From: an uncultured Bacteroidales bacterium
GTDB lineage: Bacteria; Bacteroidota; Bacteroidia; Bacteroidales; FEN-979
Assembly (NCBI GenBank): GCA_903925275.1
Contig: CAIYES010000495.1
Location: 1-44,260 of the forward strand
Length of the DNA stretch: 44,260 nt
Direction: 5' to 3'
Shown one piece after another: positions 1 through 44,260 of this stretch (its first letter is position 1; each line of letters starts with the position of its first letter). The notes beneath the pieces are model-generated. The model saw only the letters and a list, made by a program, of their open reading frames with translations. It was not told where the DNA came from and searched no databases. A program made the position numbers and the translations under genes.

Positions 1-1
1 A

Positions 2-21
2 AGACGCGGCATGCCGCGTCT
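2..21. repeat. REP-like perfect palindrome at the left edge
   Basis: Bases 2-21 form a perfect 20-bp GC-rich palindrome (AGACGCGGCA and its reverse complement), followed by CTA. The left flank is cut by the window edge, so the full element is probably longer and symmetrical. It lies about 40 bases upstream of the first gene and has no T-run, so it is more like a dispersed extragenic palindrome than a terminator. It differs in sequence from the palindromes near 19840 and 44120. Confidence 0.6.
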
Positions 22-61
22 CTACCGGTGAAAACGGTAAAAACAAACCTAAACAATCAAT

Positions 62-1243
62 ATGAAACACAAACCATCCGGATTTAACTCGACTCTTGTT
101 CATGGAACCGGCCAGAAAGACCCATTGGGTAGTGTAATTACCCCAATCTATCAAACTTCAACCTTTGCTTTTCAGAGTGCCGATCATGGCGCAGCCTGTT
201 TTGCAGGCGAAAGCGATGGCTACATCTATACACGTATCGGGAATCCTACCATACGTGATCTGGAAAAGACCATTGCCATCCTGGAACATGGCTACGACGG
301 TATTGGCTGCTCATCGGGCATGGGAGCTGTGAGTACAGTTTACATGGCCTATCTTGGTGCGGGAAAGCACATCGTGAGCCATAATGCAGTTTATGGACCG
401 GCCAGGGGGATTATCGAAGGGATTTTTAAGAAATTCGGCGTTGAATCAACTTATATTGATACCACTGATATCGAACAGGTCAAGGCGGCGATCCGGCACA
501 ATACTGCCCTGATATATCTCGAAACACCGGCAAATCCTACCATCGGAATTTCAGATATTCCTGCTATCTGTGAGATTGCACACAAACATAATATTCCTGT
601 ATGTGTCGATAATACATTTTGCAGCCCCTATCTTCAAACTCCGCTTGATATGGGTGCCGACATTGTTTTACATTCACTCACCAAATTTCTCAACGGTCAT
701 GCCGATATTGTTGGTGGTGTTATTGTAACAAAAACTGAAGCTGATTATAAAAAAGTGCGTCCGGTCATGGTGTCAATGGGGTGTAACATGGATCCACATC
801 AGGCATTCCTTACCCGCAGAGGCTTGAAAACATTAGGTATCCGCATCGACCGTGCACAGGAAAATGCCATGAAGGTTGCCACATACCTTGAAGCACATCC
901 CAAGGTCGAGTGGATCATTTACCCAGGGCTCACTTCGCATCCTCAGTATGAATTGGGCAGGAAGCTCATGCGTGGTCCAGGTTCCATGATGAGTTTCGGA
1001 CTGACAGGAGGTTTGGCAGCGGGAAAAAAGCTTATGGACAGTGTTGAACTCTGTGTCCTTGCAGTTTCACTGGGGGGTATTGAAACCCTTATTCAGCATC
1101 CTGCCTCCATGACCCACAGTAAATTATCGTCGGCCGCAAAAAAAGAGGGCGGTATCAGCGATGATTTGGTGCGGCTTTCCATTGGCATTGAGGAAGTGGA
1201 AGATATCATTGCTGATCTTGAGCAGGCGTTGAAAAACGTTTAG
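62..1243 (+). CDS. Cys/Met-metabolism PLP-dependent lyase (methionine gamma-lyase / cystathionine gamma-lyase family)
   Basis: A cytoplasmic fold-type I PLP enzyme of the trans-sulfuration family, 393 aa, which is full length. Visible landmarks are the N-terminal TPIYQTSTF block, YTRIGNPT (phosphate-binding Tyr/Arg, residues 56-63), Asp183 in VDNTF (pyridine nitrogen) and the Schiff-base Lys208 in SLTKFLNGHAD. The family degrades methionine, cystathionine or homocysteine to a keto acid, ammonia and a thiol, or makes cystathionine. At the position where classical methionine gamma-lyases have the YGC cysteine, this protein has YGP (Pro113), so substrate cannot be assigned from sequence. Many Bacteroidota homologues are annotated methionine gamma-lyase. 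ATG start at 62. No operon partner is evident. Confidence 0.85.
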   Translation: MKHKPSGFNSTLVHGTGQKDPLGSVITPIYQTSTFAFQSADHGAACFAGESDGYIYTRIGNPTIRDLEKTIAILEHGYDGIGCSSGMGAVSTVYMAYLGAGKHIVSHNAVYGPARGIIEGIFKKFGVESTYIDTTDIEQVKAAIRHNTALIYLETPANPTIGISDIPAICEIAHKHNIPVCVDNTFCSPYLQTPLDMGADIVLHSLTKFLNGHADIVGGVIVTKTEADYKKVRPVMVSMGCNMDPHQAFLTRRGLKTLGIRIDRAQENAMKVATYLEAHPKVEWIIYPGLTSHPQYELGRKLMRGPGSMMSFGLTGGLAAGKKLMDSVELCVLAVSLGGIETLIQHPASMTHSKLSSAAKKEGGISDDLVRLSIGIEEVEDIIADLEQALKNV

Positions 1244-1394
1244 GATTCCGGTATGAAAACTTGAAAATTTGCATTAAGTGAAAATTTCCCGATTCACCTC
1301 ATCTTCAATTTTTTTTTCTATTGGATAAGGGAAATCCCATATCCTTGTGGAGCGAGCGGTAGGTGAGGTCATTATGGTTTTTGATATCAGACTC

Positions 1395-3704
1395 ATGAAG
1401 TTTTCAATTCATAAGGTCCATATTTCGGCCCTTATCCTTTTTTACTTGTCGCTTTTCACTATTGATTCGTTGTTCGCCCAACGGGTTGCAGTTGTCCTTT
1501 CAGGAGGTGGAGCCAAGGGGGGAGCTCATATCGGGGTCCTACGCGCCCTGGAAGAAAAACATGTTCCCATCAGCTATATTGCCGGAACCTCCATCGGCGC
1601 TGCAATCGGCGCGTTGTATGCCAGTGGTTATTCCCCGGATGAGATTGAAAAACTAATGAATTCCAGAGATTTTCAGCGTTGGGCTACAGGTGTGATGGAT
1701 GATAAGTACGTCTATTATTACCGTAAGGAGGATCCCAATGCATCATGGATATCAACAAATTTTGATTTTAAAAATAAGATCACCTCTTTTCTGCCAACAC
1801 AATTGATTAAAACGTATGAGATTGACTTTCAGCTTATGCAATTGTTTGCCCAGTCAAACGCTGTTGCAGGAGGTGATTTCAACAAGCTGATGATCCCCTT
1901 TCGCTGTGTCGTTTCAGATATCGATTCATCGGAACAGATGATCCTGAGAAAAGGTGACCTGAGTGCGGCGGTTCGTGGATCAATGAGCCTTCCGTTGATA
2001 TATAACCCGACAGTGATAAACGAGAAGCTGGTTTTTGACGGCGGGATGTATAATAATTTCCCATGCGATGTCGCCATGCATGATTTCCATCCGGATGTGA
2101 TCATCGGGAGCCGTGTAGCCAGGCGATATGAAAAACCCAACCGTGACGATATTGTTTCCCAATTGCTTTCGATGCTGATGGAACGCCAAAGCGATACCAT
2201 CGTTTATCCCCATTCGGTGATGATTGTGCCTGATATCCCTGCAATTGATCTTTTGGACTTTTCTAGAACAGCCGAGCTGGCCGACAGTGGCTATCAGGCC
2301 ACTTTACGCAAAATTTCTGACATCAGAAAATTGGTGCACGACAGTATTGGAACAGACGATATTCTCCGTCGCCGTGAAGCATTCAACAAGCGGAAACCTG
2401 AATTACGCTTTGATTCTATCCACATCACCGGACTCAATAAAATTCAGACAGTACATGTGCAGAAGATACTTAAACATGGCAGAAAAACAATCTCCCTCGA
2501 TGAACTTCGCGATGCATACTTCCGTTTCATCGATGAAGGGTTTGTCAGAAGTATCTTCCCTGTTGCACGTTTCAACCCTAAAACAGGACATTATGATCTT
2601 TTCCTTGACGTTAAAAAATCCAATAATTTCGGTGCCCAATTCGGAGGAAATTTTTCATTGGACAACACCAGTGAAGCATTTCTTCAACTCCAGTATAGAT
2701 ACTTGTGGACTAAAGAACTACTGTTTTTTGCCAATGGATATTTCGGAAAGGTTTACAGTTCGGCAAAAGTAGGTGGCCGCATTGATTTTAACTCTAAAAC
2801 CCCGTGGTTTGTCGATATTAATTATACCTATAACCATTTCAATTACTTCATGAATGCCAGCTTCTTCTTTGATGATAAAACACCGAATTACATCATTGAG
2901 GGGGAATATTTCGGCGATCTGAAAATCGGGATGCCGGTCGCAACCAGTGCAAAGCTCGCATTTGAAATGAACTATGCCTACACCAATAAGAAGTATTACC
3001 AGTCCAATACATTTACAAGGACAGATACAACCGATCAGACCACTTTTAAATTCATCGCCCCGTCACTTTGTTTTGATCTTAACAGCCTGAATCGCAAGCA
3101 ATATGCAAATGCAGGTGTTCGTTTGCTTGTCAAACTGTCTTATATCAATGGCCGGGAAGGAATGGTACCGGGATCCACTGCTGTAAATAAAACCATAATT
3201 TCCCAATTTCATGATTGGTATCGGATTCAGTTGATTTACGATAATTTCTTTGAAACAGTCGGTCCCATCAAATTTGGATTCTATGGGGAAGGGGTGCTTT
3301 CAAATCAACCTCTTTTTTCGAATTATACCTCGAGTCTTTTATATGCTTCTGCATTTCAGCCTGTTCCGGAATCCCAGACATTTTTTCTGCCACCTTTCAG
3401 AGCAACAAATTATGCGGCTGCCGGCCTGAAAATTGTGGTCAGGGTTTATAAAAAGATAGAGTACAGGTTAGAGGGGTATTTGTTCCAGCCTTATCAGGAG
3501 ATCCTTCAGAATCCAAGTGATTTCACGGCCTATTTCGGACGAAAATTCGCTGACCGGTCGTACCTGGCTTCAACGTCAATGGTTTACAACAGCCCGCTGG
3601 GCCCCATCAGCATTGGTGTTAATTATTACGACAAAATGCCTGATCCGTTTACCGTCTATTTCAACTTTGGATATATCCTGTTCAACAGGAGAGCGATGCC
3701 ATAA
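1395..3704 (+). CDS. Patatin-like phospholipase with POTRA and outer-membrane beta-barrel
   Basis: Secreted or outer-membrane lipolytic protein, 769 aa from the ATG at 1395. That start gives a clean signal peptide ending near SLFAQ (residues 1-29); the upstream in-frame starts at 1347 and 1374 only add a charged extension. The patatin domain (about 30-330) shows the oxyanion loop SGGGAKGGAH, nucleophile elbow GTSIG (Ser66) and catalytic DGG (Asp215). A POTRA-like segment (about 335-410) follows, then a long aromatic, beta-rich C-terminal half typical of the bacterial surface antigen (BamA-type) barrel. The architecture matches type Vd patatin autotransporters such as PlpD. All catalytic residues are present. 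Substrate is probably phospholipid, which is inferred. Confidence 0.88.
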   Translation: MKFSIHKVHISALILFYLSLFTIDSLFAQRVAVVLSGGGAKGGAHIGVLRALEEKHVPISYIAGTSIGAAIGALYASGYSPDEIEKLMNSRDFQRWATGVMDDKYVYYYRKEDPNASWISTNFDFKNKITSFLPTQLIKTYEIDFQLMQLFAQSNAVAGGDFNKLMIPFRCVVSDIDSSEQMILRKGDLSAAVRGSMSLPLIYNPTVINEKLVFDGGMYNNFPCDVAMHDFHPDVIIGSRVARRYEKPNRDDIVSQLLSMLMERQSDTIVYPHSVMIVPDIPAIDLLDFSRTAELADSGYQATLRKISDIRKLVHDSIGTDDILRRREAFNKRKPELRFDSIHITGLNKIQTVHVQKILKHGRKTISLDELRDAYFRFIDEGFVRSIFPVARFNPKTGHYDLFLDVKKSNNFGAQFGGNFSLDNTSEAFLQLQYRYLWTKELLFFANGYFGKVYSSAKVGGRIDFNSKTPWFVDINYTYNHFNYFMNASFFFDDKTPNYIIEGEYFGDLKIGMPVATSAKLAFEMNYAYTNKKYYQSNTFTRTDTTDQTTFKFIAPSLCFDLNSLNRKQYANAGVRLLVKLSYINGREGMVPGSTAVNKTIISQFHDWYRIQLIYDNFFETVGPIKFGFYGEGVLSNQPLFSNYTSSLLYASAFQPVPESQTFFLPPFRATNYAAAGLKIVVRVYKKIEYRLEGYLFQPYQEILQNPSDFTAYFGRKFADRSYLASTSMVYNSPLGPISIGVNYYDKMPDPFTVYFNFGYILFNRRAMP

Positions 3705-3716
3705 CCTATTTTTAAA

Positions 3717-3743
3717 TTGGTTTGGAAATAATTTGTATTTTTG
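3717..3743 (+). promoter_or_regulatory. Bacteroidota-type promoter for the DUF349 gene
   Basis: A -7 element TATTTTTG (3736-3743) fits TAnnTTTG exactly and is followed by CGG. A TTG at 3717-3719 lies 16 bases upstream, slightly short of the usual 19-21. Transcription would start near 3750, giving a leader of about 70 bases before the ATG at 3819. Confidence 0.5.
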
Positions 3744-3818
3744 CGGTCATTATGATTCAAATTAACCGGCAACTGTCGGACACTATTGTTTTTTATACTA
3801 AAACGGACATTAACGCGA

Positions 3819-6029
3819 ATGAAAAATTCCCAGAACACACCTCAGAATCCTGAACTGGAAACAACCGCCGTTCAGGAGGAGAATGCTGCCTTTGTAAACA
3901 CAACGATGGATGACATCGACACCACGCTCCCTGCTGATACACTTCAGCCAGAAGAAAACAAACAACCTGATACACTTCAGCCAGAAGAGTACAAACAACC
4001 CGGAGAGGAAATTCCGGAATCCCCCGAAATCGTTGAAGATAAGGTGGTTGAACCTGTTGAAATTTCCCCGGAAGAACATCCCGTAGATGCTGTAACAGAA
4101 GCGCCGGCAGAACTTTCCGATGCAATTGCAGACCAACAGGTTGAAACAGTTCCCGAGCAACTCAGTGAAGAAATTGCTGACCTGCCTGTTGAAGATACCT
4201 CAGTACAGTTATTGAAAGAAGCCACTGAAGATCATATCGACATGCTTCTCGATGAACATCTCGATGAGGTGACCGAAGAAAATGTGGAGCATGTAACAGT
4301 TGACTCAGAGATTAATTTCGACGGCTATTCCCGTGCCCAATTGGTCGATTTACTTGAGAAAGCGGTTAAGGAAACTGATTTCAATACTGTTAAAACACAG
4401 ATTGCACTCATCAAGGTTGCTTTCCTGAAAAAGAAAAAGGAGGAGAACCTGCAGAAATATGATCAGGTATCGGAGGAGGGAGGCACCAAAGAAGAACTGG
4501 CCCATGAGCTGGATGATCTGGATGTGAAATTTAATGAAACATTTGCGATATACCGGGCCAATAAGGCACGTCATACAGAAGAACAGGAAAAAATCAAACA
4601 GGAAAACCTGAAAAAGAAATTTCTGATCCTTGATGGACTGAAAACTCTTATCAGCTCGGAAGAGACCCTGAAAAAAACATACGACGAATTCAAAATCCTT
4701 CAGGAGCGTTGGAAGGAAATCGGGATGGTTCCCCGGACTGAAGTAAACAACCTTTGGCAGAATTATCACTTCCTGGTTGAGAAATTTTTCGAGAAAGTCA
4801 AGCTTAACAAAGAGCTTAAAGACCTCGATCTGAGGAAGAACATGGAGGCAAAAATGGCTCTGTGTGAAAAAACCGAGGAACTTCTGCTTGAAACCTCAGT
4901 CATCAAATCATTCAAGAAACTTCAGAAATACCATGAAGAGTGGAAGGAACTCGGTCCCGTTCCGGCTGATAAAAAAGACGAGATTTGGGAACGGTTTAAA
5001 AATGCCACGGATAAAATAAATGACCGTCGCCGTGAACATTATACACTGATTGAAGAAGACCAGGATAAAAACCTGGAAACCAAGATTGCGCTTTGTGAGC
5101 AAGGGGAAATAATACTGGGATTACCGAACGATTCGATTAAGGATTGGCAGGACAATACCAACAAGGTGAACGACCTGCTTAAAATATGGAAGAATATCGG
5201 CCCTGTACCGCAAAAAGTCAATTCCGACATCTGGAACCGGTTCAAAACCAATCTCGATTCCTTCTTTGCAAACAAAAAGGAATATTTTGATAAACTGAAA
5301 GAACAGCAAATGCACAATTACAACCTGAAGGTTGAATTGTGTATGCAGGCTGAAGCATTGAACAGCAGTACCGATTGGAAGAATACGACCAATGAACTTA
5401 TCCGTTTACAAGGCGAATGGAAAAAAATCGGACCAGTACCGAAAAAGAATTCTGACAAAATTTGGAAACGATTCCGTACGGCCTGCGATGATTTCTTCAA
5501 TGCCAAACAATCCTATTTTTCCAACGTCCAGGCCAGCGAGGGTGACAACCTTGCCAAGAAATTAAATCTGATGACGCGTTTGAAGGAGTACCAGTTTGGT
5601 GATAATAAAAGTGCCAACCTCGATGTACTTAAAGGCTTTCAGCGCGAATGGACAGAAATCGGCCATGTTCCCATGAAGGAAAAGGATAAACTTCACAATG
5701 AATTCCGGATTTTGGTGAATGAACAACTTGATAAGCTGAAAATCAGTGAAGTAGAAATGAGTACGATGAGTTTTCAGGCAAAATTCGATCATTTGAAAAA
5801 TGATCCCGATGCCCGCAGAGTCATTGGTAAGGAGCGTGAATTCCTTGCAACAAAGATTTCTAAAATGAAAGAGGAGATTATTCTTTGGGAGAATAACATC
5901 GGTTTTTTTGCAAAATCAAAAAGCGCTTCAGTAGTAAAAGAGGAGTTTGAGAACAAGATCAACAAGGCAAAGAGTGAACTGAAAGTACTCGAAGCCAAGA
6001 TGAAGATTTTAAAACAGCAGGGGCTTTAA
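3819..6029 (+). CDS. DUF349 repeat protein
   Basis: Cytoplasmic protein of unknown function, 736 aa from the ATG at 3819; the TTG at 3786 merely extends the frame. Residues 1 to about 160 are acidic, Pro/Glu/Val-rich and low-complexity. The rest contains five DUF349-type helical repeats marked by WKxIGPVP-like motifs with Trp at 298, 375, 457, 534 and 611 (spacing 77, 82, 77, 77). Each is followed by a W/L..RF helix and a charged coil. The last about 60 residues are coiled coil. No signal peptide or membrane segment is visible. The family is common in Bacteroidota, but I know of no established activity. A promoter lies directly upstream, and a small hairpin covers the stop. Confidence 0.85.
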   Translation: MKNSQNTPQNPELETTAVQEENAAFVNTTMDDIDTTLPADTLQPEENKQPDTLQPEEYKQPGEEIPESPEIVEDKVVEPVEISPEEHPVDAVTEAPAELSDAIADQQVETVPEQLSEEIADLPVEDTSVQLLKEATEDHIDMLLDEHLDEVTEENVEHVTVDSEINFDGYSRAQLVDLLEKAVKETDFNTVKTQIALIKVAFLKKKKEENLQKYDQVSEEGGTKEELAHELDDLDVKFNETFAIYRANKARHTEEQEKIKQENLKKKFLILDGLKTLISSEETLKKTYDEFKILQERWKEIGMVPRTEVNNLWQNYHFLVEKFFEKVKLNKELKDLDLRKNMEAKMALCEKTEELLLETSVIKSFKKLQKYHEEWKELGPVPADKKDEIWERFKNATDKINDRRREHYTLIEEDQDKNLETKIALCEQGEIILGLPNDSIKDWQDNTNKVNDLLKIWKNIGPVPQKVNSDIWNRFKTNLDSFFANKKEYFDKLKEQQMHNYNLKVELCMQAEALNSSTDWKNTTNELIRLQGEWKKIGPVPKKNSDKIWKRFRTACDDFFNAKQSYFSNVQASEGDNLAKKLNLMTRLKEYQFGDNKSANLDVLKGFQREWTEIGHVPMKEKDKLHNEFRILVNEQLDKLKISEVEMSTMSFQAKFDHLKNDPDARRVIGKEREFLATKISKMKEEIILWENNIGFFAKSKSASVVKEEFENKINKAKSELKVLEAKMKILKQQGL
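3934..3999 (+). repeat. 33-bp in-frame tandem duplication in the DUF349 gene
   Basis: Two consecutive 33-bp copies (3934-3966 and 3967-3999) differ by only two bases and encode DTLQPEENKQP and DTLQPEEYKQP in the acidic N-terminal region. Near-identity indicates a recent slippage or recombination duplication that keeps the frame. Confidence 0.85.
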
Positions 6030-6040
6030 TTACCCTGCTG
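6015..6040 (+). terminator. Hairpin over the DUF349 stop codon (weak terminator candidate)
   Basis: CAGCAGGG (6015-6022) pairs perfectly with CCCTGCTG (6033-6040) around a 10-base AT-rich loop that contains the TAA stop. There is no T-run behind it, so it may only slow or process a transcript continuing into aroC, 42 bases further on. Confidence 0.3.
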
Positions 6041-6081
6041 CTTAACGAATTCCTGGATCCATAATACAAAATTCGTGCACC

Positions 6082-7140
6082 ATGCCGGGGAACTCCTTTG
6101 GGAAAGCGCTTGTGCTTACTTCTTACGGCGAGTCCCATGGGGTTGCAATGGGAGGGGTACTCGACGGTTTTCCAGCCAATCTGGAAATCAACCTTTCATT
6201 TGTTCAATCTGAGCTTGAACGTCGCCGGTCTGGTAATGAATTTTTCTCTTCATCCCGTAGCGAAGAAGATAAAATTGAAATCCTTTCCGGAATTTATAAG
6301 GGGAAATCAACGGGAGCCCCCATTGCATTTCTCATCCAAAACCGCGATCAGAAACCTGCCGATTACGATCATCTATCTGTTGTTTATCGCCCTTCACATG
6401 CCGATTTTACATGGCAGCAAAAATATGGAATCCGCGATCCGCGTGGTGGTGGACGCTCATCTGCCCGTGAAACACTTGTACGTGTTGCAGGAGGTGCATT
6501 TGCAAAATTGTTTTTGCAAACTAAAAATATCCAGGTAAATGCAAGAATCTCTCAGATTGGAGCATTTCAAATCAGGGATACGGCATCCGCCGGCAGGGGT
6601 AAAGCACTCAGAACCGGGCATCAGATAGCGGATATGCTCGATCCTGCAATCATTGAATTTTTGACGCGGCTCAAATCTGACGGAGATACCACCGGCGGAG
6701 TGATTTCCTGCTCCATCACCGGGGTTCCTGCAGGGTTGGGTGACCCAGTGTTTGATAAACTCCAGGCCGATCTGGCAAAAGCCATGCTGAGCATCAATTC
6801 GGTGAAAGGTTTTGAATATGGTTCCGGTTTCGAAGGCGCTTCCATGAAGGGTTCTGACCATAACGACCTGTTTGTGAATGACGATGGCATCATTAAGACA
6901 CTTACAAACAATTCCGGGGGGATCCAGGGGGGTATATCAAACGGGGCGGAAATCTATTTCAACGTAGCATTCAAACCGGTTTCAACCCTGATGATGGATC
7001 AGGAAACGGTCACCACGACTGGTGCGAAAACCATCCTGAAGGGAAAAGGCCGTCATGATGTATGTGTTCTTCCCCGTGCCTTGCCAATCGTTGAAGCCAT
7101 GGCTGCTCTTGTGATCGCCGACCATCTATTGCGAAAATAG
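6082..7140 (+). CDS. aroC: Chorismate synthase
   Basis: Converts 5-enolpyruvylshikimate-3-phosphate to chorismate, the last step of the shikimate pathway; it needs reduced FMN. The protein is 352 aa, normal length. Family signatures are present in order: GNSFGKALVLTSYGESHG at the N-terminus, RDPRGGGRSSARET in the middle (FMN and substrate binding) and GGIQGGISNG toward the C-terminus. The ATG at 6082 places the GxSFG motif at residue 3, as in homologues. It follows the DUF349 gene by 52 bases on the same strand and may be cotranscribed. The FMN need is a loose link to the riboflavin operon 5 kb away, with no direct regulatory evidence. Confidence 0.97.
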   Translation: MPGNSFGKALVLTSYGESHGVAMGGVLDGFPANLEINLSFVQSELERRRSGNEFFSSSRSEEDKIEILSGIYKGKSTGAPIAFLIQNRDQKPADYDHLSVVYRPSHADFTWQQKYGIRDPRGGGRSSARETLVRVAGGAFAKLFLQTKNIQVNARISQIGAFQIRDTASAGRGKALRTGHQIADMLDPAIIEFLTRLKSDGDTTGGVISCSITGVPAGLGDPVFDKLQADLAKAMLSINSVKGFEYGSGFEGASMKGSDHNDLFVNDDGIIKTLTNNSGGIQGGISNGAEIYFNVAFKPVSTLMMDQETVTTTGAKTILKGKGRHDVCVLPRALPIVEAMAALVIADHLLRK

Positions 7141-7166
7141 TGAAAAGTGAGGTAGCGAAATTCTTC

Positions 7167-8237
7167 CTATTTTGTTAAAGGTTCCTGCTGGGAGAGGCAG
7201 TGAAATGATCCCAATCCCCAGATGATCTCCACCGAATCGATTCCAATAATACTGCGGTTTGGAAAACACTGTTCAAGAATACGCATAGCCTGATCATCTT
7301 CTTTACAACGGAAATTGGGGACAATCACCGACTCGTTGGCGATGTAAAAATTTGCATAGGAAGCAGGCAGTCGCTGACCTTCAAAAGTCACTGGTTTGGG
7401 CATTGGGATCTCGGCGATATCGAGTTGTTTGCCATTTTGAAGCCTGAAAGTTTTCAGCTGTTTAATATTTTCTTCCAAAATTTTATGATTTTTATCCGAC
7501 CGGCGGGTCTCAACCATGGTTACCACTGCATCTTCCCTGAAAAAACGGGCAAGATCATCGATGTGTCCATTCGTATCATCTCCCTCTATTCCCTCATCCA
7601 GCCATAGTACCTGATTCACCCCATAAAAGTTGTGCAGGTACTCTTCGATCTCATGCTGAAACAATCCCGGGTTGCGGTTTTCGTGCAGCAGGCATTGCAT
7701 TGTTGTAAGCAAGGTTCCTTTTCCATTGAAATCAACGGCACCGCCTTCCATCACGATTCCCGGATAAAATGCAGGAATGTTGAGGTATTTGGCTATCAAT
7801 CCCGGGATTTGATCATCAAGATCGTGGTCGTATTTATTTCCCCAGGCGTTGTATTTCCAACCAACAATTACTTTCGGTTCCGCTGCACATTGCTTAACCA
7901 GGAAAGCCGGACCGTGATCGCGACACCATGCATCGTTGGTAGGATGAATCAACAGGTCGATTTTAGAAAGATCAACATCAATTTTCATCAAATCACGCCT
8001 TACACTTTCCCGAAGAGTTTCATTGCGAACATTGATACAAACCCGTTCTCCTTTCGATAACTCCTTGATAAACTGGTTGTAAAAAGGAAATATCCGTGAC
8101 AGGGTGCCCGGCCACGAGTAAGAATCATCATGCGGGTAACTAAGCCATGTGGAGCGATGTTCAGCCCATTCTGCAGGAAAATAGTAACCAAGTTCTCCGG
8201 GAGTCGGATCCGTAAAATTATTTCTCGATTTTTCCAT
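7167..8237 (-). CDS. aguA: Agmatine deiminase
   Basis: Hydrolyses agmatine to N-carbamoylputrescine and ammonia, the first half of the two-step agmatine-to-putrescine route. It is 356 aa and belongs to the peptidyl-arginine deiminase (PPAD) superfamily. Visible motifs are PAEWAEHRSTWLSYPH near the N-terminus, the acidic/His segments MEGGAVD and GDDTNGHIDDLARF, and the catalytic GLGSFHC with Cys347 close to the C-terminus. The substrate assignment is supported by aguB, the next enzyme in the pathway, immediately upstream. The ATG (8237-8235) lies inside the last unit of an 8-bp tandem array that fills the whole gap to aguB. Arginine decarboxylase is not in the window. Confidence 0.93.
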   Translation of the reverse strand: MEKSRNNFTDPTPGELGYYFPAEWAEHRSTWLSYPHDDSYSWPGTLSRIFPFYNQFIKELSKGERVCINVRNETLRESVRRDLMKIDVDLSKIDLLIHPTNDAWCRDHGPAFLVKQCAAEPKVIVGWKYNAWGNKYDHDLDDQIPGLIAKYLNIPAFYPGIVMEGGAVDFNGKGTLLTTMQCLLHENRNPGLFQHEIEEYLHNFYGVNQVLWLDEGIEGDDTNGHIDDLARFFREDAVVTMVETRRSDKNHKILEENIKQLKTFRLQNGKQLDIAEIPMPKPVTFEGQRLPASYANFYIANESVIVPNFRCKEDDQAMRILEQCFPNRSIIGIDSVEIIWGLGSFHCLSQQEPLTK

Positions 8238-8290
8238 TTCACTATTTCACCATTTCACCATTTCACCATTTCACCATTTCACCATTTCAC
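8235..8290. repeat. 8-bp tandem array (CATTTCAC x7) between aguB and aguA
   Basis: Seven contiguous 8-bp units, one with a single change (TATTTCAC). On the coding (minus) strand the unit is GTGAAATG. The array starts within the aguB TAG stop (8292-8290) and ends within the aguA ATG (8237-8235), so it is the entire intergenic spacer. Because 8 is not a multiple of 3, the ATGs fall in all three frames. The unit is the same GGTGAAAT type found at the edge of the array at 21473. Confidence 0.95.
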
Positions 8291-9162
8291 TATTTATCAA
8301 TGTACCTGTTCAAAATAGGTCCGTAGCTGTCAATTCTCCTGTCACGTAAAAATGGCCAGTGAATGCGGATTTCATCAATTTGCCGAAGGTCCATTTCCTG
8401 AACACGGATCTCTTCCATATCGTGTGATGCCTGAAACAGGATTTCGCCAAATGGATCAGCAATAAAAGAGCCTCCCCAGAAATTCATCTCTCCCTCTGTT
8501 CCTGTTCGGTTTACTGCAACGACAAAAACGCCATTGGCGATGGCATGTCCACGCTGAATGGTTTGCCAGGCTTGGTATTGCTGACTGTTGACCCTTTTAC
8601 CCTGAGATGAGGCCCAGCCAATGGCCGTTGGATAAAAGAGGATCTGTGCACCCGACAGGCTGGTGATCCTGGCTGCCTCAGGATACCATTGATCCCAGCA
8701 GATCAGCGTACCAATGCGTGCAAATTTCGTTTTGAAAACCTTATAGCCACCATCTCCCGGTGCAAAATAAAACTTTTCATAAAATCCCGGGTCATCGGGA
8801 ATATGGTGTTTTCGGTAAGTGCCAAGCAACGAACCGTCAGCATCGATCACGGCAACGGTATTGTGATAAACCCCTTCAGCGCGTTTTTCAAACAACGAAG
8901 CGATAATCACCACATCCAGTTCTAGGGCAATATCCCGGAAAAGATCAGTTGCAGTACCTGGAATGGTATCGGCCAGTGAAAAATTATCGTAGTTCTCTTC
9001 CCAGCAAAAGTAAGTTGTTGAGAACAGTTCCTGCAAACAAATGATTTGTGCTCCCTGGCTGGCAGCTTCACGGATTTTTTTTGCAGCTTTTTCCAGGTTG
9101 CCCATTTTATCGGGGCCGCAGGTCATTTGAATGATGCCAGCCCTGACTGAATTTGAACTCAT
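8290..9162 (-). CDS. aguB: N-carbamoylputrescine amidase
   Basis: Carbon-nitrogen hydrolase (nitrilase superfamily), 290 aa. It hydrolyses N-carbamoylputrescine to putrescine, CO2 and ammonia. The Glu-Lys-Cys triad is clear: Glu45 in CLQELFSTTYF, Lys118 in YRKHHIPDD and Cys155 in LICWDQWYPEAAR. The CWEENYDNF segment and the C-terminal DRRIDSYGPI are typical of AguB. Length is normal and the ATG at 9162 is the only sensible start. It is transcribed with aguA (downstream) and probably with the T9SS cargo gene 27 bases upstream. Its TAG stop is formed by the first unit of the 8-bp array. Confidence 0.95.
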   Translation of the reverse strand: MSSNSVRAGIIQMTCGPDKMGNLEKAAKKIREAASQGAQIICLQELFSTTYFCWEENYDNFSLADTIPGTATDLFRDIALELDVVIIASLFEKRAEGVYHNTVAVIDADGSLLGTYRKHHIPDDPGFYEKFYFAPGDGGYKVFKTKFARIGTLICWDQWYPEAARITSLSGAQILFYPTAIGWASSQGKRVNSQQYQAWQTIQRGHAIANGVFVVAVNRTGTEGEMNFWGGSFIADPFGEILFQASHDMEEIRVQEMDLRQIDEIRIHWPFLRDRRIDSYGPILNRYIDK

Positions 9163-9189
9163 CGTTGAGACGTTATATGGTATGAAAAA

Positions 9190-10110
9190 TTAAAGATTCA
9201 GAAAGAATTTTTTGATGTATAACTTTTGGTTGTGCAGAATTTCAAGAAGATAAACTCCTTTATGCATCGCTCCGTAAGGAATGATCCTTCGCTCTTTTTC
9301 AACAGATCCGGCATCTTCAGAAAACACGCACTGTCCCATCATGTTGATGAGGTTGATTCGGGTACTTTCGCTTTTCGGAAAATCGAAGAAGATCATCAAC
9401 CGGGAGGATTCGCGTTCGTTGTATACCTGAATTCCTGCTTCGGGATTATTTTCCTGAAATCCGACAGTGTAATCAAGAAAAAGACCATCAACAAACAAAA
9501 CGGTTCCAGGAGTCATGGTTGTCTGAGCTGTCGAAAAGGCAACGATGTTCATTGTGTCGGGCATGACAGCACTGGTGTAATCAATCCAGGCTGAAAAGGG
9601 AGTCCAATCTGAGATGGTATCCTTTGTTGAAAAAACGCCAAAACCGATGGTATCCTTCACCGTACCGGTCGTTTTGGTTAACCCGATGCCGATTACGCAA
9701 CTATCGCCACCTTTGGGAGCATATTTATAATACCCTTTCAGATGGGTTGGTTTATCAACAACCGGGGCTCCCCCGCTGAGGGAATAGGTACCAGCCGAGA
9801 TATTTATGGTAAGTGTCCCGCAGGTCATGAATCCGGGGATATCCATGGAAGGAAATGTGAGGTGCTTTGTTTCAAGCCGGACAGAAAAGCTTCCGGTTCC
9901 ATAGTGATCGGTGCTTTTCGTCACAACTGTAAACCCAAAAAGCGGGATGGACATCAACTCTTTGTTGGGGGTGTCCCAGCCGGTCGGGTCAGAATAATTG
10001 CCATAGGATGTCCAGTTCTCAAAGCTTGCATTTGGCACCACCGTTTGGGCACTCAGTTGTGGAATCACCAGTAAAAACAATAAAAACGGCGTAAGAAATA
10101 TTTTTTTCAT
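9190..10110 (-). CDS. Secreted protein with T9SS type A sorting domain
   Basis: Predicted type IX secretion cargo, 306 aa. A signal peptide covers residues 1-21 (ends LSAQ). The middle begins VPNASFENW and runs through a beta-rich, carbohydrate-binding-like fold (about 25-215) of the sort found in Bacteroidota surface lectin-like modules. The C-terminal about 75 residues have the sorting-domain pattern: a basic start, INLINMMGQ, then GVYLLEI and a final KKFFLNL. No catalytic motif is visible, so the ligand is unknown. It lies upstream of aguB on the same strand; I see no functional reason for that pairing. Confidence 0.8.
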   Translation of the reverse strand: MKKIFLTPFLLFLLVIPQLSAQTVVPNASFENWTSYGNYSDPTGWDTPNKELMSIPLFGFTVVTKSTDHYGTGSFSVRLETKHLTFPSMDIPGFMTCGTLTINISAGTYSLSGGAPVVDKPTHLKGYYKYAPKGGDSCVIGIGLTKTTGTVKDTIGFGVFSTKDTISDWTPFSAWIDYTSAVMPDTMNIVAFSTAQTTMTPGTVLFVDGLFLDYTVGFQENNPEAGIQVYNERESSRLMIFFDFPKSESTRINLINMMGQCVFSEDAGSVEKERRIIPYGAMHKGVYLLEILHNQKLYIKKFFLNL

Positions 10111-10242
10111 TCATCTCTTTTTTAAGTAAACAAACTGATATTCAGATCGGATTATCTTCAGACTCCTGATTATTTAACGGAGTCTTTGGATCAGAAATGT
10201 AAAAATAAGACATTTCGGTATACCTTTGAAAAAAATATCCCG

Positions 10243-12318
10243 ATGAAATCATGCCATGGATGGCCGGCCCAGCCTATATTGTTGTTCTTGCTGATTTTGT
10301 TTCCCTTGTCAATGGCTGCATTGCCGCTCTGTCTGACAACAAACGACCTTTCCAATGGGGGGATGTATTCAGCGTTGTGCATACATTATGGTAACAATGC
10401 TCCATCATCGTTTGTAAGCGATTCATGCAGCGTAAAACTTGGTAAAAAAAATGAAAAGGTGTACCAGGAAGGGATTGATTATTTCAGGAGGGGAAATTAT
10501 CCCATGGCTGGTCAAATGATGAGGAAAGTGGTCATTGCAGAGCCATTGTGTGCTGATGCTTTTTATGTGCTGGGCATGATCAATGTTAAAAAAACCGATA
10601 ACAATTTCAAAGAGGCCGAAAAGAATTTCCAGAAGGTTATTGAACTGTGTCCTTCCTATGATGTTTATGCATATTATTATCTCGGCGAAATTTATTATAC
10701 CCTCGAAAGTTTTGAGCTGGCTGTCCAAAACCTGGAAATATTCCTGAAAGATGTTCAGAAAATTAAAAAGGATGCAGATTACAACCGCGCTGTTGAATTA
10801 CTGAAATATTCAAAATTTTACCTTGAAATGATGAAGAACCCGGTACCCTTTGCACCAAAAGTGGTGGAGGGTATTTCAACTCCGGAGAATGAATATTTAC
10901 CCATCCTTTCGCCCGACAATCAAATGGCATTGTTTACCCGGGAAAAAAAAATTGACGCCGATATTAACAGCCTGGTTCATGAAACGAAGATGAAGGAAAA
11001 ATTCATGTTCAGTATTCGTCAGCCGGATGGAAAATTTGAAGAAGGGGAAGAAATGTCTTACCCTTTCAATATCAATGATAATGAAGGCGGGGCAACGCTT
11101 ACAGCCGACAATAATACCCTCTATTATACTGTTTGCAAGTATGATAATATCAAGAAATATCTTAATTGCGATATCTGGTATTCGGAAAATAGTGGTGGAT
11201 CATGGAGCGATATTCGCAGCGTGAGCAATAAAATCAACCTCCCTGGTTCCTGGGAATCGCAACCTTCTGTTTCGGCCGATGGAAGCACGCTCTATTTCAT
11301 CAGCGATCGCACAGGTGGTTACGGTGGATATGATATTTATCGTTCAATTAAAGGTGATACCGGCGAATGGGGTACCCCGATCAACCTAGGTCCAATGATC
11401 AATTCCAAAGGCAATGAGAAATCACCCTTTATTCATCCCGATGGAAAAACGCTTTATTTCTCATCCGATGGCTGGGTGGGACTTGGCGGGTATGATATCT
11501 TTTATGCCAAAACTGATGACCATGGTACATGGACAAAACCCAAAAATATTGGATATCCTATCAATTCACCGGATGATGAGGTTGGTTTTTTTGTCAGTAC
11601 CGACGGTACGCTCGGTTTTTTTTCCTCCAATAAATACAATGGCAAAGGCGGATTGGATCTCTATTCATTCGAGCTTTATGATGCCGCTCGTCCTGAAAAG
11701 GTGCTCTTTATCAAAGGAAATGTGAAATCGGAATCATCGGATGAACCTATGAATGCGAGCATTGAGCTGAAAAACATTGAAACAAAAAAGGTATCTCAGA
11801 TTCCAATGGATTCGATAACAGGTAATTTCGTGGCCGTGGCGCCATTCAACAGCGATTATATTATGACTGTTAAGAAAACTGACCATGTGTATGAATCAAA
11901 ATATATTTCCAGAGTTGATAGCTCTTTTAAACTACCGGTAAAAGTGGATATTGAAATGAAACCCATCGAACTGAATAAGTCTTACCGAATCAATGACATA
12001 TATTTTCCATTTAACTCATTTGACCTTTCTGACGAATCAAAAATCATACTCGACCAATTGATGGATTTTCTCAATGAAAACCTGACAATCAGCATCGAGA
12101 TACAGGGTCACACCGACAACATCGGGAATGACGCAAGCAACCTTAAATTATCGGAAAACCGGGCAAGATCGGTTTATAATTACCTGATCGAAAAAGAGAT
12201 ATCCGAAACGCGCCTGACGTATAAAGGATTTGGAAAATCGATGCCTGTGGCAGGGAACGACTCAGAAGAAGGACGTGCAAAAAACCGCCGGACGGTATTT
12301 GTGATAACCCACAAATAA
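10243..12318 (+). CDS. PorE-like TPR / beta-propeller / OmpA-domain protein
   Basis: Envelope protein, 691 aa from the ATG at 10243. The TTG at 10186 would put an improbable charged segment before the signal peptide (LLFLLILFPLSMA). In order it has TPR-like helices (about 65-200), a WD40-like (PD40) propeller with repeated motifs such as SADGSTLYFISDRxGGYGGYDIY and HPDGKTLYFSSD (about 205-485), a small CRD-like beta domain (about 490-580) and a C-terminal OmpA peptidoglycan-binding domain with QGHTDNIG near residue 620 and NRRTVF. This is the domain order of PorE, a periplasmic T9SS component. A TACCTTTG element (10221-10228) lies only 15 bases before the ATG, so transcript and start should be checked together. 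Confidence 0.85.
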   Translation: MKSCHGWPAQPILLFLLILFPLSMAALPLCLTTNDLSNGGMYSALCIHYGNNAPSSFVSDSCSVKLGKKNEKVYQEGIDYFRRGNYPMAGQMMRKVVIAEPLCADAFYVLGMINVKKTDNNFKEAEKNFQKVIELCPSYDVYAYYYLGEIYYTLESFELAVQNLEIFLKDVQKIKKDADYNRAVELLKYSKFYLEMMKNPVPFAPKVVEGISTPENEYLPILSPDNQMALFTREKKIDADINSLVHETKMKEKFMFSIRQPDGKFEEGEEMSYPFNINDNEGGATLTADNNTLYYTVCKYDNIKKYLNCDIWYSENSGGSWSDIRSVSNKINLPGSWESQPSVSADGSTLYFISDRTGGYGGYDIYRSIKGDTGEWGTPINLGPMINSKGNEKSPFIHPDGKTLYFSSDGWVGLGGYDIFYAKTDDHGTWTKPKNIGYPINSPDDEVGFFVSTDGTLGFFSSNKYNGKGGLDLYSFELYDAARPEKVLFIKGNVKSESSDEPMNASIELKNIETKKVSQIPMDSITGNFVAVAPFNSDYIMTVKKTDHVYESKYISRVDSSFKLPVKVDIEMKPIELNKSYRINDIYFPFNSFDLSDESKIILDQLMDFLNENLTISIEIQGHTDNIGNDASNLKLSENRARSVYNYLIEKEISETRLTYKGFGKSMPVAGNDSEEGRAKNRRTVFVITHK

Positions 12319-12368
12319 AACGCAGGATATTTTTCGCAATACCTCCTACAGCCTACGTCAACATTGTG

Positions 12369-12830
12369 CTACATGATCCTCATCAGGTTCACCATCTCGA
12401 TGGCTGCCAGTGCTGCATCAAACCCTTTGTTGCCGCCTTTTGTGCCGGCGCGTTCGATAGCCTGTTCCAGGTTGTCGGTGGTTAAAACACCAAAAATTAT
12501 AGGTAGTCCTGTTTCAAGGCCCACCTGTGCCACACCCTTGGAAACTTCAGCAGCAACATAATCGAAATGTGGTGTAGCCCCGCGGATTACAGCGCCTAAG
12601 CATATCACTGCATCATATTTTTTTCCGGAAGCCATCTTCTTGGCCAACAGCGGGATCTCGAATGCCCCGGGAGACCAGGTCACATCTATATTTTCGTCAT
12701 CAGCACCATGGCGCCTGAGCCCGTCAAGGCAGCCTGTTAAGAGTTTTCCACTGATAAATTCATTGAACCGGGCAATTACAATTCCGAATTTCAGCCCTTT
12801 GGCGTCAAGTTTTCCTTCGAATGATTTCAT
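12369..12830 (-). CDS. ribH: 6,7-dimethyl-8-ribityllumazine synthase
   Basis: Condenses 5-amino-6-ribitylaminouracil with 3,4-dihydroxy-2-butanone 4-phosphate, the penultimate step of riboflavin synthesis. The protein is 153 aa, normal for the family. Landmarks are [10 protein letters not shown] near the N-terminus, [12 protein letters not shown] in the middle and the active-site segment [23 protein letters not shown], followed by [11 protein letters not shown]. It is the last gene of the rib operon, separated from ribBA by a 12-unit 7-bp array, and it ends facing the convergent OmpA-domain gene. Confidence 0.97.
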
Positions 12831-12862
12831 AATTAATCAATTTTAGATTTTCAAGAACCAAT

Positions 12863-12946
12863 ACAAATGACAAGTGACAAGTGACAAGTGACAAATGACA
12901 AGTGACAAGTGACAAGTGACAAATTACAAATTACAAATTACAAATG
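12863..12946. repeat. 7-bp tandem array (ACAAGTG x12) between ribBA and ribH
   Basis: Twelve contiguous heptamers: seven ACAAGTG/ACAAATG-type units interrupted by one ACAAATG, then three ACAAATT and a final ACAAATG. Variation is confined to the last three positions. On the rib coding strand it reads CACTTGT/AATTTGT. It occupies most of the ribBA-ribH gap. Confidence 0.95.
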
Positions 12947-12982
12947 CGGCATAACAGTTATTCATCTGCTTTTCGATTGATC

Positions 12983-14209
12983 TCAATCCTTTGTCCCATC
13001 GTCTGTAAACGTCAGCCAATGGCCAAGCTTCTCCTTTTTGGTTTTCAAATAGCGGATATTGCGTGAGTTGGAGGTAGTTTGGATTGGGATGCGTTCGATA
13101 AGTTCAAGTCCGAATCCTTCGATCCCGGATATTTTCTGGGGATTGTTCGTAAGCAGTCGCAATTTTTTGATGCCCAGATCAACCAGGATTTCAGCACCTG
13201 TGCCATAATCCCGCAGGTCGGCATCGAAACCCAGCGCATTGTTAGCTTCGACAGTATCCATGCCTTTATCCTGCAAAGAATAGGCCCTCATTTTATTGTC
13301 CAACCCGATGCCCCGGCCTTCCTGACGCATGTAAAGCAATACCCCGCGCCCCTCCCTGGCAATTTTCTTCATGGCATAATCGAGCTGGTCACCGCAGTCA
13401 CAACGCATCGAACCGAATACATCACCGGTTAGGCACTCCGAATGTACACGCACCATAACTGGCTGACCATCGGTGATGTCACCTTTTACCAATGCCAGGT
13501 GATTCTCTTTGCTGATTTTACTGACATAGCTGTAGGCTTTAAATTCGCCGTATTTCGTAGGCATATCAACAACAGCAGCACGTTCGACCAATGTTTCTGA
13601 TTTCCGTCGGTAGTCGATCAGCGAGACAATCGTTATGATCTTCAGATTGTGTTTTCTGACATATTCCATCAACTCCGGTACACGGGCCATGGAGCCGTCT
13701 TCGTTCATAATTTCGCAGATCACTCCGGCTGGATATAACCCGGCCATTTTGGCAAGATCGACCGATGCTTCCGTATGACCCGCCCTGATCAGGACTCCAC
13801 CTTCTTTGTACTCGATTGGAAATATGTGGCCTGGCCTTGTGAAATCCCTGGCCTTGGTCTGGTTGTCGATTACCCGTTTGATGGTCAGCGACCGTTCATG
13901 CGCCGAGATACCGGTTGAACATTCAATAGCATCGATGGATACAGTGAAAGCAGTACGGTTTGGATCGGTGTTTTTTACCACCATGCGCTCAATATTCAAT
14001 TCTTCAAGGCGATCTCGGATGATGGGAAGGCAAATCAATCCCCCGCCATATTTTGCCATGAAATTGATGATGGAAGGAGTCACTTTTTCGGCCGCAATTA
14101 CCAAATCCCCTTCATTTTCACGGTCTTCGTCATCGACCACGACAACCATTTTACCTTTTCGTATGTCTTCAAGCGCCTCTTCGACAGAGTTGAATTTATA
14201 GTTGGTCAT
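12983..14209 (-). CDS. ribBA: Bifunctional DHBP synthase / GTP cyclohydrolase II
   Basis: Supplies both precursors of riboflavin. The N-terminal half (about 1-200) makes 3,4-dihydroxy-2-butanone 4-phosphate from ribulose 5-phosphate, and the C-terminal half (about 205-400) opens GTP. The protein is 408 aa. DHBP synthase signature: DDEDRENEGDLVIAAE, with RAGHTEASVDLA later. GTP cyclohydrolase II signature: VHSECLTGDVFGSMRCDCG (zinc cysteines), then RQEGRGIGLDNKMRAY and TNNPQKI. Both halves look intact. The ATG overlaps the ribE stop as ATGA (14209-14206), so the two are probably translationally coupled. Confidence 0.97.
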   Translation of the reverse strand: MTNYKFNSVEEALEDIRKGKMVVVVDDEDRENEGDLVIAAEKVTPSIINFMAKYGGGLICLPIIRDRLEELNIERMVVKNTDPNRTAFTVSIDAIECSTGISAHERSLTIKRVIDNQTKARDFTRPGHIFPIEYKEGGVLIRAGHTEASVDLAKMAGLYPAGVICEIMNEDGSMARVPELMEYVRKHNLKIITIVSLIDYRRKSETLVERAAVVDMPTKYGEFKAYSYVSKISKENHLALVKGDITDGQPVMVRVHSECLTGDVFGSMRCDCGDQLDYAMKKIAREGRGVLLYMRQEGRGIGLDNKMRAYSLQDKGMDTVEANNALGFDADLRDYGTGAEILVDLGIKKLRLLTNNPQKISGIEGFGLELIERIPIQTTSNSRNIRYLKTKKEKLGHWLTFTDDGTKD

Positions 14210-14847
14210 AAAAAATTATTTTTTGCAAGAAAGTCCATGTCAATTGTTGATTTATTACTTCCGGGGAAATTTAGTTTTTCAATGTATTTTGCCATGATAT
14301 CGCACTCAATGTTGAGTACTTCTCCCGATTTTTTATCCATCAGGCTGGTAACATCCTTTGTATGCGGGATTATTGAAACGCGGAAAGAATATAAATCCAC
14401 AGAAGCCACCGTAAGGCTGATACCATCTAGGGCTACAGAGCCTTTTTCAACAATATACCTGAGCAGCTTCGCATCTGCCAGAATATTGAACCAAACGGCA
14501 TTTTCTTCCTCCCATCTGCGGTCAATTTTCCCAGTGCCGTCAATGTGTCCGCTAACAATATGTCCGCCAAGACGATCCATCAGACGCAATGCCCGCTCAA
14601 GGTTTACCGTGCTGCCAATTTTCAGTGCACTGAGGTTTGTACGGCGAATGGTCTCCGGCATGACATCCAGGGTAAAGTGGTCATTCCCGAACGAGGTTAC
14701 CGTGAGGCAAACACCATTGGTATTGATGCTATCGCCCACTTTCATATCCTCCGGTACCTTCTTGGCCATCACGGTGATATACGACGACCCTGTACCGAGT
14801 TTAACAGTTTTAACAATCCCGATTTCTTCAATAATTCCTGTAAACAT
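14206..14847 (-). CDS. ribE: Riboflavin synthase, alpha subunit
   Basis: Dismutates two 6,7-dimethyl-8-ribityllumazine molecules to riboflavin and 5-amino-6-ribitylaminouracil. It is 213 aa from the ATG at 14847, giving the canonical N-terminus MFTGIIEEIG; a TTG four codons earlier is less likely. Two lumazine-binding repeats are visible: residues about 1-95 (VGDSINTNGVCLTV) and about 98-195 (GHIVSGHIDGTGKI, then VALDGISLTVAS). It sits between ribD, across a 7/8/9-bp composite array, and ribBA, with an ATGA overlap. This gene is also called ribC in some organisms. Confidence 0.96.
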   Translation of the reverse strand: MFTGIIEEIGIVKTVKLGTGSSYITVMAKKVPEDMKVGDSINTNGVCLTVTSFGNDHFTLDVMPETIRRTNLSALKIGSTVNLERALRLMDRLGGHIVSGHIDGTGKIDRRWEEENAVWFNILADAKLLRYIVEKGSVALDGISLTVASVDLYSFRVSIIPHTKDVTSLMDKKSGEVLNIECDIMAKYIEKLNFPGSNKSTIDMDFLAKNNFL

Positions 14848-14895
14848 AAAGCAAAACAACGTTAAAACTCAAAATTCATTCTTATTGAAAAAAAA

Positions 14896-14951
14896 GGCAA
14901 TAGGCAGTAGGCAATAGGCAGTAGGCAGTAGGCAGTAGGCAATAGGCAATA
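14896..14951. repeat. Composite array A, 7-bp part (GGCAGTA/GGCAATA x8)
   Basis: Eight contiguous heptamers GGCAATA or GGCAGTA, differing at one position. They are directly followed, without a gap, by the 8-bp part of the same composite, in the ribD-ribE gap. The rib coding strand reads TACTGCC/TATTGCC. Confidence 0.95.
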
Positions 14952-14991
14952 GCACATAAGCACATAATCACATTATCACATTATCACATTT
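14952..14991. repeat. Composite array A, 8-bp part (GCACATAA/TCACATTA x5)
   Basis: Five contiguous octamers: GCACATAA twice, TCACATTA twice, TCACATTT once. They abut the 7-bp part at 14951 and the 9-bp part at 14992. The octamer is the unit of the array at 38576. Confidence 0.9.
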
Positions 14992-15063
14992 CTTTATTGT
15001 CTGCATTGCTTGCATTGCCTGCATTGCCTGCATTGCCTGCATTGTTTTCATTGCTTGCATTGT
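14992..15063. repeat. Composite array A, 9-bp part (CTGCATTGC x8)
   Basis: Eight contiguous nonamers with consensus CTGCATTGC; the outermost units are degenerate (CTTTATTGT, TTTCATTGC, TTGCATTGT). The array ends two bases from the ribD TAG stop (15068-15066). On the coding strand every full unit contains AATGCA. Confidence 0.93.
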
Positions 15064-15065
15064 CA

Positions 15066-16154
15066 CTAAATCCAGGCCTCCACCATAATGTCGTCACCCA
15101 TTTTCGTAGTTCTCATATTTCTAAGATTCAATGAATCTTCCATTTTTTCTATACCCTTTCCGCCCACGGCGGTCGGGGCATTTGTTCCTCCAAGTATCTT
15201 TGGGGCAATAAAACTGATCACTTTGTCAACGATTCCTTCCTGCAAAGCTGAAAATGCAAGGGTACTCCCGCCTTCGATCATAACACTGTCGATATCCATG
15301 GTGCCGAGTAAACGCATTAATGAACAAAGGTCTACCTTGCCGTTTTTTACCGGACAAACCAACACCTGACACCCCATCCGCTCAAGGGTTTTCAGTTTCT
15401 CTTTTGCGGTAAGATCTGTTGTGGCAATGATGGTGAGTTGCGGATCATTTTTTAAAACATTGGCATCAATCGGAATGCGTCCATGTGTGTCGGCGATGAT
15501 TTTCAGCGGATTTTTCCAATTACCCTTCAGCCTGATATTCAGCAGCGGATCATCAAACAGCACAGTGTCAACACCAATCATCACGGCACTCAGTTGATGA
15601 CGCAAACGATGTACCATCCGGCGTGAGGTTTCGCCGGTAATCCAGCGTGAAGCATTGGTTACAGTTGCGATTTTTCCATCAAGCGTCATAGCCGACTTTA
15701 TAACAACGTATGGCAGCCGGGTACGGATAAATTTGTTGAAAATATCATTCATCCGGACGATCTGTTCCTCCATCATGCCCGATTCGACGATTATTCCCTG
15801 TGATTTCAGGTAATCAATTCCCTTACCGTTGACGAGTGGATTGGGATCGGTCATTCCGACAACCACCCGTGAAATTTTATTTGCTGCTATCAGGTTGGCG
15901 CATGGTGGCGTTTTCCCTTCATGGGCGCAAGGCTCAAGAGTAACATACATCGTTGATCCCGCAACAGGCTCTTTGGCCGCATTGATGGCATTAACTTCTG
16001 CATGAGGACCTCCGAAATATTTATGAAACCCTTCCCCAATTATACGACCCTCCTTAACAATCACAGCCCCAACAACGGGATTCGGATTCACCCATCCAGC
16101 CCCCCGCTTCGCCAGGCTCATCGCCCTCTTCATGTATTTCAGGTCTTCAGTCAT
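15066..16154 (-). CDS. ribD: Bifunctional pyrimidine deaminase/reductase
   Basis: Catalyses the deamination and side-chain reduction after GTP ring opening in riboflavin synthesis. It is 362 aa from the ATG at 16154; an in-frame GTG five codons upstream is less likely. The N-terminal deaminase (about 1-145) has NPNPVVGAVIV, the zinc-site HAEVNAI and PCAHEGKTPPC. The C-terminal reductase (about 145-362) has SAMTLDGKIAT, SRWITG and the NADPH-binding VMIEGGSTLAFSAL. It is the first gene of the rib operon. A composite 7/8/9-bp array, a terminator and an FMN riboswitch lie upstream, so expression should fall when FMN is abundant. Confidence 0.97.
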   Translation of the reverse strand: MTEDLKYMKRAMSLAKRGAGWVNPNPVVGAVIVKEGRIIGEGFHKYFGGPHAEVNAINAAKEPVAGSTMYVTLEPCAHEGKTPPCANLIAANKISRVVVGMTDPNPLVNGKGIDYLKSQGIIVESGMMEEQIVRMNDIFNKFIRTRLPYVVIKSAMTLDGKIATVTNASRWITGETSRRMVHRLRHQLSAVMIGVDTVLFDDPLLNIRLKGNWKNPLKIIADTHGRIPIDANVLKNDPQLTIIATTDLTAKEKLKTLERMGCQVLVCPVKNGKVDLCSLMRLLGTMDIDSVMIEGGSTLAFSALQEGIVDKVISFIAPKILGGTNAPTAVGGKGIEKMEDSLNLRNMRTTKMGDDIMVEAWI

Positions 16155-16188
16155 TCTTGAATAAGTCACAGGTCATAGTTCTGGGATA

Positions 16189-16223
16189 GGCAGTAGGCGA
16201 TAGGCAGTAGGCAATAGGCAGTA
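16189..16223. repeat. Composite array B, 7-bp part (GGCAGTA x5)
   Basis: Five contiguous heptamers, mostly GGCAGTA with GGCGATA and GGCAATA variants, preceded by a half unit (GGGATA). This is the same unit as at 14896, now upstream of ribD. Confidence 0.92.
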
Positions 16224-16279
16224 GCACATTATCACATTATCACATCAGCAAATTATCACATCAGCACATCATCATATTC
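16224..16279. repeat. Composite array B, 8-bp part (GCACATTA/TCACATCA x7)
   Basis: Seven contiguous octamers with consensus (G/T)CACAT(T/C)A; the fourth (GCAAATTA) and the last (TCATATTC) are degenerate. They abut the 7-mer block at 16223 and the 9-mer block at 16280. Confidence 0.88.
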
Positions 16280-16324
16280 CTGCATTATTTTCATTCTCTG
16301 CATTATCTGCATTGTTTGCATTAT
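16280..16324. repeat. Composite array B, 9-bp part (CTGCATTAT x5)
   Basis: Five contiguous nonamers: CTGCATTAT, TTTCATTCT, CTGCATTAT, CTGCATTGT, TTGCATTAT. The last base touches the T-run of the riboswitch terminator, so on the transcript the array begins exactly where the terminator ends. Confidence 0.88.
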
Positions 16325-16359
16325 AAAAAAAGCCCCGTCACTCAATGGTAACAGGGCTT
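16325..16359 (-). terminator. Intrinsic terminator of the FMN riboswitch
   Basis: On the minus strand AAGCCCTGT pairs with ACGGGGCTT (one G-T pair) around a loop of about 13 bases and is followed by seven or more Ts. It lies 40 bases downstream of the FMN aptamer and before ribD, the position of a transcriptional expression platform. The 5' arm (GCCCTG) is also complementary to CAGGGC in the first strand of the aptamer, a possible antiterminator pairing. Confidence 0.85.
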
Positions 16360-16398
16360 AATCCTATTTAACGTGATAAACCGGTCAGATTAAATATG

Positions 16399-16543
16399 AT
16401 TCTTCTTTCATCCAGACTTTACTGTCGGTGCCGTAATTTCAACGGCTCATTTCCCTTAAAATCCATCATCAGTTGATCATAAATTTTATCGGGAGTCGCG
16501 GACTTTACCGCCGGTCGGGGATTTCACCCTGCCCTGAAGAACC
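16399..16543 (-). ncRNA. FMN riboswitch (RFN element)
   Basis: On the minus strand the conserved RFN blocks occur in order: TTCTTCAGGGCAGGGTGAAA, then CCCGACCGGCGGTAAAGTCC, a variable arm, GCACCGACAGTAAAGTCTGG and the closing ATGAAAGAAGAA. The closing GAAGAA pairs with the opening TTCTTC to form P1. The aptamer binds flavin mononucleotide and lies upstream of ribD-ribE-ribBA-ribH with a terminator between, so FMN should promote termination and shut the operon down. Length (about 145 bases) is normal. Confidence 0.95.
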
Positions 16544-16584
16544 TACTATATTTTATTAATGTTCAGCTTCAATGGTTGTGTTGG

Positions 16585-16592
16585 CAAAGATA
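16585..16592 (-). promoter_or_regulatory. -7 promoter element for the rib operon
   Basis: On the minus strand TATCTTTG matches TAnnTTTG. A start about seven bases downstream would put the 5' end just ahead of the riboswitch at 16543. No good TTTG lies 19-21 bases upstream; that position is occupied by the terminator of the preceding gene. This supports the rib operon having its own promoter. Confidence 0.5.
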
Positions 16593-16600
16593 AACAAAAA

Positions 16601-16636
16601 AAACCACTGTTAAGAAATTAACAGTGGTTTTTTTTT
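16601..16636 (-). terminator. Strong intrinsic terminator after the large T9SS cargo gene
   Basis: A perfect 13-bp stem (16601-16613 with 16618-16630) closes a GAAA tetraloop. It is flanked by A-rich DNA on one side and T-rich DNA on the other, so it could work in both directions. It lies nine bases beyond the stop of the cargo gene and insulates it from the rib promoter. Confidence 0.9.
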
Positions 16637-16644
16637 CTTCAATG

Positions 16645-18987
16645 CTATTGAACGATCATTTTCTCAGTTAATACTTGTTTACCAGTTTTTAAATGAACAA
16701 CATAAACACCCTTGGCATAACCTGAAATGTCGAGTTGCTTCAATATTGGTTTAGTTGCAGCTTCAACCATTTCGGAGAGAATAATTTTTCCATCGATCGA
16801 TGTGATTGTGAGCATAGCCGGGTTGGTGCTTATTCCGCTCATGGTTATTGCAACAGTTCCGTGTGCAGGGTTTGGCTGAATGGTAAGCCCTGTTTCTGTA
16901 TTGTTCTGACCGGGAATTCCGGTGCAAACATCAAAAATCACATGTCTGGTGCTCATCACATTTCCGCTGCAAGGCAGATTTGCAATGGCAATCAGATTAA
17001 GGTCAACTGATCCTGCAAGTTTATCGGTGAGCGTAGGCAGATAGTTTGTTTCCAGTGATGATGTGTTTGAGAATGTTCCCGTTCCTGAGGTCGACCAGCC
17101 TAATGCCCGGTAATTTGAAGCTGTTCCGTGCATGGGGATAGAGGTAAGGTACCAGCAAACAGTGGTATCTGCTCCGGCAGAAATGACTGGCATGTGCACC
17201 ACATTCAACCTGACGGTATCCGAACGTGTTGTTGCACCATCACTGGTTGTCGCAATATATTTGGTAGTATCCAACGGAGCAACTTTCGGATTTTGAATGG
17301 TTGATGAAAAACCTGCCGGAATTGAACTCCATGAATAGGTATATGTTCCTGATCCACCGTATGCAGTGACGCTAAGCTGGGATGAGTCTCCTACGCAAAT
17401 CGGATTTGGTGTAGCGGTTGTGACGGTTGAAAAGATATTGCTAAAGGAGAAGGAGCCAACCCTTGTCTTCCAGCTTGCGCCTGAAGTGGAGGAATAATAT
17501 TCCTGGGTGTACCAGAATTTGCCAATCTCGACAGGATCGGCAGACAAGGCGCTGTAATCGCCCCAGCGGCCGCTGCCGTCGGTTTGGGAGCCACCACCAT
17601 TTATGATGCCTTTTTCGGAAATGGTCATTAAGCCAAGTGGATCACCAGCCAATCTGCCTGTGTATCGGATAGATGGAAACATGGTCGTACTGGAAATTGA
17701 ATAACCCAGGGCAATGTTGCCGAGCGAATCCATCGCCATGCTACCCATCCACCGGAATTGTCCATCCGACGGAATATAGGTACCCTCCTGATATACACTC
17801 CAGGTGTTTGCTACATTGCGTAATTCCATCCAGCGAATTCCGGCAACATTGCTGACATTCACTGTGGTGTTTAACAGCATGGACCAATAGGTGTCGAATT
17901 TCCGGAAAGGCATGCGGAACATGATTCTCTTTCCCGACATAGGATCAAGCTTTACGCTGGTACTTTTTTGAGGAATGATGTTGGTATTCCCAAAGGAGCT
18001 AAAAGGCGTAATAGGAATAGTAAAAGTATTGACGAATGTTGAATTGGCCGGGGTCGCCCAATCTACGTGAAAATCATAAATTTTTACGGTACTTTGAGTC
18101 AGGTAAGCAACAGGGCAGGGTGTTCCTGCTGGTGGAAAATCACTGTCGCAATCTGCAGCCTGCGTGCCTTCCGATGAACTTGGCAGATTATACATGACCA
18201 TACCTGCAGATAAATCACCAACAAGCATCTTCGTCCTGTCCATGGCAATAGCTGCCGGGCCTAACCAGGAGCCGGATGTGGAAAAACGGCGAATCGTCAT
18301 ATAGTATCCATCGCCCCATACGGCAAGTTTTGGATAGTCGGGCATAACTGAGAACTGGAACTGATAACGAAACCAGGTTCCTGTAGGATCATTGGTCTGG
18401 GAAATGGCAACATTTTCGTAAAATGGTCCGTTCGGATAATTGGGAAGCGAAAACTGACTGAAAAGCCACCTGTCGGCATTCTCATCATAAAGAACGATGG
18501 CATCGCCGTCATTGCTGTTATTGGGCATTCCGGTAAAAATCGAGCTGTTGTTGCTCGGGCCAATCAATTTGGTCCCAGCTTTATCGTAAATGGCAAATTT
18601 AACATTTACAACCTGGAAATAGTGCGACAGGCCTACATCGCCATCCGTATCAGGAGGCAAATATCCATTGGCGCCAACGCCGTCAAAATTCTGAATGGTA
18701 GTGTCGGTGGTCACGATGTCACCAAAAGTCATCTGACGAATGGCTGCATCTGCATTGTTGACCGAAGCATTGTTTTCTTCTAAATAGGTATTCAGTTTAT
18801 TTTTAACAATTCCTTCTTTCCAGGATTGGTCAAAAGCAGCATCTGACTGTAGTACCATATCCCGAAGGGGTGGAGAGATGTCAAAATACACGGGATACAT
18901 CACCGTGGGTACCAGGGCTTCATTCTGTGCAATAGAAAAATTTATTGCCACAAAAAAAAGCAGGAACAACATGTAAAACTTTTTCAT
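16645..18987 (-). CDS. Large secreted protein with T9SS type A sorting domain
   Basis: Predicted T9SS cargo, 780 aa. The ATG at 18987 gives the signal peptide MKKFYMLFLLFF...SIAQ; an earlier in-frame ATG adds nine polar residues. The long N-terminal region (about 25-540) has repeated GDAIVLYDENADRWLFSQF-like and YSALSADP segments that suggest a beta-propeller. An Ig/PKD-like module (about 545-615, SVTAYGGSGTYTYSWSS), a further beta domain and the sorting domain follow (last about 80 residues: IQPNPAHGTVAIT ... GVYVVHLKTGKQ). No catalytic motif is recognised; adhesion or binding is a guess. A TAACTTTG promoter element lies upstream and a strong terminator downstream, so it is probably monocistronic. 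Confidence 0.85.
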   Translation of the reverse strand: MKKFYMLFLLFFVAINFSIAQNEALVPTVMYPVYFDISPPLRDMVLQSDAAFDQSWKEGIVKNKLNTYLEENNASVNNADAAIRQMTFGDIVTTDTTIQNFDGVGANGYLPPDTDGDVGLSHYFQVVNVKFAIYDKAGTKLIGPSNNSSIFTGMPNNSNDGDAIVLYDENADRWLFSQFSLPNYPNGPFYENVAISQTNDPTGTWFRYQFQFSVMPDYPKLAVWGDGYYMTIRRFSTSGSWLGPAAIAMDRTKMLVGDLSAGMVMYNLPSSSEGTQAADCDSDFPPAGTPCPVAYLTQSTVKIYDFHVDWATPANSTFVNTFTIPITPFSSFGNTNIIPQKSTSVKLDPMSGKRIMFRMPFRKFDTYWSMLLNTTVNVSNVAGIRWMELRNVANTWSVYQEGTYIPSDGQFRWMGSMAMDSLGNIALGYSISSTTMFPSIRYTGRLAGDPLGLMTISEKGIINGGGSQTDGSGRWGDYSALSADPVEIGKFWYTQEYYSSTSGASWKTRVGSFSFSNIFSTVTTATPNPICVGDSSQLSVTAYGGSGTYTYSWSSIPAGFSSTIQNPKVAPLDTTKYIATTSDGATTRSDTVRLNVVHMPVISAGADTTVCWYLTSIPMHGTASNYRALGWSTSGTGTFSNTSSLETNYLPTLTDKLAGSVDLNLIAIANLPCSGNVMSTRHVIFDVCTGIPGQNNTETGLTIQPNPAHGTVAITMSGISTNPAMLTITSIDGKIILSEMVEAATKPILKQLDISGYAKGVYVVHLKTGKQVLTEKMIVQ

Positions 18988-19015
18988 GGGTTTGATTGGG
19001 TTTAAGTTCAGCATG

Positions 19016-19044
19016 CAAAGTTATTGAAAAGTTGCCTATATTTG
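19016..19044. promoter_or_regulatory. Divergent pair of -7 elements between the T9SS cargo gene and the SDR gene
   Basis: On the minus strand TAACTTTG (19023-19016) lies about 29 bases from the cargo ATG; on the plus strand TATATTTG (19037-19044) lies 49 bases from the SDR ATG. Both match TAnnTTTG exactly and are spaced for short leaders. Clear -33 TTTG boxes are missing for both. Confidence 0.45.
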
Positions 19045-19093
19045 ACCATTGTAAAAACAATTTTTATTTTGTAACAGATAATATCCCAACAAT

Positions 19094-19798
19094 ATGAACA
19101 TCATTATTACCGGAGCCAGCCGCGGCATAGGCTTCGAACTTGTTAAAACGTTAGCCAAACATAAGCAGAATCATATTGTAGCGATCTCACGCAATGGCAA
19201 AGCGCTTAAAGAATTGGTTGCCGAATGTATAAGGCTGTACCCCGATGCCAAGGTCATACCCTACGAGTTTGACCTGAATCAGTTTGAGTTTTATCCCTTC
19301 ATCGTTCAACGACTTGAAACATTTATTCACAAATGTGATATTCTAGTGAACAATGCCGGAAAATTGGTTAACAAGCCTTTTAATAAATTCACCCTCAGCG
19401 ATTTTGACGACACCTTCAATGTGAATATAAAGAGTCCGTTTTTCCTGACCCAGGCATTGCTCCCCCTGTTAAACAAGGGAGCTCATGTGGTGAACATCAG
19501 TAGCATCGGGGGAGTACAGGGGAGCAAAAAATTTCTGGGACTATCGGCCTACAGTGCAAGCAAGGGCGCTCTGGCCATATTTACCGAGGCGCTTGCAGAA
19601 GAATTGGCAGAACAGGAGATCAAGGTGAACTGTCTGGCCCTTGGTGCAGTGCAAACCGAAATGTTTACCAAGGCTTTTCCAGGGGCCAAAGCAATGCAAA
19701 ACCCTGCGCAAATTGCCCATTTTATTGCCGATTTTGCCATCACCGGCCAAAAATATTTCAACGGCAAAGTGATTCCTGTTTCGATGTCGGTACCCTGA
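19094..19798 (+). CDS. Short-chain dehydrogenase/reductase
   Basis: NAD(P)-dependent oxidoreductase of the classical SDR family, 234 aa. The Rossmann motif TGASRGIG (6-13), NNAG (86-89), Asn111, Ser137 in NISSIGG and YSASK (Tyr153, Lys157) complete the catalytic tetrad. A basic residue just after beta-2 (SRNGK) suggests NADPH preference. Substrate cannot be assigned: the C-terminal lid is short, and no pathway neighbours help. It is transcribed away from the cargo gene and converges on hydF, with a palindrome between. Confidence 0.92.
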   Translation: MNIIITGASRGIGFELVKTLAKHKQNHIVAISRNGKALKELVAECIRLYPDAKVIPYEFDLNQFEFYPFIVQRLETFIHKCDILVNNAGKLVNKPFNKFTLSDFDDTFNVNIKSPFFLTQALLPLLNKGAHVVNISSIGGVQGSKKFLGLSAYSASKGALAIFTEALAEELAEQEIKVNCLALGAVQTEMFTKAFPGAKAMQNPAQIAHFIADFAITGQKYFNGKVIPVSMSVP

Positions 19799-19826
19799 AA
19801 AATGAAATACGAGGATACCAACATCA

Positions 19827-19854
19827 TGTAGGGGCACAAAATTTTGTGCCTACA
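19827..19854. repeat. REP-like palindrome overlapping the hydF stop codon
   Basis: The core GGCACAAAATTTTGTGCC (19833-19850) is a perfect 18-bp palindrome. It is extended by TGTA and TACA to 19827-19854, with two unpaired Gs. It lies between convergent SDR and hydF, and its right arm forms part of the hydF TAG stop (19852-19850). It could serve as a shared 3' end but lacks a T-run. Confidence 0.75.
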
Positions 19855-21079
19855 GATAATCAATCTGATCGGTCTGGTTTTTTGTGAATGGTGCAATGGC
19901 ACGATTGTATATGCCGTGCATGTAAGCAATAGCCATTCCGTAATTGGTCACGGGAATGCCGGCATCAATGGCAGGTTTAAGCCGGTTGTGCAGTTGTTTT
20001 CGGGTGATCATGCATCCGCCGCACTGGATGACTATGGCATATTCAGTGATTGGTCGCGGAATATTATTCAATCCTGCCACTATGTCAAATTCCAATTGCT
20101 TTCCTGAAAAATTCTTCAGCCAACGGGGTATCTTTACCCGGCCGATATCATCACATGAAACGTGATGGGTGCATGATTCGAGGATCAGCAGCCGGTCGCC
20201 GTCGCGAAGATCCGATAAATGCGGTGTTCCCTTGATATAATTGGCGAAATCGCCCTTCTGCCTTGCAAGTACGATGCTGAAACTGGTGAGCGGTATGTCC
20301 CTGGGGATAGCTGCATCAGCCTTGGGAAAAACCTGGCTGTCGGTAATCACCAGAACCGGTTTCGGGTTCATCTTACGCAGAAATGCATCCACTTCACGTT
20401 CCTTGCATACGATGGCGATGCCATCATGGTCGAGTACATCACGGATTACCTGAACCTGGGGCAGGATCATGCGGCCTTCAGGCGCTTCGATGTCGATGGG
20501 GGTGATCAGCAACACAACGTCGCCGTAAGAGATCAGATCGCCTACAAGGGTTTGCTTCCTGAAAGCTGTTTCGGGGATCGTTTCCCTGATCAGGTTGATC
20601 ACATCATCGGTGTTTTGCGGATACAGCGAGCTGAATCCGATTACCGGTACGCCATATCTGTTTTGGAATACCATGGATAATTCCGGAGTGATCTCCTCTT
20701 CATCCGATTTGTTGTGGATGATGAGAAAGGGAAGGTCGTTAGACTTAAAGTCACGGATCAGATTTTTCTCAGGTTCATCAAATTCGTTGTGGGCAATTAA
20801 AAGGATGGCCATATCGATGATCTTCATGACATCTTTGGTCTTGCCAACCCGTTTAAGCCCCAACTCGCCCGAGTCGTCGATTCCTGCCGTATCGATCATC
20901 ACCACAGGCCCGATCCCGGCAATTTCGATCGATTTTTTCACCGGATCGGTGGTCGTACCTGCAACATCCGAAACGATGGCAATGTCCTGCCCCGTCAGCG
21001 CATTGATGAGGGAACTCTTGCCGTTGTTTCTCCTGCCGAAGATGCCGATGTGGGGCTTGGTGTCGCGTGCTTTCGTCAT
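19850..21079 (-). CDS. hydF: [FeFe]-hydrogenase H-cluster maturation GTPase HydF
   Basis: HydF is the scaffold and GTPase on which the 2Fe subcluster of [FeFe]-hydrogenase is assembled by HydE and HydG before transfer to the apo-hydrogenase. It is 409 aa, full length. The GTPase domain has G1 GRRNNGKS (15-22), the G3 motif DTAG (63-66) and G4 NKSD (123-126). The C-terminal [4Fe-4S] motif is CTH (303-305), then 46 residues, then QCGGC (352-356). The usual consensus has His rather than Gln before the CxxC pair, so one non-cysteine ligand is substituted. HydE, HydG and the hydrogenase are not in the window. Its ATG overlaps the stop of the upstream VOC gene (ATGA, 21079-21076). Confidence 0.95.
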   Translation of the reverse strand: MTKARDTKPHIGIFGRRNNGKSSLINALTGQDIAIVSDVAGTTTDPVKKSIEIAGIGPVVMIDTAGIDDSGELGLKRVGKTKDVMKIIDMAILLIAHNEFDEPEKNLIRDFKSNDLPFLIIHNKSDEEEITPELSMVFQNRYGVPVIGFSSLYPQNTDDVINLIRETIPETAFRKQTLVGDLISYGDVVLLITPIDIEAPEGRMILPQVQVIRDVLDHDGIAIVCKEREVDAFLRKMNPKPVLVITDSQVFPKADAAIPRDIPLTSFSIVLARQKGDFANYIKGTPHLSDLRDGDRLLILESCTHHVSCDDIGRVKIPRWLKNFSGKQLEFDIVAGLNNIPRPITEYAIVIQCGGCMITRKQLHNRLKPAIDAGIPVTNYGMAIAYMHGIYNRAIAPFTKNQTDQIDYL

Positions 21080-21411
21080 GCTTCCTGCAACTTTCGTGTT
21101 TGAATAAACTCAATTGGCGCTCCATTTTCTTCAATGAAGGCAACGATGTTCCCTTCCGACGGGCTGTTGGGTTCGATGATCACTTTTTTACCCCGGATGG
21201 CAGCATAAATGTCATCAACTTCAAAGGCAACGTGCGGTAGGGTTTTTACAATTTCCGGCAAATTGCAATCGTCCTCGTATCTCATCCATTCAATGCCGAA
21301 TTCGCTTTCCTCAAATCCGCAATGCCAGATTTTATAATCCGGGAGGTATTTTTCACCTTTTACCGGCGATTTGGTCGGAATTCCCAGATGATGGTATTTA
21401 TAGGATGTCAT
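21076..21411 (-). CDS. Small VOC-superfamily (glyoxalase-like) protein
   Basis: The protein is 111 aa from the ATG at 21411. The open frame continues upstream to 21771, but that extension is translated tandem array, and homology-like sequence begins at MTSYKYHHLGIP. The pattern HHLGIPT ... LPHVAFEVDDIYAAIRGK ... VAFIEENGAPIEFIQ fits a single VOC module with possible metal ligands His8, His60 and Glu101 (positions approximate). Function is unknown. It is translationally coupled to hydF through an ATGA overlap, which suggests coexpression but not necessarily a role in hydrogenase maturation. Confidence 0.8.
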   Translation of the reverse strand: MTSYKYHHLGIPTKSPVKGEKYLPDYKIWHCGFEESEFGIEWMRYEDDCNLPEIVKTLPHVAFEVDDIYAAIRGKKVIIEPNSPSEGNIVAFIEENGAPIEFIQTRKLQEA

Positions 21412-21472
21412 GATGATTGGTTTTTTCCGGAGCAAATTTACAATAAAGCGGGTGATTTTAAGGTGGAAAGAT

Positions 21473-21592
21473 GGTGAAATGGTGAGATGGTGAACGGGTG
21501 AACGGGTGAACGGGTGAACGGGTAAACGGGTAAACGGGTGAACGGGTGAGCGGGTGAGCAGGTGAGCGGGTGAACGGGTGAGCGGGTGATTC
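21473..21592. repeat. 8-bp tandem array (GGTGAACG x15) upstream of the VOC-hydF pair
   Basis: Fifteen contiguous octamers GGT(G/A)A(A/G)CG. The first two are GGTGAAAT and GGTGAGAT, linking it to the aguBA array; the last is GGTGATTC. It lies 62 bases upstream of the VOC ATG, in the divergent region before the hybrid kinase. On the VOC coding strand the unit reads CGTTCACC, the same unit and orientation as the array at 36725. Confidence 0.95.
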
Positions 21593-21621
21593 CTTTTTAT
21601 GATATGTTCTTTCGTTACATT

Positions 21622-21653
21622 GTTGGGTTGGATGGTATTATTATGTAAGTTTG
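21622..21653 (+). promoter_or_regulatory. Promoter for the nine-PAS hybrid kinase
   Basis: GTTG (21622-21625), a 20-base spacer and TAAGTTTG (21646-21653) fit the Bacteroidota TTTG-N19/21-TAnnTTTG pattern. Transcription would begin near 21660, about 120 bases before the preferred ATG at 21782. The remainder of the 21412-21781 gap holds the 8-bp array and no gene. Confidence 0.5.
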
Positions 21654-21781
21654 CTGTTGTTTCGACAGGAATTGGCTTAAAATGACCCGCAAAATTTTTT
21701 ATTGGGGTGAATCCTCGCGTTTTTGGAGAGGGATTCAGGGCTGGGTTTTTAGAAAAACAAAACGCCGACAATCATTTCAAC

Positions 21782-24700
21782 ATGGGAAAAGATAACAAAT
21801 CACGGTATTTAGCCCTTCGCCAAAAGGCAGAGAAGTTGCTGAAAATGGATCAGGACAACCCGTCTCCTAATCCATCGGTCAGCCAATCGGCAGGGGAAAT
21901 GCTGGAACTCATTCATGAGCTTGACGTGTACCAAATAGAATTGGATATGCAGAACGAAGAGCTTTTACTTGCCCTGTCGTCAGCTCATGATGCTTCTAAA
22001 AAATATGCTGATTTATACAATTTTGCACCAGTTGGCTATTTTACTCTTTCCAGAGAAGGTGAAATCGTTGAGCTGAACTTCAACGGATCGGTTATGATTG
22101 GCAAAGAACGCTCGCTTTTAAAATACCATCTTTTCGGCGTCTATGTTTCCGACGATACAAAACCGATTTTCAACCTCTTTCTGGCGAATGTATTTGACAG
22201 TAAAACCAGCGTTTCGTGTGAAGTAACCCTTTCAACCATAGACAACCTGTCAATAGATGTTCAACTTACCGGCATCATGGCCGGAAATGGAGAACAATGC
22301 CTTGTAACCATGGTTGACATCACTGAACGCAAACTTGCCAATGATGAGCTGCGTGAAAGCAAAGAAGTCCTCAGCGCAATCATTGAAACAGCGCAAGATT
22401 CGATTTTTGTCAAAGATGCTTCGCTTCAATATCTCATGGTGAACAGGGCCATGGAATCCCTTTTCGGAATGGCGAAAGAGGATATGATCGGAAAATCGGA
22501 CGCATTTCTCTTTGGCGCTGAAAATGCCGGTCATATTGAAGAAATTGACCGGCAGGTGCTGTCTGGGATACCTGTTGAGGAGTTTCCAACAAAACCGGTG
22601 AATGGTGAGATGAAATATTTTCACACCATAAAAGTTCCGCTTAAGGATGCTCACGGACAGATAAAGGGACTTTGTGGAATTGCCAGAGATATTACACTAC
22701 TCAAGCAGGCCGATGAACAGCTTCGGAAGAGTGAAGAAAAATACCGCAATATTTTTGAAAGTGTACAGGATGTCTACTATGAGTCATCTCTTGATGGAAC
22801 GCTCGTGGAAATCAGTCCCTCAATTGAAATTATCTCAAAAGGACAATTAACCCGTAACGAGCTGATTGGAAAATCATTTGTCGGGTTTTATGCGAATCCT
22901 GAAGATCGGAATACCTTCTTTACTGAAATGTTTAAAAAAGGAAGCGTAACCGATTATGAATTGTCGTTTCTAAACAAAGACGGTTCAATCGTACCTGTTG
23001 CCATTTCATCGGCTCTTTTTTATGATGCTGACGGAAAGCCGACAAAAATAACCGGAAGCATGCGCGACATCAGCGAGCGCAAACGGGTGGAAGAAGAGCT
23101 GCGTAAAAGCGAGTCACTCTATCGCGCAATCCTCCAGGCCTCCCCCGACGATATCACGCTTTCGGACATGGAGGGGAATATAAAAATGTTTTCTCTGTCA
23201 GGATTGAAAATTTTTGGCTACGAAAAGGAGGAAGATGTTCTGGGCCTTAAGCTGTCCGATTTTGTTTTTCCCGGGGATCATGAACGCATGTTCGCAGAAA
23301 TTGCAAACATGATCGAGCATAATGTTGCGCACCGGGGCGAATTTCGCGGGATACGTGCCGACAGATCACTGTTCGATTTTGAAGTGACCAATAATTTTAT
23401 CAGAGATGAAAACGGGCGCCCGACTATGTTAGTCTCCATCCTGCGCGACATCACCGACCGTAAAGTGGCCGGGGAAGAGTTGAAAAAACTATTGCAAGCT
23501 GTAGAACAAAGCCCTGTAATGATTTCAATAACCGATCTCATGGGAGCCATTGAATATGCGAACCCAAAAACCCTGGAATTGACCGGTTATACAAAGGAAG
23601 AATTGATTGGACAAAATCCGCGCATCTTCAATTCAGGCGAAAAATCGAAAGAAGCGTATGAAATCCTGTGGAACAACATATCCTCCGGAAAAGAATGGAA
23701 AGGCGAGTTTCATAACAAAAAGAAAAACGGAGAGCTCTACTGGACGTTGACATCGATATCGCCGGTGATGGATCCGGATGGAAAGATAGCGCATTACCTT
23801 GCTGTTCAGGAAGATATTACAGAGCGAAAAATGATGGAAGAAAACCTGCGAAGTTCGGAAGACAGGTATCGTTCTATTTTTCAGGGTAGCTCCGATGGAA
23901 TTATGATTGCCGATGATGAAACTAAAATGATACAGTATGCGAATCCGGCCCAATGCCAGATGTTTGGATATACTGAAGCGGAACTCAGAACGATGCACAT
24001 CAGCGGGATCCATCCGGTTGATACTTTTCCGGACACGCTTATTGAGTTTGAAAAGCATACACAGCAGGAGAATGACTTTTCTGAAAATGTTCAATGTGTC
24101 AGAAAAAACGGGGAGATTTTCTACACAGATATCAATTCAAAAATCACTTTCCTGAACGGCAGAAGAAGCATCATAGGTTTTTTCAAGGATATTACCCGGC
24201 GCAAAAAGGCAGAAGATGAATTACACACACTGAATGCAAACCTTGGGCATATTATTATTGAAAGAACTGCACAATTAGCCGAAACAAATGATCAGCTTCA
24301 AAAAGAAAATGAAGAGCGCAAACATGCCGAGGAAGAGCTGAAACAATTATCTGCACGTTTAACGTTGGCTGCGCATGCCGGTGGTGTGGGAGTGTGGGAT
24401 TTCGATATCGTCAACAACATCCTTGTGTGGGACGATCAGATGTTTGCGCTTTACGGCATCAAAAAAGCGGATTTTAGCGGCGCGTATGATGCCTGGCAGG
24501 CAGGCCTGCATCCCGACGACAAGGTGAAAGGCGACGATGAAATCCAGATGGCGATTCGCGGCGAAAAAGATTTCGATACGGAGTTTCGGGTGGTATGGCC
24601 TGACGGCACAATCCGCAATATCAGGGCTATGGCCATCGTGCAGCACGACGATTCAGGAAAACCTTTCCACCTGATTGGCACCAACTGGGATATCACTGAC

Positions 24701-26875
24701 CAGAAGCAGGCGACAACTTTACTGGATCAAACCCGCCAGAATTATGAAACCTTTTTTAATACAATCGATGATTTTTTGTTTGTCCTCGACGAACAGGGAA
24801 ACATCATTCATACAAATAACACGGTACTGGACAGGCTTGGGTATTTACCCGGTGAACTTATGGATACTTCAGTTCTATTGGTTCATCCTGCCGAACGAAG
24901 AGCAGAAGCAGGACGCATTGTGGGCGAAATGCTGGCAGGTACGGCCGATTTTTGTCCCGTACCGCTTGTTACAAAATCCGGTGACCAGATATCCGTTGAA
25001 ACAAGAGTAAGGCATGGTATCTGGGATGGCAAGGGTGTTATTTTCGGCGTAAGTAAAGATGTGTCAAAAATCAAACTGTCAGAAGAAAAATTTTCCAAAG
25101 CGTTTCAGTCAAATGCTGCACTGATGGCAATCTCCACCATTGAAGGCAGGTTTATAGATGTTAACGAAACATTCTGCAAAACCTTAGGCTATAAGTATGA
25201 AGAAATAATTGGTAAAACTTCCCAGGAACTAAAATTTTTTAATGATCCGTTATTACGAACCACCATTACGGAAAAAGTAAATCAGAATATTGAAGTCAGG
25301 GAAGTTGAAGTGGTGGTAAGAACAAAATCCGGTGTTCCGATTATCGGGTTATTTTCTGCCGATCCTATATACATTGGTGCAGATAAGTGTTTATTAACGA
25401 TGCTGGTTGATATAACACAACGCAAAATGGTGGAAGAAGAACTCAGGAAAGCAAAAATCGAAGCAGAAAAAGCAAATCTTGCCAAGAGTGAATTCATTTC
25501 GCGCATGAGCCACGAACTCCGTACCCCCATGAATTCGATACTTGGCTTTGCCCAATTGATGGATATGGGCGAACTTATTCCATCTCACAGGAAAGGTGTG
25601 AAACACATTTTAAACAGTGGAAAGCATTTGCTCAAACTGATTAATGAAGTGCTCGACATCTCGGGCATCGAGGCCGGTAAGCTAACCGTCTCTCCCGAAC
25701 CTGTGCAGTTAAATAACATTATCGGAGAAATGACGGATACGATTCAACCGCTAGCCAATGCACGGAATATAACATTCGAACTTATAGATTCGCCTGCCAA
25801 CAACATTTTCGTATTTGCCGACCGTACGCGTTTACGACAAGTATTGATTAATCTGTTTAACAACGCTGTTAAGTACAACCGTGAAGGTGGTTCTGTAATC
25901 ATAAAAACCGAATTACGGCAACCGGAAGCGCCGGGTTGTTCCTTTTCCAGGATTTCAATAACCGATAACGGTATTGGAATTTCTGCCGATGACATTCCAA
26001 AGCTTTTCATGCCCTTCGAACGGATCGGAGCCGAAAAAGGCGACACTGAAGGCAACGGGCTTGGACTGGCTGTTGTTAAAAAACTGATAGACAAAATGGG
26101 TGGGGAAATTGGTGTGGAAAGCATCCCTGGCGAAGGAAGCACGTTTTGGATTGAACTGCCGGTAGCCGAAGATCAGATAAGCGGGAAAGAGAAAAAAAAT
26201 GACACTGAAAAACTGACTGCAGCATTGATCATGGCAAAAAAAGAGGTTGCCTTTCAAAACGAGGAGAAAGCAAAACGGGCAGCAGAATTGATCATAGCCA
26301 ATAAAGAACTTGTCTATCAACAAGAAGAGAAAGCAAAACGGGCAGCAGAGCTGATCATTGCCAATAAAGAACTTGCTTATCAACAAGAAGAGAAAGAAAA
26401 ACGGGCAGCAGAGTTAATTATTCTAAAACAAGAGTTAGCCGTTTACGATGGAGATACTTTAGAAACAAGTATACCGGTAATTCGAACAACCGGAACCATT
26501 ATCTACATCGAAGACAATGTTCCGAATGCTGAACTCGTTGAAGGAATAATCGGGACTTATCGCCCGGCAATCCGCCTGATTACATTCCCGTTTGGAAAAC
26601 TTGCTGTTCAGTTTGCAAACGAGTACATGCCTGATTTGATATTGCTCGATCTCGATTTGCCCGACCTGCCCGGCATCGAAGTATTGGCAAACCTGCAGGC
26701 AGACGCTAACCTGAAGCCGATCCCGGTTGTGATCATTTCCGCTGATGCCACGCCGCACCAGATTGAGAAGTTACTGACTGCAGGCGCCACTAATTATCTG
26801 ACAAAGCCACTCGACATCACATCGTTTTTACAGATGGTGGATGAGTGGATAGGAGCAGGGGGACACACTAAATAG
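21782..26875 (+). CDS. Nine-PAS hybrid sensor histidine kinase with C-terminal receiver
   Basis: Soluble hybrid kinase, 1697 aa from the ATG at 21782 (an upstream GTG at 21707 adds 25 unlikely residues). There is no signal peptide or membrane helix, so it senses cytoplasmic signals. I count nine PAS/PAC modules beginning near residues 74, 194, 320, 446, 571, 695, 859, 988 and 1103; most end in DITERK-like motifs. Then come HisKA (phospho-His1244 in SHELRTPMN), HATPase_c (N box FNNAVKYN, DNGIGI, GNGLGLAVVKKL), a coiled-coil linker of three 21-residue repeats (1494-1556) and a receiver (Asp1623, Lys1675). No heme- or flavin-specific PAS residue could be assigned. The next gene is a likely partner. 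Confidence 0.95.
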   Translation: MGKDNKSRYLALRQKAEKLLKMDQDNPSPNPSVSQSAGEMLELIHELDVYQIELDMQNEELLLALSSAHDASKKYADLYNFAPVGYFTLSREGEIVELNFNGSVMIGKERSLLKYHLFGVYVSDDTKPIFNLFLANVFDSKTSVSCEVTLSTIDNLSIDVQLTGIMAGNGEQCLVTMVDITERKLANDELRESKEVLSAIIETAQDSIFVKDASLQYLMVNRAMESLFGMAKEDMIGKSDAFLFGAENAGHIEEIDRQVLSGIPVEEFPTKPVNGEMKYFHTIKVPLKDAHGQIKGLCGIARDITLLKQADEQLRKSEEKYRNIFESVQDVYYESSLDGTLVEISPSIEIISKGQLTRNELIGKSFVGFYANPEDRNTFFTEMFKKGSVTDYELSFLNKDGSIVPVAISSALFYDADGKPTKITGSMRDISERKRVEEELRKSESLYRAILQASPDDITLSDMEGNIKMFSLSGLKIFGYEKEEDVLGLKLSDFVFPGDHERMFAEIANMIEHNVAHRGEFRGIRADRSLFDFEVTNNFIRDENGRPTMLVSILRDITDRKVAGEELKKLLQAVEQSPVMISITDLMGAIEYANPKTLELTGYTKEELIGQNPRIFNSGEKSKEAYEILWNNISSGKEWKGEFHNKKKNGELYWTLTSISPVMDPDGKIAHYLAVQEDITERKMMEENLRSSEDRYRSIFQGSSDGIMIADDETKMIQYANPAQCQMFGYTEAELRTMHISGIHPVDTFPDTLIEFEKHTQQENDFSENVQCVRKNGEIFYTDINSKITFLNGRRSIIGFFKDITRRKKAEDELHTLNANLGHIIIERTAQLAETNDQLQKENEERKHAEEELKQLSARLTLAAHAGGVGVWDFDIVNNILVWDDQMFALYGIKKADFSGAYDAWQAGLHPDDKVKGDDEIQMAIRGEKDFDTEFRVVWPDGTIRNIRAMAIVQHDDSGKPFHLIGTNWDITDQKQATTLLDQTRQNYETFFNTIDDFLFVLDEQGNIIHTNNTVLDRLGYLPGELMDTSVLLVHPAERRAEAGRIVGEMLAGTADFCPVPLVTKSGDQISVETRVRHGIWDGKGVIFGVSKDVSKIKLSEEKFSKAFQSNAALMAISTIEGRFIDVNETFCKTLGYKYEEIIGKTSQELKFFNDPLLRTTITEKVNQNIEVREVEVVVRTKSGVPIIGLFSADPIYIGADKCLLTMLVDITQRKMVEEELRKAKIEAEKANLAKSEFISRMSHELRTPMNSILGFAQLMDMGELIPSHRKGVKHILNSGKHLLKLINEVLDISGIEAGKLTVSPEPVQLNNIIGEMTDTIQPLANARNITFELIDSPANNIFVFADRTRLRQVLINLFNNAVKYNREGGSVIIKTELRQPEAPGCSFSRISITDNGIGISADDIPKLFMPFERIGAEKGDTEGNGLGLAVVKKLIDKMGGEIGVESIPGEGSTFWIELPVAEDQISGKEKKNDTEKLTAALIMAKKEVAFQNEEKAKRAAELIIANKELVYQQEEKAKRAAELIIANKELAYQQEEKEKRAAELIILKQELAVYDGDTLETSIPVIRTTGTIIYIEDNVPNAELVEGIIGTYRPAIRLITFPFGKLAVQFANEYMPDLILLDLDLPDLPGIEVLANLQADANLKPIPVVIISADATPHQIEKLLTAGATNYLTKPLDITSFLQMVDEWIGAGGHTK
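26261..26449 (+). repeat. 63-bp in-frame direct repeats (x3) in the kinase linker
   Basis: Three consecutive 63-bp units begin at 26261, 26324 and 26387 and encode 21-residue repeats of the type EEKAKRAAELIIANKEL plus a YQQ-like end. A degenerate copy precedes them (KKEVAFQN). They form a charged coiled coil between HATPase and receiver. Twenty-one residues is three heptads, so gain or loss of a unit keeps the coil register. Confidence 0.9.
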
Positions 26876-27084
26876 GCTCAAAGATCACATCGCAACTCAG
26901 GTTGTAATTTTTCAGTAAGCCAGAGAATGGTTGCATAAAATACACTAGTTTTGCATTCGATAGAATTACGCTGGGTGTATTACTATCTGAAGTTACAGGA
27001 TTTTATTACATTTTGGGATCTCCGGCGAACAATTATGTTGCTTCCCTTTGGCTGAAACAAGCAAATTGAAAATTAAAATAAGCC

Positions 27085-28293
27085 ATGATCGATTTAACAT
27101 TTAAAAATGCAAACATCCTTGTCGTGGATGATAAAGAAGCCAATATTGACATCCTTACCGGGTTGCTCGACATGCAGGGTTATACCAATATTAGATCGAC
27201 AACCGACCCGCGTTTGGTCGTTGGCCTGGTGAAATCGTTTAACCCCGATTTAATCCTGCTCGACCTAATGATGCCCCACCTTTCAGGCTATGAAGTAATG
27301 GACCAGCTAAAAGCGTCTGTTCCATCCGACACCTATTTGCCAATTCTGGTGCTTACCGCCGATATAGCTGTCGACGCCAAACAACGTGCCCTGGCTGGCG
27401 GCGCCAGAGATTTTCTTGCCAAGCCGTTTGATTTGATCGAAGTAGGACTGCGCATTAAAAATTTGCTGTATGCACGATTTTTACATCAGCAAGTGAAAAA
27501 TCAAAATCAGATTTTGGAAGAAAAAGTCAAGGAACGAACCCTTGAACTTGCAAACACAAATATTGAATTAATTGCAGCCCTGGATAAAGCTACAGAGAGC
27601 GATCGGTTGAAAGCAGCTTTTCTGCACAATATTTCACACGAAATACGAACCCCATCCAACGGCATAATCGGTTTTTTGGAGTTGCTGCAAGACCATGACC
27701 TCACAAACATTGAAAAGGAGGAATATCTGGGCATGTTCAACCAAAGCGCCTACCGGCTTATCAACACAGTCAATGATATTGTTGAAATTTCTCAGATTAC
27801 TGCAGGGCTGATAAAACTGACAATATCCGAAACCAATATCATTAGCCTGATCAAAGAACTTTTCGAGCGTTTCGTCCACAATGCTGGAGATAAAGGGCTG
27901 AAATTCAGAACCAGCGACAATATGCCCGTTAATTTAGAAAATGTATATACTGATGTTAAAAAACTAAATTCAATTCTGTCTAACCTGATAGGCAATGCAA
28001 TAAAATTTACAAAAGAGGGATCAATTGAATTTGGTTTTCGTATTATCAATGATTTTTTAGAGTTTTCGGTAAAGGATACCGGCATCGGCATTCCTGAGAG
28101 CAAGCATCAGACAATTTTCGACCGTTTTACACAGGTTGATGTTTCCGATACCAGGCATTTTGAAGGCGCAGGTATAGGGCTTTCAATCGCTAAATTTCAT
28201 GTTGAAATGCTTGGCGGCAAAATTTGGCTGGAAAGCGAACTTGAAAAGGGCTCAGTGTTTTATTTTACCATTCCCTATAAAACAAAAATGTAA
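27085..28293 (+). CDS. Receiver-first histidine kinase (REC-HisKA-HATPase)
   Basis: Cytoplasmic protein, 402 aa. An N-terminal receiver (1 to about 130) has DD15-16, phosphoacceptor Asp60 in LILLDLMMPHLSG, Thr91 and Lys113 in AKPFD. A coiled linker leads to HisKA with His185 in HNISHEIRTPSN, then HATPase_c with GNAIKFT, KDTGIGIP and GAGIGLSIAKFH. There is no sensor domain, so the input is phosphotransfer to the receiver, plausibly from the nine-PAS kinase 209 bases upstream. There is no DNA-binding output. The gap before it holds a lone TAGTTTTG (26946-26953) without a matching -33 box. Confidence 0.93.
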   Translation: MIDLTFKNANILVVDDKEANIDILTGLLDMQGYTNIRSTTDPRLVVGLVKSFNPDLILLDLMMPHLSGYEVMDQLKASVPSDTYLPILVLTADIAVDAKQRALAGGARDFLAKPFDLIEVGLRIKNLLYARFLHQQVKNQNQILEEKVKERTLELANTNIELIAALDKATESDRLKAAFLHNISHEIRTPSNGIIGFLELLQDHDLTNIEKEEYLGMFNQSAYRLINTVNDIVEISQITAGLIKLTISETNIISLIKELFERFVHNAGDKGLKFRTSDNMPVNLENVYTDVKKLNSILSNLIGNAIKFTKEGSIEFGFRIINDFLEFSVKDTGIGIPESKHQTIFDRFTQVDVSDTRHFEGAGIGLSIAKFHVEMLGGKIWLESELEKGSVFYFTIPYKTKM

Positions 28294-28390
28294 TCACCCA
28301 TCACCCCATTACCATAGGGGGATGCATTGGGGGCTGCAGGATCTCAAACTGACATCAGAAGGGTGTGGTGTGGGCAATCACAATTAATCT

Positions 28391-30820
28391 ATGCAACAAA
28401 ATTCAGCAAGCCGGAATACGACGACAAATTCGAATTCATGCTACCACTGCGGTGAGGATTGCGGGTCGGTGCCTGTTTTGTTGCACGAAAAACTGTTTTG
28501 CTGCAACGGTTGCAAAACGGTTTATGAAATTCTGAGCCAAAGCAATGCCTGTGATTACTATAAATATGAAGAACACCCCGGCCTTAAAGCCGGAACCCAT
28601 CAGGATGACAGCCGGTATGCTTACCTCGATAACGATGATATCCGACGCGAATTACTGGAGTTTTCCGAAGATGGTGTGAGCAAGGTCAAGTTATTCATTC
28701 CTGCTATCCATTGCAGTTCGTGCATCTGGCTTCTGGAAAATCTGCAGCGGTTGCATGAAGGAGTGATGCATTCAACAGTTAACTTTATTAAAAAAGAGGT
28801 CATCATCACCTTTCATGATGCCAGGCTAACCCTAAGGCAATTGATTGAATTGCTTGCCTCTGTAAATTACATCCCTCAACTCTCGCTTGACAACCTTCAG
28901 AAAGGGGCAAAACGCAAAATCAACCGCGGAATCTATTACCGGCTTGGCGTTGCCGGATTTTGCTTCGGAAATATCATGCTGTTCAGCTTTCCGGCATATC
29001 TCAGTGTAAATGATGCCGTTGAGAATTTATTACGTCAGAATTTCGGATTGCTGAACATCCTGTTTGGTATTCCGGTGGCTTTTTATTCGGGTTCGGTATT
29101 TTTGACTTCAGCTTATAAAGGGTTGAAAAAGAAGTTTATAAGTATTGATGTGCCCATTGCTATCGGCATTCTCGTCCTTTTTTTCAGAAGCGCTTATGAG
29201 ATCATTTCGGGCACCGGCGCCGGATTTATGGATTCATTGGCCGGCCTGGTGCTATTTCTCTCCATCGGACGATGGTATCAGGATAAAACCTACCAGGCGC
29301 TTTCATTTGAACGCGACTACCGTTCTTATTTCCCGGTTGCGGTGACTACCATTTCCGATGCCGGTGTTGAATCGATTATCCCGCTCAAGAACCTGAAAAC
29401 CGGGATGCAGATCCTTGTCAGGAACCAGGAATTGGTTCCGGCAGATGCGCTGTTAGTTAAAGGAGAGGGTTCCATCGATTATAGTTTTATAAGCGGAGAA
29501 TCAACCCCGGTTACCAAACTACAGGGCGATCGTATCTATGCCGGGGGGCGACAGTTGGGGACTTCCATCGAGCTTATTGTCGAGCGTGAAGTTGCCCAGA
29601 GCCGGCTCACCGAATTGTGGAACCAGGATATAACGGGAGGTGAAAAACAAACCCGGTGGGATACAATTTTGGATGTGATCAGCCGGTATTTTACGGTGAT
29701 TATCCTTTGCCTTGCGGCTGGTTCAGGGGTTACATGGTGGTTTATCAATCCATCCCAGTCCTTTGTAGTGGTCACTGCGATACTTATTGTAGCCTGTCCC
29801 TGTGCTTTGTCAATGACCTATCCTTTTGCCCTGGGAGGCGCAATGCGGATCTTTGGCAGGAACAGTTTTTATCTCAAGCGCACCGGTGTGGTTGAAGCCC
29901 TCTCCAAGATCGACACGATCGTATTTGATAAAACCGGGACCATCACCAGCAATGACGGTTTTAGCGCGGATTTCAGTTCCCTGAATGCTTCACAGGAACA
30001 GTTGCAGGCAGTTTCTTCCCTGGTGCGGCATTCAACCCATCCGGCCAGCGTGGCAATCAATCGCCAGTTGCAGGGTTTCACGGCACTTCCTGTGACCGGT
30101 TTCAGAGAGGTGCCTGGCAAAGGCATTGCAGGCCTTGTGCAGGGACACTATCTGAAAATAGGTTCCGAAGAATTTGTGACCGGGGCCGCCACGATGAAAG
30201 CATCGGGTAGTCGCATCTATATCTCCGTTGATGATGAACTTGCCGGGTTCGTAGGGATGAACAACCAGTACCGAGATGGGATGAAAGATGTGCTTTCGGA
30301 ACTTGCGCTGCACTATGAACTTCATCTGCTATCGGGCGACAACGACGCTGAATTACCCAATCTGCTTGCTTTCTTCCCATCCAGGGAACACCTGAATTTT
30401 AACAAATCACCCAAAGATAAACTCGAATATATCCGTAATCTGAAAGCCTCAGGAAAAAGGGTTCTCATGATCGGCGATGGCCTGAATGATGCCGGCGCCC
30501 TTCGGGAAAGCGATTGCGGAATTTCCATTGCCGACGACATCTACCATTTTTCTCCCGCATGCGATGCCATTCTGGAATCGGGACAATTCAGCCGTCTTCC
30601 CGATTTCCTTGCCTTCAGCCACACCGCCATGCGGATCGTGTTCATCAGCATTGGTCTCTCTTTTTTGTACAATGTTGTCGGGTTAAGTTTTGCCATTACC
30701 GGGAATCTGTCACCGGTAGTTTCGGCCATTCTGATGCCCCTGAGTTCCGTAACAATTGTTGCTTTTGTTACGCTATCTGTTTTGATTTCAGCCCGATTTA
30801 GTAAGCTCGGGATTAAATAG
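28391..30820 (+). CDS. ccoI: Copper-type P1B ATPase of the cbb3 oxidase locus
   Basis: Heavy-metal-translocating P-type ATPase, 809 aa, inner membrane. It moves copper for cbb3 oxidase assembly. An N-terminal cysteine cluster (CYHCGEDCGS, CCNGCKTVYEIL) precedes a degenerate HMA domain with HCSSCIWLLENL. After six or so membrane segments come CPC (Cys469-Cys471, in CPCALSMTYPFALGG), phosphorylation motif DKTGT (Asp513) and GDGLNDAGAL, then two final helices. The N-terminal zinc-ribbon-like domain plus CPC is characteristic of FixI/CcoI. It is followed by ccoS at 104 bases, as in other cbb3 loci. Confidence 0.95.
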   Translation: MQQNSASRNTTTNSNSCYHCGEDCGSVPVLLHEKLFCCNGCKTVYEILSQSNACDYYKYEEHPGLKAGTHQDDSRYAYLDNDDIRRELLEFSEDGVSKVKLFIPAIHCSSCIWLLENLQRLHEGVMHSTVNFIKKEVIITFHDARLTLRQLIELLASVNYIPQLSLDNLQKGAKRKINRGIYYRLGVAGFCFGNIMLFSFPAYLSVNDAVENLLRQNFGLLNILFGIPVAFYSGSVFLTSAYKGLKKKFISIDVPIAIGILVLFFRSAYEIISGTGAGFMDSLAGLVLFLSIGRWYQDKTYQALSFERDYRSYFPVAVTTISDAGVESIIPLKNLKTGMQILVRNQELVPADALLVKGEGSIDYSFISGESTPVTKLQGDRIYAGGRQLGTSIELIVEREVAQSRLTELWNQDITGGEKQTRWDTILDVISRYFTVIILCLAAGSGVTWWFINPSQSFVVVTAILIVACPCALSMTYPFALGGAMRIFGRNSFYLKRTGVVEALSKIDTIVFDKTGTITSNDGFSADFSSLNASQEQLQAVSSLVRHSTHPASVAINRQLQGFTALPVTGFREVPGKGIAGLVQGHYLKIGSEEFVTGAATMKASGSRIYISVDDELAGFVGMNNQYRDGMKDVLSELALHYELHLLSGDNDAELPNLLAFFPSREHLNFNKSPKDKLEYIRNLKASGKRVLMIGDGLNDAGALRESDCGISIADDIYHFSPACDAILESGQFSRLPDFLAFSHTAMRIVFISIGLSFLYNVVGLSFAITGNLSPVVSAILMPLSSVTIVAFVTLSVLISARFSKLGIK

Positions 30821-30923
30821 TAGATTTAGTCCAGATATAAATATGTCATTTTTACCATATTTCCGTCATGGTATTTTGGAAATTTGATACTTTAATCTTT
30901 ATTTTGTATCCAAGTGGAAAAGT

Positions 30924-31133
30924 ATGAGTGTAATTCTTGTCCTCGTAGCCTTTAGTGTTGTCCTTGCTGTTGGATTTCTGGCGGCCTTTTTCTGGTCGGT
31001 CAGAAACGGGCAATATGATGATCCTTACAGTGCTTCAGTCAGAATTCTTTTTGATGATGACAAACCCCGTGAAGCGACACCAGCTGAATCCACCCAGGAA
31101 AAGCCGTCAGTTGACCAATCACCAAATCAATAA
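30924..31133 (+). CDS. ccoS: cbb3-type oxidase assembly protein CcoS
   Basis: Small inner-membrane protein, 69 aa, needed in other bacteria for cofactor insertion into cbb3 oxidase. One transmembrane helix (about 3-25, VILVLVAFSVVLAVGFLAAF) is followed by FWSVRNGQYDDPYSASVRILFDD, the family's signature. The C-terminal tail is polar. It sits three bases before ccoNO. The upstream region has TTTG (30875-30878) and a near-match TATTTTG (30900-30906), so a separate weak promoter is possible. Confidence 0.93.
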   Translation: MSVILVLVAFSVVLAVGFLAAFFWSVRNGQYDDPYSASVRILFDDDKPREATPAESTQEKPSVDQSPNQ

Positions 31134-31136
31134 CAT

Positions 31137-33296
31137 ATGGAAAATCAGACATTTTACTATGACAACAAAATTGTAAAAAACTTTGCCTATGCCACACTCT
31201 TCTGGGGTGTAGTCGGCATGGTTGTCGGACTTTTACTGGCGTTACAATTCATCTGGCCGGCCCTTACATTCGGTATTCCGTATACCACCTTTGGCCGCAT
31301 CCGCCCGATCCATACAAATGCAGTCATCTTTGCTTTTGTCGGCAACGGGATGTTCACGGGGATTTATTACTCTCTTCAACGGCTTTGCAAAGCCAGGATG
31401 TTTAACGATCTGCTGAGCAAGATCAACTTCTGGGGCTGGCAACTGATCATCGTGCTAGCCGCCCTCACATTTGCCTTCGGGATCACCACCGGCAAGGAAT
31501 ATGCTGAACTGGAATGGCCGATTGACCTTCTTGTGGCTGTCATCTGGCTGGTTTTTGGCGCAAACATGATCGGAACGATCATCAAACGCAGAACACAGCA
31601 TATTTATGTTGCCATCTGGTTTTACATTGCAACCTTCGTAACCATTACGGTTTTGCATGTTACCAACAGCCTGGCCATCCCGGTCACACTGTTTAAAAGC
31701 TATCCCATCTATGCCGGGGTGCAGGATGCGCTGGTACAATGGTGGTATGGTCACAACGCCGTGGCATTTTTTCTGACCACTCCGTTCCTGGGATTGATGT
31801 ACTATTTTCTTCCCAAGGCTGCCAATCGCCCGATTTATTCATACAGGTTATCCATCGTCCATTTCTGGGCGCTCATCTTCCTTTATATCTGGGCCGGCCC
31901 GCACCACCTTTTATACAGTGCACTGCCAAATTGGGCTCAGTCATTGGGTGTTGTTTTCTCCGTAATGCTCATCGCACCTTCATGGGGCGGTATGGTAAAC
32001 GGCCTGCTGACCCTGCGTGGCGCCTGGGACCGTGTTCGTGAGGACCCAGTGCTGAAGTTCATGGTTGTTGCTGTTACTGCGTATGGCATGTCAACCTTCG
32101 AAGGACCAATGATGTCGACTAAAACGGTTAATGCGATCTCACACTTTACTGACTGGACCGTGGGACACGCCCATATCGGAGCCCTCGGATGGAATGGTTT
32201 TCTCACGTTTGCAGTTCTTTATTACCTGATTCCCCGGATGTTTCAAACGCAACTCTTTTCCCGAAAAATGGCAAACCTTCATTTCTGGATTGGCACCCTT
32301 GGGATTATTTTCTATGCAGTACCTCTTTATTGGGGTGCCATCACCCAAGCTTCCATGTGGAAAGAATTCACTGCTGCCGGATTTCTGAAATATCCGAATT
32401 TCCTTGAAACAGTAACCCAGTTGCAGCCCATGTACGCTACCCGTGCCATTGGCGGGGCCTTATATATTGTAGGTATTGTGCTTGGGATCTACAACCTCAT
32501 CCTGACAATCAAAGCTGGAAAATTCATGCCCGAAGAGGCTGCCTCAGCGCCTGCCCTTGCTTCAACTGAAGCCAAACGCGGTTCAGGCGAAGGCATTCAC
32601 CGCTGGCTTGAACGTCGCCCGGTACAATTTATTCTCGTTGCGCTGGTTGCGATTCTGATCGGAGGGCTTATTGAAATTGTTCCCTTGTACCTTGTAAAAA
32701 CAAATGTTCCCACCATTGCAAGTGTAAAACCATATACACCGTTGGAATTGCAGGGTCGCGACATTTATGTGCGCGAAGGATGTTACACCTGTCATTCCCA
32801 GCAGGTACGGCCTTTCCGGTCCGAAACCGAACGCTACGGCGAATATGCCAAAGCGGGTGAGTATGTGTATGACCATCCGTTCCAGTGGGGTTCAAAACGC
32901 AACGGACCTGACCTTTCACGCGAAGGAGTTGTCAATGGCCGTCAGTATAAGCCAAATTCATGGCACTATAACCATATGCTGAACCCGCAACGGTTGAACG
33001 AACAATCGATCATGCCGGTTTACAAGTGGCTCATCACCGATGACCTCGATTTATCTACCACGGCAAAGAAGATCCGGGTGATGCAGTTCCTGGGTGTTCC
33101 ATATCCGGCAGGATATGATAAAATCGCCAACGACGAACTCATGATCCAGGCCAGGGGCATTGCAGATGACCTGAAGAGTCAGGGCATCCAGGTTGAGCCC
33201 GGCAAGGAGATCATCGCTATGATCGCATACCTGCAGCGGTTAGGCAAGGATGTTCATGCCGCCGGTACACCCACTGCAACGATAACAGGTAAATAA
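31137..33296 (+). CDS. ccoNO: Fused cbb3 cytochrome c oxidase subunits I and II (CcoN-CcoO)
   Basis: Catalytic core of the high-affinity terminal oxidase, 719 aa, inner membrane. The CcoN part (1 to about 475) is a 12-helix heme-copper subunit with the expected histidines in IHTNAVIFAF, WWYGHNAVAFF, GPHHLLYS and GHAHIGALGW. The CcoO part starts with an anchor helix (about 498-520, FILVALVAILIGGLIEIVPL) and carries one c-type heme site, GCYTCH (Cys549, Cys552, His553), followed by SQQVRPFRSETERYG. In most Proteobacteria these are separate genes; the fusion is usual in Bacteroidota. No frameshift or stop is seen at the junction, so the fusion is real. Confidence 0.96.
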   Translation: MENQTFYYDNKIVKNFAYATLFWGVVGMVVGLLLALQFIWPALTFGIPYTTFGRIRPIHTNAVIFAFVGNGMFTGIYYSLQRLCKARMFNDLLSKINFWGWQLIIVLAALTFAFGITTGKEYAELEWPIDLLVAVIWLVFGANMIGTIIKRRTQHIYVAIWFYIATFVTITVLHVTNSLAIPVTLFKSYPIYAGVQDALVQWWYGHNAVAFFLTTPFLGLMYYFLPKAANRPIYSYRLSIVHFWALIFLYIWAGPHHLLYSALPNWAQSLGVVFSVMLIAPSWGGMVNGLLTLRGAWDRVREDPVLKFMVVAVTAYGMSTFEGPMMSTKTVNAISHFTDWTVGHAHIGALGWNGFLTFAVLYYLIPRMFQTQLFSRKMANLHFWIGTLGIIFYAVPLYWGAITQASMWKEFTAAGFLKYPNFLETVTQLQPMYATRAIGGALYIVGIVLGIYNLILTIKAGKFMPEEAASAPALASTEAKRGSGEGIHRWLERRPVQFILVALVAILIGGLIEIVPLYLVKTNVPTIASVKPYTPLELQGRDIYVREGCYTCHSQQVRPFRSETERYGEYAKAGEYVYDHPFQWGSKRNGPDLSREGVVNGRQYKPNSWHYNHMLNPQRLNEQSIMPVYKWLITDDLDLSTTAKKIRVMQFLGVPYPAGYDKIANDELMIQARGIADDLKSQGIQVEPGKEIIAMIAYLQRLGKDVHAAGTPTATITGK

Positions 33297-33304
33297 TCCC
33301 GGCC

Positions 33305-33496
33305 ATGTTGCGTGACATTTTTAAATCGTTCGGGGGCGTTGAAAGCTACGGGTTGATTTCCATGTTCATTTTTGTGGTATTTTTTACCCTGCTGATCCTT
33401 CATACAACCACCCTCAAAAAGAAGGATGTGGAGGATTTCAGCCGCATGCCGTTAGACGATTTTTCAAAGGAATCAGACGAAATTCAAGACAGTTAA
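33305..33496 (+). CDS. ccoQ: CcoQ-like small subunit
   Basis: A 63-aa single-helix protein between ccoNO and ccoP. The helix (about 16-36, GLISMFIFVVFFTLLILHTT) is followed by a lysine cluster and an acidic tail (MPLDDF). Position, size and topology fit CcoQ, which stabilises cbb3 oxidase; sequence identity within this family is low, so the name rests mainly on context. Confidence 0.8.
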   Translation: MLRDIFKSFGGVESYGLISMFIFVVFFTLLILHTTTLKKKDVEDFSRMPLDDFSKESDEIQDS

Positions 33497-33507
33497 AAAT
33501 ATTTTCT

Positions 33508-34095
33508 ATGGAAATGAATGAACATAAAACCGTTGAAAAGGATGAACTGACCGGCGATAAACTGCTGTCGGGTCATGAATACGATAACATCAGGGAACTG
33601 GATAACAACCTGCCAAAATGGTGGGTATGGCTATTCATCATCACCATTATCTTTGCCGTGGTTTACATCTTTGTGTTCGATGTGATAAAGGTGGCGCCAT
33701 ACCAACAGGAGGAATGGAAAAAGGAGATGGCTGATGCTGGGTCGCTTGCTCCGGGTCAGTCAGCACTGATAGTCAATGCAAATCTTGCTGCCCTTACCGA
33801 TAAATCCAGCCTGGAGGCGGGAAAGGATATCTGGTTGAAACAATGCAAAGTCTGTCATCTCGAAGGGGGTCAAGGACTCGTAGGCCCTAACCTTACCGAT
33901 AATTTCTCCATTCATGGCTGCGCCTACACTGATGTGGTGAACACCATCATAGTCGGAGTACCTGAAAAGGGGATGATCTCCTGGAAAACACAATTGTCGG
34001 ACGACCAGATATTGAAAGTTGCCAGTTATGTCATGACACTCAAAGGCACCACGCCTCCAAACCCAAAAGCACCGCAGGGCGAGCCTTGTAAGTGA
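33508..34095 (+). CDS. ccoP: cbb3 oxidase subunit III, single-heme CcoP
   Basis: Membrane-anchored cytochrome c, 195 aa. The N-terminal CcoP signature YDNIRELDNNLPKWW leads into one transmembrane helix (about 37-58). The periplasmic domain has one CxxCH (Cys113, Cys116, His117 in KQCKVCHLEGG) and a distal Met candidate in GVPEKGMISWK. Proteobacterial CcoP has two hemes; here the protein is shorter and has one, so electrons may enter through another cytochrome such as the lipoprotein at 36909. It is 11 bases from ccoQ and one base from ccoG. Confidence 0.94.
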   Translation: MEMNEHKTVEKDELTGDKLLSGHEYDNIRELDNNLPKWWVWLFIITIIFAVVYIFVFDVIKVAPYQQEEWKKEMADAGSLAPGQSALIVNANLAALTDKSSLEAGKDIWLKQCKVCHLEGGQGLVGPNLTDNFSIHGCAYTDVVNTIIVGVPEKGMISWKTQLSDDQILKVASYVMTLKGTTPPNPKAPQGEPCK

Positions 34096-34096
34096 T

Positions 34097-35503
34097 ATGC
34101 AAAATCAGGATGATTCTTCCGGCAGCTTTCGCGACAGGCTATATACCATCGATGAAAGCGGAAAGCGTCTTTGGGTTTTTGCGAAAAAACCCAAAGGCAG
34201 CCTGACCACTGCACGGAATATCACCGGCATTTTGCTGATGGTATTCTTTTTTACCGCTCCTTTTATCAAAGTCAACGGACAGCAACTTTTACTCTTTGAT
34301 TTTTTCCACAGGACTTTTGCAATTTTCGGAGTCCAGTTCTGGCCGCAGGATTTCAACCTCTTTTTTATCGGGATGATCGCCCTGATGGTCTTTATCATTC
34401 TCTTTACCGTTACCTATGGCAGAATCTGGTGCGGATGGGCCTGCCCCCAGACGGTTTTCATGGAAATACTCTTCAGGCGCATTGAATACTGGATTGATGG
34501 AGATACTCATCGCCAGAAAGAACTGGATGCCAGGCAATGGAATGCAGACAAGATACTCCGCAGGGTTTTAAAACATGGGATATTTTACCTGATCTCCTTC
34601 ATCATAAGCAACTATTTCCTGATGTACCTCATGGGTTCGGATGCCTGGATCAAATTAGTAACGGAAAGCCCGGCAAATCATGTGGCCGGGTTGACAAGTA
34701 TGGCCATTTTCTCATTTGTCTTTTATTTTATCTTTTCCTGGTTCCGCGAACAGGTGTGCACCATTGTGTGCCCTTATGGACGGTTGCAGGGCGTATTGCT
34801 TGACCGTGAAACCGTTGTTATTTCGTATGATTATTTCAGGGGAGAGGAACGTGGTTTACTTCGGAAAAGTGAAAACCGCAGCGAAACCAAAAAGGGCGAT
34901 TGCATCGACTGCAACCAGTGTATCGCAGTCTGTCCTACAGGAATTGACATCCGCAACGGAACCCAATTGGAGTGTATCAACTGTGCCTGTTGCATCGACG
35001 CCTGCAATGACATGATGAAAAATGTAGGATTTGAGCCGGGACTGATACGATATGCATCTGAAAAAATGATAGCCGATAAAAAGCCATGGCATTTTACCAT
35101 GCGGTCGGGCGGTTATACGATCGTACTGGCTGCATTGCTTATAGCCCTGGGTTATTTCCTGGCATCACGCAATCCCGTGGAGGCTACTGTTCTCCGTTCA
35201 CCGGGTATGCTTTTCCAGGAGCAGGAAGGAGGGAAGATCAGCAATCTTTACAGCGTCAAGGTGGTTAATAAAACCGTTCATGATCTGCCAATTGAGATCC
35301 GGCTGCTGTCAGGAGCGGGAGAAGTCAAGGTAATTGGCAATGCACCTGTAATAGTCAGGCAATCGCTGGGCGAAGTGGTCTTTTTTATTTTGATGGATCA
35401 CACTAAAATTACCGGCAGTAAAACTGAAATCGATATCGGGGTGTTTTCTGGCGGTAAAATGCTTGATCAAACCCGGGCGACCTTTGTTGGCCCGGATAAA
35501 TAA
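34097..35503 (+). CDS. ccoG: Cytochrome oxidase accessory protein CcoG (FixG/RdxA)
   Basis: Membrane ferredoxin-like protein, 468 aa, implicated in Cu(II) reduction during cbb3 assembly. There are four or five membrane segments; an early WCGWACPQTV motif (Cys112, Cys116) follows the second. Two 4Fe-4S cysteine sets are complete: CIDCNQCIAVCP (from Cys269) and CINCACCIDACN. The C-terminal 110 residues form an Ig-like periplasmic domain. It starts one base after the ccoP stop and is followed by ccoH six bases on. Confidence 0.95.
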   Translation: MQNQDDSSGSFRDRLYTIDESGKRLWVFAKKPKGSLTTARNITGILLMVFFFTAPFIKVNGQQLLLFDFFHRTFAIFGVQFWPQDFNLFFIGMIALMVFIILFTVTYGRIWCGWACPQTVFMEILFRRIEYWIDGDTHRQKELDARQWNADKILRRVLKHGIFYLISFIISNYFLMYLMGSDAWIKLVTESPANHVAGLTSMAIFSFVFYFIFSWFREQVCTIVCPYGRLQGVLLDRETVVISYDYFRGEERGLLRKSENRSETKKGDCIDCNQCIAVCPTGIDIRNGTQLECINCACCIDACNDMMKNVGFEPGLIRYASEKMIADKKPWHFTMRSGGYTIVLAALLIALGYFLASRNPVEATVLRSPGMLFQEQEGGKISNLYSVKVVNKTVHDLPIEIRLLSGAGEVKVIGNAPVIVRQSLGEVVFFILMDHTKITGSKTEIDIGVFSGGKMLDQTRATFVGPDK

Positions 35504-35509
35504 CGCAAT

Positions 35510-35953
35510 ATGAAGTGGAACTGGGGGACCGGCATTTTTATCGTGATTGTTCTTTTTCTGGGAACATGCATTGCATTTATCATCTACTCGCAGCATCAGA
35601 AGTGGAGCTTAGTCGAAGAGGATTACTACCCTAAGGAGCTCCGTCATGAGGAAAAATTGGTTAAGATGCGAAATGCCAATGCTTTGACGATGCCTTTATA
35701 TGTCAAACTTGACAAATCGAACCTGATAATGCAGTTTCCTGCTGATTTCCGGGGAAAGATAATCGCGGGGAATATCATCATCTACCGGCCTTCAGATGAA
35801 AAGCTTGATGTGTTGTTACCGGTTGAGGTTGATACTGCTTTAACCCAGCTTATCCCGTTGAGGAAGCTTTCGCATGGCCGTTATGTAGTTAAGATTGATT
35901 GGAACTCCGGGGGAAAAGATTACTATAAAGAACAAGACATTTTTATCCCTTGA
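35510..35953 (+). CDS. ccoH: FixH/CcoH family protein
   Basis: A 147-aa inner-membrane protein with one N-terminal helix (about 5-24, WGTGIFIVIVLFLGTCIAF) and a periplasmic beta-rich domain. The sequence WSLVEEDYYPKELRHEEKL just after the helix is typical of FixH, which in other bacteria interacts with CcoI and stabilises the oxidase. Its stop is directly next to the start of the following gene, consistent with one operon. Confidence 0.9.
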   Translation: MKWNWGTGIFIVIVLFLGTCIAFIIYSQHQKWSLVEEDYYPKELRHEEKLVKMRNANALTMPLYVKLDKSNLIMQFPADFRGKIIAGNIIIYRPSDEKLDVLLPVEVDTALTQLIPLRKLSHGRYVVKIDWNSGGKDYYKEQDIFIP

Positions 35954-35954
35954 A

Positions 35955-36671
35955 ATGGAATTCTGGCAACCTTTGATCATCGGGTTATTTGGAAGTTTCC
36001 ATTGTATGGGAATGTGCGGCCCGATTGCGCTATCATTGCCGTTGAAGGAACATTCCCTGTCGACAAAGGTTGTCAGCGCGATATTGTATAATTCAGGCCG
36101 TGTAATTACCTATGTCTTTCTTGGATTGGTCTTTGGATTGCTTGGGCTTGGAATCCATGTCTGGGGAGTCCAGCAATGGGTTTCCATCGGTGTCGGAACA
36201 TTGATGATCCTGAGTGTTGCGTTTCCAGTAATATTTCATGGGAGTAGATTGACAGGCAGGCTTGACAAATTTTTTTCGGGGTTCAAGATATTTTTCGGAC
36301 GTTTTTTTGGATTCCGTACTTATTTGTCAGTCTGGATTATCGGACTTCTCAATGGGTTTCTACCCTGCGGATTGGTATATATTGCACTTGCGGGAGCATT
36401 GGTATCCACGAGTCCGCTGAATGGTGCTTTGTATATGTTGATTTTTGGGATTGGCACCATACCGGCATTGCTTGTGCTATCATTGCTGGGAAATTTCGTG
36501 AGCATGACCTTCCGCAGAGCTTTACAAAAGATGATCCCATTCCTCATCATCCTGATTGGTATTTTATTTGTTTTACGAGGTATGAATCTTGGAATCCCTT
36601 TTATCAGTCCGAAAATGGAAAAACACCGGACACAGACTGAAGAATTTCAAAAACCCAAATGTTGCCATTGA
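35955..36671 (+). CDS. DsbD_2 / SafE-like membrane protein of the cbb3 locus
   Basis: A 238-aa polytopic inner-membrane protein. The ATG at 35955 is preferred over a TTG at 35895, since it gives MEFWQPLIIGLFGSFHCMGM and follows ccoH by one base. The motif GSFHCMGMCGPIAL, with two cysteines at the membrane edge, and FLPCGLVYIALAGAL later are typical of the DsbD_2 family often labelled sulfite exporter TauE/SafE. Genes of this type recur in cbb3 loci and are thought to help copper or thiol-redox handling; transport of sulfite is unlikely here. The C-terminus (KPKCCH) is Cys/His-rich and could bind metal. Confidence 0.88.
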   Translation: MEFWQPLIIGLFGSFHCMGMCGPIALSLPLKEHSLSTKVVSAILYNSGRVITYVFLGLVFGLLGLGIHVWGVQQWVSIGVGTLMILSVAFPVIFHGSRLTGRLDKFFSGFKIFFGRFFGFRTYLSVWIIGLLNGFLPCGLVYIALAGALVSTSPLNGALYMLIFGIGTIPALLVLSLLGNFVSMTFRRALQKMIPFLIILIGILFVLRGMNLGIPFISPKMEKHRTQTEEFQKPKCCH

Positions 36672-36697
36672 AAATCTTAATATTTTGAATAATTTTG
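36667..36697 (+). promoter_or_regulatory. Promoter upstream of the 19-unit array and cytochrome c lipoprotein
   Basis: ATTG (36667-36670), a spacer of 19 bases and TAATTTTG (36690-36697) give one of the best matches to the Bacteroidota promoter in this window. Transcription would start near 36704, so the array at 36725-36876 would form most of a 5' leader of about 205 bases before the ATG at 36909. Confidence 0.55.
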
Positions 36698-36724
36698 TAA
36701 ATGAAAACCATCAACATGCTAACC

Positions 36725-36876
36725 CGCTCACCCGTTTACCCATTCACCTGTTTACCCGTTTACCTGTTTACCCGCTTACCTGTTCACCTGTTTACCTGTT
36801 TACCCGTTTACCCGTTTACCCATTCACCCATTTACCCGTTTACCCGTTTACCCGTTTACCCGTTTACCCGTTCACC
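36725..36876. repeat. 8-bp tandem array (CGTTTACC x19) in the leader of the cytochrome c lipoprotein gene
   Basis: Nineteen contiguous octamers with consensus (C/T)(G/A)(T/C)T(T/C)ACC; CGTTTACC is commonest, with TGTTTACC, CGTTCACC and CATTCACC variants. It is the reverse complement of the unit at 21473 (GGTGAACG). It fills most of the gap between the DsbD_2-like gene and the cytochrome. All three plus-strand frames are open through it, producing spurious ORFs rich in RLPVYPFT. Confidence 0.96.
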
Positions 36877-36908
36877 CAATGAATTACACAACTAAAACCC
36901 CAACTTCC

Positions 36909-37403
36909 ATGAAAAAATCTGCTTTCCTTTTGATTTCCTTATTTGCAATTACCCTTTTTATTTCCTCCTGTGGTGGTGGAAGCCAGCCTGCAGCCGAACA
37001 AACCACTGTCAAGGCTACCGGCCCTTATGCTGACCTTCCGGCCGACATTCAGGCGATGATGCCACGTGGTGAAGAGATTTACAAAACCAAATGCACCGTT
37101 TGCCATCAGGTTACAGGCCTGGGCATCGAAAACGTATTTCCTCCGTTATCAAAGGCTGATTATCTCCTGGCCGACAAAGTAAGGGCTGTTGCCCAGACCC
37201 TGAATGGCTCCAAAGTTGAGATGATCGTTAATGGAAAAAAATTCACTACCGAGATGACTCCTCAGGTTGATACCAAGGAAGATGCAGTTGCCGTAATCAA
37301 TTATGTACTCAACAATTTAGGCAACAAAGATGGATTCGTTACCCTGGCCGAAGTTCAGGGAGTTGTCATCAAGCCACGTCCTGCACAAGCTCCGGCAAAA
37401 TAA
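36909..37403 (+). CDS. Monoheme cytochrome c lipoprotein
   Basis: Periplasmic, membrane-tethered cytochrome c, 164 aa from the ATG at 36909 (the ATG at 36879 places ten polar residues before the signal). A lipoprotein signal ends in FISSCGGG, so Cys21 is probably lipidated. One heme site, CTVCH (Cys62, Cys65, His66), lies in a single class I-like domain with Met candidates in TEMTPQ. It follows the cbb3 cluster and could be an electron donor to the single-heme CcoP, or a link to the quinol-oxidising complex; this is inferred from position. An array-containing leader lies upstream and a strong terminator downstream. Confidence 0.9.
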   Translation: MKKSAFLLISLFAITLFISSCGGGSQPAAEQTTVKATGPYADLPADIQAMMPRGEEIYKTKCTVCHQVTGLGIENVFPPLSKADYLLADKVRAVAQTLNGSKVEMIVNGKKFTTEMTPQVDTKEDAVAVINYVLNNLGNKDGFVTLAEVQGVVIKPRPAQAPAK

Positions 37404-37447
37404 TCCGCATCCCGCCTGTTTGCAGAAAGATTAATTGACATTAACAA

Positions 37448-37488
37448 CGAAGGCTGCCACATTGAGTGAGGCAGCCTTCGTTTATTTT
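37448..37488 (+). terminator. Intrinsic terminator at the end of the cbb3-cytochrome locus
   Basis: CGAAGGCTGCC (37448-37458) pairs perfectly with GGCAGCCTTCG (37470-37480) around an 11-base loop, followed by TTTATTTT. It ends the plus-strand locus and lies directly behind the stop of the convergent DUF4492 gene, so it may serve both. Confidence 0.88.
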
Positions 37489-37694
37489 CGTTTGATGAGT
37501 TGGTCGCGAACATAATCACCGCGCTCTTTGTCTGTTTTAAAAGTGGAATTCAAAAAATCCGGGAAAAAGATCAACCGCAGAAAGACAAACAATATTATTA
37601 ATTTGATAAAAATGATAACCCAGAGTCTCTTTCCGACAGTCATGGCGCGGAATCCATCATAGTAGAAATAAAAAATGCGTTTAAACAGCTTCAA
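37482..37694 (-). CDS. DUF4492 family small membrane protein
   Basis: A 70-aa protein with an amphipathic start (FKRIFYFYYDGFRAMTVGK), one hydrophobic helix (about 24-44) and a charged tail (DKERGDYVRDQLIKRK). The YYDGFRxMTxGKxLW pattern is that of DUF4492, a Bacteroidota/Campylobacterota family often found beside cytochrome bd oxidase genes; here it lies between a cbb3 locus and lemA/TPM genes. The only start that keeps the conserved N-terminus is TTG at 37694; there is a stop two codons earlier, and the first ATG would remove 17 residues. Function is unknown. Confidence 0.8.
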   Translation of the reverse strand: MKLFKRIFYFYYDGFRAMTVGKRLWVIIFIKLIILFVFLRLIFFPDFLNSTFKTDKERGDYVRDQLIKRK

Positions 37695-37739
37695 AACCTA
37701 TTATCAACTTACCTGATTTATACATTTCGCAATTTATTA

Positions 37740-38573
37740 TTACCAACTCCCTCCGGCGCCCCCTCCGCCAAAGCTTCCACCGCCAAAGCCACCAAAACTG
37801 CCTCCGCCACCACCGCCAAATCCGCCGCCACCGCCGCTGAAATCGTTCCACGAACCACTACGGCCGCGTCCCATTGAGCCCAATAACCCGAGGGCCGCCC
37901 AGAAAGGTAAGCTTTTTCCTACCGACATGCCACGGCCACCACTACCCCGGATGAGGGTAAAGACGACTATAAGAATGATCAGGGGGATAAGCAGCCCGTA
38001 CGGACTTGATTTATTACCTTTTCGTTTTGCATACTGTTCGGCAGTATACTCCCCTTTAGCAAGCGAAATCATGGTTGTAACCGCAGCATTTATTCCGGTG
38101 TAATAGTTGCCTTGCTGGAAATTCGGGACCATCTCGTTGGTGACGATCCGTTTTGCTAAGGCATCAGGAATTACCCCTTCAAGTCCGTATCCTGTCTGGA
38201 TACTGGCTTCTCCTTTTTCATTGGGGTATTTTGGTTTGACAAGGACGACAGCTCCGTTATTTTTACCTTTTTGACCCACCCCCCATTTTTCTCCGATCAG
38301 CCGGGCAAATTCATTTTCATCTAACCCGTTTAATGATTTAACAATAACCACAACGATTTGAGTGGAGGATGAATCATTGAACATTAATAGTTTCTGTTCC
38401 AGATTCTGCACCTCATCGGCGCTCAGAATTCCGGCAAAATCATTGACTAACCGCGGTGGGTCAGGTCGTGCCGGGATATCCTGCCCGTAAACAGGCGAAA
38501 ATCCAAAAAAGATTAACATCCAAAAAAAAGAAAAAATAAACCCCCTGTAACCTCTCATAATTTTTTTTCTCAT
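37740..38573 (-). CDS. TPM-domain membrane protein (YgcG-like), Gly-rich C-terminus
   Basis: A 277-aa protein from the ATG at 38573 (a GTG two codons earlier is possible). A signal peptide ends near SPVYGQ. The TPM domain (about 35-180) has VNDFAGILSADEVQNLEQKL, a stretch of SSTQIVVVIV, and GYGLEGVIPD. One membrane helix (about 212-230) is followed by a Gly/Ser/Phe-rich tail ending GGGGAGGSW. The family is linked to membrane-protein maintenance and photosystem repair in plants; the bacterial role is unclear. It is the third gene of a lemA-TPM-TPM cluster. Its start codon is supplied by the edge of an 8-bp array. Confidence 0.88.
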   Translation of the reverse strand: MRKKIMRGYRGFIFSFFWMLIFFGFSPVYGQDIPARPDPPRLVNDFAGILSADEVQNLEQKLLMFNDSSSTQIVVVIVKSLNGLDENEFARLIGEKWGVGQKGKNNGAVVLVKPKYPNEKGEASIQTGYGLEGVIPDALAKRIVTNEMVPNFQQGNYYTGINAAVTTMISLAKGEYTAEQYAKRKGNKSSPYGLLIPLIILIVVFTLIRGSGGRGMSVGKSLPFWAALGLLGSMGRGRSGSWNDFSGGGGGFGGGGGGSFGGFGGGSFGGGGAGGSW

Positions 38574-38575
38574 TA

Positions 38576-38615
38576 GCACATTAGCACATTAGCACATTAG
38601 CACATCAGCACATCA
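38576..38615. repeat. 8-bp tandem array (GCACATTA x5) between the two TPM genes
   Basis: Three GCACATTA and two GCACATCA units are contiguous, with a degenerate sixth unit (TCTCATTA, 38568-38575) that carries the ATG of the downstream gene. The array starts two bases after the upstream TAG (38619-38617). On the coding strand the unit reads TAATGTGC, so each copy holds a stop-start overlap. It is the same octamer as in the rib composites. Confidence 0.93.
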
Positions 38616-38616
38616 A

Positions 38617-39063
38617 CTAGTCTTTCCCAAACGAAAGTTCGTCCGAAAGTTCATTTACATCATCACGCTGATGTGGGAAATGCATTTTCAGTTGAATACC
38701 AGTTGAGGTGATAGCTTGTATCAACCCATCTGTAAAGTGGCCTTCTCTGAAGTGAGTCAGCATATTTGCCTTGATATCATCCCAGAAGTTATCTGGTACA
38801 ACTTTGTTAATGCCACTATCGCCAATGATGGCAAAGCGACGGTTCTTTACCGACAGGTAGAGCAGAACGCCATTCCGGAGGACTGTTTTTTGCATACCGA
38901 GCTGTTTGAAAACAAAAGCAGCCCTGTCCATCACATCTCCGGAAAATGTATTTTCAATGTGAACACGGATTTCACCCGAAGTATCAAGCTCCGCGTTCAT
39001 TATTGCCTGTTTGATATCTTCCTGATCCTGCTTCGAAAAAAAATCTTTGGCAGCGGTACCCAT
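38617..39063 (-). CDS. TPM-domain protein
   Basis: A 148-aa cytoplasmic-looking protein with no signal peptide. It begins FFSKQDQEDIKQAIMNAELDTSGEIRVHIENTF, the start of a TPM domain, and continues with VLRNGVLLYLSVKNRRFAIIGDSGINKVV and a conserved Trp-rich helix (FWDDIKANMLTHF). It is a paralogue-like partner of the membrane TPM protein downstream and of LemA upstream; this trio recurs in bacteria, but the mechanism is not established. ATG at 39063. Confidence 0.88.
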   Translation of the reverse strand: MGTAAKDFFSKQDQEDIKQAIMNAELDTSGEIRVHIENTFSGDVMDRAAFVFKQLGMQKTVLRNGVLLYLSVKNRRFAIIGDSGINKVVPDNFWDDIKANMLTHFREGHFTDGLIQAITSTGIQLKMHFPHQRDDVNELSDELSFGKD

Positions 39064-39116
39064 TTTTATATGTTTTGACTGTTTTTAATGGATTCCATGA
39101 GTTGTGCACCCTGAAA

Positions 39117-39713
39117 TCAGAACTGTACCTCAGGTGCTTTTTCTGCTCCCTGCTGGGCTTGGAAATATGCCTTTTTCTGGAACCCGAGGAAACCGGCAAA
39201 CATGCTATTCGGGAAACGCCTCAGATAGGTATTATAGGTTTGTGCTGCCTCATTGAACTTCATTCGCTCAACAGTAATGCGGTTTTCTGTTCCTTCAAGC
39301 TGTGCCTGAAGCTCAGAAAAGTTTTGTGTAGCCTTGAGCTCGGGATACTTTTCAACGACGACCATCAGCCGGCCAAGCGCAGAACTTACGCCGTTCTGAG
39401 CCTCCTGGAATTTCTGAAGCGATCCTTCATCCAGATTTTTGGGATTTATTTGAACGCTTGTGGCCTTGGCACGCGCTTCGATTACAGCAGTAAGTGTTTG
39501 CTGCTCAAACTTGGCAACGCCTTTTACGGTATTGACTAAGTTCGGAATCAGGTCGAGTCGCCTTTGATAAACGTTTTCTACATTGGCCCAGGCTTGGTTT
39601 ACACCTTCCTCTTTGGTAACCAAATTGTTATTGATTCCTGTGCCCCAGGCTACAAGGAGAAAAATCACGCCAATAACGGCGATAAGTATAATCCAACCTT
39701 TACTTAATTTCAT
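39117..39713 (-). CDS. lemA: LemA family protein
   Basis: A 198-aa protein from the ATG at 39713; the frame extends upstream to 39746 without a better start. One N-terminal membrane helix (about 5-25, WIILIAVIGVIFLLVAWG) is followed by NNLVTKEEGVNQAWANVENVYQRRLDLIPNLV, the LemA hallmark, and a four-helix coiled-coil domain with ENRITVERMKFNEAAQTYN. The family is of unknown biochemical role and usually accompanies TPM-domain genes, as here. A lone TAGTTTTG element (39758-39751) lies 38 bases upstream. Confidence 0.93.
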   Translation of the reverse strand: MKLSKGWIILIAVIGVIFLLVAWGTGINNNLVTKEEGVNQAWANVENVYQRRLDLIPNLVNTVKGVAKFEQQTLTAVIEARAKATSVQINPKNLDEGSLQKFQEAQNGVSSALGRLMVVVEKYPELKATQNFSELQAQLEGTENRITVERMKFNEAAQTYNTYLRRFPNSMFAGFLGFQKKAYFQAQQGAEKAPEVQF

Positions 39714-39810
39714 GATACATGGATTTAAGGTTAATTCAAAATTCAATTATCAAAACTACAATAAATAAAACTAATAACTTAAATTTTACACAGTTATCCG
39801 GCTTGAAAAA

Positions 39811-39837
39811 TAATTAATAATTAGAAATTATTAATTA
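39811..39837. repeat. AT-rich inverted repeat downstream of htpG
   Basis: TAATTAATAATT (39811-39822) pairs perfectly with AATTATTAATTA (39826-39837) around AGA, just beyond the htpG stop. All pairs are A-T, so it is a weak hairpin. It may help end the htpG transcript or be a dispersed AT-rich palindrome. Confidence 0.5.
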
Positions 39838-39846
39838 TTAATTAGG

Positions 39847-41757
39847 TCATGTCATCTGCTCTGCACTCCGCTTGATAAACGCTGCAAGATCTTTTCCTTT
39901 CAGCATATTCTGTGCTAACAATGCGAGGTCAAACAACTGCTTGATGGTCGAAGCCTGCTTTTCACCATCAGGTTCAAGCAAGAGCCGTCCAACTACCGGA
40001 TTGTTCGAGTTTACGATCAGGTTGTAGTTTTCAGGCATTTCTCCCATAAATCCATAACCACCGCCACCCCCGAGAGCCGACATATCCTTCATGCGACGCA
40101 TAAATTCATTCTGTGTGATGAAAAGTGGCAATTCTGACTGGCTCAGGCTTTCAAAGGCGATGGTGAATTTTTTGGAATCGATCTGTTTTTCCATCATCTC
40201 CCTGATCGATTTCTGCTGATCATCATTCAGTTTCGAAGGCAGTGCATCATCTTTTTTGATGAGCTTGTCAACCGTGTCTGAATCAACCCGGGTGAAACGT
40301 GTTTTCTCTAATTTTTGTTCAAGCGTATTGATGAAATGGGCTTCGAGTATACCATCCATCATCAGAACATCGTATCCTCTCGCTTTGACCGATTCTATGA
40401 AACTGTATTGTTCATGCTGATTTGTGGCATACAGATAAATAAGCTGTCCCTCTTTATCTTTTTGTGCCGGTTTAACTAATTTTTCGTATTCCTCAAATGT
40501 AAAGTATTTATTGTCGACATTTTTCAACAGACAGAACTTCTTAGCCCGGTCGTAGAATTCAGGTTGTGAAATGATGCCATACTCAATGAACACTTTAATG
40601 TCGTCCCATTTGGCTTCAAAATCCGGACGGGCATCCTTGAACAGCGATTCCAATTTATCAGCCACCTTTTTAGTGATGTGGTTTGATATCTTTTTTACAT
40701 TCGGGTCGCTCTGCAGATAGCTGCGTGATACATTGAGCGGAATGTCTGGTGAGTCGATTACCCCGTGTAACAGTGTAAGAAAATCAGGGACAATTCCCTC
40801 AACCGAATCGGTCACAAACACCTGGTTACAGTACAACTGGATCTTGTCTTTCTGAACCTCCAGATTCCGCTTCACCTTCGGAAAGTACAATATTCCGGTA
40901 AGGTTAAAAGGATAATCGACATTCAGATGTATCCAGAACAACGGCTCCTCAAAAGTATAGGGATACAGTTCATGGTAAAAACTCTTATAATCCTCATCTT
41001 TCAAATCAACCGGTTTTTTCTTCCAGATCGGGTTTGTATTGTTGATAATGCGTGGCTTTTCAACTTCAATCTGCTTGTCATTGCCATCTTTGTCTTTTTC
41101 ACCTTCGATTTTCTCCCAGGTCTTTTCTGTTCCAAATTGAATGGGAACCGGCAGGAACTTGCAGTATTTTTTCAGGATACCGAGTAACGTATGTTCTTCC
41201 AGATAATCTTTTGAATCGTCAGCAATGTGCAGGATTACCTCGGTGCCACGATCCTTTTTATCTGATTCATCCATGGTGTAATCGGGACTTCCGTCACATT
41301 CCCAGTGAACCGCAGAGGTTTCACCCTTTTTCTGGTAAGTTTTTGTGATTATTTCAACCTTTTCTGAAACCATGAAACTGGAGTAGAAACCCAAACCAAA
41401 GTGACCAATAATCGCATTCATTTCTGATTCCGACTTGGTCTTAAATTTCTTGATAAACTCTTCCGCACTGGAAAAAGCTATCTGGTTGATGTATTTATCT
41501 ACCTCTGCCTGGGTCATGCCAATTCCTTTGTCTTTGACAGAAATCGTCTTTTTCTTTGTATCCAGGGTCACTTCAATGGTTATGTCATCGATATCGCCAC
41601 TATATTTTCCCAACGCTGCCAATGTTTTCAACTTTTGTGTAGCATCAACGGCATTGGAAATCAGCTCACGTAAAAATATTTCGTGTTCTGAATAGAGGAA
41701 TTTTTTTATTATCGGAAAGATGTTTTCAGTTTTGACGTCAATTTTACCTTTTTGCAT
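39847..41757 (-). CDS. htpG: Molecular chaperone HtpG (Hsp90)
   Basis: Cytosolic ATP-dependent chaperone, 636 aa, full length. The N-terminal GHKL ATPase has LRELISNAVDA (Mg/ATP Asn), DKGIGMT, and GHFGLGFYSSFMV in the lid; the middle domain has GVIDSPDIPLNVSRSYLQ with the catalytic-loop Arg; and the C-terminal dimerisation domain ends in a helical segment. A Gly-rich insert (GGGGGYGF) near residue 560 is the only unusual stretch. There is no heat-shock inverted repeat (CIRCE-like) in the 180-base upstream gap shared with ilvE. Confidence 0.97.
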   Translation of the reverse strand: MQKGKIDVKTENIFPIIKKFLYSEHEIFLRELISNAVDATQKLKTLAALGKYSGDIDDITIEVTLDTKKKTISVKDKGIGMTQAEVDKYINQIAFSSAEEFIKKFKTKSESEMNAIIGHFGLGFYSSFMVSEKVEIITKTYQKKGETSAVHWECDGSPDYTMDESDKKDRGTEVILHIADDSKDYLEEHTLLGILKKYCKFLPVPIQFGTEKTWEKIEGEKDKDGNDKQIEVEKPRIINNTNPIWKKKPVDLKDEDYKSFYHELYPYTFEEPLFWIHLNVDYPFNLTGILYFPKVKRNLEVQKDKIQLYCNQVFVTDSVEGIVPDFLTLLHGVIDSPDIPLNVSRSYLQSDPNVKKISNHITKKVADKLESLFKDARPDFEAKWDDIKVFIEYGIISQPEFYDRAKKFCLLKNVDNKYFTFEEYEKLVKPAQKDKEGQLIYLYATNQHEQYSFIESVKARGYDVLMMDGILEAHFINTLEQKLEKTRFTRVDSDTVDKLIKKDDALPSKLNDDQQKSIREMMEKQIDSKKFTIAFESLSQSELPLFITQNEFMRRMKDMSALGGGGGYGFMGEMPENYNLIVNSNNPVVGRLLLEPDGEKQASTIKQLFDLALLAQNMLKGKDLAAFIKRSAEQMT

Positions 41758-41938
41758 AGCTGATTAATTTTGTTTTACGGAGCAGGTTATATCAAAGCGG
41801 GTGCCAATCGGGTTTGACTGACAAAATGACAAGGGATTCAGGGGTTATCTTTTTTTTTTCACTATAATTTTCAGATGAGGAAAATTCCTAACTTTACGGG
41901 GTATTTCGCCTGAAACACAAACTAAAAAACCCACTGAT

Positions 41939-42958
41939 ATGAACACGATTGATTGGAAAAACCTGCCGTTCGGTTATTTTAAAACCGACTACAATGTCCG
42001 GTGTTATTACAAAGACGGAAAATGGGGGGAACCGGAAGTTACCGACTCTGAAAACATCACCATGCACATGGCTGCAACCTGTCTTCACTATGGTCAGGAG
42101 GCATTTGAAGGCATGAAAGCCTTTACCGGGAAAGATGGGAAGATTCGGATTTTTCGTTTGGAGGAAAATGCCAAACGGATGATCAAATCTGCTAAAGGAG
42201 TGATGATGGCCGAAGTTCCTGTTGAGTTGTTTTCTGAAGTAGTTCTTAAAGCTGTAAAACTGAATCTGAAATACGTTCCGCCCTATGGAGAAGGAGCCTC
42301 CTTGTATATCAGACCTTTATTGATCGGTACCGGTGCACAGGTTGGTGTAAAAGCCGCAAAGGAATATTTATTCATGGTATTTGTTGGTCCGGTAGGACCT
42401 TATTTCAAGGAGGGATTCAATCCTGTCAAGATGCAGATTGTTCGCGACTATGACCGCGCTGCACCATTGGGTACAGGCCACATCAAAGTGGGTGGAAACT
42501 ATGCTGCAAGTCTTCGTGCCGGGGAACGCGCCCATGCTGATGGTTTTGCCTCATGTATTTTTTTGGATGCAAAGGAGAAAAAATATATCGATGAAGCTGG
42601 TCCTGCCAATTTTTTTGGCATCAAAAACAATACATATATAACCCCCGATTCATCATCAATTCTTCCTTCAATTACCAACATGTCGTTACGGGTTCTTGCT
42701 GCTGAGATGGGATTGAAGGTTGAAAAGCGCCAGGTACCTGTAGAGGAGTTAGAAGAGTTTGAGGAAGTTGGTGCATGTGGCACCGCTGCTGTGATTTCAC
42801 CAATATGTATGATTCACGACCGTGACACCGGAAAACAATATAAATACTGTAAAAACGGTCAGCCCGGAACGATTTCTCAGAAGTTATACAATAAGCTCAA
42901 AGGGATCCAGGAAGGCCTCGAGCCTGATACCCATGGGTGGATCACCATTGTTGAATAA
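41939..42958 (+). CDS. ilvE: Branched-chain amino acid aminotransferase
   Basis: PLP fold-type IV enzyme, 339 aa, interconverting Val, Leu and Ile with their 2-keto acids using glutamate/2-oxoglutarate. Landmarks are LHYGQEAFEGMKAF at the N-terminal substrate loop, the Schiff-base Lys183 in GTGHIKVGGNYA, and DEAGPANFFGIK with the cofactor-contacting Glu. CGTAAVISPI at the C-terminus is family-typical. The size and IKVGGNYA motif favour the larger eukaryote-like class of BCATs. No other ilv or leu genes are in the window. A weak TAACTTTA element is upstream at 41889. Confidence 0.95.
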   Translation: MNTIDWKNLPFGYFKTDYNVRCYYKDGKWGEPEVTDSENITMHMAATCLHYGQEAFEGMKAFTGKDGKIRIFRLEENAKRMIKSAKGVMMAEVPVELFSEVVLKAVKLNLKYVPPYGEGASLYIRPLLIGTGAQVGVKAAKEYLFMVFVGPVGPYFKEGFNPVKMQIVRDYDRAAPLGTGHIKVGGNYAASLRAGERAHADGFASCIFLDAKEKKYIDEAGPANFFGIKNNTYITPDSSSILPSITNMSLRVLAAEMGLKVEKRQVPVEELEEFEEVGACGTAAVISPICMIHDRDTGKQYKYCKNGQPGTISQKLYNKLKGIQEGLEPDTHGWITIVE

Positions 42959-43010
42959 CAGTTAATACATCTGCACTGCTTCTAAGAACGAGCGTAATAA
43001 ATCGCAGTTG

Positions 43011-44057
43011 ATGAAACCTGAATTGAAAATTTTGTGTTTTCTGACTTTTACGCTTCTTTTATCCCTGGAAATACAGGCACAGAATCCGTTCAGGCCGCCT
43101 TCGTTGCCCGGAGTGACTTCAATCAGACGAAGGATGATCCTGCTTGAACGTATTGATCATCCGGTTTTGCTCAAGATCAGCGAACAGTATATGATGCATG
43201 GGGCAGTTGTGCATAATTCTGGTACAAAGGTAGTTCATGCCCGGATCCGGCGGATCAGGGGAGATTCACTTTACCTTGACTCAGCCGGCTACCGCTTCCG
43301 TGACCTTGAATCATTTGATCTTCCCAATTTCAACATATACAAGCGATCAGATTCACTGAAATGGAGGGTGTTCTTTCCCCCTGAAAATATTTATCATGAC
43401 CGTGATACCTATGCATCTTATATGAGGAAGATGACAAAACAATTTAAAAAAGATAAGTCATCTGCAGTTTCCTGTCGTTCTTTTCACAATATCCTGAAAG
43501 TTAATATTACCAAAGTTATCAATGCAGAAATAGCCTTTGATTATGAACGCCGGTTAGCAGACCGCTGGACGTTTGAAGTCGAAGCCGGGTATCAGTTTGC
43601 CTCCGGTTATCGCATGGGTGATGATTTCTTCCTCGATAGTTATCCTTTATGGAAATATAGTGGAATCAATATCGTGGCGGGCCCTAAATTTTATCTTGGC
43701 AGGATTGTATATCTTCAGATGATTGTGATTTACCACTATCTGGATATGGATTTATCAAGAACAAAAACGGCAAATTCCGGTCATTATGGACTGCAGTATC
43801 AGTATCGCAATGATTTTGGCGGTGCACTGAGGTTTGGACTGCTCTCCCGGGCATTCGGTTCCATGGTGTTTGACAGTTATATTGGAATCGGTCTTAAAGC
43901 ATGTCGTATAAACCAGTTTATTTACGGGTCATATTCATACGATGACTCGAACAACTACTTTAACTGGTACAATACTGACCATTCGGCAGATCATAACCAT
44001 GTTACCCTGCTCAAGCCTGTCATCAACCTGGGGATCAAAATCGGAATTGGATTTTAA
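43011..44057 (+). CDS. Secreted/outer-membrane protein of unknown function with barrel-like C-terminus
   Basis: A 348-aa protein from the ATG at 43011 (a TTG at 43008 is the codon before). A signal peptide ends at LEIQAQ (about 24). The next 130 residues have no recognised domain. From about residue 150 the sequence alternates aromatic and polar residues in strands (EIAFDYERRLADRWTFEVE, AGPKFYLGRIVYLQMIVIYHY, LKPVINLGIKIGIGF) and ends in Phe, as in outer-membrane barrels of 8-10 strands. I do not recognise the family beyond this. It follows ilvE by 52 bases on the same strand, with no obvious link. Confidence 0.7.
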   Translation: MKPELKILCFLTFTLLLSLEIQAQNPFRPPSLPGVTSIRRRMILLERIDHPVLLKISEQYMMHGAVVHNSGTKVVHARIRRIRGDSLYLDSAGYRFRDLESFDLPNFNIYKRSDSLKWRVFFPPENIYHDRDTYASYMRKMTKQFKKDKSSAVSCRSFHNILKVNITKVINAEIAFDYERRLADRWTFEVEAGYQFASGYRMGDDFFLDSYPLWKYSGINIVAGPKFYLGRIVYLQMIVIYHYLDMDLSRTKTANSGHYGLQYQYRNDFGGALRFGLLSRAFGSMVFDSYIGIGLKACRINQFIYGSYSYDDSNNYFNWYNTDHSADHNHVTLLKPVINLGIKIGIGF

Positions 44058-44105
44058 CTGACCCGCACCTTCCTTAACAAAATATGAATATCTGCTGAAT
44101 GGGTG

Positions 44106-44135
44106 TTTTGCCCCGGACTTTAGTCCGGGGCAAAA
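44106..44135. repeat. REP-like palindrome with 14-bp stem
   Basis: TTTTGCCCCGGACT (44106-44119) pairs perfectly with AGTCCGGGGCAAAA (44122-44135) with only two bases between. It lies 48 bases after the last gene. It could terminate transcription (A-run left, short A-run right), but its exact dyad form suggests a dispersed extragenic palindrome. The rest of 44058-44260 shows no gene. Confidence 0.7.
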
Positions 44136-44260
44136 GATTGCCGGATAGTCTTAATGGTATAATTTGAAATGTCTGCTTTTCAGGGATCAAGAGAAATTTC
44201 TGGGGGTTTTACACTTTCTCACAATTTGCAGCATAGCTGACTAATCTTTGTAGTACTAAT

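Follow-up and report, generated by a model that had tools for sequence, protein, structure and literature searches.

Ordered composite blocks of short tandem repeats in the gene gaps of an uncultured Bacteroidales bacterium

Cyanobacterial STRR heptanucleotide repeats are intergenic heptamer tandem arrays, and they resemble the arrays described here in that respect. REP/BIME elements and RAYT offer another comparison: these are dispersed intergenic elements, some with opposed arms, whereas our arrays have no palindromic unit and a Y1 transposase is absent in four array-carrying genomes of the same genus (hereafter, congeners).

The closest described repeats are heptamers. According to the available text of MacGregor 2015 (PMC4679880), TAACTGA direct repeats are intergenic, lie near gene boundaries, are patchily distributed among species and also occur in five Bacteroidetes, and roles in translation or rearrangement have been proposed for them. 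The same text reports that Gramella forsetii and A. sublithincola also have other heptamer direct repeats between their genes, and that larger heptamer-repeat assemblages occur in two nearly identical intergenic regions in Elizabethkingia; blocks of mixed repeats therefore have a precedent. In that account a single unit was tracked, found in the main genome mostly just upstream of starts, whereas the arrays reported here comprise many 7-, 8- and 9-bp units in ordered blocks with a G-to-C polarity and edges at stops. They do not belong to the TAACTGA repeats, as the units differ and the array edges in our own sample favour stops over starts. The heptamers GGGAATC and GGGGAYT of Xanthomonas and Nostoc are G-rich and intergenic, lie on average 28 nt from the next 5' neighbouring ORF, vary in length and sequence between close relatives and include some inverted pairs (available text of Rehm 2015, PMC4692102). 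They form one unit family with GGG runs and are G-quadruplex-capable, whereas the heptamer GGCARTA of this study has only GG.

PMC4679880 also describes the long simple sequence repeats (LSSR) of Mrazek 2007, which have units of up to 11 bp, with heptamers the commonest in most genomes and slippage proposed as the process. Our arrays share two features with them, short-unit tandem copies beyond chance and copy numbers that vary between relatives; composite order and polarity are not part of the LSSR description in the available text of PMC4679880. In Planctomycetota, intergenic tandem repeats have been linked to deletions (available text of PMC9426551). The available text of open-licence papers described no polar ordered composites and no fixed 7-8-9 order or G-to-C direction, and exact unit strings matched only mammalian-cell papers there. 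The author of an earlier note on this DNA knew of no described element with stepwise increasing unit lengths; a close class is known, namely intergenic heptamers and other 5–11 bp repeats (PMC4679880, PMC4692102, in the text available). Short repeats between genes are commonly regarded as slippage products of one unit, whereas those described here form ordered, polar and copyable blocks.

Two repeat blocks in the rib operon

The window is the 44,260-nt stretch of DNA analysed here, contig 495 of a 5.65-Mb draft genome in 574 contigs. Base-by-base reading revealed two blocks, block 1 (14896-15063) and block 2 (16189-16324), in both of which a 7-bp array is followed by an 8-bp and then a 9-bp array with zero spacers. 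The units are GGCARTA (7), KCACATTA-like (8) and CTGCATTGC-like (9) in both blocks, and the copy numbers are 8-5-8 in block 1 and 5-7-5 in block 2 (heptamer-octamer-nonamer). All six arrays were also called by TRF, and the earlier note's account of abutting arrays with identical order and these copy numbers proved exact. The features of the operon are as follows (array families A–D are defined in the next section).

12369 to 12830, minus strand: ribH, lumazine synthase (NCBIfam TIGR00114, 1.3e-55)
12863 to 12946, minus strand: third rib-operon array, family D, in the ribBA-ribH gap; ACAAATG/ACAAGTG heptamers on the plus strand (TRF)
12983 to 14209, minus strand: ribBA (NCBIfam NF006803, 2.7e-191)
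14206 to 14844, minus strand: ribE, riboflavin synthase (NCBIfam TIGR00187, 8.5e-67)
14896 to 14951, plus strand: block 1 heptamer array A, eight GGCARTA units (base reading and TRF)
14952 to 14991, plus strand: block 1 octamer array B, five units, GCACATAA, TCACATTA and TCACATTT (base reading and TRF)
14992 to 15063, plus strand: block 1 nonamer array C, eight YTGCATTGY-like units (base reading and TRF)
15066 to 16154, minus strand: ribD, start codon putative (NCBIfam TIGR00326, 1.1e-109)
16189 to 16223, plus strand: block 2 heptamer array A, five units (base reading and TRF)
16224 to 16279, plus strand: block 2 octamer array B, seven units (base reading and TRF)
16280 to 16324, plus strand: block 2 nonamer array C, five units (base reading and TRF)
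16396 to 16545, minus strand: FMN riboswitch aptamer (RF00050, 108.1 bits)

Since the rib genes lie on the minus strand, the order in the mRNA is nonamers, octamers, heptamers. Block 1, in whose nonamer array units one and seven are degenerate, ends on its right 2 nt short of the stop codon of ribD (15066-15068). The left edge of block 2 lies 34 nt upstream of the ribD ATG (first base 16154), or 19 nt if ribD starts at the GTG at 16169, and its nonamers adjoin, by eye, the T-run (in gene sense) of a terminator-like hairpin between the riboswitch aptamer and ribD.

Across the window, TRF returned 12 rows with a period of 6–10 and a score of at least 50, corresponding to 11 distinct arrays (one doubly listed), and 0 such rows in each of 10 first-order Markov simulations; tandem copies of short units (5–11 bp class) exceed chance. 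Further octamer arrays, with the units CCATTTCA, GGTGAACG/GGTGAGCG, ACCCGTTT and CATTAGCA, were called by TRF at 8234-8295, 21473-21589, 36722-36877 and 38571-38613. At 26219-26412 an in-frame 63-bp repeat (21 residues) lies within a large ORF (21707-26875) that we take to resemble a PAS/histidine kinase; this repeat is coding and differs from the intergenic arrays.

Order and copying of blocks across the genome

The heptamer pattern matched the genome 149 + 87 times with at most 2 mismatches and the nonamer pattern 352 + 321 times with at most 3, and both reversed-pattern controls gave 0 matches. Around many, not all, of these matches 51 stretches were taken (contained ones dropped; 371,537 bases including the window; hereafter, own sample), a set chosen for arrays, with additional array loci existing outside it. 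Of the 110 array groups in it, 28 combine two or more arrays. A consensus-distance rule gave seven named families, i.e., A (GGCARTA), B (CACATTAT/CACATCAG), C (TTGCATTGC), D (TCATTTG), E (TTAAGTG), F (CACCATTT) and G (CACCCGTT), and genes were called as longest ORFs. Every genome used in this study is a draft assembly in which copy numbers may be collapsed, and several contigs end within arrays.

The earlier note had proposed a genome scan to see whether such arrays combine in random orders; in the own sample, groups with family A do not. This family was leftmost and in plus orientation in 17/17 multi-family groups having it, and family C lay to the right of A, also in plus orientation, in 13/13 groups having both. 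The combinations were A-C (n = 7), A-C-C (n = 1), A-B (n = 3), A-B-C (n = 3), A-D (n = 1) and A-E-C (n = 2), and one additional group had A arrays only, in opposite orientations. The stepwise 7-8-9 lengths, put forward earlier as the defining feature, were found in 3 of the 110 groups (both window blocks and one on contig 31). GGCARTA in this genome also heads 7-9, 7-8, 7-7 and 7-7-9 blocks, with partners of 7, 8 or 9 bp that are mostly others in congeners; the length progression is no rule and is incidental. In a flank test of the own sample, another array lay within 150 bp to the right of A in 20/30 clusters and to the left in 1/30, where 4 of the clusters partnerless on the right stop at a contig end and 3 of the 30 represent one contig 104 site. 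On contig 393 (L053, L074), two A-B blocks lie one on each side of a gene that presumably encodes a gas-vesicle GvpN-type ATPase.

The clearest sign of copying came from contigs 233 and 562, which have 136 bp in common, ungapped and at 95.6% identity, consisting of part of an E array, a largely non-repetitive linker and a C array. The neighbouring ORFs differ, and the compared 4.3-kb stretches held no other significant match outside arrays. This one clear case shows that blocks can be copied without their flanks. Of the 78 linker pairs compared, 4 scored above every one of 300 shuffles (about 0.3 expected), an excess that may come partly from the repeats themselves; 3 of these 4 were among octamer-bearing blocks, and only the 233/562 pair has a long common linker. 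A similar pattern was seen between G011 and G006, two congeners that are 96% identical: one G011 gap has a multi-array block where G006 has a short array, and that block matches other G011 and G006 loci at 75–85%. Among the alignments viewed, five (L170-L173, L179) keep collinearity across several arrays and, in part, across linkers.

The two window blocks have identical order and units in adjacent gaps, and their middle segments align above all 300 shuffles, as would be expected if block 2 derived from block 1 by one local duplication. Yet both score higher with other contigs than with one another: among the sampled stretches, block 1 scored 179.5 with contig 507, 174 with contig 10 and 129 with block 2, and block 2 was best with contig 31 (148.5). 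A genome search likewise put block 1 nearer other loci than block 2. The flanks also differ, a stop codon versus a terminator-like hairpin, and no flanking-DNA homology was found between the two window blocks. On these alignment scores we rejected the origin of either block by local duplication of its neighbour, which is very unlikely. The two blocks are thus not mutual copies as had been supposed, each aligning better with another locus, and the alternative of a single segmental duplication including flanking DNA fares no better, as homology stops before the flanks and many loci exist beyond the two.

We consider it likely, with a probability of about 60%, that the blocks belong to a family of composite short tandem repeat arrays dispersed over the gene gaps of this genus, made by slippage, copied between arrays and under little sequence constraint. 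Slippage would expand and contract the 7–9 bp units, as the copy-number differences and unit variants suggest. Ordered blocks would then be copied into other gaps, leaving the flanking genes behind, for which the 95.6% pair is one instance and the collinear G011/G006 blocks are an indication. The route would probably be ectopic gene conversion or recombination with the arrays themselves as homology, the copying being read from its products. Copying of this kind would preserve order, so that GGCARTA remains leftmost and TTGCATTGC rightmost.

Blocks copied without flanks to sites with unrelated neighbours (contigs 233 and 562), and the 49 of 106 stop-facing array edges that lie within -5 to 10 nt of the stop, could also reflect a mobile composite element, REP/BIME-like or other, inserted at gene ends by a dedicated enzyme. 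This we regard as improbable, given that the partners of A are exchangeable, that no target duplication stood out by eye in the G006/G011 gaps and that the candidate enzyme is patchy. Y1_Tnp had one match in the own genome and matches in 14/19 genomes of the genus, and four of the 5/19 without a match (G005, G008, G011, G012) carry arrays; Y1-transposase dispersal is not needed in these four. The window blocks had no clean empty site. Of the earlier suggestion of a mobile or copied composite, the copied part was borne out by the fixed order over many loci, block copying without flanks and copy-number variation, but a mobile element was not, with no defined ends and no Y1 match in the four array-carrying congeners.

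A hairpin element, with pairing between a G-rich left arm and a C-rich right one of the kind found in terminators or REP, was considered because GGCAAT is complementary to ATTGCC in the nonamer. On the A-plus strand, the folding z is -2.3 to -4.2 for 5/7 A-C blocks, and 2/3 inverted C blocks reach -5.9 and -3.5. Against this, z on the rib mRNA strand was +0.6 and +0.5, the blocks' own arms pair worse than swapped arms (mean -27.5 versus -34.8), and in three sets array gaps showed no more structure than gaps free of arrays. We rejected a hairpin function for the rib mRNA and generally on these three comparisons, and find it hardly credible.

Turnover among relatives

Inspection by eye of 15 congeners showed clear arrays in the riboswitch-ribD gap of about 10 and in the ribD-ribE gap of about 10; most consist of other units, and some of the 15 have no arrays in the rib gaps. 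Exceptions are G005, with the nonamer family, and G012, with the heptamer in the riboswitch-ribD gap. In G013 (L100), the ribD-ribE gap has GGCTAAAGCC-type intergenic repeats instead of an array. Because the arrays differ or are absent in relatives, sequence-specific work for riboflavin synthesis or the riboswitch is improbable, and on this comparison of sequences neither the riboswitch nor riboflavin regulation is likely to include the arrays as a conserved component. A role of the array as part of the riboswitch mechanism is unlikely, as the terminator-ribD stretch varies in length and sequence among congeners.

The genomes G006 and G011 align over 10.4 kb at 96.3% identity. Of six segments with low identity, the four internal ones are array gaps, both ribD gaps among them. 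Units that differ between 96%-identical genomes mark gene boundaries as a fast-evolving compartment in these uncultured Bacteroidales, and such array gaps fit the contig ends that fall inside arrays. Between G006 (L194:11405-17885) and G011 (L197:11769-18408), blocks that are 92–98% identical occur in a different order; several joins of this rearrangement are in array gaps and one is a deletion within an ORF. Arrays may drive local rearrangement, or these contigs may be misassembled.

Counting the own genome, 10 of the 19 genomes in the genus have heptamer A in three units. Its matches number 199 in the own genome, 111 in G008, 23 in G012 and at most 11 in each of the others; the reversed control gave 0 except in G009 (10) and G008 (1). 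Among 393 genomes drawn from the order, four-unit A was found in 10, with 82 matches in G105, and its reversed control in two (G171 and G227). Four-unit C was found in 1/393, the own genome, in a draw that held no other genome of the genus; C-like arrays are present in G005 and G009.

The neighbours of A change with the genome. In congeners, another array lay to its right in 22/28 cases and to its left in 5/28, and the many different right partners include TCGTAAA, GTCACTC, TCGCTACC and ATCCCCAA, with nonamer C once. Outside the genus (14 loci in 9 genomes of the order, by eye), GGCARTA arrays are mixed, some with a right partner and some without, and in G399 and G154 G-rich arrays lie to their left. 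By eye, G105, of another family, has two GGCAATA arrays followed by a AACTTTATA-type nonamer and one followed by octamers. This genome (L208, L210 and L211) has many GGCAATA arrays (35 + 47 four-unit matches) with right-hand octamers and nonamers of its own; the arrays reflect either convergence or transfer. A scan restricted to the A-then-C order detected it in one gap of CAIYQH010000316.1, an uncultured Bacteroidales MAG, between ORFs that we take to be rng and trpS.

Base polarity and distance to gene edges

Gaps were cut in thirds and their GC skew compared, with a cut-off of 25 bp for arrays. Co-directional gaps with arrays had a gradient in both sets: in the own sample (n = 55, p = 0.0007) the skew fell from +0.15 to -0.12, and in the 15 congeners (n = 31, p = 0.00096), whose stretches were picked by ribD and not by arrays, it fell from +0.17 to -0.17. 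Array-free co-directional gaps had no gradient in either set (own n = 64, p = 0.4; congeners n = 40, p = 0.52), and plain base composition of gene boundaries was rejected as the source of polarity in co-directional gaps on this ground. The same gradient was found in co-directional array gaps of G006 (n = 21, p = 0.007; array-free p = 0.68) and G011 (n = 28, p = 0.0003; array-free p = 0.12), in stretches picked for array matches and with overlapping contents. These polarity tests are not independent, the congener stretches being largely one orthologous region and G006 and G011 overlapping. As reverse complementation preserves G on the left and C on the right, the sense strand tends to be G-rich after a stop and C-rich before a start.

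Other gap types gave a mixed picture. Convergent array gaps of congeners agreed with the gradient (n = 16, p = 0.0016), and no significant gradient was detected in the own sample's convergent (n = 11, p = 0.83) and divergent (n = 7) array gaps or in array gaps of five genomes from other genera of the family (co-directional n = 9, p = 0.3; convergent n = 4, p = 0.62). Array-free divergent gaps do have a gradient (own p = 0.033, genus p = 0.0045, family p = 0.023), and array-free convergent gaps of congeners had a mean purine gradient from +0.22 to -0.19 with p = 0.62 for GC skew. The seven array-bearing co-directional gaps of the window alone showed no gradient (p = 0.84). Taken array by array, the correlation was modest (rho of -0.34 in the own sample and of -0.30 in relatives); in the minus-minus context it was weak, at -0.20 and -0.04.

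Slippage and copying alone leave this polarity unexplained. Because unrelated units show it too, and the units themselves change freely, the polarity must come from selection or from a biased process. One candidate is functional punctuation, the G-rich to C-rich gradient being selected as an RNA or DNA boundary signal that is read by composition and not by unit, possible examples being a G-poor leader before starts or a composition signal of Rho or S1 type. The gradient in array-bearing co-directional gaps of the own, congener, G006 and G011 sets, whose units differ, and in the convergent array gaps of congeners, together with its absence from array-free co-directional gaps, is consistent with such a signal. 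We nevertheless consider it unlikely: most congener boundaries do without arrays (51/131 gaps have arrays of at least 25 bp and 80/131 fall below the cut), array length and units differ between 96%-identical genomes, and the samples overlap as stated. The non-significant own convergent, own divergent and other-genera array gaps and the gradient in array-free divergent gaps point the same way. A genus-wide form of punctuation is a rather long shot; here, at gene boundaries that bear arrays, the strand leading out of a gene would be made G-rich by whatever units the species has, either because a Rho/S1-like machine selects for it or because strand-biased repeat-building extends from gene edges.

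The constraints observed on the family are that many arrays end at a stop codon, that they lie a median of about 25 nt before a start, and that they run from G-rich to C-rich in co-directional gaps. In the own sample, the median distance from array edge to stop was 5 nt (n = 106) and to start 25.5 nt (n = 86), and for all array types taken together the edges within -5 to 10 nt numbered 15/86 at starts and 49/106 at stops. In congeners, the array edge was a median of 9 nt from the stop (n = 91) and 23 nt from the start (n = 59).
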